Source: Homalodisca vitripennis
Taxonomy: Eukaryota > Arthropoda > Insecta > Hemiptera > Cicadellidae
Length of the DNA stretch: 64,000 nucleotides
Assembly: GCF_021130785.1 (NCBI RefSeq)
Contig: NC_060213.1
Coordinates: 68,463,001-68,527,000 of the forward strand
Direction: 5' to 3'
Part shown: piece after piece, positions 1 to 64,000 of the stretch
Layout of the letters: every line of letters begins with the position of its first letter
How positions within the stretch are numbered: position 1 is the stretch's first letter
Notes under the pieces: generated by a model
Told to the model about the DNA's origin: nothing
Database searches by the model: none
Seen by the model: only the letters and a program-made list of their open reading frames with translations
Program-made: the position numbers and the translations under genes

Positions 1-240
1 GAAAAATTAACTTTGGAAGATAAAGAATGTCTTAAATGTAAAGAAACTAAAAAAATTTCAGAGTTTAATAGTGATCACTATAGTAGAGATAAGAAAGACT
101 CATATTGTAAAGATTGTGTAAAGAAGAATCACCATAGATTATATTATGAAGATACTCAATGTGAATGTGGAAGAACTATAAAATGGTTAAATAATTATCA
201 AAAACATTTACAAACAAAATATCATAAGTTAAGAGTTTAA
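1..240 (+). CDS. Viral zinc-finger protein, 5' end outside window
   Basis: The frame is open from base 1 and no start is seen, so the N-terminus lies left of the window. About 79 residues remain. Visible are a CLKC pair, a YCKDC pair about 30 residues later (a treble-clef-like layout), then CECGR and a C-terminal KHLQTKYHK stretch that looks like the second half of a C2H2-type finger. The protein is Lys-rich and probably binds nucleic acid; no specific role can be given. The next gene is a diverged tandem copy. Small Cys-rich proteins with a CECG...HLxTxxH tail are common in insect and algal large DNA viruses, which is general knowledge and not a search result. A TTG at 13 is not a credible start because the homologous residues continue upstream of it. 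Confidence 0.65.
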   Translation, partial: EKLTLEDKECLKCKETKKISEFNSDHYSRDKKDSYCKDCVKKNHHRLYYEDTQCECGRTIKWLNNYQKHLQTKYHKLRV

Positions 241-256
241 CATTTTCATCGTGTAA

Positions 257-277
257 TAATTTTTTCTATATAAATGG
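257..277 (+). promoter_or_regulatory. TAAATGG late-type promoter, zinc-finger gene 2
   Basis: The T-run reads TTTTTTCTATATAAATGG, with the start codon inside the motif. It matches the other TAAATGG starts in this element. Confidence 0.5.
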
Positions 278-609
278 AGTCTCAAAAGAAATGTACAAAG
301 TGTCAAGAAGAGAATAGAAAAGACTGTTATTGTAAGGAATTATACGTTAAAATGAACAAATTAACTTTAGAAGAGAAAAAGTGTTACTTTTGTAAAGAAA
401 TTAAAAATATTTCTGAATTTAATAACTGGCAGTATAGTAAAGATAGAAAAGATGCTTTTTGCAAAGATTGTGCTAAAAAAATTTTCAGCGAAAGTTATAA
501 AAACGAAATGCCTTGTGAATATGAAAAAAGAATTCTACAATGGTTACCTAGTTATGCTAAACATTTACAAACAAAATATAATAAATCGAGAGTTTTTAGT
601 AAAATTTAG
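274..609 (+). CDS. Viral zinc-finger protein, tandem paralogue
   Basis: This 111-residue protein is a diverged copy of the preceding one. Both share the order LTLE, a C-x2-C pair, ISEFN, S-x-D, FCKDC or YCKDC, and KHLQTKY. It has an extra N-terminal segment with another CTKC pair. The last finger has lost a cysteine: where the first copy reads CECGR this one reads CEYEK, so that site is probably inactive. The ATG at 274 sits in TATAAATGG, the start motif used across this element, which decides the start. The 3' end overlaps the end of the convergent BRO gene by about 14 bases. Function is unknown; nucleic-acid binding is inferred only from the cysteine pairs. Confidence 0.7.
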   Translation: MESQKKCTKCQEENRKDCYCKELYVKMNKLTLEEKKCYFCKEIKNISEFNNWQYSKDRKDAFCKDCAKKIFSESYKNEMPCEYEKRILQWLPSYAKHLQTKYNKSRVFSKI

Positions 610-1405
610 AAACATTTTCATCGTGTAATTTAGATATTCTATAAATCAGTCGAGATTCTGCCATATTTGTAGTAAAATGATTTCCGTTGTATAAAATATT
701 CAAAGATTCTTTCATTTGGTTATACAGATTGATAGAATTTGGTTCGTCATCAATGAACAAAATCTCTAATTCAGGATATTTTATTTTTAGATGTTTTAAT
801 CGGTTTGGTATTTCTCGTTTCTGAGCTCTGATAACGTAATAAGGATATTCCCACATGTGATTCTTCTTAATTAACACAAAAACATGGTGTTTTTTCTTAT
901 CAAAATCTTTACATACCATATCTCTCTTCATTAATTCCATTCGCAATTCTTGATTCTCTATTTTCAAGGATTTCATTTGACCTGAAATTTGTAACTGTTT
1001 TATTTCATCTTTTAACTGCTTATTTTCGTTTTTGAGTTTGTACTCACCATATTTTCTAATGGAAGGTAATACTTCTTTCGTAACCTAATTTTTAAACAAT
1101 TTCGCTTCTGGTTTATGCGATCTCAAAATTAAAGAATAAAGTCCAGATTCATTAACGAAAACAGTGTTATTTTGGAAGTTTGAAGGTAAGCTATTTATAG
1201 CCCCCCTTATATTTAGATTAAAATAGAAGTTTTTATCATCTTCGTCAACGTTTATTCTGATCGTTTGCATAGTATTTTCATATTCTAGAATTTTTGCTAC
1301 GTCTTTAGCCTTAAACCAGATCACATTGTTTTCGTCAACAATCGTAAAGATATGTTTGTTATTGAATTTTAGTTGATTATTGAGTAGGTCTACAACTGAC
1401 TCCAT
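596..1405 (-). pseudogene. bro: BRO-family protein with one in-frame stop
   Basis: This is a baculovirus-repeated-ORF (BRO) family gene, a group of DNA-binding proteins thought to modulate host or viral transcription and replication. The N-terminal ~106 residues form a BRO-N domain, with FTIVDENNVIWFKAKDVAKI, VDEDDK and VNESGLYSLILRS visible. A TAG (plus-strand 1085-1087) interrupts it after EAKLFKN. The same frame then continues with VTKEVLPSIRKYGEYKL, a Lys/Glu/Gln coiled coil, and a C-terminal domain from about codon 155 (FVLIKKN, YPYYVIRAQKR, LKHLKIKYPELEIL) like the C-terminal domain of BRO proteins in insect large DNA viruses. The stop sits where BRO-N proteins, as I remember them, carry Trp (TGG to TAG is one change). 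The start lies in CTATCTAAATGGAG. If the stop is read through, the product is about 269 residues. Confidence 0.8.
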
Positions 1406-1420
1406 TTAGATAGAAATAAA
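1403..1420 (-). promoter_or_regulatory. TAAATGG late-type promoter, BRO gene
   Basis: Read on the minus strand this is TTTCTATCTAAATGG, so the shared start motif is also used on the reverse strand. Confidence 0.5.
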
Positions 1421-1439
1421 ATTTAACTAGTAATTTTTA

Positions 1440-1588
1440 TTTCAGTATAAAGTCCAGATTCATTGATAAAAACAGGGTCAGGATGAAGATTGTTAAGGGG
1501 TCTATGGGATAGACTCTTGTAATTTATACATTCAAAAGTTGTTTTCTTGAAAATTTGAAGGTAAGAACGATTCGTTCCCCCCCTTGAT
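1440..1588 (-). pseudogene. Decayed fragment of a second BRO-N domain
   Basis: The minus strand still reads GNESFLPSNFQENN followed, after a damaged stretch, by VFINESGLYT. Both pieces match the LPSNFQNN and VFVNESGLYS region of the neighbouring BRO gene. At DNA level aaagtccagattcatt is shared with the BRO gene at about 1140, and both copies carry a C-run of 6-7 bases at the same place. Several stops and a frameshift rule out function. It is the remnant of a tandem BRO copy squeezed between BRO and the minor capsid gene. Confidence 0.6.
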
Positions 1589-1591
1589 TCA

Positions 1592-2325
1592 TCATTCTTT
1601 CGACAATCTTAAATATATTGTTGTTTTACTCTCATTATTTAATAGATTTCCTTCAGAGTCTTGAATAGTCAGAACGATTTTTTGAATTCTTTTAATATTT
1701 TTTCTAATTGGAATATAATCGATTTCATTTGGTTTTTCACTGATTTTTGATCCATAAGCAACATTTGGGAAAAAGTGTACAAAATTTCAGATTCTTTGTG
1801 AAGATGTTCGGTATGATTTTCAAAACTAGGTTCAACGAGATTACAATGTACTTCAATTACATCGAACGGTCTAAATTTTGGCGTTTTATTTCCTAAATAT
1901 ACCTGATTTGGCTCAATAGTTTCTTGAACAAACCCTAATAAATCTACAATAATTGCTGAAAACATTATTCTTACTGGTGATTTTATTTGAATTTTATTAG
2001 AGAGATAATTTTTTTGCATTTCAAACTTGTTTTCGTCAAAGTTTAAAGATTTATCTGATTGTTTGAATGTTTTCAGATAATTTTTAAGGGAATTTTTTAT
2101 TTGATCGAAAGTATAATATCCTTTGTTTAAACCATAATATTTTGTTATGTTCTTCTCACTAAATCCTATACAATAAGGAGAACTTTCACTAATATTTATT
2201 ACAAAATTGTCAGAATAAAAACCGCTTAAACCGATAAAATAATTTGATTCTTCCTCTAAGTGTATAGGATGTTCCAAGTTTAAAACTAATTTAGAGCTTT
2301 CTGAAGTCAACTTGAACAGCTTCAT
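1592..2325 (-). pseudogene. Minor capsid (penton-like) protein, frameshifted
   Basis: This is probably the Polinton/adintovirus minor capsid protein, a single jelly-roll protein at capsid vertices. The N-terminal part has LEEESNYFIGLSGFYS, then GYYTFDQI, then a segment ending VDLLGF, and VIEVHCNLVEPSF, an order I recognise from Polinton minor capsid proteins. The frame open from 2325 runs off into unrelated residues after ILYTF and stops at 1669. One frame over, the same strand carries a conserved-looking end (PNVAYGSKISE, IYLRL) down to a stop at 1592. One T appears to be missing from a five-base T run (plus-strand A run 1770-1774). It is divergent to the ATPase with only 40 bases between starts. 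Its start lacks the TAAATGG motif. A sequencing error in the homopolymer cannot be excluded. Confidence 0.65.
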
Positions 2326-2349
2326 TTTCGCAAGCGTTGCTTCAAGATG

Positions 2350-2369
2350 AAAATCTTCTATTTAAATGG
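2350..2369 (+). promoter_or_regulatory. TAAATGG late-type promoter, ATPase
   Basis: It reads AAATCTTCTATTTAAATGG and overlaps the ATG at 2366. It lies in the short divergent gap shared with the minor capsid gene. Confidence 0.5.
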
Positions 2370-2963
2370 AGAAATTTTTAAAGCAAAAAGATCAGATAAA
2401 ACTTTAAACGTTTGAAGAAAATAAGAAAGATCAACCAATCAGATTGTTAATTGTTGGTTCAAGTGGATGTGGAAAAACAACTTTATTATTGAATTTTATC
2501 TACAATAGGTTGATTCCTTATTCCAATTTGTATGTTTTTAGTAAATCTTTAGAACAAGACGCCTATAAAAAATTACAAGAAAGATTTGAAAATATTGAGA
2601 AAAACTTAAACAAAAAAATATCACATTTTTTATAATGCTTCTGAGGACATAGTTCCGTTAAGCGAATGTAAACCCAATTCGTTAATCGTTTTTGATGATT
2701 GTATTTTGGAAAATCAGGACGTTATTAAGGAATATTTCGTAATGTCTCGTCACAAAAACATATCTTGTATCTATCTTTCCCAATGCTTTTCAAAGGTTGA
2801 TAAACAAGTTATAAGAAATAACCTGAATATGTTGTGTATTTTTAAGCAAGACGATCACTATTCGAGAAAGATTTACAACAATTATGTGGGATCTGATATG
2901 AGTTTTAAAACCACTTTAATGAATTGTGTGATAAAATTTGAAAAGAAGACTATGGATTTTTAA
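2366..2963 (+). pseudogene. A32/FtsK-type genome-packaging ATPase, broken
   Basis: This would drive DNA into preformed capsids. Walker A is VGSSGCGKTT at codons 30-39. Walker B is LIVFDDC, followed by a conserved-looking SRHKNISCIYLSQ segment (sensor region) and a short end at KKTMDF. The span of about 199 codons is close to the small size of Polinton packaging ATPases. Two lesions are visible: a TAA at 2405-2407 twelve codons after the start, and one extra T in the T6 run at 2626-2631, which shifts the frame just before Walker B. The ATG at 2366 lies in TTTAAATGG. No in-frame ATG follows the stop before Walker A; a TTG at 2444 starts inside the core fold. I call it a pseudogene, though homopolymer errors could account for the frameshift. 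Confidence 0.75.
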
Positions 2964-3034
2964 CTATTAATCTAACTTTGAAGCCTAAAAATGGTAAATA
3001 TTTGAATAAATTTTCCAATATAAACGTGTGATAA

Positions 3035-3306
3035 TCTAGTTGTTTTCATGTTTTTACGTTCACGTTTACGTTTCGTGTTCTCGTTTTTACGTTCCACGTT
3101 CACGTTCCACGTTCACGTTCATGTTTCACGTTCATGTTTCACGTTCATGTTTCACGTTCGTGTTTACGTTTCACGTTCATGTTTTACGTTCGTGTTTACG
3201 TTTCACGTTCGTGTTTCACGTTCGTGTTTTACGTTTCACGTTCGTGTTTCACGTTCCACGTTCACGTTTTACGTTCCACGTTCACGTTTTTACGTTCCAC
3301 GTTTCA
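3035..3306 (+). repeat. CACGTT-type degenerate tandem array
   Basis: About 270 bases consist of 6-7 base units that vary around CACGTT, CATGTTT and CGTGTTT, with TTTCACGTTCATG recurring almost exactly. All three forward frames are free of stops for 60-95 codons. That follows from the repeat and is not evidence for a protein: the frames all give low-complexity F/V/H/S/R strings. It lies between the ATPase end and the promoter of the PLA2 gene. Candidate roles are a replication or packaging site or a transcription-factor array; none can be shown here. Confidence 0.85.
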
Positions 3307-3307
3307 A

Positions 3308-3326
3308 AATTTTCCTAAATAAATGG
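3308..3326 (+). promoter_or_regulatory. TAAATGG late-type promoter, PLA2 virion gene
   Basis: It reads AAATTTTCCTAAATAAATGG at the right edge of the tandem array, with the ATG at 3323 inside the motif. Confidence 0.5.
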
Positions 3327-4630
3327 CGAACGTAACTTCTGAAGAAGCGAAAAAACTTGATCAAATAGAAAAGAAATTAATCAAAGAATTTAAAGAACAG
3401 ATTCGAATTGATGAAAAAGAACAAGAATTTATTCAAAAAATTAATCAACCTGTAACTTCTGCAATAAAAAATGTTGAGGGCAAAATTGAAAATGTTTTAA
3501 GCGATAATCAAAATTTAATGAATTTGGTTCCAGTTGTACGACAATTTGCTGATATTTCGATTCCAGAATCTGAGTTTGAATTGCCAAAATTACCATCTTC
3601 AACACCATTTAGACCTCGAATCATTGAAGACTCTACCATAGTTGAACCAATAAGTCCTGGAACAACGGATATAATAATTGGTGAAATTGGTAAAAAATTT
3701 CTTCCTAGAGCAAAGGATGATAAATTTGGTTTGTATTGGGACAGAAAAAAGAAAAGTTTTATGATTGGAAATTTGCCCGTGAATTTTGAGCATAATGATA
3801 TCATTATTAATGAAAAAACATATGAAGGAACTCAAGGTTTATAGAGATTATTAACAGGCACTGATGTTCCAAAAGACGGTTTATATTCTGAAGAAGACTT
3901 GAAAAAGTATACTGAAATTTTATGGAAATCTGATTCAATTTACAAAAATAATGATCCATCAACTAAGAAACCAAAGTCAAGTAAAGGTAAAAAATATCTC
4001 AATTTGATTAAACCAATTTGGGAAAAAAGAATCGAAGGATCAGGTGTGAGAAAATACAGTGATAATAAGATTGAATACAGATATATCGACGATTTGACAA
4101 AACTCGATGGAATTATTAATTATATTTATGCTCAAGAAAAGGCTGGAAACAACAATTTTTTTAACGAAAAGAAAGCGATTAAAGATTTTATTTCGAACAA
4201 ACTTGATGAAATGATTGAAAAACCTGATGGAATTAAATATTTAAAACGAGTTTTGCCGGCAATAAGTTCATCTATGATTGAAGGTAGCGGACTTTTGAAT
4301 GATTTTATCAACAATTTACCTTTTGAATTACACGTACCAACTTATCAGTATCTGGGGCCTGGCACAAAACTCGAAAAAAGACTAAAAAGAGGAGATACTG
4401 GTATAAATAAATTAGATCAAGCTGCTATGGAACACGATATTTTTTATGCAAAACATAGAGACACAAATTCCAGACATATCGCAGATAAAGTTTTGCAAGA
4501 TAAGGCAATGGATAGATTTTTATCAAAAGATGCTAGTTTAGGTGAAAGATTTGTTGCGCTTCCAACAGCTGGAGCAATGTTTTTGAAGAGAAAACTAGGA
4601 ATGGGAATCGAAGAGAACTTGAAATTTTAA
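3323..4630 (+). pseudogene. Virion protein with C-terminal phospholipase A2 domain, one TAG
   Basis: One frame runs from ATG 3323 to TAA 4630, interrupted only by TAG at 3842-3844 after EGTQGL. The N-terminal ~170 residues start with a Lys/Glu coiled coil and end in a FGLYWDRKKKSFMIG and GTQGL region; the second part continues RLLTG, DLKKYTEIL and IKPIWEKR. The C-terminus is a parvovirus-VP1-like PLA2 domain: the calcium loop YLGPG (4349-4363) and the catalytic pair in EHDIFYAKHRD (His 4433-4435, Asp 4436-4438). In parvoviruses this domain breaches endosomal membranes during entry; the same job is inferred here. Related Polinton-type proteins, as I recall, have Trp where the TAG is. A TTG at 3899 opens the downstream frame but is not a likely real start. 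It lies 8 bases ahead of the next gene. Confidence 0.75.
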
Positions 4631-4642
4631 CTATATAAATGG
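4628..4642 (+). promoter_or_regulatory. TAAATGG late-type promoter, basic virion protein
   Basis: CTATATAAATGG fills the 8-base gap after the PLA2 gene stop, so each gene seems to be transcribed from its own site and not as a polycistron. Confidence 0.5.
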
Positions 4643-5088
4643 AGGTGAACGTAAATTTCAGCAAAAATCAGAAAGAAAAAATAAAATCCGCTTTTAAGAA
4701 GAAAATACCCGTTAGTATTCAATTTAAAATAGATCAACTAAAAAATGGCGAAGATAAGATATTTTTAACAAATAGACAATACAATAAACTCGAAAAACAT
4801 AAGAAAAACGATAAAGGTGTCAGAATAGAATTTTCTTATAATCAGTTGAAAGAACTTAAAAATGGTGGACTTTTGAAAGATTTATTAGATTTTGGAGAAA
4901 ATATTCCAGTTGTTAAAAATGTTGTTCCTTATGTTCGTAAAGCTGCTCCAATCGTTAAAAAGGATGTGATTCCTATTGTTCGAAACATTTTAAATTGGTT
5001 AGATAAAGAGTTGGAAGATGTTACAGGATCTGGATTAGATGAAAAAACTTTGAATTACGTGAAATCAAACATTGAAAAAAAAATTTAA
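4639..5088 (+). CDS. Small basic virion protein, adenovirus pX/pVI-like role suspected
   Basis: The 149-residue protein is intact. The N-terminal half shows two similar blocks: VNFSKNQKEKIKSAFKKKI...IQF..QL, then FLTNRQYNKLEKHKK...IEFSYNQL. This internal duplication is typical of a small Polinton-type virion protein. After GGLLKDLLDF the C-terminal ~50 residues are amphipathic and proline-punctuated (IPVVKNVVPYVRKAAPIV, IPIVRNILNWL), which suggests a membrane- or DNA-binding segment released by the viral protease, as with adenovirus pVI/pX. That role is inference. The start in TATAAATGGAGG is well supported. Its last 17 bases overlap the protease frame, across a run of nine A. Confidence 0.7.
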   Translation: MEVNVNFSKNQKEKIKSAFKKKIPVSIQFKIDQLKNGEDKIFLTNRQYNKLEKHKKNDKGVRIEFSYNQLKELKNGGLLKDLLDFGENIPVVKNVVPYVRKAAPIVKKDVIPIVRNILNWLDKELEDVTGSGLDEKTLNYVKSNIEKKI

Positions 5089-5503
5089 ACCTTTAACATT
5101 CGGGGAATTGGAAGAAATCTGCAAAAATATTAAACATTTTAGAGGAATCTTCATGAGAGATACATTACCTGAAAAAGTTAAGAAATTTGAATGTGGAATT
5201 GTGAATTTAGACTCGATTATGGGAAGTGGAACACATTGGATTTGTTATTATAAAAATGATAAGAATGCATATTATTTTGATTCGTATGGAAGAATTGAGG
5301 ACAAACAACCTATAGAATTGATTAAATATTTGAAAAAATCAAGCGTTTATTATAACGATTCTCAAATTCAAGACTACAAAGATCCCCCAATTTGTGGTCA
5401 TTTATGTGTTTTTGTGTTGAATGAACTGAGTAATGGTAAAGATTTTAAAGAAGTTGTTAACAAATTATTGCTTAATAAATATGGATTCACAAAATATTTT
5501 TGA
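5072..5503 (+). CDS. Adenain-like maturation cysteine protease
   Basis: The 143-residue frame has the Polinton/adenovirus protease layout: RGIFMRDTLP near residue 24, catalytic His55 in GTHWICYY, acidic Asp70 in YYFDSYG, and nucleophile Cys108 in PPICGHLCVFVL. This family cleaves virion precursors during capsid maturation. The core is intact. The start is unresolved: the frame opens after a stop at 5060-5062, has no ATG before Met28 (inside the conserved core), and the first 17 bases overlap the preceding gene across nine A (5075-5083). Options are a non-ATG start, frameshifting from the upstream gene at the A run, or loss of an original start; atttaaacc at about 5082 resembles a damaged TTTAAATGG. 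The next gene starts inside its 3' end. Confidence 0.85.
   Translation: MKKKFKPLTFGELEEICKNIKHFRGIFMRDTLPEKVKKFECGIVNLDSIMGSGTHWICYYKNDKNAYYFDSYGRIEDKQPIELIKYLKKSSVYYNDSQIQDYKDPPICGHLCVFVLNELSNGKDFKEVVNKLLLNKYGFTKYF
5470..5484 (+). promoter_or_regulatory. Variant start motif of fibre-like gene
   Basis: CTTAATAAATATGG places the ATG at 5481 two bases after TAAAT, a variant of the usual TAAATGG. It favours this start over a TTG at 5433 that lies inside the protease. Confidence 0.4.
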
Positions 5504-6518
5504 CGTATTTGGTACACAAATTATTCAAAATGTAGATAATAGTTTCAATTTTGATAGTTTGAGAAATGAGTTTGATAACAAGTTAGAAAATTTATTACAA
5601 AACCTTCCAGATTCAGATATGTTTGCTGTCGAGATTGAAGATTTTAAAGCAGAATATGATAACAAACTTGCAAATTTCATGAGTTCAAATGAAGTTGCTG
5701 ATAAAATAAAAACATTGGAAAAAGAAGTTGATGATGGTGTAAAAAAATTATTTACCAATTTAATGTCTCATATCGAAAAAGCTGATGAAATTACTGAAGC
5801 AATCAAAGTTGAAAAGAATTATGTTAGTTTAGCTAATAAGAAAAGAATTGTCGGTGTTCGACCTGGTATTGACAAACATGATGTTGTTGTTAAAGAACAA
5901 ATTTTAAAACCTCTAAAATTATCAGAAAACATCGATATTGTTGATTTACATGATCCGAATGTTAAAAATGCCTTAGATTTTAAAGGAAAAAGAATTAGCG
6001 GTGTTAGTAAAGGAATTAATCCATTTGATGTTGTTGTAATGATTCAATTAGAAGATCCTATTAAAATGTTTAATGAACTAAAACAAAATTATGAGAATCA
6101 TAAACAGCATGTTAAAGATTTTACAACAGAAGTCTATGAAAAACTTGATGAAAGAAGTAAAAGATCAGTAGACGATGTTGGTGAATTACTTGATAAAGTA
6201 AATAAACTAGAAGAAAACTTTAATACATATAAAAATGAAGTTAATGTATTAGTTGGTGAAGTAATTAACAAAATTCTGGAAGATTTTTATACACATTTCA
6301 ATGAGGAAGTAAACTTTTTTAAAGATTTTGATACACGTTTCAATGAGAAAATAACACATAATAATGAATTACTTAAAAGTATAGATGATCGATACTCTTT
6401 ATATCTCGATAAAGTAAATAAACTAAAAGAGAACTTTAATAAATTTAAAGAAGATGTCGATAAAACTTTTGAAAACATCGACAACAGATTTAATGGAGTA
6501 GGTGGTTACGATGACTAA
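5481..6518 (+). CDS. Fibre-like coiled-coil virion protein
   Basis: The 345-residue protein is intact. Two copies of one motif stand out: KRIVGVRPGIDKHDVVV at about residue 120 and KRISGVSKGINPFDVVV at about residue 170. Each has the K-R-I-x-G-V-x-x-G-I-x-x-x-D-V-V-V pattern seen in short beta segments of trimeric viral fibre and tail proteins. The rest is heptad-like Lys/Glu/Asn/Leu sequence. A duplicated unit in the C-terminal half repeats LDKVNKLEENFNTYK and LDKVNKLKENFNKFK, so the protein is probably a long trimeric rod. It lies between protease and capsid genes, so a spike or fibre role is inferred; a receptor-binding head is not obvious. A start at 5433 is possible but would sit deep in the protease and lacks the promoter motif. 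Confidence 0.65.
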   Translation: MDSQNIFDVFGTQIIQNVDNSFNFDSLRNEFDNKLENLLQNLPDSDMFAVEIEDFKAEYDNKLANFMSSNEVADKIKTLEKEVDDGVKKLFTNLMSHIEKADEITEAIKVEKNYVSLANKKRIVGVRPGIDKHDVVVKEQILKPLKLSENIDIVDLHDPNVKNALDFKGKRISGVSKGINPFDVVVMIQLEDPIKMFNELKQNYENHKQHVKDFTTEVYEKLDERSKRSVDDVGELLDKVNKLEENFNTYKNEVNVLVGEVINKILEDFYTHFNEEVNFFKDFDTRFNEKITHNNELLKSIDDRYSLYLDKVNKLKENFNKFKEDVDKTFENIDNRFNGVGGYDD

Positions 6519-6536
6519 TTTTCCTTATATAAATGG
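6518..6536 (+). promoter_or_regulatory. TAAATGG late-type promoter, small zinc-ribbon gene
   Basis: It reads AATTTTCCTTATATAAATGG directly after the fibre stop codon, with the ATG at 6533. Confidence 0.5.
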
Positions 6537-6676
6537 CGCTCATATACTGTGTGAGGTGCAAAGAGAAAACTGCCACAAACGATATAAAATACTATGCAAA
6601 CATTAACGGAGTTAAGAGAATTTCTGGAAAATGTGCTGAATGTAACTCAAAAAAGAGCCAATTTATAAAAACTTGA
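6533..6676 (+). CDS. 47-residue zinc-ribbon protein (DUF5679-like)
   Basis: The gene is short but has clear support: TATAAATGG at the start and two cysteine pairs, CVRC at residues 6-9 and CAEC at 34-37, spaced as in a zinc ribbon, with YYANINGVKRISGKC between them. The layout (Y-C-x2-C near the N-terminus, N-G-x5-G-x-C, C-terminal basic tail) resembles DUF5679, small proteins found in many large DNA viruses. It ends in TGA at 6674-6676. Its role is not known; a zinc ribbon of this size could assist transcription or bind nucleic acid. The base composition matches its neighbours. Confidence 0.65.
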   Translation: MALIYCVRCKEKTATNDIKYYANINGVKRISGKCAECNSKKSQFIKT

Positions 6677-6683
6677 TTTTGAA

Positions 6684-6708
6684 ATTTTTTCTTAATAAAT
6701 AGAGATGG
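6684..6708 (+). promoter_or_regulatory. Variant start motif of repeat-protein gene
   Basis: TTTTTTCTTAATAAATAGAGATGG keeps the T-rich tract and TAAAT but places the ATG six bases further on than the usual form. Confidence 0.35.
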
Positions 6709-7103
6709 CGGGACATTACAGTGCTTTCGATCTTTTTATCATGCAACACGAAAGAGATTTGAAAAAAGAACATTGGGATGACATTTCTCAAAAATATGAA
6801 TTATCCGAAGATATGATGAGATTATACGTAAACAAATTGAATTGGTATAACATTGCTAAATATCAAACTTTATCATCAGAGTTCATTCAAGAAAATATAC
6901 ATTATCAATTAAAAGATCATATGTCTGTTCTTTGTCTCTATCAACACTTGAGTATAAAGTTTTTGGATGAAAATAAAGATACAGTTGATTGGAACAATAT
7001 TATAGATAGCGGTTACTATCCTGTGCAGATTTTATTGAAATATGTGACCGAGATCGCAAAATTTAAGGAAGAGAATCCTGAATATGACGAAGTAGATCAT
7101 TAA
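6705..7103 (+). CDS. Viral W/YQxLS-repeat protein
   Basis: The intact 132-residue protein consists of degenerate ~25-residue repeats: WDDISQKYELSEDMM, WYNIAKYQTLSSEFIQEN, VLCLYQHLSIKFLDEN and WNNIIDSGYYPVQIL. Each follows W-x2-I-x2-Y/Q-x-L-S-x2-F/M. Repeats of this kind occur in proteins of several nucleocytoplasmic large DNA viruses and may form a helical solenoid; no biochemical role is known to me. A related YQDLSTQFI block occurs in the frameshifted gene near 10.9 kb. It starts at ATGGCGGG after a TAAAT-containing leader and is followed by a 120-base gap before the major capsid gene. Confidence 0.65.
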   Translation: MAGHYSAFDLFIMQHERDLKKEHWDDISQKYELSEDMMRLYVNKLNWYNIAKYQTLSSEFIQENIHYQLKDHMSVLCLYQHLSIKFLDENKDTVDWNNIIDSGYYPVQILLKYVTEIAKFKEENPEYDEVDH

Positions 7104-7208
7104 AAATGACTCTAATCTTTTTAATTATTTTACTAAAATTTATATCTTTTCTTATAAAAACGTACATTAGATCGATGAAAAAATGATACATGATGTTTAA
7201 AATTTCTA

Positions 7209-7231
7209 AATTTTCTCTTATTAAATGGCGG
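7209..7231 (+). promoter_or_regulatory. TAAATGG late-type promoter, major capsid gene
   Basis: It reads AAATTTTCTCTTATTAAATGGCGG, overlapping the ATG at 7225. Confidence 0.5.
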
Positions 7232-8418
7232 ACTACAGAAAATATGCTAGTGATATTGAAAGGGCGGAGTTTAAAAATTTCTATCCAATTAGTAAACAAC
7301 ATTTGAATGAACCGAATAAAAGAACTGAGTTTAATATTGATTTTGGAGATAACTTTTGCTCGTCTAACTTCCAGTTTTATATTTCTGGAACTTTAACAAA
7401 TCAAGATGGTCAAGCATATCTTGGAACTGATAATGTTAGATTAATCGATAATTTTATACCGTTTTTATTTTCTAAGATTGAAGTAAGAAAACACAATAAA
7501 TTGATAGAAGAAGTCGAAAACTGTGGCCAATTAAGCACAATTAAAGGAACTATTTCGTATTCAAAAAGTGATGTTATTTCTCAAACTTCTAATGGCTTTG
7601 AATCAGATTTTAAATTTGGTGTTTTTGAAGCAGCTGGAAATTTATCTCATTTTGGATTAGGATTTTTTGAAAATGTTACTATTCCGATCTATAAAGGAGG
7701 ATTTTATCTAAGTTTTATAAGAGCAGAAGACGATGATGTGATTCTGAAGACTGCAACTGGAAATGTTATGCCTGTTGATGGAAAAATAACAATTACAGAT
7801 TTTTTTATTAGAGTTCCAATGATTGATTATAAAACCACGAGTAAAATTAGGTTGATTGATGAAATTACAAAAAGTCAAAACATTATGTTTAATTTTCTAG
7901 ATTGGCAATGTATTGAACAAAAAGGTATTTCCGGAACAACTTATTCGTTCGATATTACAAATATTTATAGAAATATCTTCAATCCCAAGTTCGTTATCAT
8001 TGGTTTTCAAACAGGTAGACAGAATAATCAAGAAAAAAATCCTTCAAAGTTTGATAGTTTGGATGTAAAAAATATCAGAGTAAAATTGAACGGTTCTTAT
8101 TATCCAGATGAATTACAAAACTTAAACATTTCAGGAGGTCTTTTCAGAATCATGTATCAGATGTATCAAGATTTTAAGAAAGTTTACTGTAATAATAAGG
8201 AAATGTATTACAATCCTAAAGAATTTTTAGCGAATAGACCTATTTATGTCATTGATACAACAAAGAGTATGACAAATATTTCTGGTTCAAAGAACGATAT
8301 AATTATCAATATGGATTTTCAAAAAGCTGTTACAAACTCGACATGTTATGTGGTTGTGGTTTCTGAGAAATTTTTAGCCTATGATGTGATTAAGAACGAT
8401 ATTAGAGAAATTCAGTAA
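7225..8418 (+). CDS. Double jelly-roll type major capsid protein
   Basis: The 397-residue frame is intact. The N-terminus (MADYRKYASDIERAEFKNFY, then NIDFGDNFCSSNFQFYISG, DNFIPFLFSKIEVRKHN) and the later IPIYKGGFYLSFIRAEDDD, FLDWQCIEQKGISGTTYSFD and NIYRNIFNP blocks are beta-rich and match my memory of insect Polinton/adintovirus capsid proteins. Such proteins form pseudo-hexameric capsomers in icosahedral capsids. No stop, frameshift or indel is seen, unlike in the ATPase and minor capsid genes. The start is set by TTATTAAATGG. It is the last gene of the left block, and non-viral sequence begins within a few hundred bases after its stop. The length is somewhat short for Polinton capsids in general but fits the insect-type branch as I know it. 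Confidence 0.8.
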   Translation: MADYRKYASDIERAEFKNFYPISKQHLNEPNKRTEFNIDFGDNFCSSNFQFYISGTLTNQDGQAYLGTDNVRLIDNFIPFLFSKIEVRKHNKLIEEVENCGQLSTIKGTISYSKSDVISQTSNGFESDFKFGVFEAAGNLSHFGLGFFENVTIPIYKGGFYLSFIRAEDDDVILKTATGNVMPVDGKITITDFFIRVPMIDYKTTSKIRLIDEITKSQNIMFNFLDWQCIEQKGISGTTYSFDITNIYRNIFNPKFVIIGFQTGRQNNQEKNPSKFDSLDVKNIRVKLNGSYYPDELQNLNISGGLFRIMYQMYQDFKKVYCNNKEMYYNPKEFLANRPIYVIDTTKSMTNISGSKNDIIINMDFQKAVTNSTCYVVVVSEKFLAYDVIKNDIREIQ

Positions 8419-8989
8419 AATTCACGTTATTTTCACTATTATTTATCGGATAATTTTAAAACTTTACAGAATTGTTAAAGACATTGATATAAGTATTCAT
8501 TTTTAATTTCAAAAGAATATCTTAAAAAATGGGGATGATATTAACAAAAAACTATTCCAAGGTCATCTTAAGGGTTGGACCGGAAGTTATGATTTTAAAA
8601 AATACTTTAATATTTACTGATCCTATATACCAAATTTCAGCAAAAAAGCTCCAATAGTTCTCGAGATATAAGAGTTTTAAGATAAGGGATGATTGGGGTA
8701 GTTTTTGAAAATTTTGTTATTTTCATGAAATTTTAAGTTGAACTCGCTTGTTTTTGAAGTTTCAGATTTTTCTGATAATTTTTTTTATTTTTTTATGAAT
8801 ATTAAGAAATAGGGGATGATTTCACCCTTATGGATAAGTTAAGTCGAAAGAGTTAAGTATTTACTATATGTGTACCAAATTTCATTAAAATCGGTTGAGT
8901 GGTTTTTGAAATATAAAATTATTAATAAATTTGTAAACTAGCAATCCTAATTGAACAACTTATATAGCAGAGATATAGCTTATAACTTT
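8419..8989. repeat. Arthropod-type dispersed repeat, two degenerate units
   Basis: No gene is seen. Two related units start with GGGGATGAT at about 8531 and 8813. Each ends in the pattern ATATACCAAATTTCAGCAAAA (8628) or GTGTACCAAATTTCATTAAA (8872), followed by a GTTTTTGA/CGAGATATAA segment. ACCAAATTTCATTAAAATCGG is a string seen widely in arthropod interspersed repeats. This is the first host-like sequence inside the viral region. Confidence 0.5.
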
Positions 8990-8994
8990 CGAGA

Positions 8995-9066
8995 CTCTCC
9001 GTAGCTCAGTTGGTAAGACGCTTGCCTTCAAAGCCTGAGGTTCTGGGTTCAAATCCCAGAGCTTCA
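8995..9066 (+). other. tRNA-like pol III promoter head, not a functional tRNA
   Basis: TAGCTCAGTTGG at 9002-9013 matches a pol III A box and GGTTCAAATCC at 9047-9057 matches a B box. The T stem (CTGGG/CCCAG, 9043-9059) is perfect. The acceptor halves (CTCTCCG and AGCTTCA) do not pair and the D stem is poor, so this is the head of a SINE or a tRNA relic. Confidence 0.6.
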
Positions 9067-9226
9067 GGCGCGCTTTTTATTGAGGAAGACATGGTTGTCG
9101 TTCAGTGGTTGGGGACAAGTCTTTACACGAGTGGCCATAGTGTAATGACTATAGAACAAGCCGAGTAATGACAACTGTGGTTGGCGCGCCATTTGCTTCC
9201 TCACCTTTCCACTTCATTCCTTAATT

Positions 9227-9276
9227 CCTTCTCTTCCTTAATTCGTACATTCCTTCTCTTCCTTAATTCGTTCATT
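9227..9276 (+). repeat. 25-base tandem repeat, two copies
   Basis: CCTTCTCTTCCTTAATTCG plus (T)ACATT or TTCATT is repeated at 9227-9251 and 9252-9276, differing at one base. It lies in the SINE-like insert. Confidence 0.7.
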
Positions 9277-9574
9277 ACATTCATCATTCACATCATTCAT
9301 TAATACAACATTACACTTACAAAACACCCGACACAAATTCCCTAATTGTATCTCTCCATCAACTTCTACACAGTAGTTACCAAAGAAAAATGAGACTTGG
9401 GAACAAAAAAATTCCAGAGTCTAAGACCCGAATTACAGCTCCTAGCCATTAACTTGGTTGGACAGTAGCAGTGCAGGGCCAAGTCTCTAAACAATAGACA
9501 CCGTAGAAGTTGAATGTGATGTGATTCCCCATAGCGCAAACACGCACACTAACAACACTACACCAAAGACACAA

Positions 9575-9835
9575 TCATTCATTTTGTCTTTTACAATAAT
9601 TGATGATGTTCATATTATTCTCTTTCATTCCTTCTAAAACTTCAAAAATATACTCTTTCGCTGATGAAAAATCTCGATTTCTTCCGGAATAATCTTTGTA
9701 ATCGTACACATAATATCCTAAATAGTTGTACAATAGAATGAAATTATTTCTATTTATCTCTGTTGTAGAAATGTAAACACAAACATTTGCGCTGAAAAAT
9801 TTATATCTCGGCAGACTTAGTTCCATAATCTCCAT
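9575..9835 (-). CDS. Small viral protein of unknown function
   Basis: An 86-residue Tyr/Asn-rich protein, supported mainly by its start: read on the minus strand, TTTTTTTATAAATGGAG is the element's standard motif. Visible features are a beta-like N-terminus (YKFFSANVCVYIS), YLGYYVYDYKDY and an amphipathic helix (AKEYIFEVLEGMKENN). No family is recognised. It diverges from the next gene with only 24 bases between start codons, so both promoters share one short AT-rich spacer. Its 3' end abuts the non-viral insert, so the true C-terminus could have been altered by insertion. Confidence 0.5.
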   Translation of the reverse strand: MEIMELSLPRYKFFSANVCVYISTTEINRNNFILLYNYLGYYVYDYKDYSGRNRDFSSAKEYIFEVLEGMKENNMNIINYCKRQNE

Positions 9836-9863
9836 TTATAAAAAAATCTTTTTGTTTAAATGG
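9833..9863. promoter_or_regulatory. Divergent TAAATGG promoter pair
   Basis: The 24-base spacer carries CTTTTTGTTTAAATGG forwards and TTTTTTTATAAATGG backwards, so two late-type initiators sit back to back around one A/T block. Confidence 0.5.
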
Positions 9864-10369
9864 AAGAGTATAATGCCAACTGTTACAAGTGTTCTAATAG
9901 AGGAGAAATTATCGATAAAAGATATTTAGTTTGTAGAGGTTGTAATTTAATTTTGTTAGAAAGACCTAAACCTAAGAAATTTCGAAATAAATTAACACAT
10001 TTGAATAACCTGCTTACAAAATTGCAATATGGAGACAAGAAGCAAACAAAATTTGTTACAGAATTTAGAAAACAGAATAAAAATTTTTACTTATCTCTTG
10101 GAACCATTGACAAAATTATTTTCCTTTTCAAAGAATACATTAGGTTTGTAGGTATCGATACACACGTTTATTATGAAAAGATATTACCTGTATTTTTTCA
10201 TTATCTGGATGTTGAATTTGTTTATGATTTTGAACCAGAAATCCTCGATGATTTTATAGTACATTTGGAGAAATTAAACGAAGAACCTCTTGAAAAGAAT
10301 GCGGTTTTACTCACATTCTCCCCGACTTCTCGAGTGAAGGTTAGCGAATTTCATTTTTTCCGTCTTTAA
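9860..10369 (+). CDS. VLTF-3-like late transcription factor (zinc ribbon)
   Basis: The 169-residue protein begins with a zinc ribbon, C8-x2-C11 and C25-x2-C28 (CYKC, CRGC). It continues with KLTHLNNLLTKLQYG, a helical middle (IDKIIFLFKEYIRFVG), THVYYEKILPVFFHYL and a final acidic helix (LDDFIVHLEKL). The order of ribbon, H-x2-x-L-L-x-x-L-Q helix and Y-Y-x-x-I-L block is that of the VLTF-3 (vaccinia A2) family conserved in nucleocytoplasmic large DNA viruses, where it acts with viral RNA polymerase at late promoters. It starts at TTTAAATGG. The last ~20 residues look divergent and may be worn. The assignment is by motif order only; a general TFIIB-like ribbon protein is the main alternative. 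Confidence 0.55.
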   Translation: MEEYNANCYKCSNRGEIIDKRYLVCRGCNLILLERPKPKKFRNKLTHLNNLLTKLQYGDKKQTKFVTEFRKQNKNFYLSLGTIDKIIFLFKEYIRFVGIDTHVYYEKILPVFFHYLDVEFVYDFEPEILDDFIVHLEKLNEEPLEKNAVLLTFSPTSRVKVSEFHFFRL

Positions 10370-10388
10370 ATTTTTTCTATTTAAATGG
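10368..10388 (+). promoter_or_regulatory. TAAATGG late-type promoter, 101-residue gene
   Basis: It reads TAAATTTTTTCTATTTAAATGG right after the preceding stop, with the ATG at 10385. Confidence 0.5.
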
Positions 10389-10690
10389 AGTTCTTGAAAG
10401 AGTTAAATGATATTGGAGAATGTAAGTTTAAAGAGTATAAGAAGTTAAATGAATTGGAAGAAAGGAAGAAACATAGAATCTTGAATTTGGAGAAAATGAA
10501 AGATAAATTCGGGTTTACAATAATTGCCGAGTTGGAAGATTGTAAAGTACACTTGCCGAACAGATTTTTGACTGTTTTGGATGAAAAAAAGATTAAAGAA
10601 TTAAACAAAAATGAAAAATTACACTTGATTGTTACTGGAAAGAAGACTATAAAAGATAAAGAAATTATAACAATTAACTTTGTAGAATAA
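10385..10690 (+). CDS. Small Polinton-type protein, possible ssDNA-binding
   Basis: The intact 101-residue protein has a charged helical start (LKELNDIGECKFKEYKKLNE), then HRILNLEKMKDKFGF, TIIAELEDCKVHLPNRF and a beta-rich end. The K-x-G-F-T-I-I-A-E-L ... L-P-N-R-F pattern followed by LHLIVTGKK recalls a short protein common in insect Polinton-like elements and in some host-annotated hypothetical proteins. An OB-like fold and single-stranded DNA binding are guesses from its beta content and size. It lies directly behind the VLTF-3-like gene and converges with the next gene, ten bases apart. Confidence 0.65.
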   Translation: MEFLKELNDIGECKFKEYKKLNELEERKKHRILNLEKMKDKFGFTIIAELEDCKVHLPNRFLTVLDEKKIKELNKNEKLHLIVTGKKTIKDKEIITINFVE

Positions 10691-10700
10691 AGTCTTAACT

Positions 10701-11241
10701 CTAAAACTTGCAGTCCCTCCCCACGTCATAGTACTGTTTTGATAACCATAGTTGGTGTCTTTCTTCATAGGAATCACATGGAATATTATCTACAGTAATA
10801 CCTTTTGTTTCACACAAAATGTGGCTATATTCTATAAGAAAAATTCTATAATGCTCTTTAATGAATTGTGTTGATAAATCTTGATACTCACAAAAATTCC
10901 TAAGAAATTCATCAATTAAGTCTTGATTATCTTGAAAGGACGTATAATATGGGAAAAATGTCATAAAAAAACGATGAAAACTCTCTGTTTGTTTATTTTT
11001 TACTTTCTTTTCAATATCTTTCGTAATTATATTAAATATATAATCCCTTATTTTTTTCGTTTTTTTGTGTGTACACGTGTGCAGTTTTCGTTCTTTCTGC
11101 AAAAGACTCTACAAGTTCTTTTAATTCTGTTTCATTTAAAGACGGTATCAACTGTTGTTGAGAATAAACCGGCAATTCACTGAATTCATCTTTGTTGCAC
11201 TGTTTTAATGCTAGAAACTGAAGAGAGCTTGGTGAGTTCAT
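10701..11241 (-). pseudogene. Viral gene of unknown function, frameshifted
   Basis: Two overlapping minus-strand frames form one gene. The 5' part starts at 11241 (MNSPSSLQFLALKQC, LNETELKELVESFAERTKT). The second, stopping at 10701, runs through IRDYIFNIITKDIEKK, SFHRFFMTFFPYYTSF, FCEYQDLSTQFIKEHY and RHQLWLSKQYYD. They switch near the A runs at 11047-11075, so one or two bases were probably lost or gained there. YQDLSTQFI matches the repeat unit of the protein at 6.7-7.1 kb. The start context is TACTAAATAAACAACATG, which lacks the tight TAAATGG form. No enzymatic motif is seen. It is the last recognisable viral gene; sequence beyond 11,270 is host-like. Confidence 0.55.
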
Positions 11242-11420
11242 GTTGTTTATTTAGTAGAAAAGTTTTTTATTAAAGTACAGTATGTTTTTAGTAAAAATGT
11301 TTTAAATTGATTAAATTTTATTAAGATAAATCTTTTATTCGTAGCAGATTTGACAACATTTTACAAAGCACAGCTTAAGAAAGTAGAAGCTCAGATTCGG
11401 TTAATTTTTCATTCCACAGA
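11242..11420. other. Right edge of viral element
   Basis: No gene is present. Viral coding capacity ends at 11,241, and ORF density and base style change to host-like within about 100 bases. No terminal inverted repeat can be identified because the left end of the element is outside the window. Confidence 0.4.
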
Positions 11421-11484
11421 GTAGATAGTAATGTACCGATCGCTTTTGGAGACGAACGACTGTAGATTCGGTTAATTTTTCATT
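11393..11484 (+). repeat. 21-base direct repeat
   Basis: The string AGATTCGGTTAATTTTTCATT is exact at 11393-11413 and 11464-11484. The second copy lies inside the fold-back element that begins at 11421. Confidence 0.75.
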
Positions 11485-11594
11485 GAGATTTGCTGTGTTA
11501 TTTCTTAGCTTCCTTTATGGTACATTGAACAGTATTTTACATTGCTTTTCGGTCGGCTCCGAAAGTGCGCCAGGAACCCCATATTACTATCTAC
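11421..11594. mobile_element. Small fold-back (MITE-like) element
   Basis: GTAGATAGTAAT at 11421-11432 faces its exact reverse complement at 11583-11594. Pairing continues imperfectly inwards: TCGCTTTTGGAGACGAACG on the left resembles the reverse complement of CGGTCGGCTCCGAAAGTGCG on the right. It is 174 bases long, with no ORF. It sits just outside the last viral gene and could be an unrelated MITE or a remnant of the element's end. Confidence 0.45.
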
Positions 11595-13820
11595 TAGTGT
11601 AGGCATAGGCAGATATAACTAAGTGGACTTTATAATTAGTGATAGAGTATATAGTAAGTGCAAATTAATAATTGTAATGTTTTCAAAACGTTCACTGGCT
11701 GCTTTTCCTTTTCTGCTACTGTGCCTAGTTCAAAGACAACGTTTTATTCTGACGCTAATAGCTTCTTGATTCAAATGAGATAAACCCACAGGAGTGAGTT
11801 CTTATCACACATATTACGTAAAACTATATGTTTTGTGATAATCAAATACCTGGCAGGCCCTTAATCTTGCTTATATTCAACAAATACGGGTTTATAACAA
11901 AATAAATCATAGAGTAAAAAAATTACGAGATAATTTATGAAATGTGGAGTTATTTAAATAATTTCATGTACTACGATATATGACCAGTTACTAATATGGC
12001 AAAACATGACTACTTTATATTATGTGACTGTTAATACAACATTATTACAACGTTAATACAACACACGTGTAGAGAACTGAAAAAATAGAAACAATCCGAA
12101 AGTTGAGTCAAAGACAAGACCAGCAATGTTTTATTCGCATGGTTGTACATTGTTCATGTTATTTTATTCTACACTGTCTCCTTTATTACTCTTATGTTAT
12201 TTAATCGCTACTGTTTGAGTTAATCATACTTAATTTAACCCAACTACTATTGTTTTTTATCCTTGCAAGTATATAAGTGAAACATTTAGTTTTAAGCAAA
12301 ATAAGTGTTTTAATACTTAAAGTAATGAACTATTTAATTTTTTTTTATAAAATAAGGTACATAAGGTATATGAAATAAAGTTCATGAACGATTTGTCACA
12401 ACTATTCATTACTTATTAAGTTATGTTTTTGATATATGAATTGTATCTTTAATATTTTTCATGCGATTTTACCTTTATCCTTATGTTAAATTTACGTTAA
12501 AATTACTTAATGGTTATTTTTTATGACATATACGAGTACAAATGACCAATGATAAACATTCATAACAACTTGCAATAACAGCATTGAGGATACAGTTTCT
12601 TGTATTTTGAATGCCATTAGTGGCATTCCTAATATTTAAAAACACTTGAATTTTATGTTTAAATATTCGAATTTTATTTAACAAACTTAAATCTGTTATG
12701 ATCATTGATATCAATTGAAAATTCAATAATCCAGTAAAAGCCCTTATGTATATTGAGTCCAATTTTAATCAAAACAGCCATCTAATTTTACCTGAATATT
12801 GGGCAATATATATCAGGATTAAAACGTAGTATTAAACGTCAGCACATGTGATTACATTTAATCTACAATAATATGTGAGGACAATGTTACTAACTTTCTA
12901 TGTTCCTTAGGATTGGAATTACTTTTGATTATATTTAGTTTCGGATGCATACATTCTCCGCACCTCACTACATCTTAATCGGTAACTTTGAAAGCTCACA
13001 AAGACGAATGAAATAACTGATTTGAAAATTATTAGTCGAATTCTTAACATAGAGTAAGACAAACTTAGTGAAGAGCTGGAACAACATAAACTGGCAGATG
13101 TACATATCCCACAAATGTGAATAGTGCAGAACAGTCAAAACAAGGAGAAATCCTCTAAGAGTTAATTTAACCGTTCCTTGCTGATAAGCCACTACCAACT
13201 AAAACCGTAATCTCCTTAAGTTACTCTCTTAAGTTTATGTATTAAGGCTTCTCAAGCTTGTGTGTTCAAATTTGAATGCACAACATTAATTAGATAAGAG
13301 TGTTTCTAATCTTAATCTCGTTTTATTTATACAGAAAATATGTGGAGTAATGTGATAGAAATGCTAGTCAGCAGCTTTTGATTTGATTTAATGGAACCGT
13401 AGTAAAACTAATAGTACCCTGATTATAGAGTGTTATTGTATTGTTTATCCAATAGTAAAAATAAAACTAAATTTAATCACCTGTTTAGAAAACGTCTGTT
13501 ACAAAGGTTTTGTTAGTTACATTTCTTAAAACAGGTGTTATTGTTACTTTTAAAATCAACCCAACCCTTTTCATCTATACATTTAAACCCTTGTAGTTCC
13601 CGAGATCTCGGTACAAGACGAGACGTTCCTATGCGAAGAGTGCCGGAATCTAGGAAAGAGACGATTTCTATTTCATTTTTAGTACCTATATAACTTATCC
13701 CATACTGGCTGATATCATACCAAAGGCCAATACATAAACTGAAATAACCTATTAAACTATTGTTTCTACTTTTTCCTGCTAAGAGGTGACGTAAACGACT
13801 ATCTAAAATGCAACACTTTG
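11595..13820. other. AT-rich host DNA, one dispersed repeat copy
   Basis: No gene is supported; the short ORFs at 12514-12762 and 12968-13198 lack family features. The stretch 12040-12470 is a diverged copy of sequence at 49090-49470 in the same orientation: GTTTTATTC and TCCTTTATTACTCTT are shared with matching spacing. Confidence 0.6.
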
Positions 13821-13827
13821 TCAGTTG

Positions 13828-13846
13828 GATCGCGATCGCGATCGCG
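13828..13846. repeat. GATCGC triple repeat, palindromic
   Basis: GATCGCGATCGCGATCGCG contains a 16-base perfect palindrome (13831-13846) and dense CpG in otherwise AT-rich DNA. Confidence 0.85.
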
Positions 13847-16800
13847 TCGTCGTGGCGGCTGACGAAGCATTTTTTATGTCCTATAGTTAAATATTATTAT
13901 AATATTAAATATTACATAATTTAAAATAATTAAAAACTATATTAGTTACTAAAATTAATAAAAATGTGATGACAGTCGCATAAGAAGATTTTTGGACGAT
14001 GTTTGTGCTGGTTATACGTGCGAGTGTCTATGAAGACAGTGTTAAAGAGTTTGTTTAAAAATTACCTGCGTAACGTTATGTTTATGTTTGAGCTTCGATT
14101 TAGTAAGTAATGTTATATTACACATAATTGCTTTCCTTTGAAATGGTTTTTAAGATTTAAGTATTGATTTTTTGACAGAACCAACATTTTTCGTAGTGAA
14201 AAATAAATTTTAACTGAATGTGTACCAAAACCCCGTTTTTTTAGCAAAACCAATATCTACCGCTTGACTATTTTTTTATTATTCTGTTTTTGTTCAATAT
14301 TAGGTTATGACGGATGGTTTTGGGCGTTTTAAATGCTCATCACAAAAGTATTACAATTTTTAAATAAACTTTTCTTCTAATATTTATGTCACCTCAAACT
14401 TGATTTTTATTGAAATTTTTTACCTCATATTTATTTCCGTAGAAATTTTGCTGACTAAAGTGATTTTTTATCTTAAAATATTATATGAAAATCTGAATAT
14501 TTATGTAAATGCCTTTAATTTAAAAACTTAAAACAAGCTTTTTGTAATAAAAATTAATTTGTAGGTACATGTTTTGTACATTTGTAGGTACAACGTTGCG
14601 TTTTTATCCAAAACTCTCTGGAACTTTTTGCTTAACCACACAAAATATACTCGACACTTTTCAACATGGAGTTTTTAGTCTCTGTCACTCAAAGACTTTT
14701 AAAAACAGTAATCATTTGCTCCAACACATCCTCCTTCATAGCTTACATGAAACAACTCTAACGATTGTACTGAGGTTTTACATGGACATTCTCAATGTTC
14801 CTAGTTAACATATAAGCTTATTCTTATTTAAAAGTCTCTCCTGGCTACGCCACACGGGTCTATAAAATTACAAAACTTTCTATCTTGGTCTCGAAAGTTG
14901 CATTACAACAATCAAGTGTTAGCTATTGTAAGAGCTTGTTATTTGTTTTCATTTATTGTCTTGAAAGAACCAGAGCAACCTTTATAGTAACAACATTTAT
15001 ATCAAAATTAAATAAGAATAAAATACTTAAGCAATACTTATTGATAGGATTAGATCCAAAGGGTAATACAAACACACTATAGCTTAAAATATCTAAACTG
15101 AATAATAACATTGCTATCTAAAGTAGCATTCTTGAAGGCTAGTTAGGGATAGCACGGGCTCAAAAACTTCTTGGTTTTACGTCAAATTTTATCAGTGCTA
15201 TCGACTTCGTACTGTGTCGACTATCTCTATTAGGTTCCGACAGTGCCTTATTGATCCTTTAACCGTTTCGTAGTCGGTCCTCTCGTCTGTGAGATACTTG
15301 ATAGAAAGGACCTATGCACTCGAAACTTTGTAGTAAATTCCTCTTAATCCTAAAAATATAGCTATTTTTTCTAGATTCTATAGTTAAAAAGGCATTATAT
15401 CCATCTGCCTGTCCGTCTGTACGGTACATCTTTTGTTACTTCCTGTTGCTTCTTTTGATAGTCGACCCTATCGGTTTGTTTAATTTCATCCCTCCATAGT
15501 CTAGTAGCCCATGAGTTCTGGCAAATAAGATTAGAAAGGAATAAAATTATACGTAGTTAAATCTCAAATATCTATCCGATGACATAAAAAGATATTAAGA
15601 TCATATTCTGAGTTTGAAAACTGCGTGTACATCTCATTATAATAAATCATGCACTACATGTACGAGACACAGCTTCTTAAATTCTTTTTAAATACAGAGT
15701 TATTGATAATCCTGGCTTGCAAAGGGTAGTTTTTGAAAATTACTGTCTTTGTTTGGAAAAAACTATTTTGTACAATTATATATTATTCCACTGTTCATTG
15801 ATAAAAAGATCAGAGTTTATCCTGAGTCTTATATCATGTTTTACGTTTAGGAGCATTTATGGTTCAATGCCAAAGATGATTTGGCCTGAATGCCTCAATC
15901 AAAAAGCTATATAGGGATGTAGCTCTTAGCAATCTACGTGGTACAAAGGCGACTACTTTTGGCTTTTAAAATCTATATTCGGTGTAAAGTAATTCCAGTG
16001 ATATATTTGAGTTTTAGTTTTTTACCAATTAATAAATTCTCGTAAATACAGATTACTTAGAAACCTATTATGGTCTAGAGGAAACCCCTGTCTACTTCCA
16101 ATATAAAGGAGATATTTAATAACTACATGTAACATTTCATAATATTTGTTTGTAACGTTATGTGTTATAGAAGGCTTCTTGTTATTCTGACTGTAGTGTG
16201 AGAAAGAATTAACCGTTGAGACATTTTATTTTGAATTTTTTTCGCTGTTTTTCCTTAAAACACATCAAAATGCCTGTTAAAATGCCACACCAAAATGAAA
16301 ACCAGTATCTTGGACTTCTTTATCACTACTGATTAGACAATGTTCTCAAATGTAAATATTGTAAATCAATATGTCTGCCATTTTGATGAATTTGAACTGA
16401 AAGTGTTAACAGTTGTTTTTATCAGTTGAATTTGAATTATATTCAAATATTTTCCGAATTTGAAAATATTTAGGGTAAATTTTATATCTTTCTCATCATA
16501 TACACCTTCCGCGAATTTAAATGGATATTCTAAAAACATTATTATCCAAATTAGTCTAGCTGTTCTCGAAATTAGCGCTTAGTAACATACTTTTACTTAG
16601 AAGATTTAATTTTGAATACTCTCAGAACATTGAGTTTTAAATTTTTGAGAGATAAATACAACGTAAATATTTTAAATAAAGTATAATTTTTTTCATTAAA
16701 AAAATGGAATTGTAAAAATTGTATAACTTACTTTGGTTGTTAAAAATAAGATTTTCAAATTGAAACAAATAGATTTATTTTCAAAAATAATTACAATAAT

Positions 16801-17924
16801 TAGACATTCACCGTTAAGCAACCAATCTTGCATATGAATAAATTAAATTCCTTGCAACATTTACATTCTATACATGAAATATTACTTCACAAATTTGCTA
16901 CATGATACACACTTGAGTTATTTACTTACGTTCGATATCAGTGTTTAAATAACAAAAGTCTACACAGTAACTCTGCTTAAAATGATATTATTGTGTTTTA
17001 GAATAGTTCAAAAACGTGCATTAATGTGCCACATATTAAGCAAAAAGAATTTTACAAATATAGAGCTCTGTAATTTCTCATTCCCGTGATAGTTACCCAT
17101 CAATCTAATGTAAACGTAATCGTTAACACTCAGCCAAATCCCATTGCGTATATTCACCGTCATTGAACTCAGTGTTCCAGTGTAGAATTGAAGTATCATG
17201 CATAGTTACATATTCATAGATCAGTTCGTATTAGAGATATTATGGGGAAGAGAGACAAACAGACAAAGCGAAATGTTTTTCAGCCCTTCAAATGATAAGC
17301 TTTTTTAACGTTCAACCCATTAGCCCTGTAATTTATTTGTAATGCTGTTTTTAAAATTGACACACATAAAACTACTTTTATTGCGACTGTATTGAAATAT
17401 CTTTATTCCAAATCTTAAATAAAATACTGTAATACCATAATAAAATTTGAAAACAACAAAGTAAAATTCAAAGATTTAACTCAATTCTTTTTATAATAGA
17501 CACTTATACAATAGTGATCTTCAAAAAGTAACAAATGAACAACGGTTGTTCGGAATAAAAGCTGAAACAGTAGATAAAGGTGGTGTATGGTGACGCAATA
17601 GTTGTTTATTTTCTCTATGCATAGCAAAAAATCTGTCGATACATCAAAGGAGAACCACTTTTTGACAGACATAATTGAATAAAGGTGAGAAAAAAATGCC
17701 TTTAGCGTTAGATATATTTTTCTTTCTTTCTCACATAATTCAATATATCAAACAACCAATACTCGTTCTTTTGATTTATCTCTTTAATGCAATAACTGTT
17801 TTGTTTAAGAAATACATCATTTATAAAATTTAATAGTTATATTAAAAAAAACCCCTATTAAAAAAGGTACTTTGTATTTCATATATATAATTTGATCGGT
17901 AAATTCAGTACGAAAATCTTACAC
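13847..17924. other. AT-rich host DNA without supported genes
   Basis: Nothing coding is recognised; ORFs such as 14569-14808, 14885-15082, 15717-15914 and 17008-17199 (minus) have no domain or family signal. A repeat relic at about 15187-15300 (CGACTATCTCTATTAGGTTC, then CAGTGCCTTATTGATCCT) matches one at 17930-18010. A second relic with AGACAAACAGACAAAGCG at 17250-17270 resembles the ends of common insect interspersed repeats. Confidence 0.55.
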
Positions 17925-18010
17925 ATCTTACGGGTCGATTATCCAACTAGGTCCTTCCAGTGCTTTATTAATCCTATTAAAAATCGTTTATTGCCAAAAT
18001 AAGCATAAAA
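17925..18010 (+). repeat. Diverged copy of the 15.2 kb repeat
   Basis: GTCGATTATCCAACTAGGTC followed by CAGTGCTTTATTAATCCT aligns with the stretch at 15210-15262 at roughly 70 percent by eye. It is in the same orientation. Confidence 0.45.
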
Positions 18011-19236
18011 CATTTCTTTTAAACCCTATACTCTGTATCACGATTACATCTCAGTTATTTTAGAGCAGAATATAAAAGTGTTTTAGATTTCTCAGTTGAT
18101 TTTTAATAATATTTATTCTTGTTTATTTCGTAAGGATTGAAATTGGGGAAATAGCGGTGAGCGCTATAATAGGTTTTATTAATAGCTAATACTAACTTAA
18201 CTTGCTAACAAGATAACAATTATATATTCATGGACGAGGTTCGGTAATTAATTTCAACAATAAAATTTTTATAAATTACCATTACAGTTGTGAAAAACTA
18301 TTCCTAAACACAAATAAAGATTATACGATTTTTGCAACAAACTTTGACACAGAATATTATAACTGAAGTCTTTAAGTGAAATAAATGGGAGGAAGCCTAT
18401 TTCCCCTTACACCGGAAAGATGGAAAGTGTAGATTATCTCAGCAAAGTGGTGTAGTAATAACACATTATGACAGAACGGATACTAATGTATAGAAACGTT
18501 AGAAAATTGCATTAATACAATTTTATGAACTGTTTACATTCAAATGCATAATATTAAATCCGTAGTGCTCTAAAGACCCTTATTTCTTGCTTTAGTTTAA
18601 AGCAAAGAAAAGTTTCAATTTCAGCTAGTTATATTTGTAAGGTACATATAACGTAGTAGATGCTGTATAATATAATTATTTTGGGAATTGAAATACTAGG
18701 ATTATTTTCTCGTTTATTTAGGACAAAAATAATAATCGTCAAAAAAATATACTAAAAGTTATACAAACATTATTATTAAAACATTTCTGGAACCGGTACT
18801 AAGATCAGTTTCATTCCTTTATTTTGTTTAGTAATTAGGATTGTTACAAAAATATTTTAGTTTCTTTCATTATATCCTCTTTAACTTATATGTGTACCGC
18901 AACGTATATAGCATTCTCTGTTTACCAATGAAATGTTTGAGATCTTGATTTATGATTGCGCTATCATACATTTATTAACAGAAAATATATTTTCAAATGT
19001 TTTCTATTTAACTATTATTAAACTAGAAGTACGCCACATCAGCCTTTGCTAATGTAGCATTCAAACCCTTTAGCTCATTTCATTCTTGAGGTGCCCTGTG
19101 GACAGACAGTATATACAATATATACATACAATAATGCAACAAAGAAGTTAACATGAAAATTACTTGTTATAGAATGAATTTTTGTTGAAATAGATTTTCG
19201 TAGAAAATTTTAAATCAGCATGAATGTTGCTCGATC

Positions 19237-19294
<58 letters not shown>

Positions 19295-21150
19295 ACTCTG
19301 AATTATTTTCGTTAATCTGGAGTTTATATCAGTATTAAATAATCAAATGTTACACACCAAGTCACTATAACAATATTGTGTATTAAAATGTTTATGTAAG
19401 GTAAATATATTATTATGTCATATATTTGAATTTCCTATAGGTTTATTGATTTTATTTTACACATTTATTTATTGTGTTATACTCCTGTTACCAACATATT
19501 TACTTATAAGAACAACATAAAATTATTTCCCAACTCTCAGCGAAATCCCATGGAAGTGAGAGATATGCACCATCATTGAACTCAGTATTTCTTCCTAGAT
19601 ATCGTGCAGAGACAATAGCGTAGACAGACATAAACAAGGAAATAAAGTTTTCTCAGCGTCATTAATGGTAGGCTTCGTAGTAAAGCTTAGCCAATAATCA
19701 TTACTTGTGTAATAACAGTCAAAAAATCAGTCATGGCAGACAAAAGTTAAAATAAATAAATTTGTATTTAATTCATATACGTAATTCTAATTGAATTCCT
19801 TTTTCTTCTGTATGCATAGTGCATTACTTTTCATGTTCACTGATTTGCAATTCCTACTTTCAAATATTACAAACTCATTGATGGAACACCGTATAAATAA
19901 TTTTCAGTTACGTCTCTTAGACAGCCAACCCTTCCCAGAGATTACAGGAGGAATATTTAATCTTGTTCAATGTTCCAAATTTAAATGTACAGGTTAAGCT
20001 ATTACTGAAATATTTTTGCATGGTACGTTCAAAATGTTTAAGTTTTAATGCGTTCTTCAGATATTCTGATACGTAGGCTATACGTTGCCTGTAATGGTTA
20101 TATATGGTTTAGTAACACATAACTATGTTGGAAAGTGTTAATCAATATCTGCTGCTGCTTGGTTTGTAATTGTCTTGATCAGTTCTATATTAAAAGTAGT
20201 TATCGCTGTACACAAAGTTAACTACACACAACATTGATCCGTGTAGTAGGGAGATAGCTTGACTTGATATTCTCATAGTCCGAGCCAACCTTTGATCAGC
20301 GGTATGAAGCAAACACGATGCACGTCACAGGGTGTATGTACAGGGTATTGTTGACATATAAGCATTAGAGGTAAGAGACTATGTACTGACTGAAGATCCT
20401 CTGACCAACGCTCATACCATAACTAGTCTGGGGACTGTGAAATACCGTATTCCGAGTGCATATTAGAACTGTATACTTGAGAGAACTATTGAATAAATTG
20501 TACAAATATTACATTTTACATATACAAAATTAGTTGGATAATATTTAGATCCATTCAGAGTAGCCTTGATAGTAAAATTTGTATTATCGCTTAAAAATGA
20601 TTTATTAAGGATAAAAATGGTTTTAGGTCTATTCCAATCAAAGTAAATATTTAAAAATACATTATAACATACAGGTATAAAGTAATCAATACGTGACTTA
20701 TTTTCGCTTTGATTAGTTAATAGATTGAATTAAATATTGGTTTTTACTTGATGTAAACATCGCATTTTTTCTTGGCTCATCAATTAGATGTAAATTGCAA
20801 GTCTACCTTATCAAATGAACCAGTATGTCTTTATTAAGCGAAAAGAACAACTATCTCTTTATATTTATTTTTTGATTCGAACATAGAACTGCTACTTCTA
20901 ATGTTATATAGGAGTTTTAGTGCAATTATATGCAAAATCATGAATTTTGAAGAAGTATTCCTACATTTACATAGTACTCTTACAATTATACTTTATTCTA
21001 TATTTTAATGCTTTTTACACTCATGCATCTCGTTAGTAAAATGGTTCATTGATTATTTGAAACTCACTTTTAATTCAAATAAAAAAGAATTCACCAAAAC
21101 ACAAGTACTTATATAAATATACTAATTAATATAAACTCTAATACAACAAG
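18011..21150. other. AT-rich host DNA with an AT microsatellite
   Basis: No gene is supported. A pure AT dinucleotide run covers 19238-19292. The stretch 19540-19690 shares CATTGAACTCAGT and AAATCCCAT with 17130-17170, a weak dispersed repeat. The ORF at 19791-19997 is not recognisable. Confidence 0.6.
19238..19292. repeat. AT microsatellite
   Basis: An uninterrupted AT dinucleotide run of about 55 bases. Confidence 0.95.
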
Positions 21151-21154
21151 GTAT

Positions 21155-21312
21155 AGGCGGTGTGAGATCTCCGTAGGAGAAATAACAAGCCCCCAGCGTC
21201 TGAGGTATTACACTGGGGCAGTAATGGAATGGGTCCCACATTCCACTTAGGGGTCCTAACCCCCTCACTCCCTAGAGTGCGGCTGGATTATGATAGGTTC
21301 AAATATGGGACC
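21155..21312 (+). repeat. Dispersed repeat family A, copy 1
   Basis: A GC-richer island. GGCGGTGTGAGATCTCCGTA, GTATTACACTGGGGCAGTAA and GAATGGGTCCCACATTCC recur in order, diverged and inverted, at about 60840-60955. GGTTCAAATATGGG near the end resembles a pol III B box, so a SINE origin is possible. Confidence 0.6.
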
Positions 21313-23635
21313 TCACTGTCGTACTTTACTTCTTATTCATTATGCGTTCTTTTTAAAAACGATCTTATACTGTTATCTAACGGGTAAACAAAGTACGGTA
21401 CTGCGTGTATGATGTTTTTCCAGTTCAGCTTTTTAATGTAAAACTAAATTTATTATTGTTTTACTTTTGAGGATTTGGTTATGATTTGTTTGAACTCCAC
21501 TGATCAATGTATTATGAGGGACACCACATGTCTACATATATAATATAACATTTGTGTATGTAATAAATGTACGATTATAAGCACTATAATACAATTCGTA
21601 AAACAACTATAACAATGTACGCCCCTGTATAATATGTATGGGCATTGTCTTTGATTCCTATTGTTCATAAGCCACATCTGATTTATTACAAATTTTGAAT
21701 AACTGAAAACCATGGTTTTTTTGTTTCTCTTATAGAAATCCACGATAACTTATTAGATAAGCAAACATAATGCTATTTACTATTTCCATATAAAACTGTA
21801 CATTTTTGTTTTAAAATTGTGTTTGATTCTTTCTAATAACTACAATTTATACCTGAAAAAACATGTCCCATAATTATAACTTCGAAAATTTTTAACATTG
21901 TAATTACAAAATACGCTAAAACTAATATCATTCAAAGCAACAGTACTGTTTAAGTTTTGTGTTTTTAGAAATTTGTATTTTATTAACAGTACCCATTTTC
22001 AACTCACACCAATCGTCAAACCGACTACACCCAACATAAACAAGATTAAAAATAAAAATTTTGATTAAATAGCGAATTTAAAATTTATGTATAGGCAATT
22101 TATATCTCAAATTAAGGCTATTATCAAACTGAGAACTTTACACAATTTAATTTTTCCCATATCTATTACCATTTCCAAACAGAGAGAAAATAAATTCAAT
22201 TATAATTAAAAAAAAAAATTTTTGTAAATAAATTAAAGGCATTGGCATTGAGAAACTTTTAATAAATTACGTGCCAACCTGAGTAAAACTGTGCGTTCGC
22301 GATAAATATTCGTTGTACATATTGCAAACCATAGTACATAACATATCAGCCGTGTAATGAGGAACCAAAAGAGTTACGGCAACAATTGAGGTCAAATTGA
22401 AGAGTATCAAAATGTGTATAAATTATTATTTATGAAATGATATTTTTCTTATCTCGAGTAACCTTTAGACGCATAAAAAATAAATCAGCGCCAAGTCACC
22501 ACAAACATACTGTAAACGTATAAATTATCTGTCTCTTTATCTCGTTTTCTGACCTTAATATACTTTCGTCAATATACAGAGTGTAAAAAGATATGGCGGT
22601 CCATACAAAACCTTTGGAAAATGTTTCATGGAAAAAGAAAGCGCAGTTAAAAACTAAATGGATCAATGTTGTATCTTTTTGTTTCCTTACTGTCTGTATG
22701 GGTGTTAGGTTTTATTTTATATTTAAGAACCATAATGATATGAAATAAATATTTGTGCATACAATTGTCTTGCAGTATTTTTTATGTTATCATATTGTGT
22801 TATCAGGACTTCGATGCTGAAGGTGGAAAGTTGGTAAAACATGTAAGATTCGTGAATGTTGAGTTGTATATTTGAATGGGATCCTGACGTCGGAAAATGT
22901 AAAAAATTTACTGTAGTTCTTAATTGTTAATAACAACGTTTGTTATAGATGTAAATCAGGTCTCTGCAGTAAATATTGATTGATATTACATTTTAAGATG
23001 ATGGGCAGTTCAAGATTTCATAGTTTAATACTGTAAAACCTAATAAGATAATGAAAAACATCAAAAAAACATTTTGACACCTAAAACATTTACATCGACT
23101 AATAAATATGTGTATGTACACTTTTGATTGTAAGAATGCACGGCTTTTAATTTATTACATAATTAGGCCATAATTAATCATCCGTGCATTATAACCGACA
23201 CAAGTTTGCATCTAGATTATTTACCGGTTCTATATCTTATCTGATTTTTAAAATAGAAAATAAAAACTAAAATTCACACACTTACAGACAGACTATATAA
23301 AAAATCGTCACTGGTTCCATTTACTTTTTAGCTCCTCCTGAACAAAGAAAAACTATTCTAAAGGTTGTGTTAGGTGTGTTTATATAATATTTCATCTTCT
23401 CACGGTCGGTTTTAAGTGTATCTTGAGAAATCTGACAATCGATTCCTGTATTCCGTATAGATTTAATGGGAAACCAGTGCAAACCGGTTTTCGACACGTA
23501 CACTATAAGGGTGAATATTCAAAAAAACAAAATGAATATCACAGTAGAAATGTTCTCTTCTAATATTTATGAGTTTTAACGCATATTTTGCTGTAAGGAG
23601 CACATTAAAAATAGACTCAAAATGCTCAGATACGG
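21313..23635. other. AT-rich host DNA, nothing recognised
   Basis: ORFs at 21504-21743 and 23321-23657 (minus) are short and featureless. At 22577 ACAGAGTGTAAAAAGATATG faintly recalls the end of the MITE at 45.7 kb. Confidence 0.5.
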
Positions 23636-23782
23636 TATTACAGCTGTAATTAGTCATTCCCTCAAGAGAGCTCGCTGTTTTGTGCTGTCAAGAGGTTAGC
23701 GGTTCATTGTACAGGGTCTCAACTCTAAACCTTTAATCTGTTCTCTTTATGCCATGCAGTTGCAGGTTAGTTGTAAATACCT
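23636..23782 (+). repeat. Dispersed repeat family B, copy 1
   Basis: AGCTGTAATTAGTCATTCC, AGAGAGCTCGCTGTTTTGTG, GTACAGGGTCTCAACTCTAA and GTTGCAGGTTAGTTG all recur in order on the minus strand at 58112-58246. By eye the match is around 85 percent, the best-preserved dispersed pair in the window. Confidence 0.75.
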
Positions 23783-26700
23783 TAACATCTTATAATATTA
23801 CAAGAAATATCACAACTTAAATAATATCTTTTGATTTCAGACAGTTTTTGTAATTTTTAATATCTTAAATCAATGTGTACGAAATGTAGTGAATAAACAT
23901 GTATTCCAGACATCAGCTTAACAAAACTTAGTTAGACGATTACGTGATTAATTGCAAATAATTTCCAAATATTTATGTCTGAACAGGGCAATGTTTTTGA
24001 TTTTTTATTTTGACTGGAATGAATAGGTACTTCTCTCCTTAAGTTTCATTTGTGAAGTTTGTATAATATTTAAGTTTAAATGGTAATAACTGAAAAACGC
24101 TAACGCGTAATTTTGAATATTTAAATAATTATAATTACCTAATGAGTTTAAAACTTTGATCTTGATCAGAATATATTCACATTGTCAGTTGAAATATTAT
24201 ACTGGATTATTAAAACATACAAATATTTATTCTATTAACTTTTACATTTAACTTTTTCTATACAAGGTGTTCTGTTGTTTAGTATCAACTCATATAACTA
24301 ACACTCAATTTCAATTTCCTACTTGTCCTTTACTTCAATTCCTTTTAAATAATAGTAAAAAATATATTTTAGGCTATCGAAAACCTATAATTTATGTATA
24401 TAAAAATCGAGTAACATTCTAGGAACCAAATCATTATATTTTATTAATTAAATAAGAATATTACGTGTTTTATTGTAATTGGATGAAGGATCAGAAAAGG
24501 AAGCCTCGAGGCATTATATCAGGATAACAAGTTTTGGTAGAGTCTCAAAGAGAATTATAATTTAATCACACGAGTTTCTGTTTGTTACGTAAACTTAACA
24601 AAGACTATAATAACTTGTGCCACGCATGTTTCACAACAAACCTTCCTTTGCTCTATCCACAGTGCAAAACTCATAGCTTACTTACAGTATACTATAAACG
24701 AGGGCTTAAAGGTTCAAGAAAACAAGATATTTTGTGTAGTATGTCATATAATACGTCTAGCAGTTACCTGCGGTTTCGTATGCAATATCATAGGCTTTGC
24801 ACGTATATGAGCACTACAGGTTCAAATTACTAAATTTTTTACGCTAATGTTTTGCTTGTCTTAAAATTAAAATTTGATATAAATAGCTCTTAAAGGCCAA
24901 TAATATACACTTTTCGTATTTTCTTCATCGTGGCAAACTCACCATTTGCGTGGGAAATAAGTATTACTCGAACCAGAAGGGCTAATAAACCTGTAAAGAC
25001 TACAAAATTACGTGGGAAGCCGTGGGTAACCACTAGTATTAGTAAAAATGTAATATATGTATTTAGTTTGATATATGGTGAATAACTCGCTAGGAATTAC
25101 TGAGAGATGTACTCACAAGCAATTTGTAAATGTCACGGAAACATTGTCATTAATCATTTATAATTTCTTATTGATGTTATTATTATCATTGTCGATAACC
25201 GTTTATTTACTTCTATGCATACCCTCATATTTCATCATATAGTCATCACATATTATATACTAGAACATTCTCTAAACTGCAATAATGCAACTCGGAGCAC
25301 TGAAAAGTTTATTGCAAACACAATTCATATCTCTGTATTACAAACATATGTTGAATGGCCATACTTTATTCCAAGTTGGTACTTTTTAACTTTAGATAAT
25401 AGTTTTATTCTGGAATGTTACCTAATGAGTGTATCAGGCTATATTCCTGACTTCATGATGACTTTTAAATTTTTTAGAAGTTTCGAACAACTTTCTATAC
25501 TATTTGATGTTGAAAACATAAACATGTTTAACAAAATAGACTATTTATATATAAAGTCTACGAATTATATGACATTACGATATACTAATATGTAATAATA
25601 TATTACCGGTATTGTATGTAATATAAATCAAGAGTTATAACAACATTGTCTCTTATCCGATCTGATATTAATACTAGCTTTCATGGAGAATAATGATAAA
25701 AGAGTAAGTGAGGTTACATAACTCGGTTACATATCAGTTTAATCTACGTCTTGTGTTTGTGGATATCCAACAAAGTGATTATTAAAATCAATAGTAAAAT
25801 TAAATATTGTAATTTCTTTATTTTTTTACAACGCCAGATTTTATCTTGTCTTCCAGTCTTCATTATTTTTTAAATAAAGGATAATTGATATTATCGCATA
25901 AATAGATATTACAAATCAGTATAACCACCATAATACCTAGATCTGAGGTACTACCTTTAGACAAGTAGGCTCTATTTTCAGTAAATTAGATATAATCTTT
26001 ACATTAGAGCGGTTTCTATTAATATATCACTATTAGGAACAATAATAAATCCACGTTTTGTTTGCTTTCTTTATCGTCGTAGCAGTATAACTTATTCTTG
26101 ATCATTTAGGAGACTTGAAAGTCATTATTCAAAATAAAAAAGAGTAAAAAATAATCATAGATCTCTGCAATCTGGAACAATATGCCAACGAACGTACATT
26201 AAGGTTCTGAAACCAATGCAATATTTCTATATTGTTGTTGTTGTTGTTGTATTAACCAGGTCTCCGTTTATAACGCAAATTTTAACTTATGTGTGTCTTA
26301 AATCTAATAAACGATAGTATTTAAATTTAAGTATCAAAGCCCTGTTGAATGAGGTTTAGATTACAGAGCTTGTATTTGTAAATTTAATATTGCTTTGAAT
26401 ATGAAAAAGAATAATTTAATATATCCGACTATTCTCACTAAGTAAAATAGTAGCAAATTCAGTATATCCTCTGGAAGTTTCCTTTATGTGGTCTTAAAGA
26501 GATGTCTTTAAGACGTGAACTTGTTTATATGAATGAAACAAGTAGGTAATTGAAAGTCTATATTTGTTTGTACTTTTTATCTTAGACCAAGAAAATGAGA
26601 AAATTTTCATAGCACTCGGTCCTTAATGGAATGTTTTGCATCTTTACAGAGTGGCATCATATTCAGGATAGATAAGGTGGGGATAGGGACCTTCTTCTGT

Positions 26701-28822
26701 ATTAAATGGTGTCTGCTATCTATGAACTCTACAACCAATATTCTAAGTAGGCTAAAACCTATCTATCAACCCTTTTCTATCCCGAAATTTGCGGTATCCA
26801 TGTCATTTCAACTAGAATATATAAACTTGCCATTAGTGAATTGACAAAGTTCACTGGATTTGATGAAGTTATAATCTCAAAACTTGTAGTTATATAATTA
26901 TGTAAAGTATCTGTTTAAGAGTACTAAGAAATATTTCAAAGACATCAAGTGTTTCACATATTTAAATACAAAAGCTCAGATTATATTAAATTAAAAATTA
27001 AAATCTTGCCGGTATTTTTAATTGCAATTTAAGCAGTCTTCAAATATTTTAAAAACTTGTTTGAGATGAACTTAACAAAACCTTAAGGTCCGTGCTTTTG
27101 TATCGTTGTTTTTGCAATCTCTACTACTGGATAACTTTGAATCCATGCACTTAATATGCTACACCTCTCCTTGACAAGGCAAATCTTAGAAAATGGATGT
27201 ATTTTGTGGTCTCCATTCCAGGAATTCGTCTCTCAGAAGCTACAAGTCTGATAGAATCTTTTTATACTCCTTTTAAATTAAGACTGTGCTTAAAAAATTG
27301 GAAATGGGTTCTGGCCGACAGAAAGGTATTTCAAGTCTTCATATTTTTTGCTTAACGACAAGAGGTACTTCAACTTCCTGTTAATGCTATATCCGGGTTC
27401 CAGTTATTTTTCCTATCTCGGAAACCTTTTGGAGAGAACGCCATTGAAATATAGAGGACTTGCTCAGCTGACTTCCTCGAATAATAAGGCCCGAGAAGTC
27501 CGTCAGCCAAGGGGTTGATTTTCTTTGTTGGAAAGCGAAAGTGTTGCGAATTAAAATTTAAATCGTTAGGAGCTAACCTGTGGAGTTTTCATCTACATTC
27601 ATGACAAATATGCACCAAATACATATCAGTAAATATTGTCTATTATAAGAGATATTTCGCGACGTTTTGTTGATTTGTATAGTTTCGCCAATCAAGTAAG
27701 AGCCGGTACTACCAGACCATCGTCCTAATCGTAACCCGAACAGTGGTAAATTATTTTATAAATTAAACTCTCAACTAGCCAAACTATTCAGTTTTGTTTA
27801 TACATCATATTTGACTTTGGAAATTGCTATTTAGATTCAGTCATATTTACTTCACCTTAATTCGCACCTTAGAGTCAATACAGTTTACTTCATTGTTCCG
27901 GTAATCTATTAATAAGAACCACAGAGTCGAAGTTAATTTTAGTTCTTTTTAGCTTAAGCTGGGATACAAAGACAAGCTTAAGATTTAGTTTGTGTTACAT
28001 TGTAGAGAAAACTTTCCTTTTATATTTCTATATAATTTTCTTTGTTCCTTATAGTGCTGTTTCAGAACAGTTCTCCGTCTACAATTAAGTTAATATGAAA
28101 TGTTTCGTAGAATATAACGTTAGGCCTTGTCTTAAATTAGAACACTTTGAAGTATCTCCACGTTGGGAGGGACTAGAGAGACGGTCGCTTCACGGTGTAA
28201 TGTCAAAGGGTCGGCTTCCTTCAGAAACATCAAAGACGAGATGTTCTCCTCATGTGGTGATATACAAGCTTTTATATACAAATTATTTCCAGCAAATTAT
28301 AATTTTAATATTCTTTGAGCTGCACTATAATAAAAAAAATTTTTGACCACATCTAACACTAATTAATTTCTATAAAAATATGTTTCAGAATCTCTCTTTA
28401 TTGTAATCATTACAAATCTGCGTTCCCATTTCCTTTCGTATATTCACCAAAATTTTGGTAAAACTGAAACTACTGTTGCATTATATGAAGTTGTTAGCAT
28501 AAAGTTTAATAGTTACTGTGTATTTTAGACACATATAGCCTAATGAGTGGATCTTACGAATATAGCATATATAAGTAGGTGCGATTGGAAGAAAGGTAAA
28601 ATATTTTTAGAGACGAGACTGAATACATAACACCATTCAAGATGCTAATGACAATTTATCTCAGATCGTATGCCTTGTTTTCTACTATATTACTTATCCA
28701 TATTTACGGTCCACATACAATTATAATTTTGTGTAATATCTATTTCTTATTGTAGCTATGAATAGCATTTTTCTGGACAAAATTTTAAATACTTTTTAAA
28801 TAACAAACCAGTTGGATCAATT

Positions 28823-28825
<3 letters not shown>
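23783..28825. other. AT-rich host DNA, nothing coding recognised
   Basis: Candidate ORFs (24582-24833, 25215-25595, 26626-26844, 28095-28346) lack domains and have host-like AT-rich codon use. At 24950-25045 CGTGGGAAGCCGTGGGTAAC looks like the degraded 3' end of a common insect interspersed repeat. A GTT microsatellite lies at 26233-26250. A somewhat GC-richer patch at 27130-27560 shows no readable product. Confidence 0.5.

Positions 28826-28888
<63 letters not shown>
28826..28888. repeat. AT microsatellite
   Basis: An AT dinucleotide run of about 63 bases, followed by imperfect TATATACTATATATA sequence to about 28940. Confidence 0.95.
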
Positions 28889-28889
<1 letters not shown>

Positions 28890-28940
28890 TTTATATACTA
28901 TATATATTATACTTTATATATCATATACTATATATAGTGA

Positions 28941-31900
28941 ATCCTAATAATTTTGAAAATTTCACGAAGCAAATTAAACAAACAACAATGTATTATATAT
29001 AGTAAATGACATGTTCTATAAGCATGTAGCTGAAATAGGCTTGTGTTTGTTTGTATGGTGATTCTCAGGGGTTTATAAGCGGATTTTTTTTCGGTCACAT
29101 ATAAAAATCAAAGCAATATACCTCTTCTAAAGACAATTATAACAGGATAAAATAGGGCTACCCTAAGTATGCGACGCGGCTCCCTAAAGTATCTCGAAAT
29201 CCTGCTAGGGGCCCCGCGGTTGAGTAAAAGTGATTAAGAAAATATTACATAGTGTGGAAGTAAATATTTATTGCCTTCACGACAGACTAGTTTTATAATG
29301 TCATGCCAAATTATTTAAATATCAATAATATAACTATATATTTATAAATGATTTTAAATTGGATTCATTTTTAAATAATTAAGCATAAACAGAATAAATA
29401 GCGATCCGGTGAGAGTATCGCAGGCGCATTCACAAATATTTCTTGAAATGTGTTGGCCTTGACACCACACATCAATCGACCCACGTTAGCAGAAAAGCAT
29501 GACATTGGCTGGCAAAAATGTGTAGGTTATATGTAACCTACTGATTGATAGTTCAATACCGCCTCAAAAAACGGGACTTCAAGTCTGTTCGACTGAAAGT
29601 AACCATTGAATTACATGATCCATAGAAAAGGATTAGCCGCTGAAATGTTCATTAAGGAACTGCAAGTTATACTTAACATTGTTATCGGATAAAATATTGA
29701 TTTATTTTAACAAATGTAAAAGGACATGGAATTCGACCACTCCTGTTTTATTCTACAGTAGTTCTTGTTGGTTATCTCTTGGTATTCCCTCTCTTAGGCT
29801 GTTTGAGCTGAGACGCAAAATATTAGTTACTATTGTGATGCTTGGACAGTACTGATATTATCTAACTTTTACTACAGTTTTCCACAGACAAGACCTATAA
29901 ATATCGAATTAATTATAAATTCTGTTTAAAGCACAAAGTATACAAAATTTAAAAGTGTTATAAAACCTGACGTAACCTTACGGAAAACCTTATGTTTTAA
30001 TAAATAATTAAGGTATAGTTTATAAAACTATTATAACTTTAATATTTTATAAATATTAAAGAATATTTTCACATAAGGCCTTTGAAATTTGCGGACTACC
30101 GTCACATTTTGATATGGCATTTTTACAGTGATTTAAGGAAACGAAGAAACATGAATAAGACACAACGACCAGTCCTTTACTATTATTTAGTCCAAAGAAT
30201 AAAAAGAGTTATATGACGTAAAGTATATTAATTAAAATCTTTTATAATTTTGGGTTTATAAAAATACTACTTTGAAATTTTGCATGAACTTAGTAAGGGT
30301 TTCCTCCCTAAATTAGAACTTGGACTTCAATCTAAGACCGTATAAGCTTCTCAATTCTACGTATGTATTAATGTGCAGATCAGGACTACAAGACAAACTC
30401 AACTGTGGGACTAGAAATATCTTACACCACAACTATATGACAAAAAAAGGAGTGAACTCTTCTCAACCGATGTATTTTTGCAGAAACCTGCGTACTATTT
30501 GTACTTTATAGATCGAGGCAGTAAGGCAAATTCAGCTGCGAAGTCCGAGATATAGTTATTTCGAAAAATAAATGTTTCTTCACCCGCAACACTTTATACA
30601 AATGTCAGGTTAAACTCTGACAACGATGAACAGTGAAGGTACATGTCTACCTGATGTATGCACTTATGTTCAACGTCCTATAGCGTTCCACCATATTACA
30701 TCATAAGTGGTTTTACTAATCGAAAGCCAATAAGGACTTCGATTTTGAATATTTCGTGCGAGGCTGTGGGCATCAGCTAGCGTTTTTTATAAAAGCAACA
30801 ATGTCGTGAATAGCTAATTTTAAATTGAACGGCTGTTTGAACAAACATAACTTCTAATAACAACTCCTCCAGCGATTGGAGTCAGGTGGTTTGTAGCTTT
30901 GATAGTATCTCACTTTTATTTAACAACAAGCTTATAGAGATGAAAATTTTTATTGAGTGTAAAATCTATGAATAACGTCATAATCCCATTGACACTAATG
31001 GATTGCTGCTCTCATATTAATGACTTGCAAACTTGATAGCATCATCTATCTGGAAAGTGATGAGCAATTTATCACAGTTTTATGAGATCGCGTTTCGACT
31101 AACTGCGTCTGAATACATAACAAGATTTCAAATCAGAACAACTATCATGAAGAAGCATTTACGATCAAACGTTTAGAAATATAATGTTCAATAACGTGTC
31201 AATATTCTGTCAAACTTTCTATGTATTCATACGGTTATTTGATTTCAATATTTATCACGGTTATTCTCTCAAGTTTACATGTATATGATCAGTTATTTCC
31301 ATATCAAGATATTGTTTTATTCTTTAATCTGTGTAAGTAAAAAAGAAACAACTGGCAAGCAGTATGAAGAGAAGATAGATAGCATGCTTACTGGTATTCA
31401 GAATACTATTATTACCTATCCAAATTATGTTACCAGAACCTATTCCTGTTGTAGCATGTGAAGTTCACAGCTCTGGAACTCATATTACTCTACTTAACAA
31501 ATGTGGCATGGAAACTGTGGAGAACCCCGATTACAAATCCTTAAGCATTCTAGAGAAAAGAATCAAACTCATCGCGACTAGTAGAGATGATATTCCAGCA
31601 CCCAGTAATCGCAAATGATAGCTAAACGATAAACTTCTTTCTTAGCTGTAACGTTAATAACAATTCTGCTAATCAAGTAAATAAACTTCTTAAGATATAT
31701 AATTTTTTTCGTAACGCCCCTCCCAATACTTTTAGGTAATAAATGTATCACATATTAAGAGTTTATATATTTTTGAGACGGGTGATAAGAAGGTTAATAG
31801 AATTACTGGCACACCGTGTTGGTTATTGTGTCATCATTTTATGTTAAAAAAATAGAATAATAATTTTCAAAATATAAAATCCATGCTATTGTGTAGATGT

Positions 31901-32674
31901 TACAAACCTTCAAGTATAAGGTTCAATACGCATAAAGACGTACAACTAACCTGTGTTGTGAAGAATTAGACGTACACTATACTCAACTTTGGAAATATAA
32001 TAAGTTACGTCAAAAAAAAAGCATGCACTTTTACCGCCAACAGCGTAACATCGAGACTTGTGAGCTTGAATCCCACCGTATCACTTCACAGAACCAAAAG
32101 CACTACACAATACATATCACACGTAACAGAGCAGGTGGAGGATCAGGAAAATTAACGTCGACATTTCGGTAATGCAGGCAGGTTTCTAATGTTCTAAAAA
32201 TGATAATAGATAAACGTCATACCTTTAGAACCATTTCTACTACTAATTTTGTATAAACCTATTGGTGTAACTAGTAAGTGTCATTGGTTTTACTTTAGCT
32301 ATATAATTTTTAATGTTTAGTATTTTAACATTAATAAATTAATTTTATGAGGTAATTAATATTGTCCAATATTACTTTTTTTATTGGCCAACGAAGAATA
32401 CAATGGCCAAATCTATTAATAAGTATTCAGAGAGAAATCGTCATTCAATACGGCAAGAATATGTTATTCACAGTGAAGTGGGGGTAATTCAGAATATGAT
32501 AGACATCTTTCTAAATGGTGGATGATATGGTTCAAGCAGTAATATATTTATCAGATCCTAAAAACATATTATACAAATTAAATATGCTGTTTAAAGAACA
32601 CAGAAAGGTATTTAAGAATTAATTTAATATCTCGTAATTAATAAATAATTTTGTTACAATAAGTTTTAAGGAAC
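28941..32674. other. AT-rich host DNA, nothing coding recognised
   Basis: Short ORFs at 30320-30511, 31279-31461 and 31427-31618 have no family signal. A small GC-rich island at 29160-29222 (GCGACGCGGCTCCCTAAAG) is unexplained. Confidence 0.5.
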
Positions 32675-33155
32675 CTGGTCACAACTTGTCTCACCCGTTA
32701 CACTAATACCCAATTACATAAAAAAATGTTTCTAATATAGACTACTGATGGCGTATAAACGTAAACAATTTGGAACATTTTCCATAAATAGATTTTACTG
32801 TGGATAATATGTAAGGTTCTGATCCTAGACCACGATTCCCTCGCTCTGTAACAATCTTGAAGCTATTAAAATACGTTTAAACTGTAAAAGAAAGATTACA
32901 GAGCAGGATTACTTTTGATATGGATATTGCTTTTTATTTGCGAAATGTTATTATTATGTATGACTTTTTTGTGAAACTAAATAAAATTTAGTCTGGAATA
33001 AAGAATTATTATTTTATAAGTTAAGAGGGAATTAAATGGATAATCTCCATAGTTAGCATAGAGCGAGGAAGCAATCAAGTAGGCTTCGGCCTCCATTCAA
33101 ACACTAAAATGCTGGCAAAAATACAGTAAGTTAACACAACAACTGCCTGCGTTCG
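32675..33155 (+). repeat. Dispersed repeat family C, copy 1
   Basis: It matches the reverse complement of about 41045-41540 over ~480 bases. Anchors in order are GGTCAC, GGCGTATAAACGTAAA, TAAGGTTCTGATCCTAGACC, AAATGGATAATCTCCAT, GGCTTCGGCCTCCATTCAAA and ATACAGTAAGTTAAC. Both copies are diverged and carry no ORF. Confidence 0.7.
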
Positions 33156-36100
33156 ATTCTTTAGCTGCATACATCACTACAGTCTGTCCGACCACCACGC
33201 TCTCTCCCTCAAGATACTGCTGAGGTTACACTCTTCTACTGTCAGGACATAATCACTCGACAAGTTTACTGGTTTCAAGAATATTTGTTTTATTTCAAGA
33301 TTATTATAGTTTAAGTCGGTTACTAACATAATATTCAAGATTCGCTATAAACTAAAGATTTCTGTTCTTTTTAAAGTCAAAGTGAAAATAATCTCAAGTC
33401 TACTATTTAATATATTGATGATTCTATAGTACCCTTTTATGATCCTATAGTACGTATGTATTAATATATTCATCATACTGTAATAGGACTATTATAAGTA
33501 AAATCGTTAATATTACTTATATTGTAACATTATTCCAGTATATTAAACAAACTCTATTCTCACGGAGGCATTTATTTAAATTTTGGAAGCCATTCGCAAG
33601 AATTGGCATATGAGGTAATTATAGTGGACTCAGCTTATTTATGTTATGGCCTTTTATGTTTTAAAATTTAATTTACATCTACAACTTTCATCAGTGCGTG
33701 TTTAATTAGTGTTCAAATTGAAAATATATATATAATTCAATTTTTTTTTCTCACAAAACACGGATTAAAATGGACCAACACAACAGTAGTCCATGTGGAT
33801 TATACAAAGATAATATTTTGTTTCCACGGTTCATTTAGTTTCTATAGAGAGCTTCTAAATTCTCCTTAATTCAATCGATCCATCCAATAATTAATGAAAA
33901 AGAATTATAAGCTGATAAAATATTCGAAGTCTCGAGATATTATATATTATGTTAAAAAGAGTACGGCTAACATAGTAGTATCATTTAACCAATGTGTAAA
34001 GTAACATGCACCTCAATAAAAAACATATAAGTAACATCAGCAGATTATCGTGTTATGAAGAGCGTATTTGTTTAGATTCTTGTAATAATAAAAAGTATAA
34101 GTAAAACAGTACAATTTGAATTAGTACTTATCACATATGTATAAATATAATGTTAAACTAAGCAATTATTGTGTAATGAACTTGACGACTAACAGAGAAG
34201 ATGAACGTCATCTCTAATCACCCAACGTTGAAAGCATTGCAATAATGAGAGGCTAAAGCGCTTGCGAAAACCGCTTACCTGCTAATACTGCCACAAGCCT
34301 GATAAAGGATATGATAATCACCCTCTAAACGACTTCTTTGTTCTGTCTTCCTGAGTATCCTCAGGTCTGGTAGAGCATAGTCTTTTGTGTTAATGTAGTA
34401 ATATCACACTTAAAGTGTTATCATCTCTAATATAATAATACATTAGCCGTAAAATATTAAAATAGATCTTCATAACATTATTATAATGAATATTTAAATA
34501 TTTAAGCTTTATTAGCGTGTATTTACACGAAATAAAATCATTTCAGTACAAACTTTAACTATTCAGTTCACTGAGAGTGGATCTATTTCGTCAATATAAT
34601 TGGTGGTAGAAAAATATGTCTTAAAGTAGCTATAAAATATAAAATAAATCTTATATTTTTATGCGACTTTCTAAGGATCATTCGTGTGGAGTTTTATTTA
34701 CGAGGGGATAATTCGTTTTCAAAACTTTCAGGTAAATATATTTAATGTCTGTGGGAAGTGAATGATCAGAATATTAAGTTACTCTGGATACTTATATTAT
34801 GTTTAATTTGTGTGTAAGTAGTCAGTGATAGCAAAAAGTTTTGCTGAAGAAAAGATCGTGATATGAATTGAGGCATTGCCTAACAAGTCTTACTACATCT
34901 CGTCCTATGTACATCTCGACCTATGCACCGCATCTGGACGGAAAGGATAATTAGATAAAGGTTGCGTAAGGCAAGAGAGTAGGGACAGAACAATATAAAA
35001 TTTCATGTTAAACCACCGTTAAGCGGGATAGTAGTGTATCTTACTATTTGATCTGTCAGATCAATTAGTACAGTTTGATGTGTAGTAACACACACACACA
35101 CACCCACACACGCACGCACACACGCACACATATATATCAAAACAAAAAATCTGAACTAATAGAGATTGCGTGAAATTGATATAAATAATACTAAACTAAT
35201 AATAAATCATGTTTAGTAATATCTAAGAGTTCAAATGAGCACTGACTGCTTTACCAGTTCCAATAAACTAAACCCCTTGTAACCAATTTCAACACGGCTG
35301 TTAATTAGAGCAACAATTTCGGAACGACGCTCTGACTGATTTTAAACAACAAAGTTCTTACTGTGTTTGCTTATTTTCAATATTATTCTTAGGAGATGAA
35401 TTTTATTTTTATTAAAATTCTTAATAATACACGGATTGTTCTATCTAAATAAAAGTTGATAAATCCCTCATATTATTCAATTACTGAAGTATTGACACAA
35501 AACAATGACTAGCTATAATAAAGTAGCTGTGAGGTAAAAGTCGTTCAGTAAGTCCTACAGTTCTAATTTTATTTTGCATTTTATGTTTTCTCAGGTGACA
35601 TTAGGTGAATCATTTTAAAAGTTCTTAGACTTCGTAGATCGTTTAAAATTGAAAGCGCAGGAAAATTTAATTTCCTGATATAAATAAATTCCAGCATATC
35701 AAGTAATAGGATTTCCTGTAAAAGATGGATGTTGTAAATCTTCAAACAACATCCGTAAGATCTCTGCTAGAAGATGGGATTTGCAGGATGACAACTCATC
35801 TTAGTTAGTCCCAGATTGAGCGTTGTGACTGTTATTAGAAACGTGCAGAGTAACTAGATAGCCTGTAAATCTCACAATAGCTGTAAATATACCTGAGTCC
35901 ACGGAGCTCATGTACCTATCGATGGAAGCTGCACGTTGATCGATTTAAGATACTTAAACCTCAACGTAAGCTTATCGATCGAATGTACCTGTCTGACACA
36001 AAATGTAAAATATATGTTCATAATATTTACCTATTAACAGTAGATTATAAATATTACTGTATTGTAATGTCAAGTAAAATGAAACCATGTTTTAAAATCC

Positions 36101-36820
36101 CCAAGCTTGTGTGCTTTGATAGTAAATACACCATATTTGGTGATAGAAAGTAGAAAATTAGAGTCAGAATATAACTGTGATTGAATAAATATTATAGCAT
36201 AAGAGTAGGATTCCTTATTTATACAGAAAAATTGGTTTTTCTTGAATTCTAGAAGGCAATTCCCAAAAAGGAATTGATCGTTAGTCTCGCTAGTTTTGCT
36301 GGAGATCAACAATAGTTAAAAATTTAGAGTTTTATAAAAAGAGGTTAAAAATGTCAAACAATGGTTTTTTTGTCAGATCTATTTTTTACCTTCTAAGAGT
36401 TAAACCGATTGACCGAAACATATGTAATAATATTATGCAATGTCATGGTCAGCGTACTAGGTAAGTATTTTAAAAGTAAATTTAAATCAAGCAGTTAGTC
36501 GCTATATGGCTAAGTGACGATGATTTATAATTTTACTTTCTTTACTGAGAAAAGGGTACATAAACTGAAGCAAAATAACATTAGAAGGACTAGCCTTACT
36601 GAACCCGTCTTTGGTTAACACTAGTAAATTATTGGTAATGATTGTTTTGTGCCATATATGATACCCTATACGCGGTTATTATGAGAGATTTATCAAAGGT
36701 ATTCTTTATAATAAACAACTTTTTATTATTAGGAAGTCATATTTTAAATATTTTATTCGTCTTTTAACATAAAGACTGATAGTAAGCAAATACAAAACAA
36801 TAATAACAATGAAGTTTAGA
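33156..36820. other. AT-rich host DNA with an AC microsatellite
   Basis: No gene is supported. An imperfect AC repeat covers 35087-35132. A short hairpin (GGATGTTG...CAACATCC) lies at 35726-35753. The minus ORF 36070-36312 is not recognised. Confidence 0.55.
35087..35132. repeat. AC microsatellite, imperfect
   Basis: ACACACAC with scattered CCC and CGC interruptions, then a short AT tail. Confidence 0.9.
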
Positions 36821-37582
36821 TTCAGGCTGAACCTCGAGGCGAAACTGTTTCTGGAACAAACAGCTGTGATATGATTGCTTGAAAACTTTATTTAGAAATA
36901 GTTCTTTTAGAAAGAGTTTATATTGTTCTTTGTGTAGTATTATTTAAAACAATTTCTTCCAAATATTATAAAGTCAGATTTAGGTATAAGTTTCTTATAT
37001 AATTCAGGGTGTCTATGATTTACACTATCTAACCTAACCATTTGATTTCTGAGGTAAAAATAAGTAAGATACGCAATAAAAATTATTGTTCTTTACTTAT
37101 CTTATCGTTTGTCTTGTCTTGTGTCGTGCATGTTTTTTGTTAACATACAATAACATAAAAAACTAATGAATTTCAAACTTTTCATAAAAGTTCAGGCTGA
37201 ACCTCCTGGCGAAACTGTTTCTGGAACAAACAGCTGTGATGTGATAGCTTACCTGGGGGGGAGAGTTTCTTTGAATGGGTAAAGTATTTAAAACTTCATT
37301 TTGAAATAGTTCTTTTAGAAAGAGTTTATATAATTATTTGCTTTGTAATATTTAAATCGATTTCACTCAACTACCTTAAAGTAAGATTTAGGTCTCAGTT
37401 TATTATATATTCAGGGTGCCTTACACTACTAAACCTTACTATTTGATTTCTGAGGTAAAAATAAGTACGATTCGCCATAAAAAGTATTGTTCTTTACTTA
37501 GCTTATCGTTTGTCTTGTCTTGTGTCGTGCATGTTTTTTGTTAACATACAATAACATAAAAAACTAATGAATTTCAAACTTT
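36821..37582 (+). repeat. Tandem duplication, ~370-base unit
   Basis: TTCAGGCTGAACCTC begins units at 36821 and 37191. Both continue with GGCGAAACTGTTTCTGGAAC, TTCTTTTAGAAAGAGTTTAT, TTTGATTTCTGAGGTAAAAA and TTGTCTTGTCTTGTGTCGTG, and end at AACTAATGAATTTCAAACTT. The second unit has a G-rich insert near 37255 and small deletions. No ORF is present. Confidence 0.9.
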
Positions 37583-38134
37583 GCAAATTAAAATTTATTA
37601 CGGATTTTTGAAAAATATCATGCCAGGTTGAAAAATGCTGCTACACAAAATTTTCAAACTGTAATTGATTATAATCTGTAGAGTTATTGAAAATTTTTTT
37701 AAATAGTTAATAATGCGTTACTTTTTAAGAGAATATTAATAAAAAGTTGACTTCGACAATAAGTCAAACATCAACAGACTGATAAAAAATCCTTAATTTT
37801 CTAAGGTTTTGCAATGAGGGAGAACTTCCTCTTTCCCACTCTGACTGGAAGGGGTTCGAACTGGGTTAGACTATCCTTTCCAAGGTAACAGAACTGAGAT
37901 AGATCCTCTTATTTCCATCATGGTTGATGTAACATGAGATCTCGTTAGGGCTCTACCCCTAATTGTACATATCCTATCTATAAATATCAAAAGACACAAG
38001 CAAGAGTGTCGAGAAGAGGATTAAGTGGACGAAACCCGAAGAGAAGAAAGAAGAGGAGAAGGCAAGAGGCCTGGCAAATGCCACAGACTTGTGTCAGGGG
38101 TGGAAGTGGGAACGAGGGGCCACGGCCCCAGCAC

Positions 38135-38167
<33 letters not shown>

Positions 38168-39954
38168 AACTAAATTATGAAGTATAATTAATTAGTATGA
38201 TATGTACATTGACCTTCATTATTTGGGTATTTCAATAGTCGATACAAATTTAATATTTCTTTTAGTAAAAAAAATTAATTCAATAGTTATTTATTTTGAA
38301 TACATGTTTTTGGTGCTCAAGGATTGTCTCTACTTGTTTTAAGATGAGCAGTCCATTTTAAGTTTTGTATTCCTTAACTCATTATATTATAGAGTTAGTA
38401 AATTGATATTTACTTAAAATGTAATCAAAACATTTTCAGAGATCCAAAGCGTCTTTTTCTACGTGACCACGTAAGGACAGGATTAATTACTGTCACTTCG
38501 AACATGATTAATACTTTTACCAACAGAAATAGGGAAGGTCAGCATAGAAATATTAGAAAAGAGTTGTTCTAAGGTCAAACGTATCCTTTTCTGTTCGTGC
38601 TTAAAGAAAGCTTCGAGTCAGTACTAGTTTTTCAATTATTTTACACTATGGAAAATTATATTGTAATCTACCGAAGCACTTTGTAAATACTAGTGCACTA
38701 CGTTTTAAAAACTTTAATCTCCCACTTTATATAGGCATAAGAAATTGTGAGGTATACGGTAAAGTATTCTATAAACGGTTCATCATGAAACATGTGTCAA
38801 CTAAATCAAGCTGTTTCACATAACTTGATTTATACATATGGCATAGATTTATATAAATGTGATCAGAAGTTCTTAGTAAACCCTAGTTTTATTAGACAAA
38901 TTATTCGTTGTATATAAATTAATACCTGAGTTGATAAACACCACGGCTTCGAGAAACCGGGCTGTGACACAAAGCCTGTCACCAACAGTGGGAGCGTAAT
39001 CTGTGCATAATTTTTCTGAAATCATGGATTCCCTCGTTGTTGACAGTATACTACGACTATGAGAGGACCGTTTGAATGTTTACGTTATTTTAGATTACTA
39101 AGAGGTTTATCATCCCAGCTTTTATTTTTATTACTAATGTTTTTTAGATTAATACAATAAATAAACTATATAATATGCAATAATAATGTGATTAAGGTTA
39201 CATTATTATTACTGATGATTCTGCACAAGAACAATACATTTTATTGCGGTTCACCTCATACTACAGGAAAGTTGTGTTAGCCGCGTAAAGCGCAATCTTA
39301 GCTTGGACCAAAAATTTAACTGAATTAAAAGCGTCTAAAACAAGGTCATCGAAAACATATTTTAAAATTTAAAAATGCAGATATACCCTAATTTTAAAAT
39401 CCCTTTCATTTATATAGTCGTCAAAACAGTAAAGCAGAATCTGGTAATGCTCATTTTGTAGCTTTGAGTTTTTTATTACGTCAACACTTTAAAACTCAAA
39501 AGAAATATTGTAAGGATAATTCACCGTAATTTAATTATATAAAAATTGCTAATAACTCGTGACAGGCAATTCAGTATTAATATACTGTAAGGTAAAAACC
39601 ATAATTCTTTCATATTTGAAGTATCCTATTATTGATTATTTGTTATACCAATTAAAAAGCTTAAAATTTAAAATAATATTATTACGTGAAAATTAAATAT
39701 AAACTGTATAAAATTTCACCCTACTTTTATTATTTTAAGTTCTTAAAGTTAAACATTCTGTTAAACAAAGGAAATATTAAAACATTATTAGCTACATAAA
39801 ATAAAATGCGTTGTCATCAGTTTCTTTCGATAAATACACAATAAAACGACTTTATTGTTTAATATCAAGTGAATATACATTTAAGGTGGTATTTAATTCA
39901 CAATATTTCTATACCTGAATGGTTGTTTTGTTTCCTTACAGAAATTGTTTATAA
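37583..39954. other. Host DNA with a GC/purine-rich patch and CT microsatellite
   Basis: The stretch 37815-38135 is richer in GC and purines (GAAGAGAAGAAAGAAGAGG) and contains GGGGTTCGAACTGGG at 37851-37865, like a pol III B box. It may be an old SINE but no A box is clear. A CT run at 38136-38166 follows. Nothing coding is recognised. Confidence 0.45.
38136..38166. repeat. CT microsatellite
   Basis: An uninterrupted CT dinucleotide run. Confidence 0.95.
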
Positions 39955-39960
39955 GGGATA

Positions 39961-40155
39961 AAAAATTAGTCCAATACTATCAAGTACGAGTATAACGTAT
40001 ATTTACTAATTATCCTTGGTAATTAAGTGTGCCAATTTTCGTAAAATTTGTTTGAAAAAAAAATAAGTCCAATACTTTTAATTACGAGTATAAAATATAT
40101 TACACTAATTATCCTTGGTAATTAAGCGTACAATTTTTCATATAGTTTGTTTTCG
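39961..40155 (+). repeat. Tandem duplication, ~100-base unit
   Basis: AGTCCAATACT, ACGAGTATAA and CTAATTATCCTTGGTAATTA occur in order in 39961-40062 and again in 40063-40155. Confidence 0.8.
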
Positions 40156-41044
40156 ACCCTTTAAAAAGGAACTCTTCCTTCCTAGAGCATTAATGAAACT
40201 TCAGGAAGAGAGAACATAAAGAACGTTGCCAAGGCGATTATCATGTCCTTAATCAGGCTTATGTCAGTTATTACCCGGTAATGTCCTTTCAAACGCGCAT
40301 AAGCTCATATTAATGCAACGCTCCCTAAATGGTTTAGCTCCCAATGCTATATAAATAAACGGTTAATGGCTTTATCCGGTTTATATAAATACATTGTTAT
40401 CAATATTTCGCTATGTTTCTTCCCGTAACAGGCATAAACCTGGAGTTATTGTTTTAATTTCGTTTTGGAGTGCTTGATATCAAATTGAATTTGTTTTTTT
40501 TCCAATATTTTTAATTAACAGGGCCTGAATAAGATCAAATCGTAAATAAATACGTAAAAAGGAATAAATAAATTTGCCTATTGAAACAATTGAGACTTCA
40601 TGTTGAGAAGGCCATAATATAAACATGCTGGGATAATCTAATATATTTATGCGCCAAACCCCTTGTAAGGGGCTCTGAAAATGTACAGAAGGGTGTCTAT
40701 AAGAAGAAATGACTTTATAATTTACTTATTTGAGGTTATAAAATAAGTAATAATAAGGTTTTTATTTATGGAAACTGATGTCTAAGACAGTAACTTATAG
40801 TGTTAAAAAAGTTACTACTTGTTTATCACTTTTAATACTTTTAATTTTTTCAATACCTTTAATAGAGCAATGGCGACTACTTTTACTTTGGCCTAAAAGG
40901 GGATGGACATATTTAATATTAAAACATATATTTATAAATGTGTAAAAACCAACTGTAATTGTATTAAAATATTCTTTAATTTCTGAATTTGAGTGTAAGA
41001 GTGTAGTGTACAGGGAGAATTTAGTGAAATTAACAGACGTACTA

Positions 41045-41540
41045 GCGTAGTTTTTGGGTTAACTTACTGTATTGCTGTTCTGGTGCTAAAATTTGAGTTT
41101 TTGAATGGAGGCCGAAGTTCAAATGTCTCCTTTCTTGATGCCTCATCCTATGCAACCAATGAAGATTATCCATTTATTTATCTATTAGCCTTATAAATAC
41201 TATCATTAATTCGTGAATCAGAGTAAATATTATTCAATCAAACAGCAGTGTTCTAGATATAAATAGAATCACTCCAAATCTTTAAAAATTAATCTTGTTC
41301 TAGCCCTATAAAGGTAAAACACATGACGCTCATTATGTGTACAGAATCAGTGATTCTCGGTCTAGGTTCAGAACCTTATATGTTACTTACTACAGGAAAG
41401 CATAAGTAATTATGTAAATGTTACTATTTTTACGTTTCCACGCCAAAAGTACCCTATATTTAAAAAAAATATTGGGAAAAGTAATATGGAAGAAAAACAT
41501 GCGAAACTATAAAAGATAATAAGGGTGACCTGGTTTTTTT
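41045..41540 (-). repeat. Dispersed repeat family C, copy 2 (inverted)
   Basis: The inverted partner of 32675-33155, with the same anchors in reverse order. Confidence 0.7.
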
Positions 41541-43629
41541 AAATTTATTGTAATACAATTATGTGTGAATTTACGAGGAATTAAGTTACTTCCTAAAAGT
41601 AAATAATAAACATAATTGTAACTGATTTGTATATTTATAAATACCAAGAAAACTCCACAACATATATTTCTTTGATTTGTTATTAATGTGTTTTGAACTA
41701 GCTGATAAATGCATGAATCCCTTGAATCGGATCATCCACCGTTTAGATAGACATCAATCATCTGCCCCCGTTTCACAGTCGAGAACTTATGAATCTTGAA
41801 TATAAGTCTTGTATGATCTTTTTCACACAATAGCTTATTCTTATATTTGAATAGCATATATTTTGAAATAACTGATAGTCAATACCCATGTAAGTATTTA
41901 TAACAATATATTTCTGTCTGAAATAAAATGTATGTTAAAATATAAATAGTTAAAAATAAAATAATTAAAATAAACCAAAGGCGCCTTTTAAAACATTAAA
42001 CATGAATATTATGTATACAAGTAGTTTCTTTAACAATTTAATATACCGATTATGGATTAGTAATTATAATAAAATGCTGAATCTGTTTTCTTTAGATTGG
42101 CTTATATATGAAAGCCGTTTAAGAGCCATACAATATATCGTATTTCAATATTTTATTGAACAAAATTATTTTATTATGATATTGTTATATAAATGTTTTA
42201 TGTTAGACGTTTTTCTTTTCAACGAGACCTTTTACTTTCACTGGTCTTTTAATTCATACCTGAAACTTTCTATGTTGAAAATTTTTTAAACTATAAGGCC
42301 AAAAACTCTCCTCTTATGCGACTTAATGTTTCACTCCACCACACTTTGCGCAAAATATACAGAAATAACTACTTAAGCACCTTGAAAATTGTTTAAGTAA
42401 TTACAATTATGTAAGATTTACGGATAGGAAATAGTTCTTTCCTCCTCTTTACTTTATATGTATATTGTCCTGTATTTTATTTAAGTACAAACTATTTGAT
42501 AAAAGTGGGATCATAAAAAATTGGTTTTGTACTATACTAGTGTTATGCTTAAAGCAATTAAGGCAGTATTTAATTATTTGAACAGTACTTATATCTTTGC
42601 TTAAAGTTTATGTACTGAAAACGGATGCTTTGAAAAGTTAGAAGTGTTTTGGTAACTTTACATAGCACCGTTGAAAGATTTGAACACTATATTTGAGGAT
42701 TGAAATGTACGCTCTTTCTCAAAAGTATTAGGGTTTTGTGACATCTAATGAGGACGGTATATATCAGTCCTTGTATTGCGAGCTGGTAAACCTATTGGGC
42801 ATGCTATTTTATTAAGCTGATTGTATGTCATCTAAACAAACATTCAGTATATATAATCAAACTACATTGGTGAAGTATGCCATACCTATATTATAATGTT
42901 TTCCTGCGAGATTGAATACATCAGAGCAGCGCAATACGTACCGAGAGAAGCATATCATACAATATTTATAGTCAACAGATTGCTTCCTCTTTAAATCGAT
43001 CTGATTTCCGAGAATTCGTTATTGACTACATCATGTTATTTAACTTTATCATTATTCTAATAATCACTTAACATAATGTTTTTATCGCCCCTGTTTACAA
43101 TAATATCCTACAATATTTGGAGTAAATCTATACGGGTAGTGTAATCACAACACAACATATTATAAATATTTGTTTTCTTGTTTGGGGAAAAACGTTTTTA
43201 CGTGTATGATGGAAAACATTTAACTTTTGAGGATTTTAACTTTATTTCTCACTCAATTTTCTATACAAATATAATATTAAATTAAAAAATTGTTAATACA
43301 ATTAAAATGGAATATTCACCATATTCATATTCACCAAATATAAGTATATCCGTTTATTTTACGTTTATTTTGCGAAATTGTATTAATGCAAGTAAGATAA
43401 GCTAATATTACATGACTGTAATTTTAACGATCAATGTTTAAGAAATTTATGTTGTGTAAGAGAAAATACCAATTCTTAGGTTAATTAAAAATATTTGTCA
43501 TCACTCGTTATTTTGTCATATCGTTTTTTTACGACTAAGTCAAAGCCGACGTCAAAAGTACGATTAAGTACCTAAAGACACTTCTTCTCCATGTGGAAAA
43601 ATGGTGTTTATTATGCAGGAAAAAAAATA
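41541..43629. other. AT-rich host DNA, nothing coding recognised
   Basis: The ORF at 42002-42289 is AT-driven (Phe/Tyr/Ile/Asn-rich) with no family signal. Confidence 0.5.
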
Positions 43630-44341
43630 ATTATTACTTAGAATTCCACAATACCAATATGTCAATCGCCTCAGTGCTGCCATTGATAGATTCGTAGTGT
43701 GTTATTTGGCTCCATCCTGTCGAAACCAGGTTTGATGAATGTCAATATCTGGAAAAGCATGTAGCCGTGGAGCAAGAAATGTTTCCAGCATATGAATGTA
43801 ATATTCAGATGTGACATCTACAGTAGAACTATTACCATCATCATAGAATTAAAGTCCTATTATCCCTCGACAAGACACTGCACACCATACAATAACTGTA
43901 AGGCTGTGTAACGGATGTTGATTAAGTTCACCGGGATTTCTGCGAGCCCAATAACGCATGTTCTGCTTATTGACATGCCTATTTAAATTAAAGTGGGCCT
44001 CATCAGACATCCAAAGATTTACGAGGAAATTTGCGTCCTCATTGATTTTAGTCAGTAGCTGTTCACAAAATTGTAAACTTAATTCATCGTCATTTGATCT
44101 TAGAGCTTGAACAATCTGAAGCTTGTAAGGAAGAAACAGCAGGCCGTGCATTATTCTTTGCATCGTCATTTGATTTTAGAGCTTGAATAATCTGAAGCTT
44201 GTAAGGAAGAAACTGCAGGCCGTGCAATATTCTTTGCACACTCCGATGCTCAAGTCGCAATGATGAGGCGATTTTTCGTACAGAACAACGCGGACTCCTT
44301 TCCACTGCAAATCGCACTGCACCAACATTTTCATGCATCAA
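43630..44341 (-). pseudogene. Tc/mariner-type DDE transposase relic
   Basis: The N-terminal helix-turn-helix part is at 44341-44160 (FAVERSPRCSVRKIASSLR, SVQRILHGLQFLPYKLQI). The catalytic part follows from 44169 with VNLWMSDEAHFNLNRHVNK (first catalytic Asp), YWARRNPGELNQHPLHS and VIVWCAVSCRGIIG. Beyond a stop at 43849 the same frame continues (FLAPRLHAF, TWFRQDGAK, second catalytic Asp in QDGA), meets another stop, and fades near 43,630 before the third acidic residue. Between the halves a 76-base tandem duplication (44085-44160 and 44161-44236) shifts the frame. The product resembles insect Tc3/mariner-like transposases. Terminal repeats were not found. It is non-functional. Confidence 0.8.
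44085..44236 (-). repeat. 76-base tandem duplication within transposase
   Basis: CATCGTCATTTGAT, TCTGAAGCTTGTAAGGAAGA and CAGGCCGTGCA are repeated at a period of 76 bases with a few differences. Seventy-six is not a multiple of three, so it frameshifts the gene. Confidence 0.9.
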
Positions 44342-45677
44342 TGTATTTTTATGTTTGTTGCTATATTTGTATAATTATATCAATAACTAGTTTCGTAACA
44401 TTGATATCATCAGCGAAGATTTATAATTTATTATAGTCCCCTATGGAAATGTAGGCGTTAAATATTTTTTTTAATCTGTAGCTATTATTTTGTAATATTT
44501 ATTTAGTTTTCGTGTATTCTTATGATACTCAGATATTTAATAAGTTCAACATGTACAGAATATCTCTTAATTAAAACTGTTGTGTACAGTAAACATTTGT
44601 ATTAAAAGTCATCTAATGTTATTTAACCAACAATAAAAGTTCAAAGCGATAAAGGAAGGAAAGGAAGAATGAAATGTAAATTATATTATCCAAAGAGTAA
44701 CGAGATTATTATAACAATGCGACCACAGCCTGTTATTTCTACTGTATTCTGGTGCTCTTCCATGGTTAGTATTGAACAATTGTGATATGTTTTGCTTTAC
44801 TACTACTTACTTTAAGTTTATATTTATTAATACAGAACGTAATTTGTTCCATGCAATAAAATCGTAATAAAAATGAACAATAAAAGTTTTATCGTGCATT
44901 TCTTATGATCGTGAAAAGCACCATAAAACTACTAATATATGTTATATTGTATGTTTATTTGGAACAGTAATACTGCTTCATTAACTGTATAGATTTTAAA
45001 GAGATGTATCAAGCAAATTAATTTCTTACTGTCAATTAAATTATAATGCATTTATATATTCATTCTTTCTCAGACTCAATTGAATATTATTATTTACAAT
45101 TATTCATATAAGTATCATCCATACAAATACTGTCAGTATGAATAAACCTTTTCCAGCCATTTACTAAAAAAATCATTAATTATTGTAAGAAGATTCCGTA
45201 AATTATTAGAAAATTAGAAGAGACGATGCAGGGGCTAGCCTTGCTGAAAGTCTTTATAGTTATTCAGAAATTATGTCAAAATTGCATATAAAAACTTTAC
45301 AAATAAAATATTTATATATTACACACACATATACACTTACACCACATATATACACCTACTTACTTATGTAGTTTGCATATACATTTATAAATCGTGCTTC
45401 TTATTTATTATAATGGACAAACTAGACTATGCTTATTAACCGTCTGTTAGCAAGATTTATTGTGTATAAGATATTTTGTAAATTTGTGACGTTGATAATG
45501 AAAGGATAATGGCATTATTTTTATGTGTATTTTAGTTTCATGTTATATAGTTTTAACTACAAAGTAAACTAAAACACACAATATCACGTCGGTTATGTGT
45601 ACAGAAAATAAATTCGAGACTGTGAAACAGCTTTTGAATATGATGAACATGCAAGAATAATATAATTTCGGAAAATA
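44342..45677. other. AT-rich host DNA, nothing recognised
   Basis: No ORF, repeat pair or RNA gene could be supported. Confidence 0.5.
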
Positions 45678-45679
45678 TA

Positions 45680-46107
45680 CAGGGTGTCCCATGAAGAAAC
45701 GGAGAAACTGTCAGGACTTGTTCTTACGGTGAAAATAACGAAAAAAGTTCATATACACATAGGTCCAGAAACGCTTAGTTAGCGAGCTGTACAGGGTGAA
45801 AGATTTCGCCCAGATTTCAGTGCCACCGTTAAAAGGGAGCCCTGTTAAATTATTTTGGGCGTTACCCAGGACGTAAAATTTAATGTATATTATGCAAATT
45901 GAACTGAAAAATTGAATAAAATTGGTACCAGACCTCTAGCTGCAGTAATTTAACAGGGCTCCCTTTTAACGGTGGCACTGAAATCTTTCACCCTGTATAG
46001 CTCGCTAACTAAGCGTTTCTGGACCTATGTGTATATGAACTTTTTTCGTTATTTTCACCGTAAGAACAAGTCCTGACAGTTTCTCCGTTTCTTTATGGAA
46101 CACCCTG
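45680..46107. mobile_element. Fold-back MITE with TA target duplication
   Basis: The element begins CAGGGTGTCCCATGAAG and ends with the inverse CACCCTG, flanked on both sides by TA (45678-45679, 46108-46109), as for Tc1/mariner-type insertions. Its arms (45680-45852 and 45946-46107) are long near-perfect inverted repeats, for example TCAGGACTTGTTCTTACGG against CCGTAAGAACAAGTCCTGA. The left arm has an 11-base duplication (CGCCCAGATTT) absent from the right arm. The ~93-base centre is unique. No ORF. It was probably mobilised by a transposase supplied in trans. Confidence 0.9.
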
Positions 46108-46109
46108 TA

Positions 46110-49085
46110 TATTGTCAAAAGTTACAAACATGGAACACCACAAAAACTTTAAAGGATTTCAATCCACCCTGTCGCTTAGGCGTCACAACCCTTTGATAAA
46201 AGGTTAACTACGTCAAGAAAGTAAAATTTAAGGCAATTCACATACTACACACTTTAATAGTCCGTACACACACCATGCCTTTCAGATCCAGGACAAAAGC
46301 TAAAAGTGTCCGACCTTTTTCTTATCTTTCCCCAACCACCTAACTGTTTTTTGTTTCAGATAACGCTCCGTGATACCACACGAAGTGACAACATTAATCT
46401 TCCCGGTTGTCGACCTTCCTTGTTGACAGCGACATATATTGCGTAACATAATGCAGTTCATTCTTACAATTATCGATTTTATGCTGCTGTTGAACAAGCC
46501 AGGTGGATTTTTAATTTTTTACGTAACTTATCATATTGCTAAGTCCATGTATGTGTCTAGTTTACCGCCACACACACCAGTTCTAAGTATATGCGCGTAT
46601 TTAAATTCTTGAGGGTTTATTGAAATCTGCACGATAGGTTATGCTTAAATTCTTGAAACTTAGTTTTCTATTTCTGAACATAAAACGATGGCACAATAAT
46701 CAGCAAGGCATGCCAGGAATTTTATTATCATTCTCAATCATCCCCCACCAAAATCAAAATTTAAACTCTAAATATATGAAACATTGATTACCTATAAGTA
46801 TTGGGAGGAGTGTTATGACAAAAAGATTTTTAATCTGAAGATATTACGTCTGGTCGGCATAGCTCAACATTAAAGTTGGAGATATTGTACAAATATTAAT
46901 GTTATGATACAATTTCACCGTCAAATCAATATCATCTATTACTGTCTCTTTGTGTATGATTTCAAAATGTAAAGTCATAATGAGTTGATTCTTTTTTCCA
47001 GTATGCATATGGGTGTTGTGACTGGGGTTCTTTGTGAGTAGAGTAATATTAGTGCCAGACACGTAATAGACAGTCCGTTCATTTATAATATAAGTTTGTT
47101 TCGGTTAACTAATTTGGATAATTATCCATAGTATTCCGAGTACAAGCACCTGTTCTATATTTCCTCCCTTCATAATGACACTCTCCGTGGTGGTTATTAC
47201 TTATTACTTCCATAAATTAAAGAATAAAATCTTGGTAAAATAATCTCTGCTCATTATCAAGTAAACCTATGAGAATAACTATGATAAAAGTATTGAAACA
47301 GAATAACCAAATAAATGCATAGACAGTTTACATTTATAAATGTGTATTATTATTATTATTATTCTGATTTTATATATCTTTATCTGTTATATTCAGATGC
47401 AATTAGTTGAAACGAGATCTCATTAAATATTGATAATCTTCCCTTCACTTGCTAGACAGCTATCTACTATGCAAGTCATTAGTCATTATTATGGAAGTAG
47501 CAATCCATTTGTGTTACTCTCTATAGCATTATGACGTCATTCATAGGTTTCATACACTATTAAAATTATCTTTTCTCATAGCTTGTTGATAAATTAAAGT
47601 TAGATTTTACATAGTAATAATGACCGAAATATGTAATCCAATGAGTTCTCACTACAACTGCTTAACCTTTTAGGCTATTGAAATATACTGCATGTGCTTT
47701 CTAGTATTGTGGATCTAAAAAAATAGAACGTCAAACAGAGCCGCAAGCACAATCTGTCTGAAAATCGGTGAAGAAATTGTTCAACAACAACTGCTCTGAC
47801 ATCAGTTTTCTTTATTGTACGAGGCTCTTAGCAGGAAAGGATAAGACCTCATGCTTAAAAAGACATGAAACAATTTACAAACCATTACCTGCCAAAGCAA
47901 AAATGTAATTCCATTATAAATAGTGGTTTTTGTTGTTGTCTTATTTGTAAAGGAAAAATTATTATGATTGTAAATATGTCGTTATCTCTGCTAATTTTTC
48001 ATTACATCAAGTACAATAGAATCGTGCACCTTTAAAAGGGAGAAATAGTCCAGTAAATGATGGAATCATTCATAAATATTTTTTGTATAAGGTTTTTTTG
48101 TTTAAATGGCTATATCTGGAATGGCTATATCTAAATGGATCATCAACCATTTTATTGATATTTAGTAAGATTTAATTTATAACAGTTGAAAATATCTAAA
48201 AGGCTAGATATATATATATTGTTTTTAAATTGGTATATGTCACTGTTTTTACTATATTGTAAACTATTACAAAAGGGAGCCACTTATAATAGTCTAGTTG
48301 AATGCCAATTTGCATTTTATACGTACAAACCTGGATTGTATTGTAACAAGTAGAAACCTTCCCTTATAGCCAAAACGATGATCAGCTCCATGGACTAGAC
48401 TTGATGGAGTAGAAATGGCCGGGTATCGAAAGGGTTAAAAATATTAAATGATACATTTTTCTCAGTTATATTTCTCTACCTTCCTGTAGTAAAAACTGAA
48501 AGTGACAGACAAAATATAGCAGACTATCGGAAACTTGGACAGAGAGACACCAATTTCAAGGCATCTTTATGTGATAAAATGTCACTTACTTAACAATTAT
48601 AGAGTTGTCTGACTATGGTTCTAGTTGTGTCAATCTAGGAAATATATTATATATCAAAAAATGTCATTTCATATTATTAACCCTTTTATACCATCAAATT
48701 TCAACTTTCACAAAAACTTAAGTGGCTGACCATAATTTCTTTCTTAGTTTAAATGTATTTATACGTTTAAAACAAAGCTATGTTGTGTATGTGTTGTGTG
48801 TTGTCTCAGTGTAAATTTACTCTTGGCTCTTGAGAAATATTTTTTAAATATTATATTAATAATATTTTAAATTTCTTAGTATAAAGAATTACTGCACAGA
48901 TCGTCAATAGGATTTTTACTGAATTCAAAGCTACATTCAATAATTACAATTTCATTAATATAATTATCCTTACAGCTAAATACAACCAGTTGCAAGACTA
49001 TTATAGAAAAAATGCAAAATTATTTAAAATCCTTATCAATATTACGCCAACTAAATATAATTGTTTGGGTTTTAATGTTAACACA
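46110..49085. other. AT-rich host DNA, nothing coding recognised
   Basis: ORFs at 46300-46497 and 46844-47062 (minus) have no family features. A TTA microsatellite lies at 47344-47363. Confidence 0.5.
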
Positions 49086-49089
49086 TTAT

Positions 49090-49470
49090 TAGTACATATA
49101 ATACAACGAGAAAATTTCAAAATAAACAGAATCAATATCAAAGTTGAAAACAGATCAAAGTAGGTCATGTTTTATTCACATCGTTGTTCATTATGCACGT
49201 TACATTGTTCTCCACAGTGTCCTTTATTACTCTTTTCTAATTTAATAGTTATTGTTACAATGGAATTATACCGCACTTACAATTATTCTTCTAACTAACT
49301 ATCATACTAAGATACAAAAGTAAATATGTGATTTTAAAGCCAAAGGTGAAAACTCTTAGTAGATTTGCTAATTAGGTACTACAGTTCATGATCCAAACAA
49401 ATCAGTAAACATATAATGTTAAATGGTTTTAGTTGAAATTGATAAATTTGTATCTTATTTATATATTTAT
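49090..49470 (+). repeat. Dispersed repeat, partner of 12.0-12.5 kb
   Basis: CATGTTTTATTCACATCGTT, CAGTGTCCTTTATTACTCTT and AGTTATTGTT align in order with 12127-12211. The copies are strongly diverged. Confidence 0.5.
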
Positions 49471-50534
49471 ATTGTACTATGGCCTTTAGTGGCCATGAAT
49501 TTTAGATTTGTATAGATTCAAATGATATTTATTTATGGTCATATAAAATATTCTTAGCACCATGAAATGATTATCGGCAAATTTTTCTAGTAATGGAGTA
49601 AGTAAACATTTATATTAAGTGTTTTATAATGTTTATAACGTAAAATGTATACAACAATTTACTTAATTCAGCCACTAATACCTTTCTTAGAACAATGATT
49701 GTCCAGTAATTGAATTCATCGTTGTCATGAAAACAGTAAAATTTTATTTAATATGTATAAAACTATAATAAACTGGTAATGTGGCTCAGATGAATTGGTC
49801 CCACCTTCATCCTAAAGTTCACTATTCTTTGAATCTGCGACAAGCAAGCCCCGGGGCTTCTGTTGGATCATTCTTCAACATGGTAAACCGATTAATGAAA
49901 TTTGTAAAAAGCACAGCTCATGTAGTGAGTAGATATGCAGATAATATCTGTTTAATACTAATAAATGCTTGCACCCTAAGTTTAGATTTGGCAGCTTAAC
50001 AAGAGTCTTAATACTTTTATATGAACTACTTAGGGCTGTAGAACTTGACGCTCAGTTTAGGATATTGGAACTGAGTGAATAGTATAACTCATTGTAGACA
50101 CCATGTGAGTCTGTCTATATATTGGCTATAAGTTATATTTAGAGATGAGGAGGCCTAGTAATGTCTGAGGCACATTTATGATTAAGACTGAAGTAGATGC
50201 ATAAGTAGTATGTTGAGAAAATTATACTCTTAATAGAAAAGGAATGAATGGACGTAATTATTTAATTGATATAAACAGTACTTTACCAACTAAACTAATC
50301 ACAGTGCTCTCATTTTTCATTATAAAACAAACGCATAGTAATACAATGTGTGACTATGCATTAAATCTACTCCATTAATAACTGTAATTGTTTCTACTAA
50401 CTCTATTCCTCTGGTAGTCCTGACTAAACAGTAATATATTTCGTTCAATTTCTACTGTCTGAGCTGGAAATCGCGAACTGAAATATACTAACCCTCTGGT
50501 CTGTTATCTAGCAACTCTGCTATTTAATATGAAT

Positions 50535-50860
50535 ATTGAGTAAAGGTCCCTTTCATCTTCTGCTAAGTGCAGCGTTGGAATTCTGCCACTGGTACAGAAT
50601 CGAGTCCATGTCTGTTTGAGGAGATTTGTAAAAGCTCGGTGACGAAGACATTCTAAGTCTACTCCTTGCCGTTTTGACACCTCGGAGACACCTAGGCTAG
50701 GATAGATTTTTATCGTTACCCAGCAGGAATCCTGTGTCTTTTAGATGAAGATGTATTCTTATTATGTCATCAGGTACACAATCGAGAACGGTGTGATGTT
50801 TTCGACCCAATTCGCAAGCACAGTGGATGAAGAAACAAAGTTTTCTATACATAACGTAGC
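50535..50860 (-). pseudogene. Possible non-LTR retrotransposon C-terminal relic
   Basis: Read on the minus strand, one frame gives FIHCACELGRKHHTVLDCVP: C-x-C, then H and C spaced like the C-terminal zinc knuckle of many LINE ORF2 proteins. A second frame downstream reads RHRAFTNLLKQTWTRFC and TLHLAEDERDLYS without stops for about 70 codons. GC is higher than in the flanks. A frameshift separates the two. The assignment to a LINE is tentative. Confidence 0.3.
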
Positions 50861-51122
50861 TGTAGGGTGGCAATTTTTGTCAAATATCAGCTACATTACA
50901 ACCCATTAAAAGTGCATTATACCAGTGATCTAATCTTTAAAGCTGATAGAGGTACAACGTGGTCATAGATCCATTGGAAAAATTACAATAACATTGGCTT
51001 ATATGGGTCTCCAAATTGGTGCATCACAAACATTTTTTAAAGCTTTGAAACACTTTTAAATTTTTTACACTAAAATTATTAAAGTTCATCATAATTGGTA
51101 ACTTCAAAATCGACGTTCTGGA

Positions 51123-51390
51123 TTAAGCTAACCCCCTGATCCAACGGCTTCGTGATATCTTATCTAATTTCGGTTTAACACGGTCCGTGAACACAGCAAC
51201 ACGAGTGTCTGCCTGGTCGATTACGGTGATCGACAACTCCATGACAAATGTCCCAAACGTTTTGGTCTCTGTTCTGAACACCATCCGCGTCACTTCACCC
51301 AAGAAGCCGTAATTATTCACTCCAAACAAAAGTTTGACCCTTCCTCCGTGGAAATAAAACCAGATGTAAAGAAATCGTTGTTCTATTTAG
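51123..51390 (-). other. Coding-like stretch of unknown identity
   Basis: A minus-strand frame reads RFLYIWFYFHGGRV, KLLFGVNNYGFLGEVTRMVF, TFGTFVMELSITVIDQ and ADTRVAVFTDRVKPKLD before a stop at 51123. It is open for about 85 codons with roughly balanced composition inside AT-rich DNA, and AAATAG upstream could serve as a splice acceptor. It may be a host exon or a transposon relic. I do not recognise the protein. Confidence 0.3.
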
Positions 51391-52848
51391 CAATTGTGTA
51401 AGAAAGGAGTCTTGGTCATTCCTGGAATCTTTCTATGAAGTGAGGAAAGCTTAAAACGCAATTTTAAAAATGAATAATTTTTAATTTAAATGTCACTTGC
51501 CTATTCAAAAATATAAAAGAGCATTTAAAAAAGATACCTGGATTACTTAAAATATTATAAAATCAAGAGAAAGGCTTAAGTTTTATCATTCAGTTCAGTT
51601 TAATATATGATAAGACTAAAAATTAAAAAATCGAAACTTGTTTTTGAAATTTCAACAAAATTATAAAAAATAAATAAGGAAGGCCAAGGCACGAGATTTC
51701 GAAGCAAAACTGAAACAATAAGACAATAAGAAAATTTTTTAATTTGTATTTGAACATAATTCTGTTAAACAAAAATATTCTTCTTACATTTAATTCGTTC
51801 AATGATGATGGAATATGAATGAATTATTATGTTTTAGTTGAAACCTATGATACATCGTTTTATGAGTACGAAAAGCTGCTATTAATTTATCTCTTTCATA
51901 GACTAAGAACTCCATGATTTGAATGCCAGGTGATTCTGACTGTGAGTATGACTGCTTCAATGACAATATAAAACACTACTAGATGTACATACATCTCTAT
52001 CATGTAACATATTATTAACCTACTATTCGTCATATTTTAAACTAATATATAGTAATTGGTCGAAGATTATAAAAATAATTAAGGTACTGATAAGTTATTC
52101 AGGATAACCATCAACTCTTTTTATTGAATTGATTTAATCAAATGGAAACTACTTTCAAGCTAATAAATTCAATCAAAATTAATCTAGATAAAACAATCAA
52201 CAGAAGTTGGAGAAGATGACAGGCTGATAAAGAAGCTTTCATCACTGGAACATGACAAATGCAAATTCAATTTCACTCAAGAGTGGGCTGGATAAATCAT
52301 ATTTACCTGGAATCGACTTAAAAATTCTCTTGAGATTTTTATTTCTTAGCAACAATCAATACGAGCTTATGTCCATAGCATTTGAGAAAGACGCCAATGA
52401 TGTTAAAAAATATTTATTAGAACTCTCATAGTGGTAGATTTTAGAACGTTCTAAATGCATTCTGAGATTTTAAAAAATTAACTTGTGTTGTTTACATAAC
52501 AAGTCTGGTTAAAGTGCACGGCTTTGTCATAACATAACGATGTAATCTATTTTAGTCCATGCGTTATAGGAATCAATATGTCGGCATTAATTACTATTAT
52601 AAGTTCTACATCTAACAGCATTAACTATATGCGACTTCCCCAGGAGAGTCCAGTTCTGGTTAGTTTATACTTTTCAGTTGAACGTACACTGCGTATAGTA
52701 TAATAAATATGTCACATAAATCTGGCTAACTCTATTGATGTCGAGGAGCGACACATAATTCACCGGATATACCGATAAGTGTATATCGATAGGTTTTGTG
52801 AACTGTAGAACATAGATGTTATTACGGCTCCCTAAGTTAGAATAGGCT
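51391..52848. other. AT-rich host DNA, nothing recognised
   Basis: The minus ORF at 52674-52877 partly overlaps the next entry and has no family signal. Confidence 0.45.
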
Positions 52849-53022
52849 TTAAGGTGTGCAAACTCTAGCCATTTCAATGGAGAGGCTGGTAGAGAATTTG
52901 TCTTCCCTTTTCTCCAAGTTTACATGACTGAGATGTAGTATCCCGCCTCCACAATCTCGACAGTCGACGTCCCCTAACACCTTCCTGAATATTCTGTCTT
53001 TACCAAAGCGAGCGCGTAGGTC
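52849..53022 (-). other. GC-richer coding-like stretch of unknown identity
   Basis: A minus-strand frame of 57 codons reads DLRARFGKDRIFRKVLGDVD, CRDCGGGI and LSHVNLEKREDKFSTS before TAA at 52849. A stop lies two codons upstream of it. CRDC could be half a zinc site. It is too short to assign and may be a transposon relic. Confidence 0.25.
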
Positions 53023-55486
53023 ACTTTAGGACTAACTGAAATGAGAGGCTTCTCAGCTACTTGTACTAAAAATGTGCATTAACTTCTAGCCGAAATATTT
53101 CGACTTTTTTAGTTACATTTATTTATTCGAAGCTGGGTAAGATTTACTTTGCACTCTTACACATGGTATACAGTTCATGCTATTAAAAAAGTAAAAATAA
53201 TTCCTAGATTGGGAAATAAATATCTTGCAATAAAAATACAATGTAAGCAGAGGAATACCGATCTTGTAAAATTTATATTTATTGATTCTAGTACTGGTAT
53301 AATAATCTAAAACCCTACGGTGTAAAGATTCGAATCGGCTTGCTGTAATGGAAGCTTACGTGCCTCAGGTAACTCATTCTTATTTGATATTTGATATTTT
53401 GTACTAGGTAATTAAATTATAACATCGCTTGCTCCTAATTTTTAGAAATATGATAGCTGAAGTGCAAGACAAAATTTGGCATTTCGATAACAAATCAATA
53501 AAATGAAAAGCACGTTCTACTATTGGTTTTATTAAGAACTTTTTTGGAGACGAACAAACACAGGTTATCTATTGTCAGTTCAAAAAATCTGTAAACTCTT
53601 TCTTTGCTGTGCTTTTGCTTACCAATTTGGAAACTCTGCATAATTAATTTATCGATTATTGTATCCGTAAAATTAGAGTACAATCAGATAAGAGAGAATT
53701 GCTAAAATTCTTAATTTAAAATTTACACTGTACACGTAATATTTTGTACATACTAGTATATCACATTAATACACCGTGAATTAGTTAATAGTATATAATT
53801 AATTAAATTTTTAGATTAAATGTTCAGTTCCGTTTGCATTTTTTTTTTTAATTTAAGTATTAAACAGTGTGTAAAAGTATTCTTGAAAGTTATAAAAATC
53901 TTTTTATAGACACAAATATGTCTGTTGAACTCATTATAGGACGTTCCAGGATAAAAAAGATATCTTTAGTTAAAAAAACATCATCTTGGCACCGAGTATA
54001 ATAGCTCCGTGGAGGTTTCAACTGCACAGATAGAAGTAGTTGCCATAAACTTTTCAGAGCTCGGGGGATATTATTGCAGGTAGCTTGGATACTGTATAGT
54101 AGTTGGAAATAAGTTATATTACGAAATATGTGTTTTTAAGTATAAGTAAATAAACGAATTTTGACATTGATAATACTATAACTAATAGGACATTATAAAT
54201 TATTTGTGACAATTTGTTCGTAAACATTGAAAATGTTACGATTTGGATCTACATAATACACTAATTCCTAGCGAGTTATTAATTTTGTATGGATCCAATT
54301 AAACGCAAACCTGTATACATAAAAGAAAGTCGGGTTAGTTATATCATTTATAACCCAACAATGGCTGTACTGATGTATTGAAATATCTCTAATATGTTGG
54401 AATTGTCCCCGCCCCAGATAGCGGAAAAACTATTAAAATTTCTTAAAATTTATGGGAAAAACAATCAAGTAACTAGAGAAAGATTGGTACCTATTAGTGT
54501 AAATTTCAAGAGCCTGTTAATTTAAATAGATGATCTGTAAACATTGCTGTATTTAACAAATCGTAGGTATGAGTGCTTGGTAAATGCTGTTTGGCAGATA
54601 TAAAAGACGTAGTTACTAACTAATATTTAATATAAATTGAAAGATGTTATAGAAACCAGCTTAGTTATCTTTTGACAGAAGTAGGATTCTCATACTTATC
54701 GGTGTATGTTCCTTGATCAGGGAAGCAAGGCAAAATCAACTGTGGCATAAAATTACTGGCACTTAAATAAATTAATATAGCAATAAATATAAACGTTTCA
54801 CATATTTGATTCATCACGGCAACAAGACTAACTCTAACTTAGCATCAGAACTATAATCTACTCTAAGCAGATGTTTTCATACACGTTCAAAGTCTACGGA
54901 AAGGAGTGCGAAACCGCGAGTAATTGATAGTATTAAATTAGTTTTTATTATAATATAACACTTGATACCAAAATTTAAATGAAATTTTTTTGCACAGGAT
55001 ATTAGCATCAATAAAATATTTGATAAATGAATGTATTACTAACCTTTTGAATGTTTTTATTTGTGATGCGTAATTTAAGTATAAATAATAAAGGACAGAA
55101 TATTAATGTAAATAAAACAGTGTTAAATGTTTGATTGTTACTACAGGACTTAAATTTAAATAATATTAAATTGCAAATTAAAAAATCAAACAATAAAATA
55201 TGTTATAAAAATATCAATAAACTAGTATTATAAATAAATATGAGTAGTATAATGTTATAGAGTTTCCGAAGAAACCTTAAAACTTTGTACTACAAACCAT
55301 GAACAGTCTTGCATTGAGGGTATTAGTTATAAAAAGCATATGTAGTTTATGTATAATTTCAAAGACAGACATTTAACTATTTAAAGTATGTAAATTTTAA
55401 AGAATAAATACATGAAATTCTTTTAAATAAAATTATTAAATATATTTAAATATTTATGTATTTAAATAATAGGCAAAAACATAAAT
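53023..55486. other. AT-rich host DNA, nothing recognised
   Basis: The minus ORFs 53495-53683 and 55008-55193 are AT-driven and featureless. Confidence 0.5.
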
Positions 55487-55712
55487 AACCAATGGCGCAG
55501 TGTAGTGGGTACGGCGGTTATCGCAAGATAACCAGATCAAGCAACGCCGAGCGTGGCTGCTGCTTGGACAGGTGACCGCTGAGCGATCCTGTCCTTGCAA
55601 GCGGCCCGCCTGCCCGGCCATTGGTGGTGGTTCGGAAGTCACCTTTAAGCCGTTGGTCCCCAGGTTAAGTGTTAGAGAGGGCTTCTTAGCCCTAACTTCG
55701 CCTGGTAAAATA
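55487..55712 (+). mobile_element. 5S rRNA-derived SINE (SINE3 type)
   Basis: GATCAAGCAACGCCGAGCGT and TGCTTGGACAGGTGACCGCT correspond to the internal promoter region (A box to C box) of eukaryotic 5S rRNA. The head starts near ATGGCGCAGTGTAGTGGGTA. A non-5S body follows (GGTGGTTCGGAAGTCACC, GGTCCCCAGGTTAAG, GCTTCTTAGCCCTAACTTCG), ending in a T/A-rich tail. It is much richer in GC than its surroundings. Point changes from 5S and the joined body rule out a functional 5S gene. Confidence 0.8.
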
Positions 55713-58111
55713 AGACATTCTTTACTTTTTTTTTGTTTTAAATAAAAATATGTTAAATAGTATTAATTCAAATAACAATTGACCATAAAAAGATATTTTA
55801 ATCAACTTTACCTTAGTGTTTTTGACATTTATAAAAACGCAGAAACATTAATGGAACTCCCAACATCCTAGATGTGAAACAATGCTAAGCCGACAGGCAG
55901 TGACTATGGCTAGTTTTGAGAATAAGCTCGGTTACGATGAAAATAAATACCACAAGTACTTTATGAAATAAAATTTCATAAATAATTGAATCATAAAAAG
56001 TAAGGCCTCTGAGGAATAATAACTTTTGGAAATAAAAATATAAAACACATAAAAACTTTTAGCATGTATAAACTAATATAATATGTGGTCATTCGGCAAA
56101 AATTTATATAAATTAAATTAATATCATTGTCAAGTCCTACAATTTTGCAAGTCCATCTATACGATAATTATGTTTCTTAATGTGTCTTAACATATACAAT
56201 TTTGCAATCCGTACATGTTTATGAGTAAATTTAGACATCAAATAATATAATGAATCATATTTATAAACTTAACTATAAGTTTTGGATATTTGGATTTATA
56301 ATTGTAATATAAACACTACAAGAAGTATCTTGATCTATTTAATCCTAAAAAACTCGTATATAATTTACTGTAAATGAGCTATAAGAAAATGCAGTGTGGC
56401 TGGAGCCAAAACATTTTATGAAACTCATTTCCCTTGCAGCACAACTTAATAAGGTGTTTGGGAAGTTTAGTTAACAAACAGGAACTCTTGTGATTAAACT
56501 ACAGTTCCCTCAGAGACTCGCGGCCTAAACTAGTTACCCTGACAAAACTGCATGTAGCAAGCGGTCTCCTTTTCTGAGTTTTTAAAAACATATTAAATAA
56601 TTTTATATTCTTATTTACTAAAATAAGCATGTGGTTTTTCAGAAATAACTTTCACAGTTTTAATTTCATAATTCATGGGATTTTACTATCACTTAAAAGG
56701 AATCAAAGTGAAAGACAAATATGAGTAATGATTGATTTTTTAATCATAATTTAAAAGCCTAATACAATAAATGGATGGATAAAATCGAGTGTTAGCTACT
56801 TGAGTTGAGGCTAAGGAACAAAAAGCCACTATAGAAAAAGTTACATACATGTGTAATTTAATGAAATAAATTACTTCAATTTTTATTTTATTAGCAAATA
56901 TAACTTTTGACAATATACATATCATCGATCTAAAAAATTGAAACTTTTGTACTCAGGATAATATAATGAATTAAAAATATAAAATTATGATTAAAGAAAA
57001 GACTCTTCGGCGCTTCAGCGTTTCTCCTGTTCTGAAATAGAAATATTTTGTTCTAAGCTATTATTAAAATTTAAAAACAATTCACTAAATATTTTAAGAA
57101 CGAGGTGTTTTATAAATCTTCACCCTTAAAAAAGTTACGTAATTTTATGAAAATAAAAATAATATTAGGCAGTTCTTGAACGATAGAATTGTGATATCGC
57201 TCGGTAAAGAGTCACATCTTTCTGAAATATCACAACTAAAGAGTAGCACTGTAGATCTTAAGCGATTAAATTAAACGTCATTGTTTTTTTCTTTATCTCT
57301 TCGCGTCGTAATAAACTGAAAACTCTGTCCAAGGGATTTAGACTTGACTTTGGTATATTCTACACATATATGAGTGTGGGGAGCCGTTAATGAGTAATAT
57401 TTAAAAGAGTGTTGTGATTAAGCAATACGAATTACTGTACAAACTGAAACCAGGAACAAACTAGTATATATCACTATACGCTTGGATAAATTATTTTCAG
57501 ATACCAAAAAATCTCACATCTCTGTCGTTGTGTTTTTTTATACGAATAAAGTATACCATAATAGTGTGCATGCGGTAAAAAGAAAGTCGTAGTTATGAAG
57601 GTTATATAAAGCATTTTACAGCCGTGAACTTGGTTGGATCGGTAAACAAACAGATAATCTGTTTCAGGGCATTATGCTCGCCAATATGTGTACAGTTTGG
57701 GTGTAAGATACTTACACATCCCAAGACTTCATAGAAATATTGATCCTAAGATTAAATATGCCCAAAAAGGCGTAAGGTAGGAAAATTTTGGTACAGGCTA
57801 AATTAATGTCCTAAATGAACTTTACAATATTAATTTAAACAAACTTAAAAATTAGATTAGACTAAGTAATATATTGCAAAAGAAAGATTTTGAAAGATGA
57901 AATACCTGGCCATGTTTGAACAGAAATATGTGGAGAGGGTATAAAACTAATCTCGTAAGCATGTAACTAGGCGTTGTCAATCTGATGTATAAAGAATATT
58001 TTTATTCACTACAGTTTCCCTGCTTTGGTTTAAACTGAGTTACGAAAACTCTCTGAAATTAAAAGATATTCTTTTAGGTGTGATATTTATTGAAATTTTA
58101 AAACGCAAAGT
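55713..58111. other. AT-rich host DNA, nothing recognised
   Basis: The minus ORF 56740-56925 has no family signal. No repeat pair was found here. Confidence 0.5.
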
Positions 58112-58246
58112 GCTTTTCAACTAACCTGCAACAGCAGGACATTAAGAGAAAATATTAAAGGTTTAGAGTTGAGACCCTGTACAATGAACTGCTAACCTCT
58201 TTACAAAACAAAACAGCGAGCTCTCTTGGGGGAATGACTAATTACA
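58112..58246 (-). repeat. Dispersed repeat family B, copy 2 (inverted)
   Basis: The inverted partner of 23636-23782; similarity ends sharply at AGCTGT near 58246. Confidence 0.75.
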
Positions 58247-60839
58247 GCTGTTGTACTGCTCAAGCCCGGCACCACATCACACCTCTGTGGTATTCTCAAC
58301 TCTGAGTTAGTTTGTAATGTGTTGCCCACCGCAAATTACGTATTCAACAGACCTATTATATAAGGACATTGTATGGTGGCAGTGACACTTTCATATTATT
58401 ATGTTTCGATATTCACCCTAAAGTGTCGAGAGCCGGTTTTCACTGATTGACTTAAACTTAATACGGGAATTTACGACGAAAATCCAAGGCAGAAATTGTT
58501 CCTCAGAGTTATTTATATTACCTGGATAAACTTAAACTGACCGTCAGAATAATGAAATTTATACACGGTGTAACTAAATCAAAACTCTTTACACAAACTT
58601 TGCATTAACGCTTCTTGGACCAAAAGGAGCGAAGATTGTATGCAGTCAATTGTTAATTATTTCTTTTTTATAGAGTAAAGAAGGTTTTTACAATCTTATT
58701 ATATTTTACATCATTAAGCTTACAGACTGCCATTAACAAAACGCAATGATGATATTTAAATGGCTTTCTTCTTAAGTTTACACGCCAATAAAATTAATTG
58801 TACCGAATTTCAGTTTTATATCTTACTGGTTTTTGATAGAAATACAAAATAAATAAACATGTGTACATAAGTCAAACAAAAAAGTTCCACTAAGGGTTGC
58901 ATTTAATATTTAGCACCTCTTGCTAACATGTAAGGATATCGAATAATTTGTGTAGAGAGTATTATTAGACGCCAGAGAGTATTAACGCAACATAGCAAGC
59001 TAAAGGGGCTCAAAGTCGTCACGTTATGTGTGTGTATGAGGTGACCTGACGCTGATTTAACATTTATTTCCGTATCGGACTAATAATATTTTGGTATAGT
59101 TATCCATGTGTGTGATAATACATATACAATATACATAAAGTACACATTAAATGAATATTTCATCCTCATACTTGTTATTTTAACAACCTTTAATTTGCTG
59201 TACAATATGTTTCATTTAACATTTTTGGGGCACAGGAATGTAGTTTTCTAATTTGAACATTTTGTGCTGTAAGAAACACTTCCAAACATGCTCATATGAC
59301 ATACCGTTTATAAGCTTATCTTGTGCCCCTTCAAGCAAAAAATATGACACATACAAGTATAATTACAAAATCACAATTGTCAAAAAGAAAAAAAATACTC
59401 AAAACATTTACAAAAACTCTCTGCCATTTTTACATAAGATATTTTCAAACTTTTTGTTTCAGAATTATTCATTGTTCCAAGAATTTTGAAGTATGTGACA
59501 CGTACACTATCTTGCAATTTCAAATTTTTTATATTCGAATTTTGTGACCTTATTTTTGGCACAAACAGTATGAGATTTATTAAGATTATTTCATCGTTCT
59601 GTATAAAACTATTTAACCACATCTGATTACGACGGTATGGTCAGAAACACCGCAGATATGCTTTCAGACGTTTGTCTTTTTTGTACCTTTTTTATTAGCG
59701 TGTTCTTAAGTAAATTATACTAACTATTTAAGTCATGCAGATATTTGTATAAGCTTTAAGGGTATAGTTTTGAAAAAAGAGAGCTTTGAGGCTTACTGTC
59801 TAGAGGTTATCTTCACATAAGCATATATTATGACACTCTTACCTTAATTTTACAAGATTGTCATTATTTTTCTGGTTTAAATCAATTTTATAACAGATCT
59901 AGTAGTATGGAAATGGAAACACCAGATGCTGGAATTGTTAAATTCTTTTCCAAACCGACGATCATATTGTAATATTACTTTACAACTTTACTATAGTTCA
60001 CCATAGAATACTAAATAGCTTGGAGCACAGGAAGTGAAAGAATCTTGTAGGATGTTTTACTATGTTTTAACAATTGTTGTTAAATATTAAAATTTGTCGC
60101 ATCTATTTAATTGCCTCAGAATCTTTTAAGTACGTTAAGCCGGATTTTCCATGTAATGTGAATTGTTGATCAACTGTTATTAAAATTTAAATTTCGTAAC
60201 CCGCTAATTGAAACAGTGTTATTGCATTAAATTTAGGTTAATATTAGGAGGGTTTTTACCAAAGATTAATTTTTAATTTTCCAATGCTTATTTTATATTT
60301 TTTATTACGACTAGGTTGTGTTTAAAAGAAGGGAATGAAACATAATTTTAGAATAAACACGTAAATTAGCTCTTATACTGAGTGTTTTAGCTAATAGTCG
60401 ATAGCGTTATGTTCGGCCTATCTAAATGCTCAATTAGTATTAGTTGTCCTAAATATTTAATCATTCAGTTTTGGTATAGAAATTACAGGTAATATCTGTA
60501 CATTCTAACGTGGTGCAAAATGTTATAGTTGTGTTACGAGTTGTGTTATAGTGATTACGATCGTTAATTCATTACGTACATAAACATTAGACTAAAATGC
60601 TATGCCATGTGCTATCTATCATTATATTTTTATCACATAAACTCTAAAATATTGTGTAAAACCCATAAAATGTGAAATAACAGATTGGCTTTACACAGAA
60701 AGGATTAACGTAGAAGAAAGATATCCAGTTCTTTCAGTACCCATTATTCATGAATTAAGATCCATTTTTAAACGGCACATATAACGAAAAGGAAACAATG
60801 TAAGGCATTAATATTCTATATTTGAACCTGTCATCATCC
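58247..60839. other. AT-rich host DNA, nothing recognised
   Basis: Three overlapping short ORFs at 59253-59622 on both strands are low-complexity. Nothing else is supported. Confidence 0.5.
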
Positions 60840-60955
60840 AGCAACACTGCCTATTATCATAAGTTGGATTGGACCCATTATATTACTGCTCCTATGTAAT
60901 ACATCAGGCTCAGGGCTCCGTATTAGGTCTCCTACCGAGATTTAACACCGCATAT
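60840..60955 (-). repeat. Dispersed repeat family A, copy 2 (inverted)
   Basis: The reverse complement reads GCGGTGTTAAATCTCGGTAG, GTATTACATAGGAGCAGTAA and AATGGGTCCAATCC, following 21155-21312. Confidence 0.55.
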
Positions 60956-61828
60956 AGCTTGTTGTATTGCAATTTATATTTTTTACTTCATTTATAAAGG
61001 TATTATGATTAATTGTATTGTTATTTGGTAAGTGTTTGACATAACGAATTTACAACTACTTTAACTTTCTGTCTGTATATACTATATCTCGAGAAAAATC
61101 TGACCCGACAAGAAATCATCGAATTTAAAAACAGTATATTTAATAATAATATATAGTTAAAGTCTATGTTAAAATAAACCATTCATACCCGAGCGTCAGG
61201 AGACACGTAAGTTAGGAATCACAAAAACTATGTTGTGTGTCAACTTCACTAACTCTAAAATATCCACTTAATAAACACAAAAATAATTACTTTGTTTTCT
61301 GAATTACTAGTTATTATTCCGTGTTTAAATGTTAGTAATTACTTATGTGTTTTCTTAAAAGGAAATATTCCAAATTCGTTTGAAAATTTTTTTTGAGTCT
61401 CGACATGTAATTGATAGCTTGCATCCTAGGATACAGTAGAGGTCGTGTATTGTCTAAGGAAATACATTTGACAATTAACCCCTCATAAATGATCCCAGAT
61501 AAGAGCCAACGTTTACACCAAACTACAACATAATCAATTCAATTTGTTATAGAATTAAAATGAACATTAGTGACAAATGGTCCACTAAGAACACAATGCA
61601 TTCTCAATAAGTTATTAATTATACATATGGACCATAGAACAATATTATAACTGCTAAATGTGATGCACAAAAACACGCTCAAGGCTGCTCCAGATAAATC
61701 GAAAAGTTACTGATTTTGAACTGTAATTATTTACAATTTAGTAAATATTAACCGAAATGTTACTGGTCTATATCTGCATTCAACTAGATGCGATCTCTCA
61801 CAGTCACCAGACCAGTTTGGTGCACATA
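60956..61828. other. AT-rich host DNA, nothing recognised
   Basis: No ORF, repeat or RNA gene could be supported. Confidence 0.45.
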
Positions 61829-61978
61829 TGCTCCATTTCTATAATTTTATTAGGATTTTCAATTTGATATTTAAATCTATTGATTAAGAATATCATCTCT
61901 TGATTATCACCACTTATACCACCTTTCCAAATATTACTTTAAAATATACCTAGTTTTCGGGATTATCAATTGCGATCA
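61829..61978 (+). repeat. ~150-base direct repeat, copy 1
   Basis: GATTTTCAATTTGATATTTAAAT, CTCTTGATTATCACCACTT and GTTTTCGGGATTATCAATTGCG recur in order at 63304-63459, about 80 percent alike by eye. Confidence 0.8.
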
Positions 61979-63170
61979 GTATCATATGAGTGTTGGTATG
62001 GGGCCAACCACCACCTCTGTCGCCACTACATTGTCTGTTAGCCTTAATGCTTACACGTCAACAATACTGTGTACATACTCAATGAGACATGGATCATGTT
62101 TGCTTCATAACACTGATCAAAGCTTGGCCGTGACCATTCGACTAATCAAGTCAACCGAATTATCTACTACACAGATCAATTTTCTCTGTTACTACTTCTG
62201 TGAGCAACGGTGCAACTTTACTGAAGTCAGTCAGAAAAAGCCAGGATTAGCACATATTCATTGGCTTTTTTAAATATAATTACGTTTTACGCTACTAAGA
62301 CACATATAACTTTTGCAGCCAATCTATAACCATGATAGATGTAACTTATTGATAAGAATAACTTGCCCTAATTGATAAATATTTTTTTAACTAAATAATA
62401 ATCAAACGTGTTCTCTACATATGAGTATAAGGTCAAAACAGGAACTATATTACGTCATAAGCTTATAGTGTTAATGTATCGTGTTAGGACGTTTTATGTT
62501 TATCCTTATTACGTACTGCTGTAACATGCTATATTAAACATAAGACTAATTATTTTAAATCCATGTATTAATAAAAAAAATTGACAAAGCAAGGAAAACA
62601 TATGACGAAAATACTTATAAGGTATTTAAGTTAATGTAATTTATTGGTTGAACTGTAATAATATCAGACTAGCTGTTCCTTGTATACATTTTGAAAGTAT
62701 ACAACGTTTTGAAATTCAAGAATCAAGTTGAAGTCATGAAGAGATTGCAATGAGGCACATCTTCATTTTACGAACGAGGATAAATCTTCATTTCATATTT
62801 TACTAATGCAAGGAACATTTAGATGGAGTGGTTTCAAAATTATAAAAACAAAACACAAAGCTTTTAGCAACAGTCATATTTCTTACTTGGAAATCGTAAA
62901 TGCGTCTGACAGATGAGGGTTGTGCAGCTGTTACTTCAACACTATGTTTTTTGTGATACATATACGTTACATTTTGTTGTAATAAATTCATAAATCAGTC
63001 AAAATATAGACATTGTACATAAAAGTAGTTATATTTTATGACTCAACTATAACTCAATATTTTTTAGAATATCACATTAAAATCTTTGGAAAGCTATATT
63101 TCAGCTGTATATACATCAGTGTATAATTTGAATCTGAACAAATTTGTTTGCGTCCTACGGGACCTAACCT
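61979..63170. other. AT-rich host DNA between direct repeats
   Basis: The ORF at 61986-62273 is slightly less AT-rich (TTTSVATTLSVSLNAYTS) but not recognisable. If the flanking direct repeats are ends of one element, this would be its interior; it shows no retroviral or transposase motif. Confidence 0.4.
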
Positions 63171-63174
63171 AATA

Positions 63175-63210
63175 TAATACTGTAGGTGCAATGTCGCACC
63201 TACAGTATTA
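63175..63210. other. Perfect 15-bp hairpin
   Basis: TAATACTGTAGGTGC and GCACCTACAGTATTA pair perfectly around the 6-base loop AATGTC. Confidence 0.9.
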
Positions 63211-63303
63211 GACGTGGTTGTATTACTGTACTGTAGCTATTTTCTCAGATACTCAAACTTGTGCAAGTTAGTAAGAGGCTATATGTTATGTTTAAAAGCA
63301 AGA

Positions 63304-63459
63304 TGCTCCATTTAGTTCTGTACATAATTTTCTTATGATTTTCAATTTGATATTTAAATATTTTGATTACGAATACCACCTCTTGATTATCACCACTTTA
63401 TACCACCTCCTCATACATTACTTAAAAATATACCTCGTTTTCGGGATCATCAATTGCGC
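63304..63459 (+). repeat. ~150-base direct repeat, copy 2
   Basis: The partner of 61829-61978, in the same orientation, about 1.48 kb away. Confidence 0.8.
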
Positions 63460-64000
63460 TAAGTATTGAAATTATTATTTCAATTTTGTGTGTGGTTATA
63501 ATAGGCAACATAATTGTATGTATGTTACTTGCTATTAAGAGGTGTTTTAGTGTGACAGTAAGCCTCTTTCAAATACACTAATGACATCATATAATAGGTA
63601 AGTGACAAAATTATTGTAGTATAATCTAATAGCCGCTCTGGAATAGAATTAAGGTTTATATATCACCATGGTGGAGCCCTAAGTTAGAGAGCAAAACTAA
63701 TTGTGTGACCACTATTGAAAATATTCAATTGACGGATGGAAACTAAAAGGAATCAAAGAAAGTTGGTTTTAGCTTTATATTAGATTTAAGATGTACATAT
63801 GTATTTTTATGTTAATTATCAATAGAGGTTTTTTAATATTTCAGAAACCAAATTTATGTAGCCTAATACACGATTTTTTTATGTAAAACTGGTTAAACAT
63901 ATAAATATAGAATACAAGCTCATATTGAATCATTGAATTAGCAAAACCGAATCGAAGCCTTAATGGATTTTTTCAATAACCCAAATACATACTTGGTCTT
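63460..64000. other. AT-rich host DNA to window end
   Basis: No gene, repeat pair or RNA signal is seen. Confidence 0.5.

What the first reader, a model, noticed from the sequence alone, without database searches (positions are those of the whole stretch)
257..10388. Ten genes start at exactly TAAATGG: a poxvirus-like late promoter code
The starts at 274, 2366, 3323, 4639, 6533, 7225, 9860 and 10385 on plus, and at 1405 and 9835 on minus, all read TAAATGG behind a T-rich tract, several with TCTAT just upstream. Two more (5481, 6705) keep TAAAT with the ATG shifted. Poxvirus late promoters have a T-rich stretch and a TAAAT initiator overlapping the ATG. Polintons are not generally described with such a code. 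It implies gene-by-gene late transcription, possibly with leaderless or poly(A)-headed mRNAs.
Basis: partly seen in the sequence, partly recalled or inferred. Interest (0 to 1): 0.88.

Follow-up and report, generated by a model that had tools for sequence, protein, structure and literature searches.

The report
Insect Polintons with poxvirus-style gene switches
Virus-like elements present in many copies in the genome of the glassy-winged sharpshooter, a leafhopper, begin nearly all of their recognisable genes at or next to the short TAAAT signal that poxviruses use to start late messages, so they are likely switched on by the machinery of another virus rather than by the insect's own.

Summary
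All ten named starts read TAAATGG; three more genes keep TAAATA with the ATG 2-9 nt further on. Simulated sequence gives 0.5-1.5%. The window lies in the 2.3 Gb Homalodisca vitripennis genome, which holds at least 104 copies of this Polinton/adintovirus-like capsid gene at 99-100% identity. Other copies carry the same code at a PolB-like gene and the integrase. Where TAAAT is separated from the ATG it is kept and -3 becomes a purine, which points to a transcription initiator, not a translation context. Capsid copies chosen by protein match have TAAATGG in 36 of 36. Two other capsid lineages in the same genome (B, 41% identical to the window's; C, 67% to B) lack it in 13 of 13 copies; C shows an ordinary TATA + TCAGT layout. 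So the code belongs to one lineage, not to the host or its base composition. 'Late' is not shown: replication and virion genes share one signal, as in the virophage mavirus. Best reading: a pox-type initiator, probably read by a helper virus's polymerase. No RNA data; no helper found.

The parts
257..277 (+). T-rich tract + TCTATATAAATGG at start of zinc-finger-like gene 274-609
1402..1420 (-). TTTCTATCTAAATGG at start of Bro-N gene (1405..1085; the same frame goes on to 596 after one in-frame stop)
   Evidence: Bro-N 82.7 bits and DUF3627 61 bits as separate pieces
2354..2369 (+). TCTTCTATTTAAATGG at start of packaging-ATPase gene (frame broken in this copy)
   Evidence: the piece in another copy, L008, matches Pox_A32, 36 bits
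3310..3326 (+). TTTTCCTAAATAAATGG at start of the PLA2 gene (3323-4630, one in-frame stop at 3842)
   Evidence: PF08398 41.8 bits in the second piece
4622..4642 (+). ATTTTAACTATATAAATGG at start of gene 4639-5088; begins 8 nt after the previous stop
5473..5484 (+). TAATAAATATGG: TAAATA with the ATG shifted by 2 nt, coiled-coil gene 5481-6518
6519..6536 (+). TTTTCCTTATATAAATGG at start of DUF5679 gene 6533-6676
   Evidence: DUF5679 38.3 bits
6685..6708 (+). TTTTTTCTTAATAAATAGAGATGG: TAAATA beginning 9 nt before the ATG, gene 6705-7103
7211..7228 (+). TTTTCTCTTATTAAATGG at start of double-jelly-roll major capsid gene 7225-8418
   Evidence: PF21738 108 bits
9832..9848 (-). TTTTTTTATAAATGG at start of gene 9835..9575
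9847..9863 (+). TCTTTTTGTTTAAATGG at start of zinc-ribbon gene 9860-10369, divergent from 9835
10371..10388 (+). TTTTTTCTATTTAAATGG at start of gene 10385-10690
11239..11262 (-). TTTTCTACTAAATAAACAACATG: TAAATA beginning 12 nt before the ATG, gene from 11241 minus
   Evidence: a sister copy reads TTTTCTACTAAATGGCAAACATGAAC
1669..2325 (-). penton-like gene (my label, by resemblance; no Pfam match above cut-off); no TAAAT within 20 nt of its ATG in the window
5072..5503 (+). adenain-like protease frame; no TAAATGG and no clear start codon
   Evidence: PF00770 17.7 bits, below cut-off 21.3

Best explanation
In this lineage of Polinton-like elements 15 of 17 recognisable gene families start at or just after a TAAAT element, usually behind a short T-rich tract (12 of the 17 as TAAATGG), and this element is most likely a poxvirus-type transcription initiator, predicted to be read by a poxvirus-like RNA polymerase that the element probably does not encode itself. 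Shown: the motif, its enrichment, its retention where the ATG has moved, its presence at replication-type, integration and virion genes alike, its presence across sublineages, and its absence from two other capsid lineages in the same insect genome. Inferred: RNA synthesis begins on the AAA of TAAAT, giving messages with little leader or with a slipped 5' poly(A) head, as in vaccinia late and yeast linear-plasmid mRNAs. Inferred: because nearly all genes share one class of signal, the element would be expressed when a cytoplasmic DNA virus (entomopoxvirus-like, or another with such promoters) supplies the transcription machinery, as CroV does for mavirus.
For: Enrichment. TAAAT in -20..+2 at 13 of 15 window starts against 7.7% of 22-nt windows and 36 of 373 ATGs. 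In the three shifted cases TAAAT is followed by A, matching the published TAAAT(G/A) (PMC5294985, passages), and -3 is A, G, A, whereas it is T at all ten overlapping starts: T at -3 is set by the initiator. Sister copies move the ATG but keep TAAAT: TAAATGGCAAACATG against TAAATAAACAACATG; PolB-like TTTAAATGG against TTTAAATATGG. Capsid copies picked by protein match: 16 of 16 and 20 of 20. In-genome negative controls: lineage B 0 of 9 and C 0 of 4 capsid starts, and no TAAATGG on either strand in 2.05 and 2.10 kb around one copy of each. Same code at the 1310-aa PolB-like gene and the rve integrase (4e-12). Three gene gaps of 8, 14 and 15 nt leave no room for an ordinary Pol II promoter. Precedents: mavirus/EMALE04 share CroV's late TCTA motif, and one of eight EMALE types, type 4, answers CroV (PMC8547959, PMC10945749; passages).
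Against: No transcript 5' ends, no infection data, no helper. Searches of this genome for pox VLTF3, VLTF1 and RAP94 found nothing, but the controls rang nowhere either, so they are uninformative. I did not search the element specifically for RNA polymerase genes; none appeared among the proteins scanned, and the copies were read in pieces. The T-rich tract is about 10 nt, shorter than vaccinia's 20 or so, and the integrase start has little of it. The protease has no such signal and the penton-like start has none in the window. PolB-like and integrase genes under a 'late' signal would be odd for a self-sufficient virus. The pairwise conservation scores come largely from loci picked by the motif, and the capsid pair there agrees at only 0.64 in -11..-1.
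Confidence: 0.6

Rival explanations
1. Host RNA polymerase II reads the motif as an unusual TATA/initiator hybrid placed at the start codon, perhaps with an element-coded activator, and makes very short leaders in the nucleus.
For: The elements are chromosomal, and close capsid relatives are in UniProt from Cuerna arida and Graphocephala; that those entries come from transcript assemblies is recalled. Lineage C in the same genome has TATA 50 nt and the A of TCAGT 16 nt before its ATG.
Against: TATA-directed Pol II starts about 30 nt downstream (established knowledge), which would be inside the coding region here, while the capsid start codon agrees with the closest relative P0001. Three gaps of 8-15 nt leave little room.
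Confidence: 0.2
2. The element brings its own specificity factor: the zinc-ribbon protein at 9860-10369 is a distant VLTF3 (A2L)-like late factor that directs a borrowed polymerase to TAAAT.
For: One of four members of its family (P0046) matches Pfam A2L_zn_ribbon, E 0.036, 14.2 bits; CxxC...CxxC; the divergent 9835/9860 pair is itself under the code.
Against: Below the cut-off of 22.9 bits; no Pfam match for the window's own protein; structure model poor, mean pLDDT 45; zinc ribbons are common.
Confidence: 0.12
3. TAAATGG is a translation signal (start context or stop-start coupling), not a promoter.
For: G at +4 suits start-site recognition; TAA sits directly before ATG.
Against: T at -3 is a poor base for an animal start (established knowledge); TAAAT is kept where it no longer touches the ATG, and a purine returns at -3 there; lineages B and C in the same host use A or G at -3.
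Confidence: 0.04
4. The starts are alike because start cassettes were copied among neighbouring genes, without present function.
For: Some genes are duplicates (two zinc-finger copies); the stretches before 274 and 10385 agree at 73% over 55 nt.
Against: Unrelated genes on both strands share only about 17 nt; flanks differ between sublineages while the core stays.
Confidence: 0.04

Closest known systems
Poxvirus late promoters (vaccinia; entomopoxvirus DlEPV rif gene)
   Same: T-rich or AT-rich stretch and TAAAT(G/A) at the start codon (PMC5294985, PMC3061580; passages read)
   Different: Here on an integrated Polinton-like element with no RNA polymerase gene among the proteins scanned, a shorter T tract, and also at PolB-like and integrase genes
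Mavirus / EMALE04 virophages of Cafeteria under the CroV late motif TCTA
   Same: A Polinton relative with one shared AT-flanked promoter motif; integrated copies of different promoter types in one host (PMC8547959, PMC10945749; passages). TCTAT is present at 4 of 10 starts here
   Different: Metazoan host; TAAAT initiator; no helper virus known
Yeast cytoplasmic linear plasmids (pGKL virus-like elements)
   Same: TAAAN initiator at 12 genes with 5' poly(A) leaders from polymerase slippage (PMC6211774; passages)
   Different: They encode their own pox-like polymerase and capping enzyme; that paper says such genes were not reported in polintoviruses
Animal adintoviruses / Polintons
   Same: DJR capsid, rve integrase, PLA2 and adenain-like genes (group definition in PMC11071296, passages)
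   Different: 'promoter' does not occur in PMC11071296; lineages B and C here lack the code

Membership tests
Poxvirus-type late promoter | TAAAT(G/A) initiator overlapping or just before the start codon | tested here: met
   13 of 15 window starts; 36 of 36 capsid copies picked by protein match
Poxvirus-type late promoter | T-rich core of about 20 bp, 5-7 bp upstream | tested here: inconclusive
   clearly T-rich only over about 10 nt
Poxvirus-type late promoter | transcription starts at AAA with 5' poly(A) head | not testable with these tools
   no RNA data
Poxvirus-type late promoter | restricted to post-replicative genes | tested here: not met
   also at PolB-like and integrase genes; expression time itself not testable
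Virophage | genes share one promoter class | tested here: inconclusive
   15 of 17 gene families; protease and penton-like are exceptions
Virophage | depends on a helper virus whose promoters it shares | not testable with these tools
   no helper known; pox family searches uninformative
Adintovirus / Polinton | double-jelly-roll major capsid protein | tested here: met
   PF21738 108 bits
Adintovirus / Polinton | retroviral-type (rve) integrase | tested here: met
   rve 46.7 bits in sister copy L018
Adintovirus / Polinton | family B DNA polymerase | tested here: inconclusive
   1310-aa gene with YMDTDS but no Pfam polymerase match and no PDB match
Adintovirus / Polinton | packaging ATPase and adenain protease | tested here: inconclusive
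   ATPase met in a sister copy (Pox_A32 36 bits); protease 17.7 bits, below cut-off 21.3
Adintovirus | OTU-like domain on PolB and chromodomain on the integrase (definition in PMC11071296) | not tested
   Pfam scans of both proteins did not report either domain, but no sensitive search was made

The most novel reading that the evidence does not exclude
This is an animal virophage: a Polinton that rewired its genes to a poxvirus-type cytoplasmic promoter, lives off a poxvirus-like helper of leafhoppers, and has spread through the sharpshooter genome as a heritable, inducible parasite of that virus.
Probability: 0.35. Interest if true: 0.95.

Novelty: new variant of a known kind. Interest (0 to 1): 0.82.

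Why it matters
Virophages are, to my knowledge (recalled), described only from protists. A metazoan Polinton lineage with one pox-type promoter, beside other lineages without it in the same genome, gives a direct test of whether animal Polintons parasitise larger DNA viruses, and of how small DNA viruses move between nuclear and cytoplasmic transcription. My literature listings showed no report of such a code in animal Polintons or of an insect virophage; I saw listings and passages only, and most subscription papers are not held.

Tried and rejected
IMG/VR and GTDB scans for DNA relatives: capsid protein, capsid alignment (both collections), P0044 and ATPase gave none; Bro-N gave only a phage contig. 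orf9860 as VLTF3: a prior guess with only weak support; PHROGs gave unknown-function matches at best E 0.0064, a PDB sequence search nothing relevant, the structure model pLDDT 45, so no fold search was made. Pox VLTF3, VLTF1 and RAP94 families in the genome: none, with silent controls. Never answered: the own-genome search with orf9860; a hunt for retrocopies with poly(A) heads before the capsid start; further lineages with P0030 and P0037. A programmed frameshift at the protease junction was considered by reading and dropped: the frames do not fit a -1 site. Host base composition and start-codon context rejected.
Full report
WHAT IS THERE. Window 1 to about 11.3 kb is one part of an integrated Polinton/adintovirus-like element, with an insertion at about 8.4-9.6 kb that has no element gene. 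Pfam matches: double-jelly-roll capsid (7225-8418, 108 bits), PLA2 (41.8), Bro-N (82.7) and DUF3627 (61), DUF5679 (38.3), and an adenain-like protease below cut-off (17.7). In this copy Bro and PLA2 each have one in-frame stop and the ATPase frame is broken. The window is G000:C7:68463001-68527000 of a 2.305 Gb assembly. I take the genome to be Homalodisca vitripennis: its contig C3 has 211,258,354 bases, the same length as the contig listed for the H. vitripennis protein P0041, which the genome encodes at 100%.

THE OBSERVATION. All ten named starts read TAAATGG. In 1-10700, 10 of 30 first-ATG ORFs of 40 aa or more do so, 8 of 16 at 80 aa, 7 of 13 at 100 aa, against 1 of 82 in the host part (>=40 aa) and 0.5-1.5% in Markov sequence. 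One of the ten ORFs is an antisense ORF inside PLA2 (3608 minus), and the ATPase start 2366 is missing from the 30 because its frame is broken, so nine of the 30 are real gene starts, plus 2366 outside that count. The aligned ten starts give a T-rich stretch, C at -8 in 7 of 10, T at -7 in 10 of 10, then one variable base region and TAAATGG. T content is 57% at -16..-5 (background 36%).

INITIATOR, NOT START CONTEXT. Counting TAAAT anywhere in -20..+2, 13 of 15 window starts have it, against 7.7% of 22-nt windows. In the three starts where it does not overlap the ATG (5481, 6705, 11241 minus) it reads TAAATA, the other published form of the poxvirus late initiator TAAAT(G/A) (PMC5294985, passages), and the base at -3 is then a purine; at the ten overlapping starts it is T. 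Sister copies show the ATG sliding while TAAAT stays: in the 11241 family TAAATGGCAAACATGAAC against TAAATAAACAACATGAAC, and in the PolB-like gene TTTAAATGG against TTTAAATATGG.

GENOME-WIDE. TCTATNTAAATGG occurs 15,520 times (7,553 + 7,967) against 628 for the reversed pattern. The capsid search had 11,613 first-look candidates; only the best 104 were scored, all at 99-100% identity, one of them with an inside stop. That many near-identical copies points to recent amplification; the total number and the share of intact copies were not measured. Copies on contig C1 add the same code at a 1310-aa gene with the polymerase-type motif YMDTDS (TTTTTCTATCTAAATGG, and in other sublineages TTTTTTCTATATAAATGG and TTTTCCCTATTTAAATGG) and at the rve integrase (GACATGTAAATGG; rve 4e-12). 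With these, 12 of 17 gene families have TAAATGG and 15 of 17 have TAAAT within 20 nt. The 17 are zinc-finger, Bro, penton-like, ATPase, PLA2, 4639, protease, 5481, 6533, 6705, capsid, 9835, 9860, 10385, 11241, PolB-like and integrase. The exceptions are the protease and the penton-like gene (whose sister copies L009 and L012 show TTTAAATA(A/G)CGAAAATG).

CONSERVATION AND BIAS. Between sublineages with 59-89% identical N-terminal protein parts (25 pairs), -3..+4 is identical in all pairs; -11..-1 agrees at 0.64-1.00; -45..-20 agrees at 0.12-0.62 in 22 pairs and at 0.85-1.00 in three. Most of those loci were fetched because they contain the motif, so I looked for less biased sets. Among 97 ORFs of 80 aa or more in the C1 loci, 21 have the bait motif; of the other 76, 12 start TAAATGG (many of the rest are internal fragments of decayed genes). 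Capsid copies picked by protein match: 16 of 16, chosen by me from 102 hits to P0014, and 20 of 20, chosen down the list of 141 hits to the L020 capsid piece, itself 86% to the window's, have TAAATGG, with several different flanks. Of the 30 capsid loci, 29 matched my start pattern and those 29 have TTAAATGG; one was not matched.

IN-GENOME NEGATIVE CONTROL. The P0041 search found two further capsid lineages: B (41% to the window's capsid; the nine copies fetched are 94-100% to P0041 except one at 83%) and C (66-67% to P0041). The nine B starts read ..CGAGA-ATG and the four C starts ..CCAGTG-ATGG; 0 of 13 have TAAATG. No TAAATGG lies on either strand of 2.10 kb (C) and 2.05 kb (B) around one copy each. 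Lineage C has TATATATAA beginning 50 nt before the ATG and TCAGT with its A 16 nt before it, 34 nt apart (one copy; that TCAGT is the arthropod initiator is recalled). So the code is a property of lineage A, not of the host, its start-codon context or its A+T content.

MECHANISM. A TATA-directed Pol II start would fall inside the genes, and three gaps of 8, 14 and 15 nt leave no room for standard promoters. The closest functional match is the vaccinia/entomopox late initiator, where the polymerase starts on AAA and slips to add a 5' poly(A) head; yeast linear plasmids do the same at TAAAN (PMC6211774, passages). Lineage A differs in putting the one signal at replication-type, integration and virion genes alike, as mavirus-type elements do with the TCTA motif of CroV late genes; TCTAT is also present at 4 of 10 starts here. 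In Cafeteria one of eight EMALE types answers CroV, the type with TCTA (PMC8547959, PMC10945749, passages). By analogy lineage A is predicted to be switched on by a cytoplasmic DNA virus. The helper, the polymerase and the 5' ends are all unseen. An element-coded factor is possible (orf9860 zinc ribbon; A2L_zn_ribbon E 0.036 in one relative), but weak.

LIMITS. No RNA. Own-genome searches score only the best candidates. Many searches did not complete. I made no specific search for RNA polymerase genes in the element; that it lacks one rests on the proteins I scanned in pieces.

Noticed in passing
G000 genome-wide; L030-L059: At least 104 capsid copies at 99-100% identity, one with an inside stop (only the best were scored; 11,613 first-look candidates). 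'Maverick' and 'Polinton' do not occur in the main text of the 2021 genome paper PMC8496328.
   Followed up: partly
L067-L081: At least three capsid lineages with different promoter styles coexist in one genome; lineage C (MEKLYIEF..., 67% to lineage B) has TATA + TCAGT.
   Followed up: yes
window 1405-596 minus; L008, L009: Bro-N genes occur in tandem in some copies, each with its own TAAATGG start; Bro genes are usual in large DNA viruses of insects (recalled).
   Followed up: partly
window 3048-3310; L006: Array of ACGTTC/ACGTTT-type repeats with 13 and 19 nt spacing between the ATPase and PLA2 genes; a similar stretch is in sister copy L006.
   Followed up: no
window 5072-5100: The protease frame overlaps the end of gene 4639 in the +1 frame next to a run of nine A (AAAAAAAAATTTAAAC) and has no plain start codon.
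   Followed up: partly
window 8996-9072: By eye a tRNA-like stretch inside the insertion in the element (SINE-like); ARAGORN and Rfam report no tRNA.
   Followed up: partly
P0047, P0048: Annotated H. vitripennis proteins, one named splicing factor 3A subunit 2, contain pieces of element gene 9860: gene-model contamination or exonisation.
   Followed up: no
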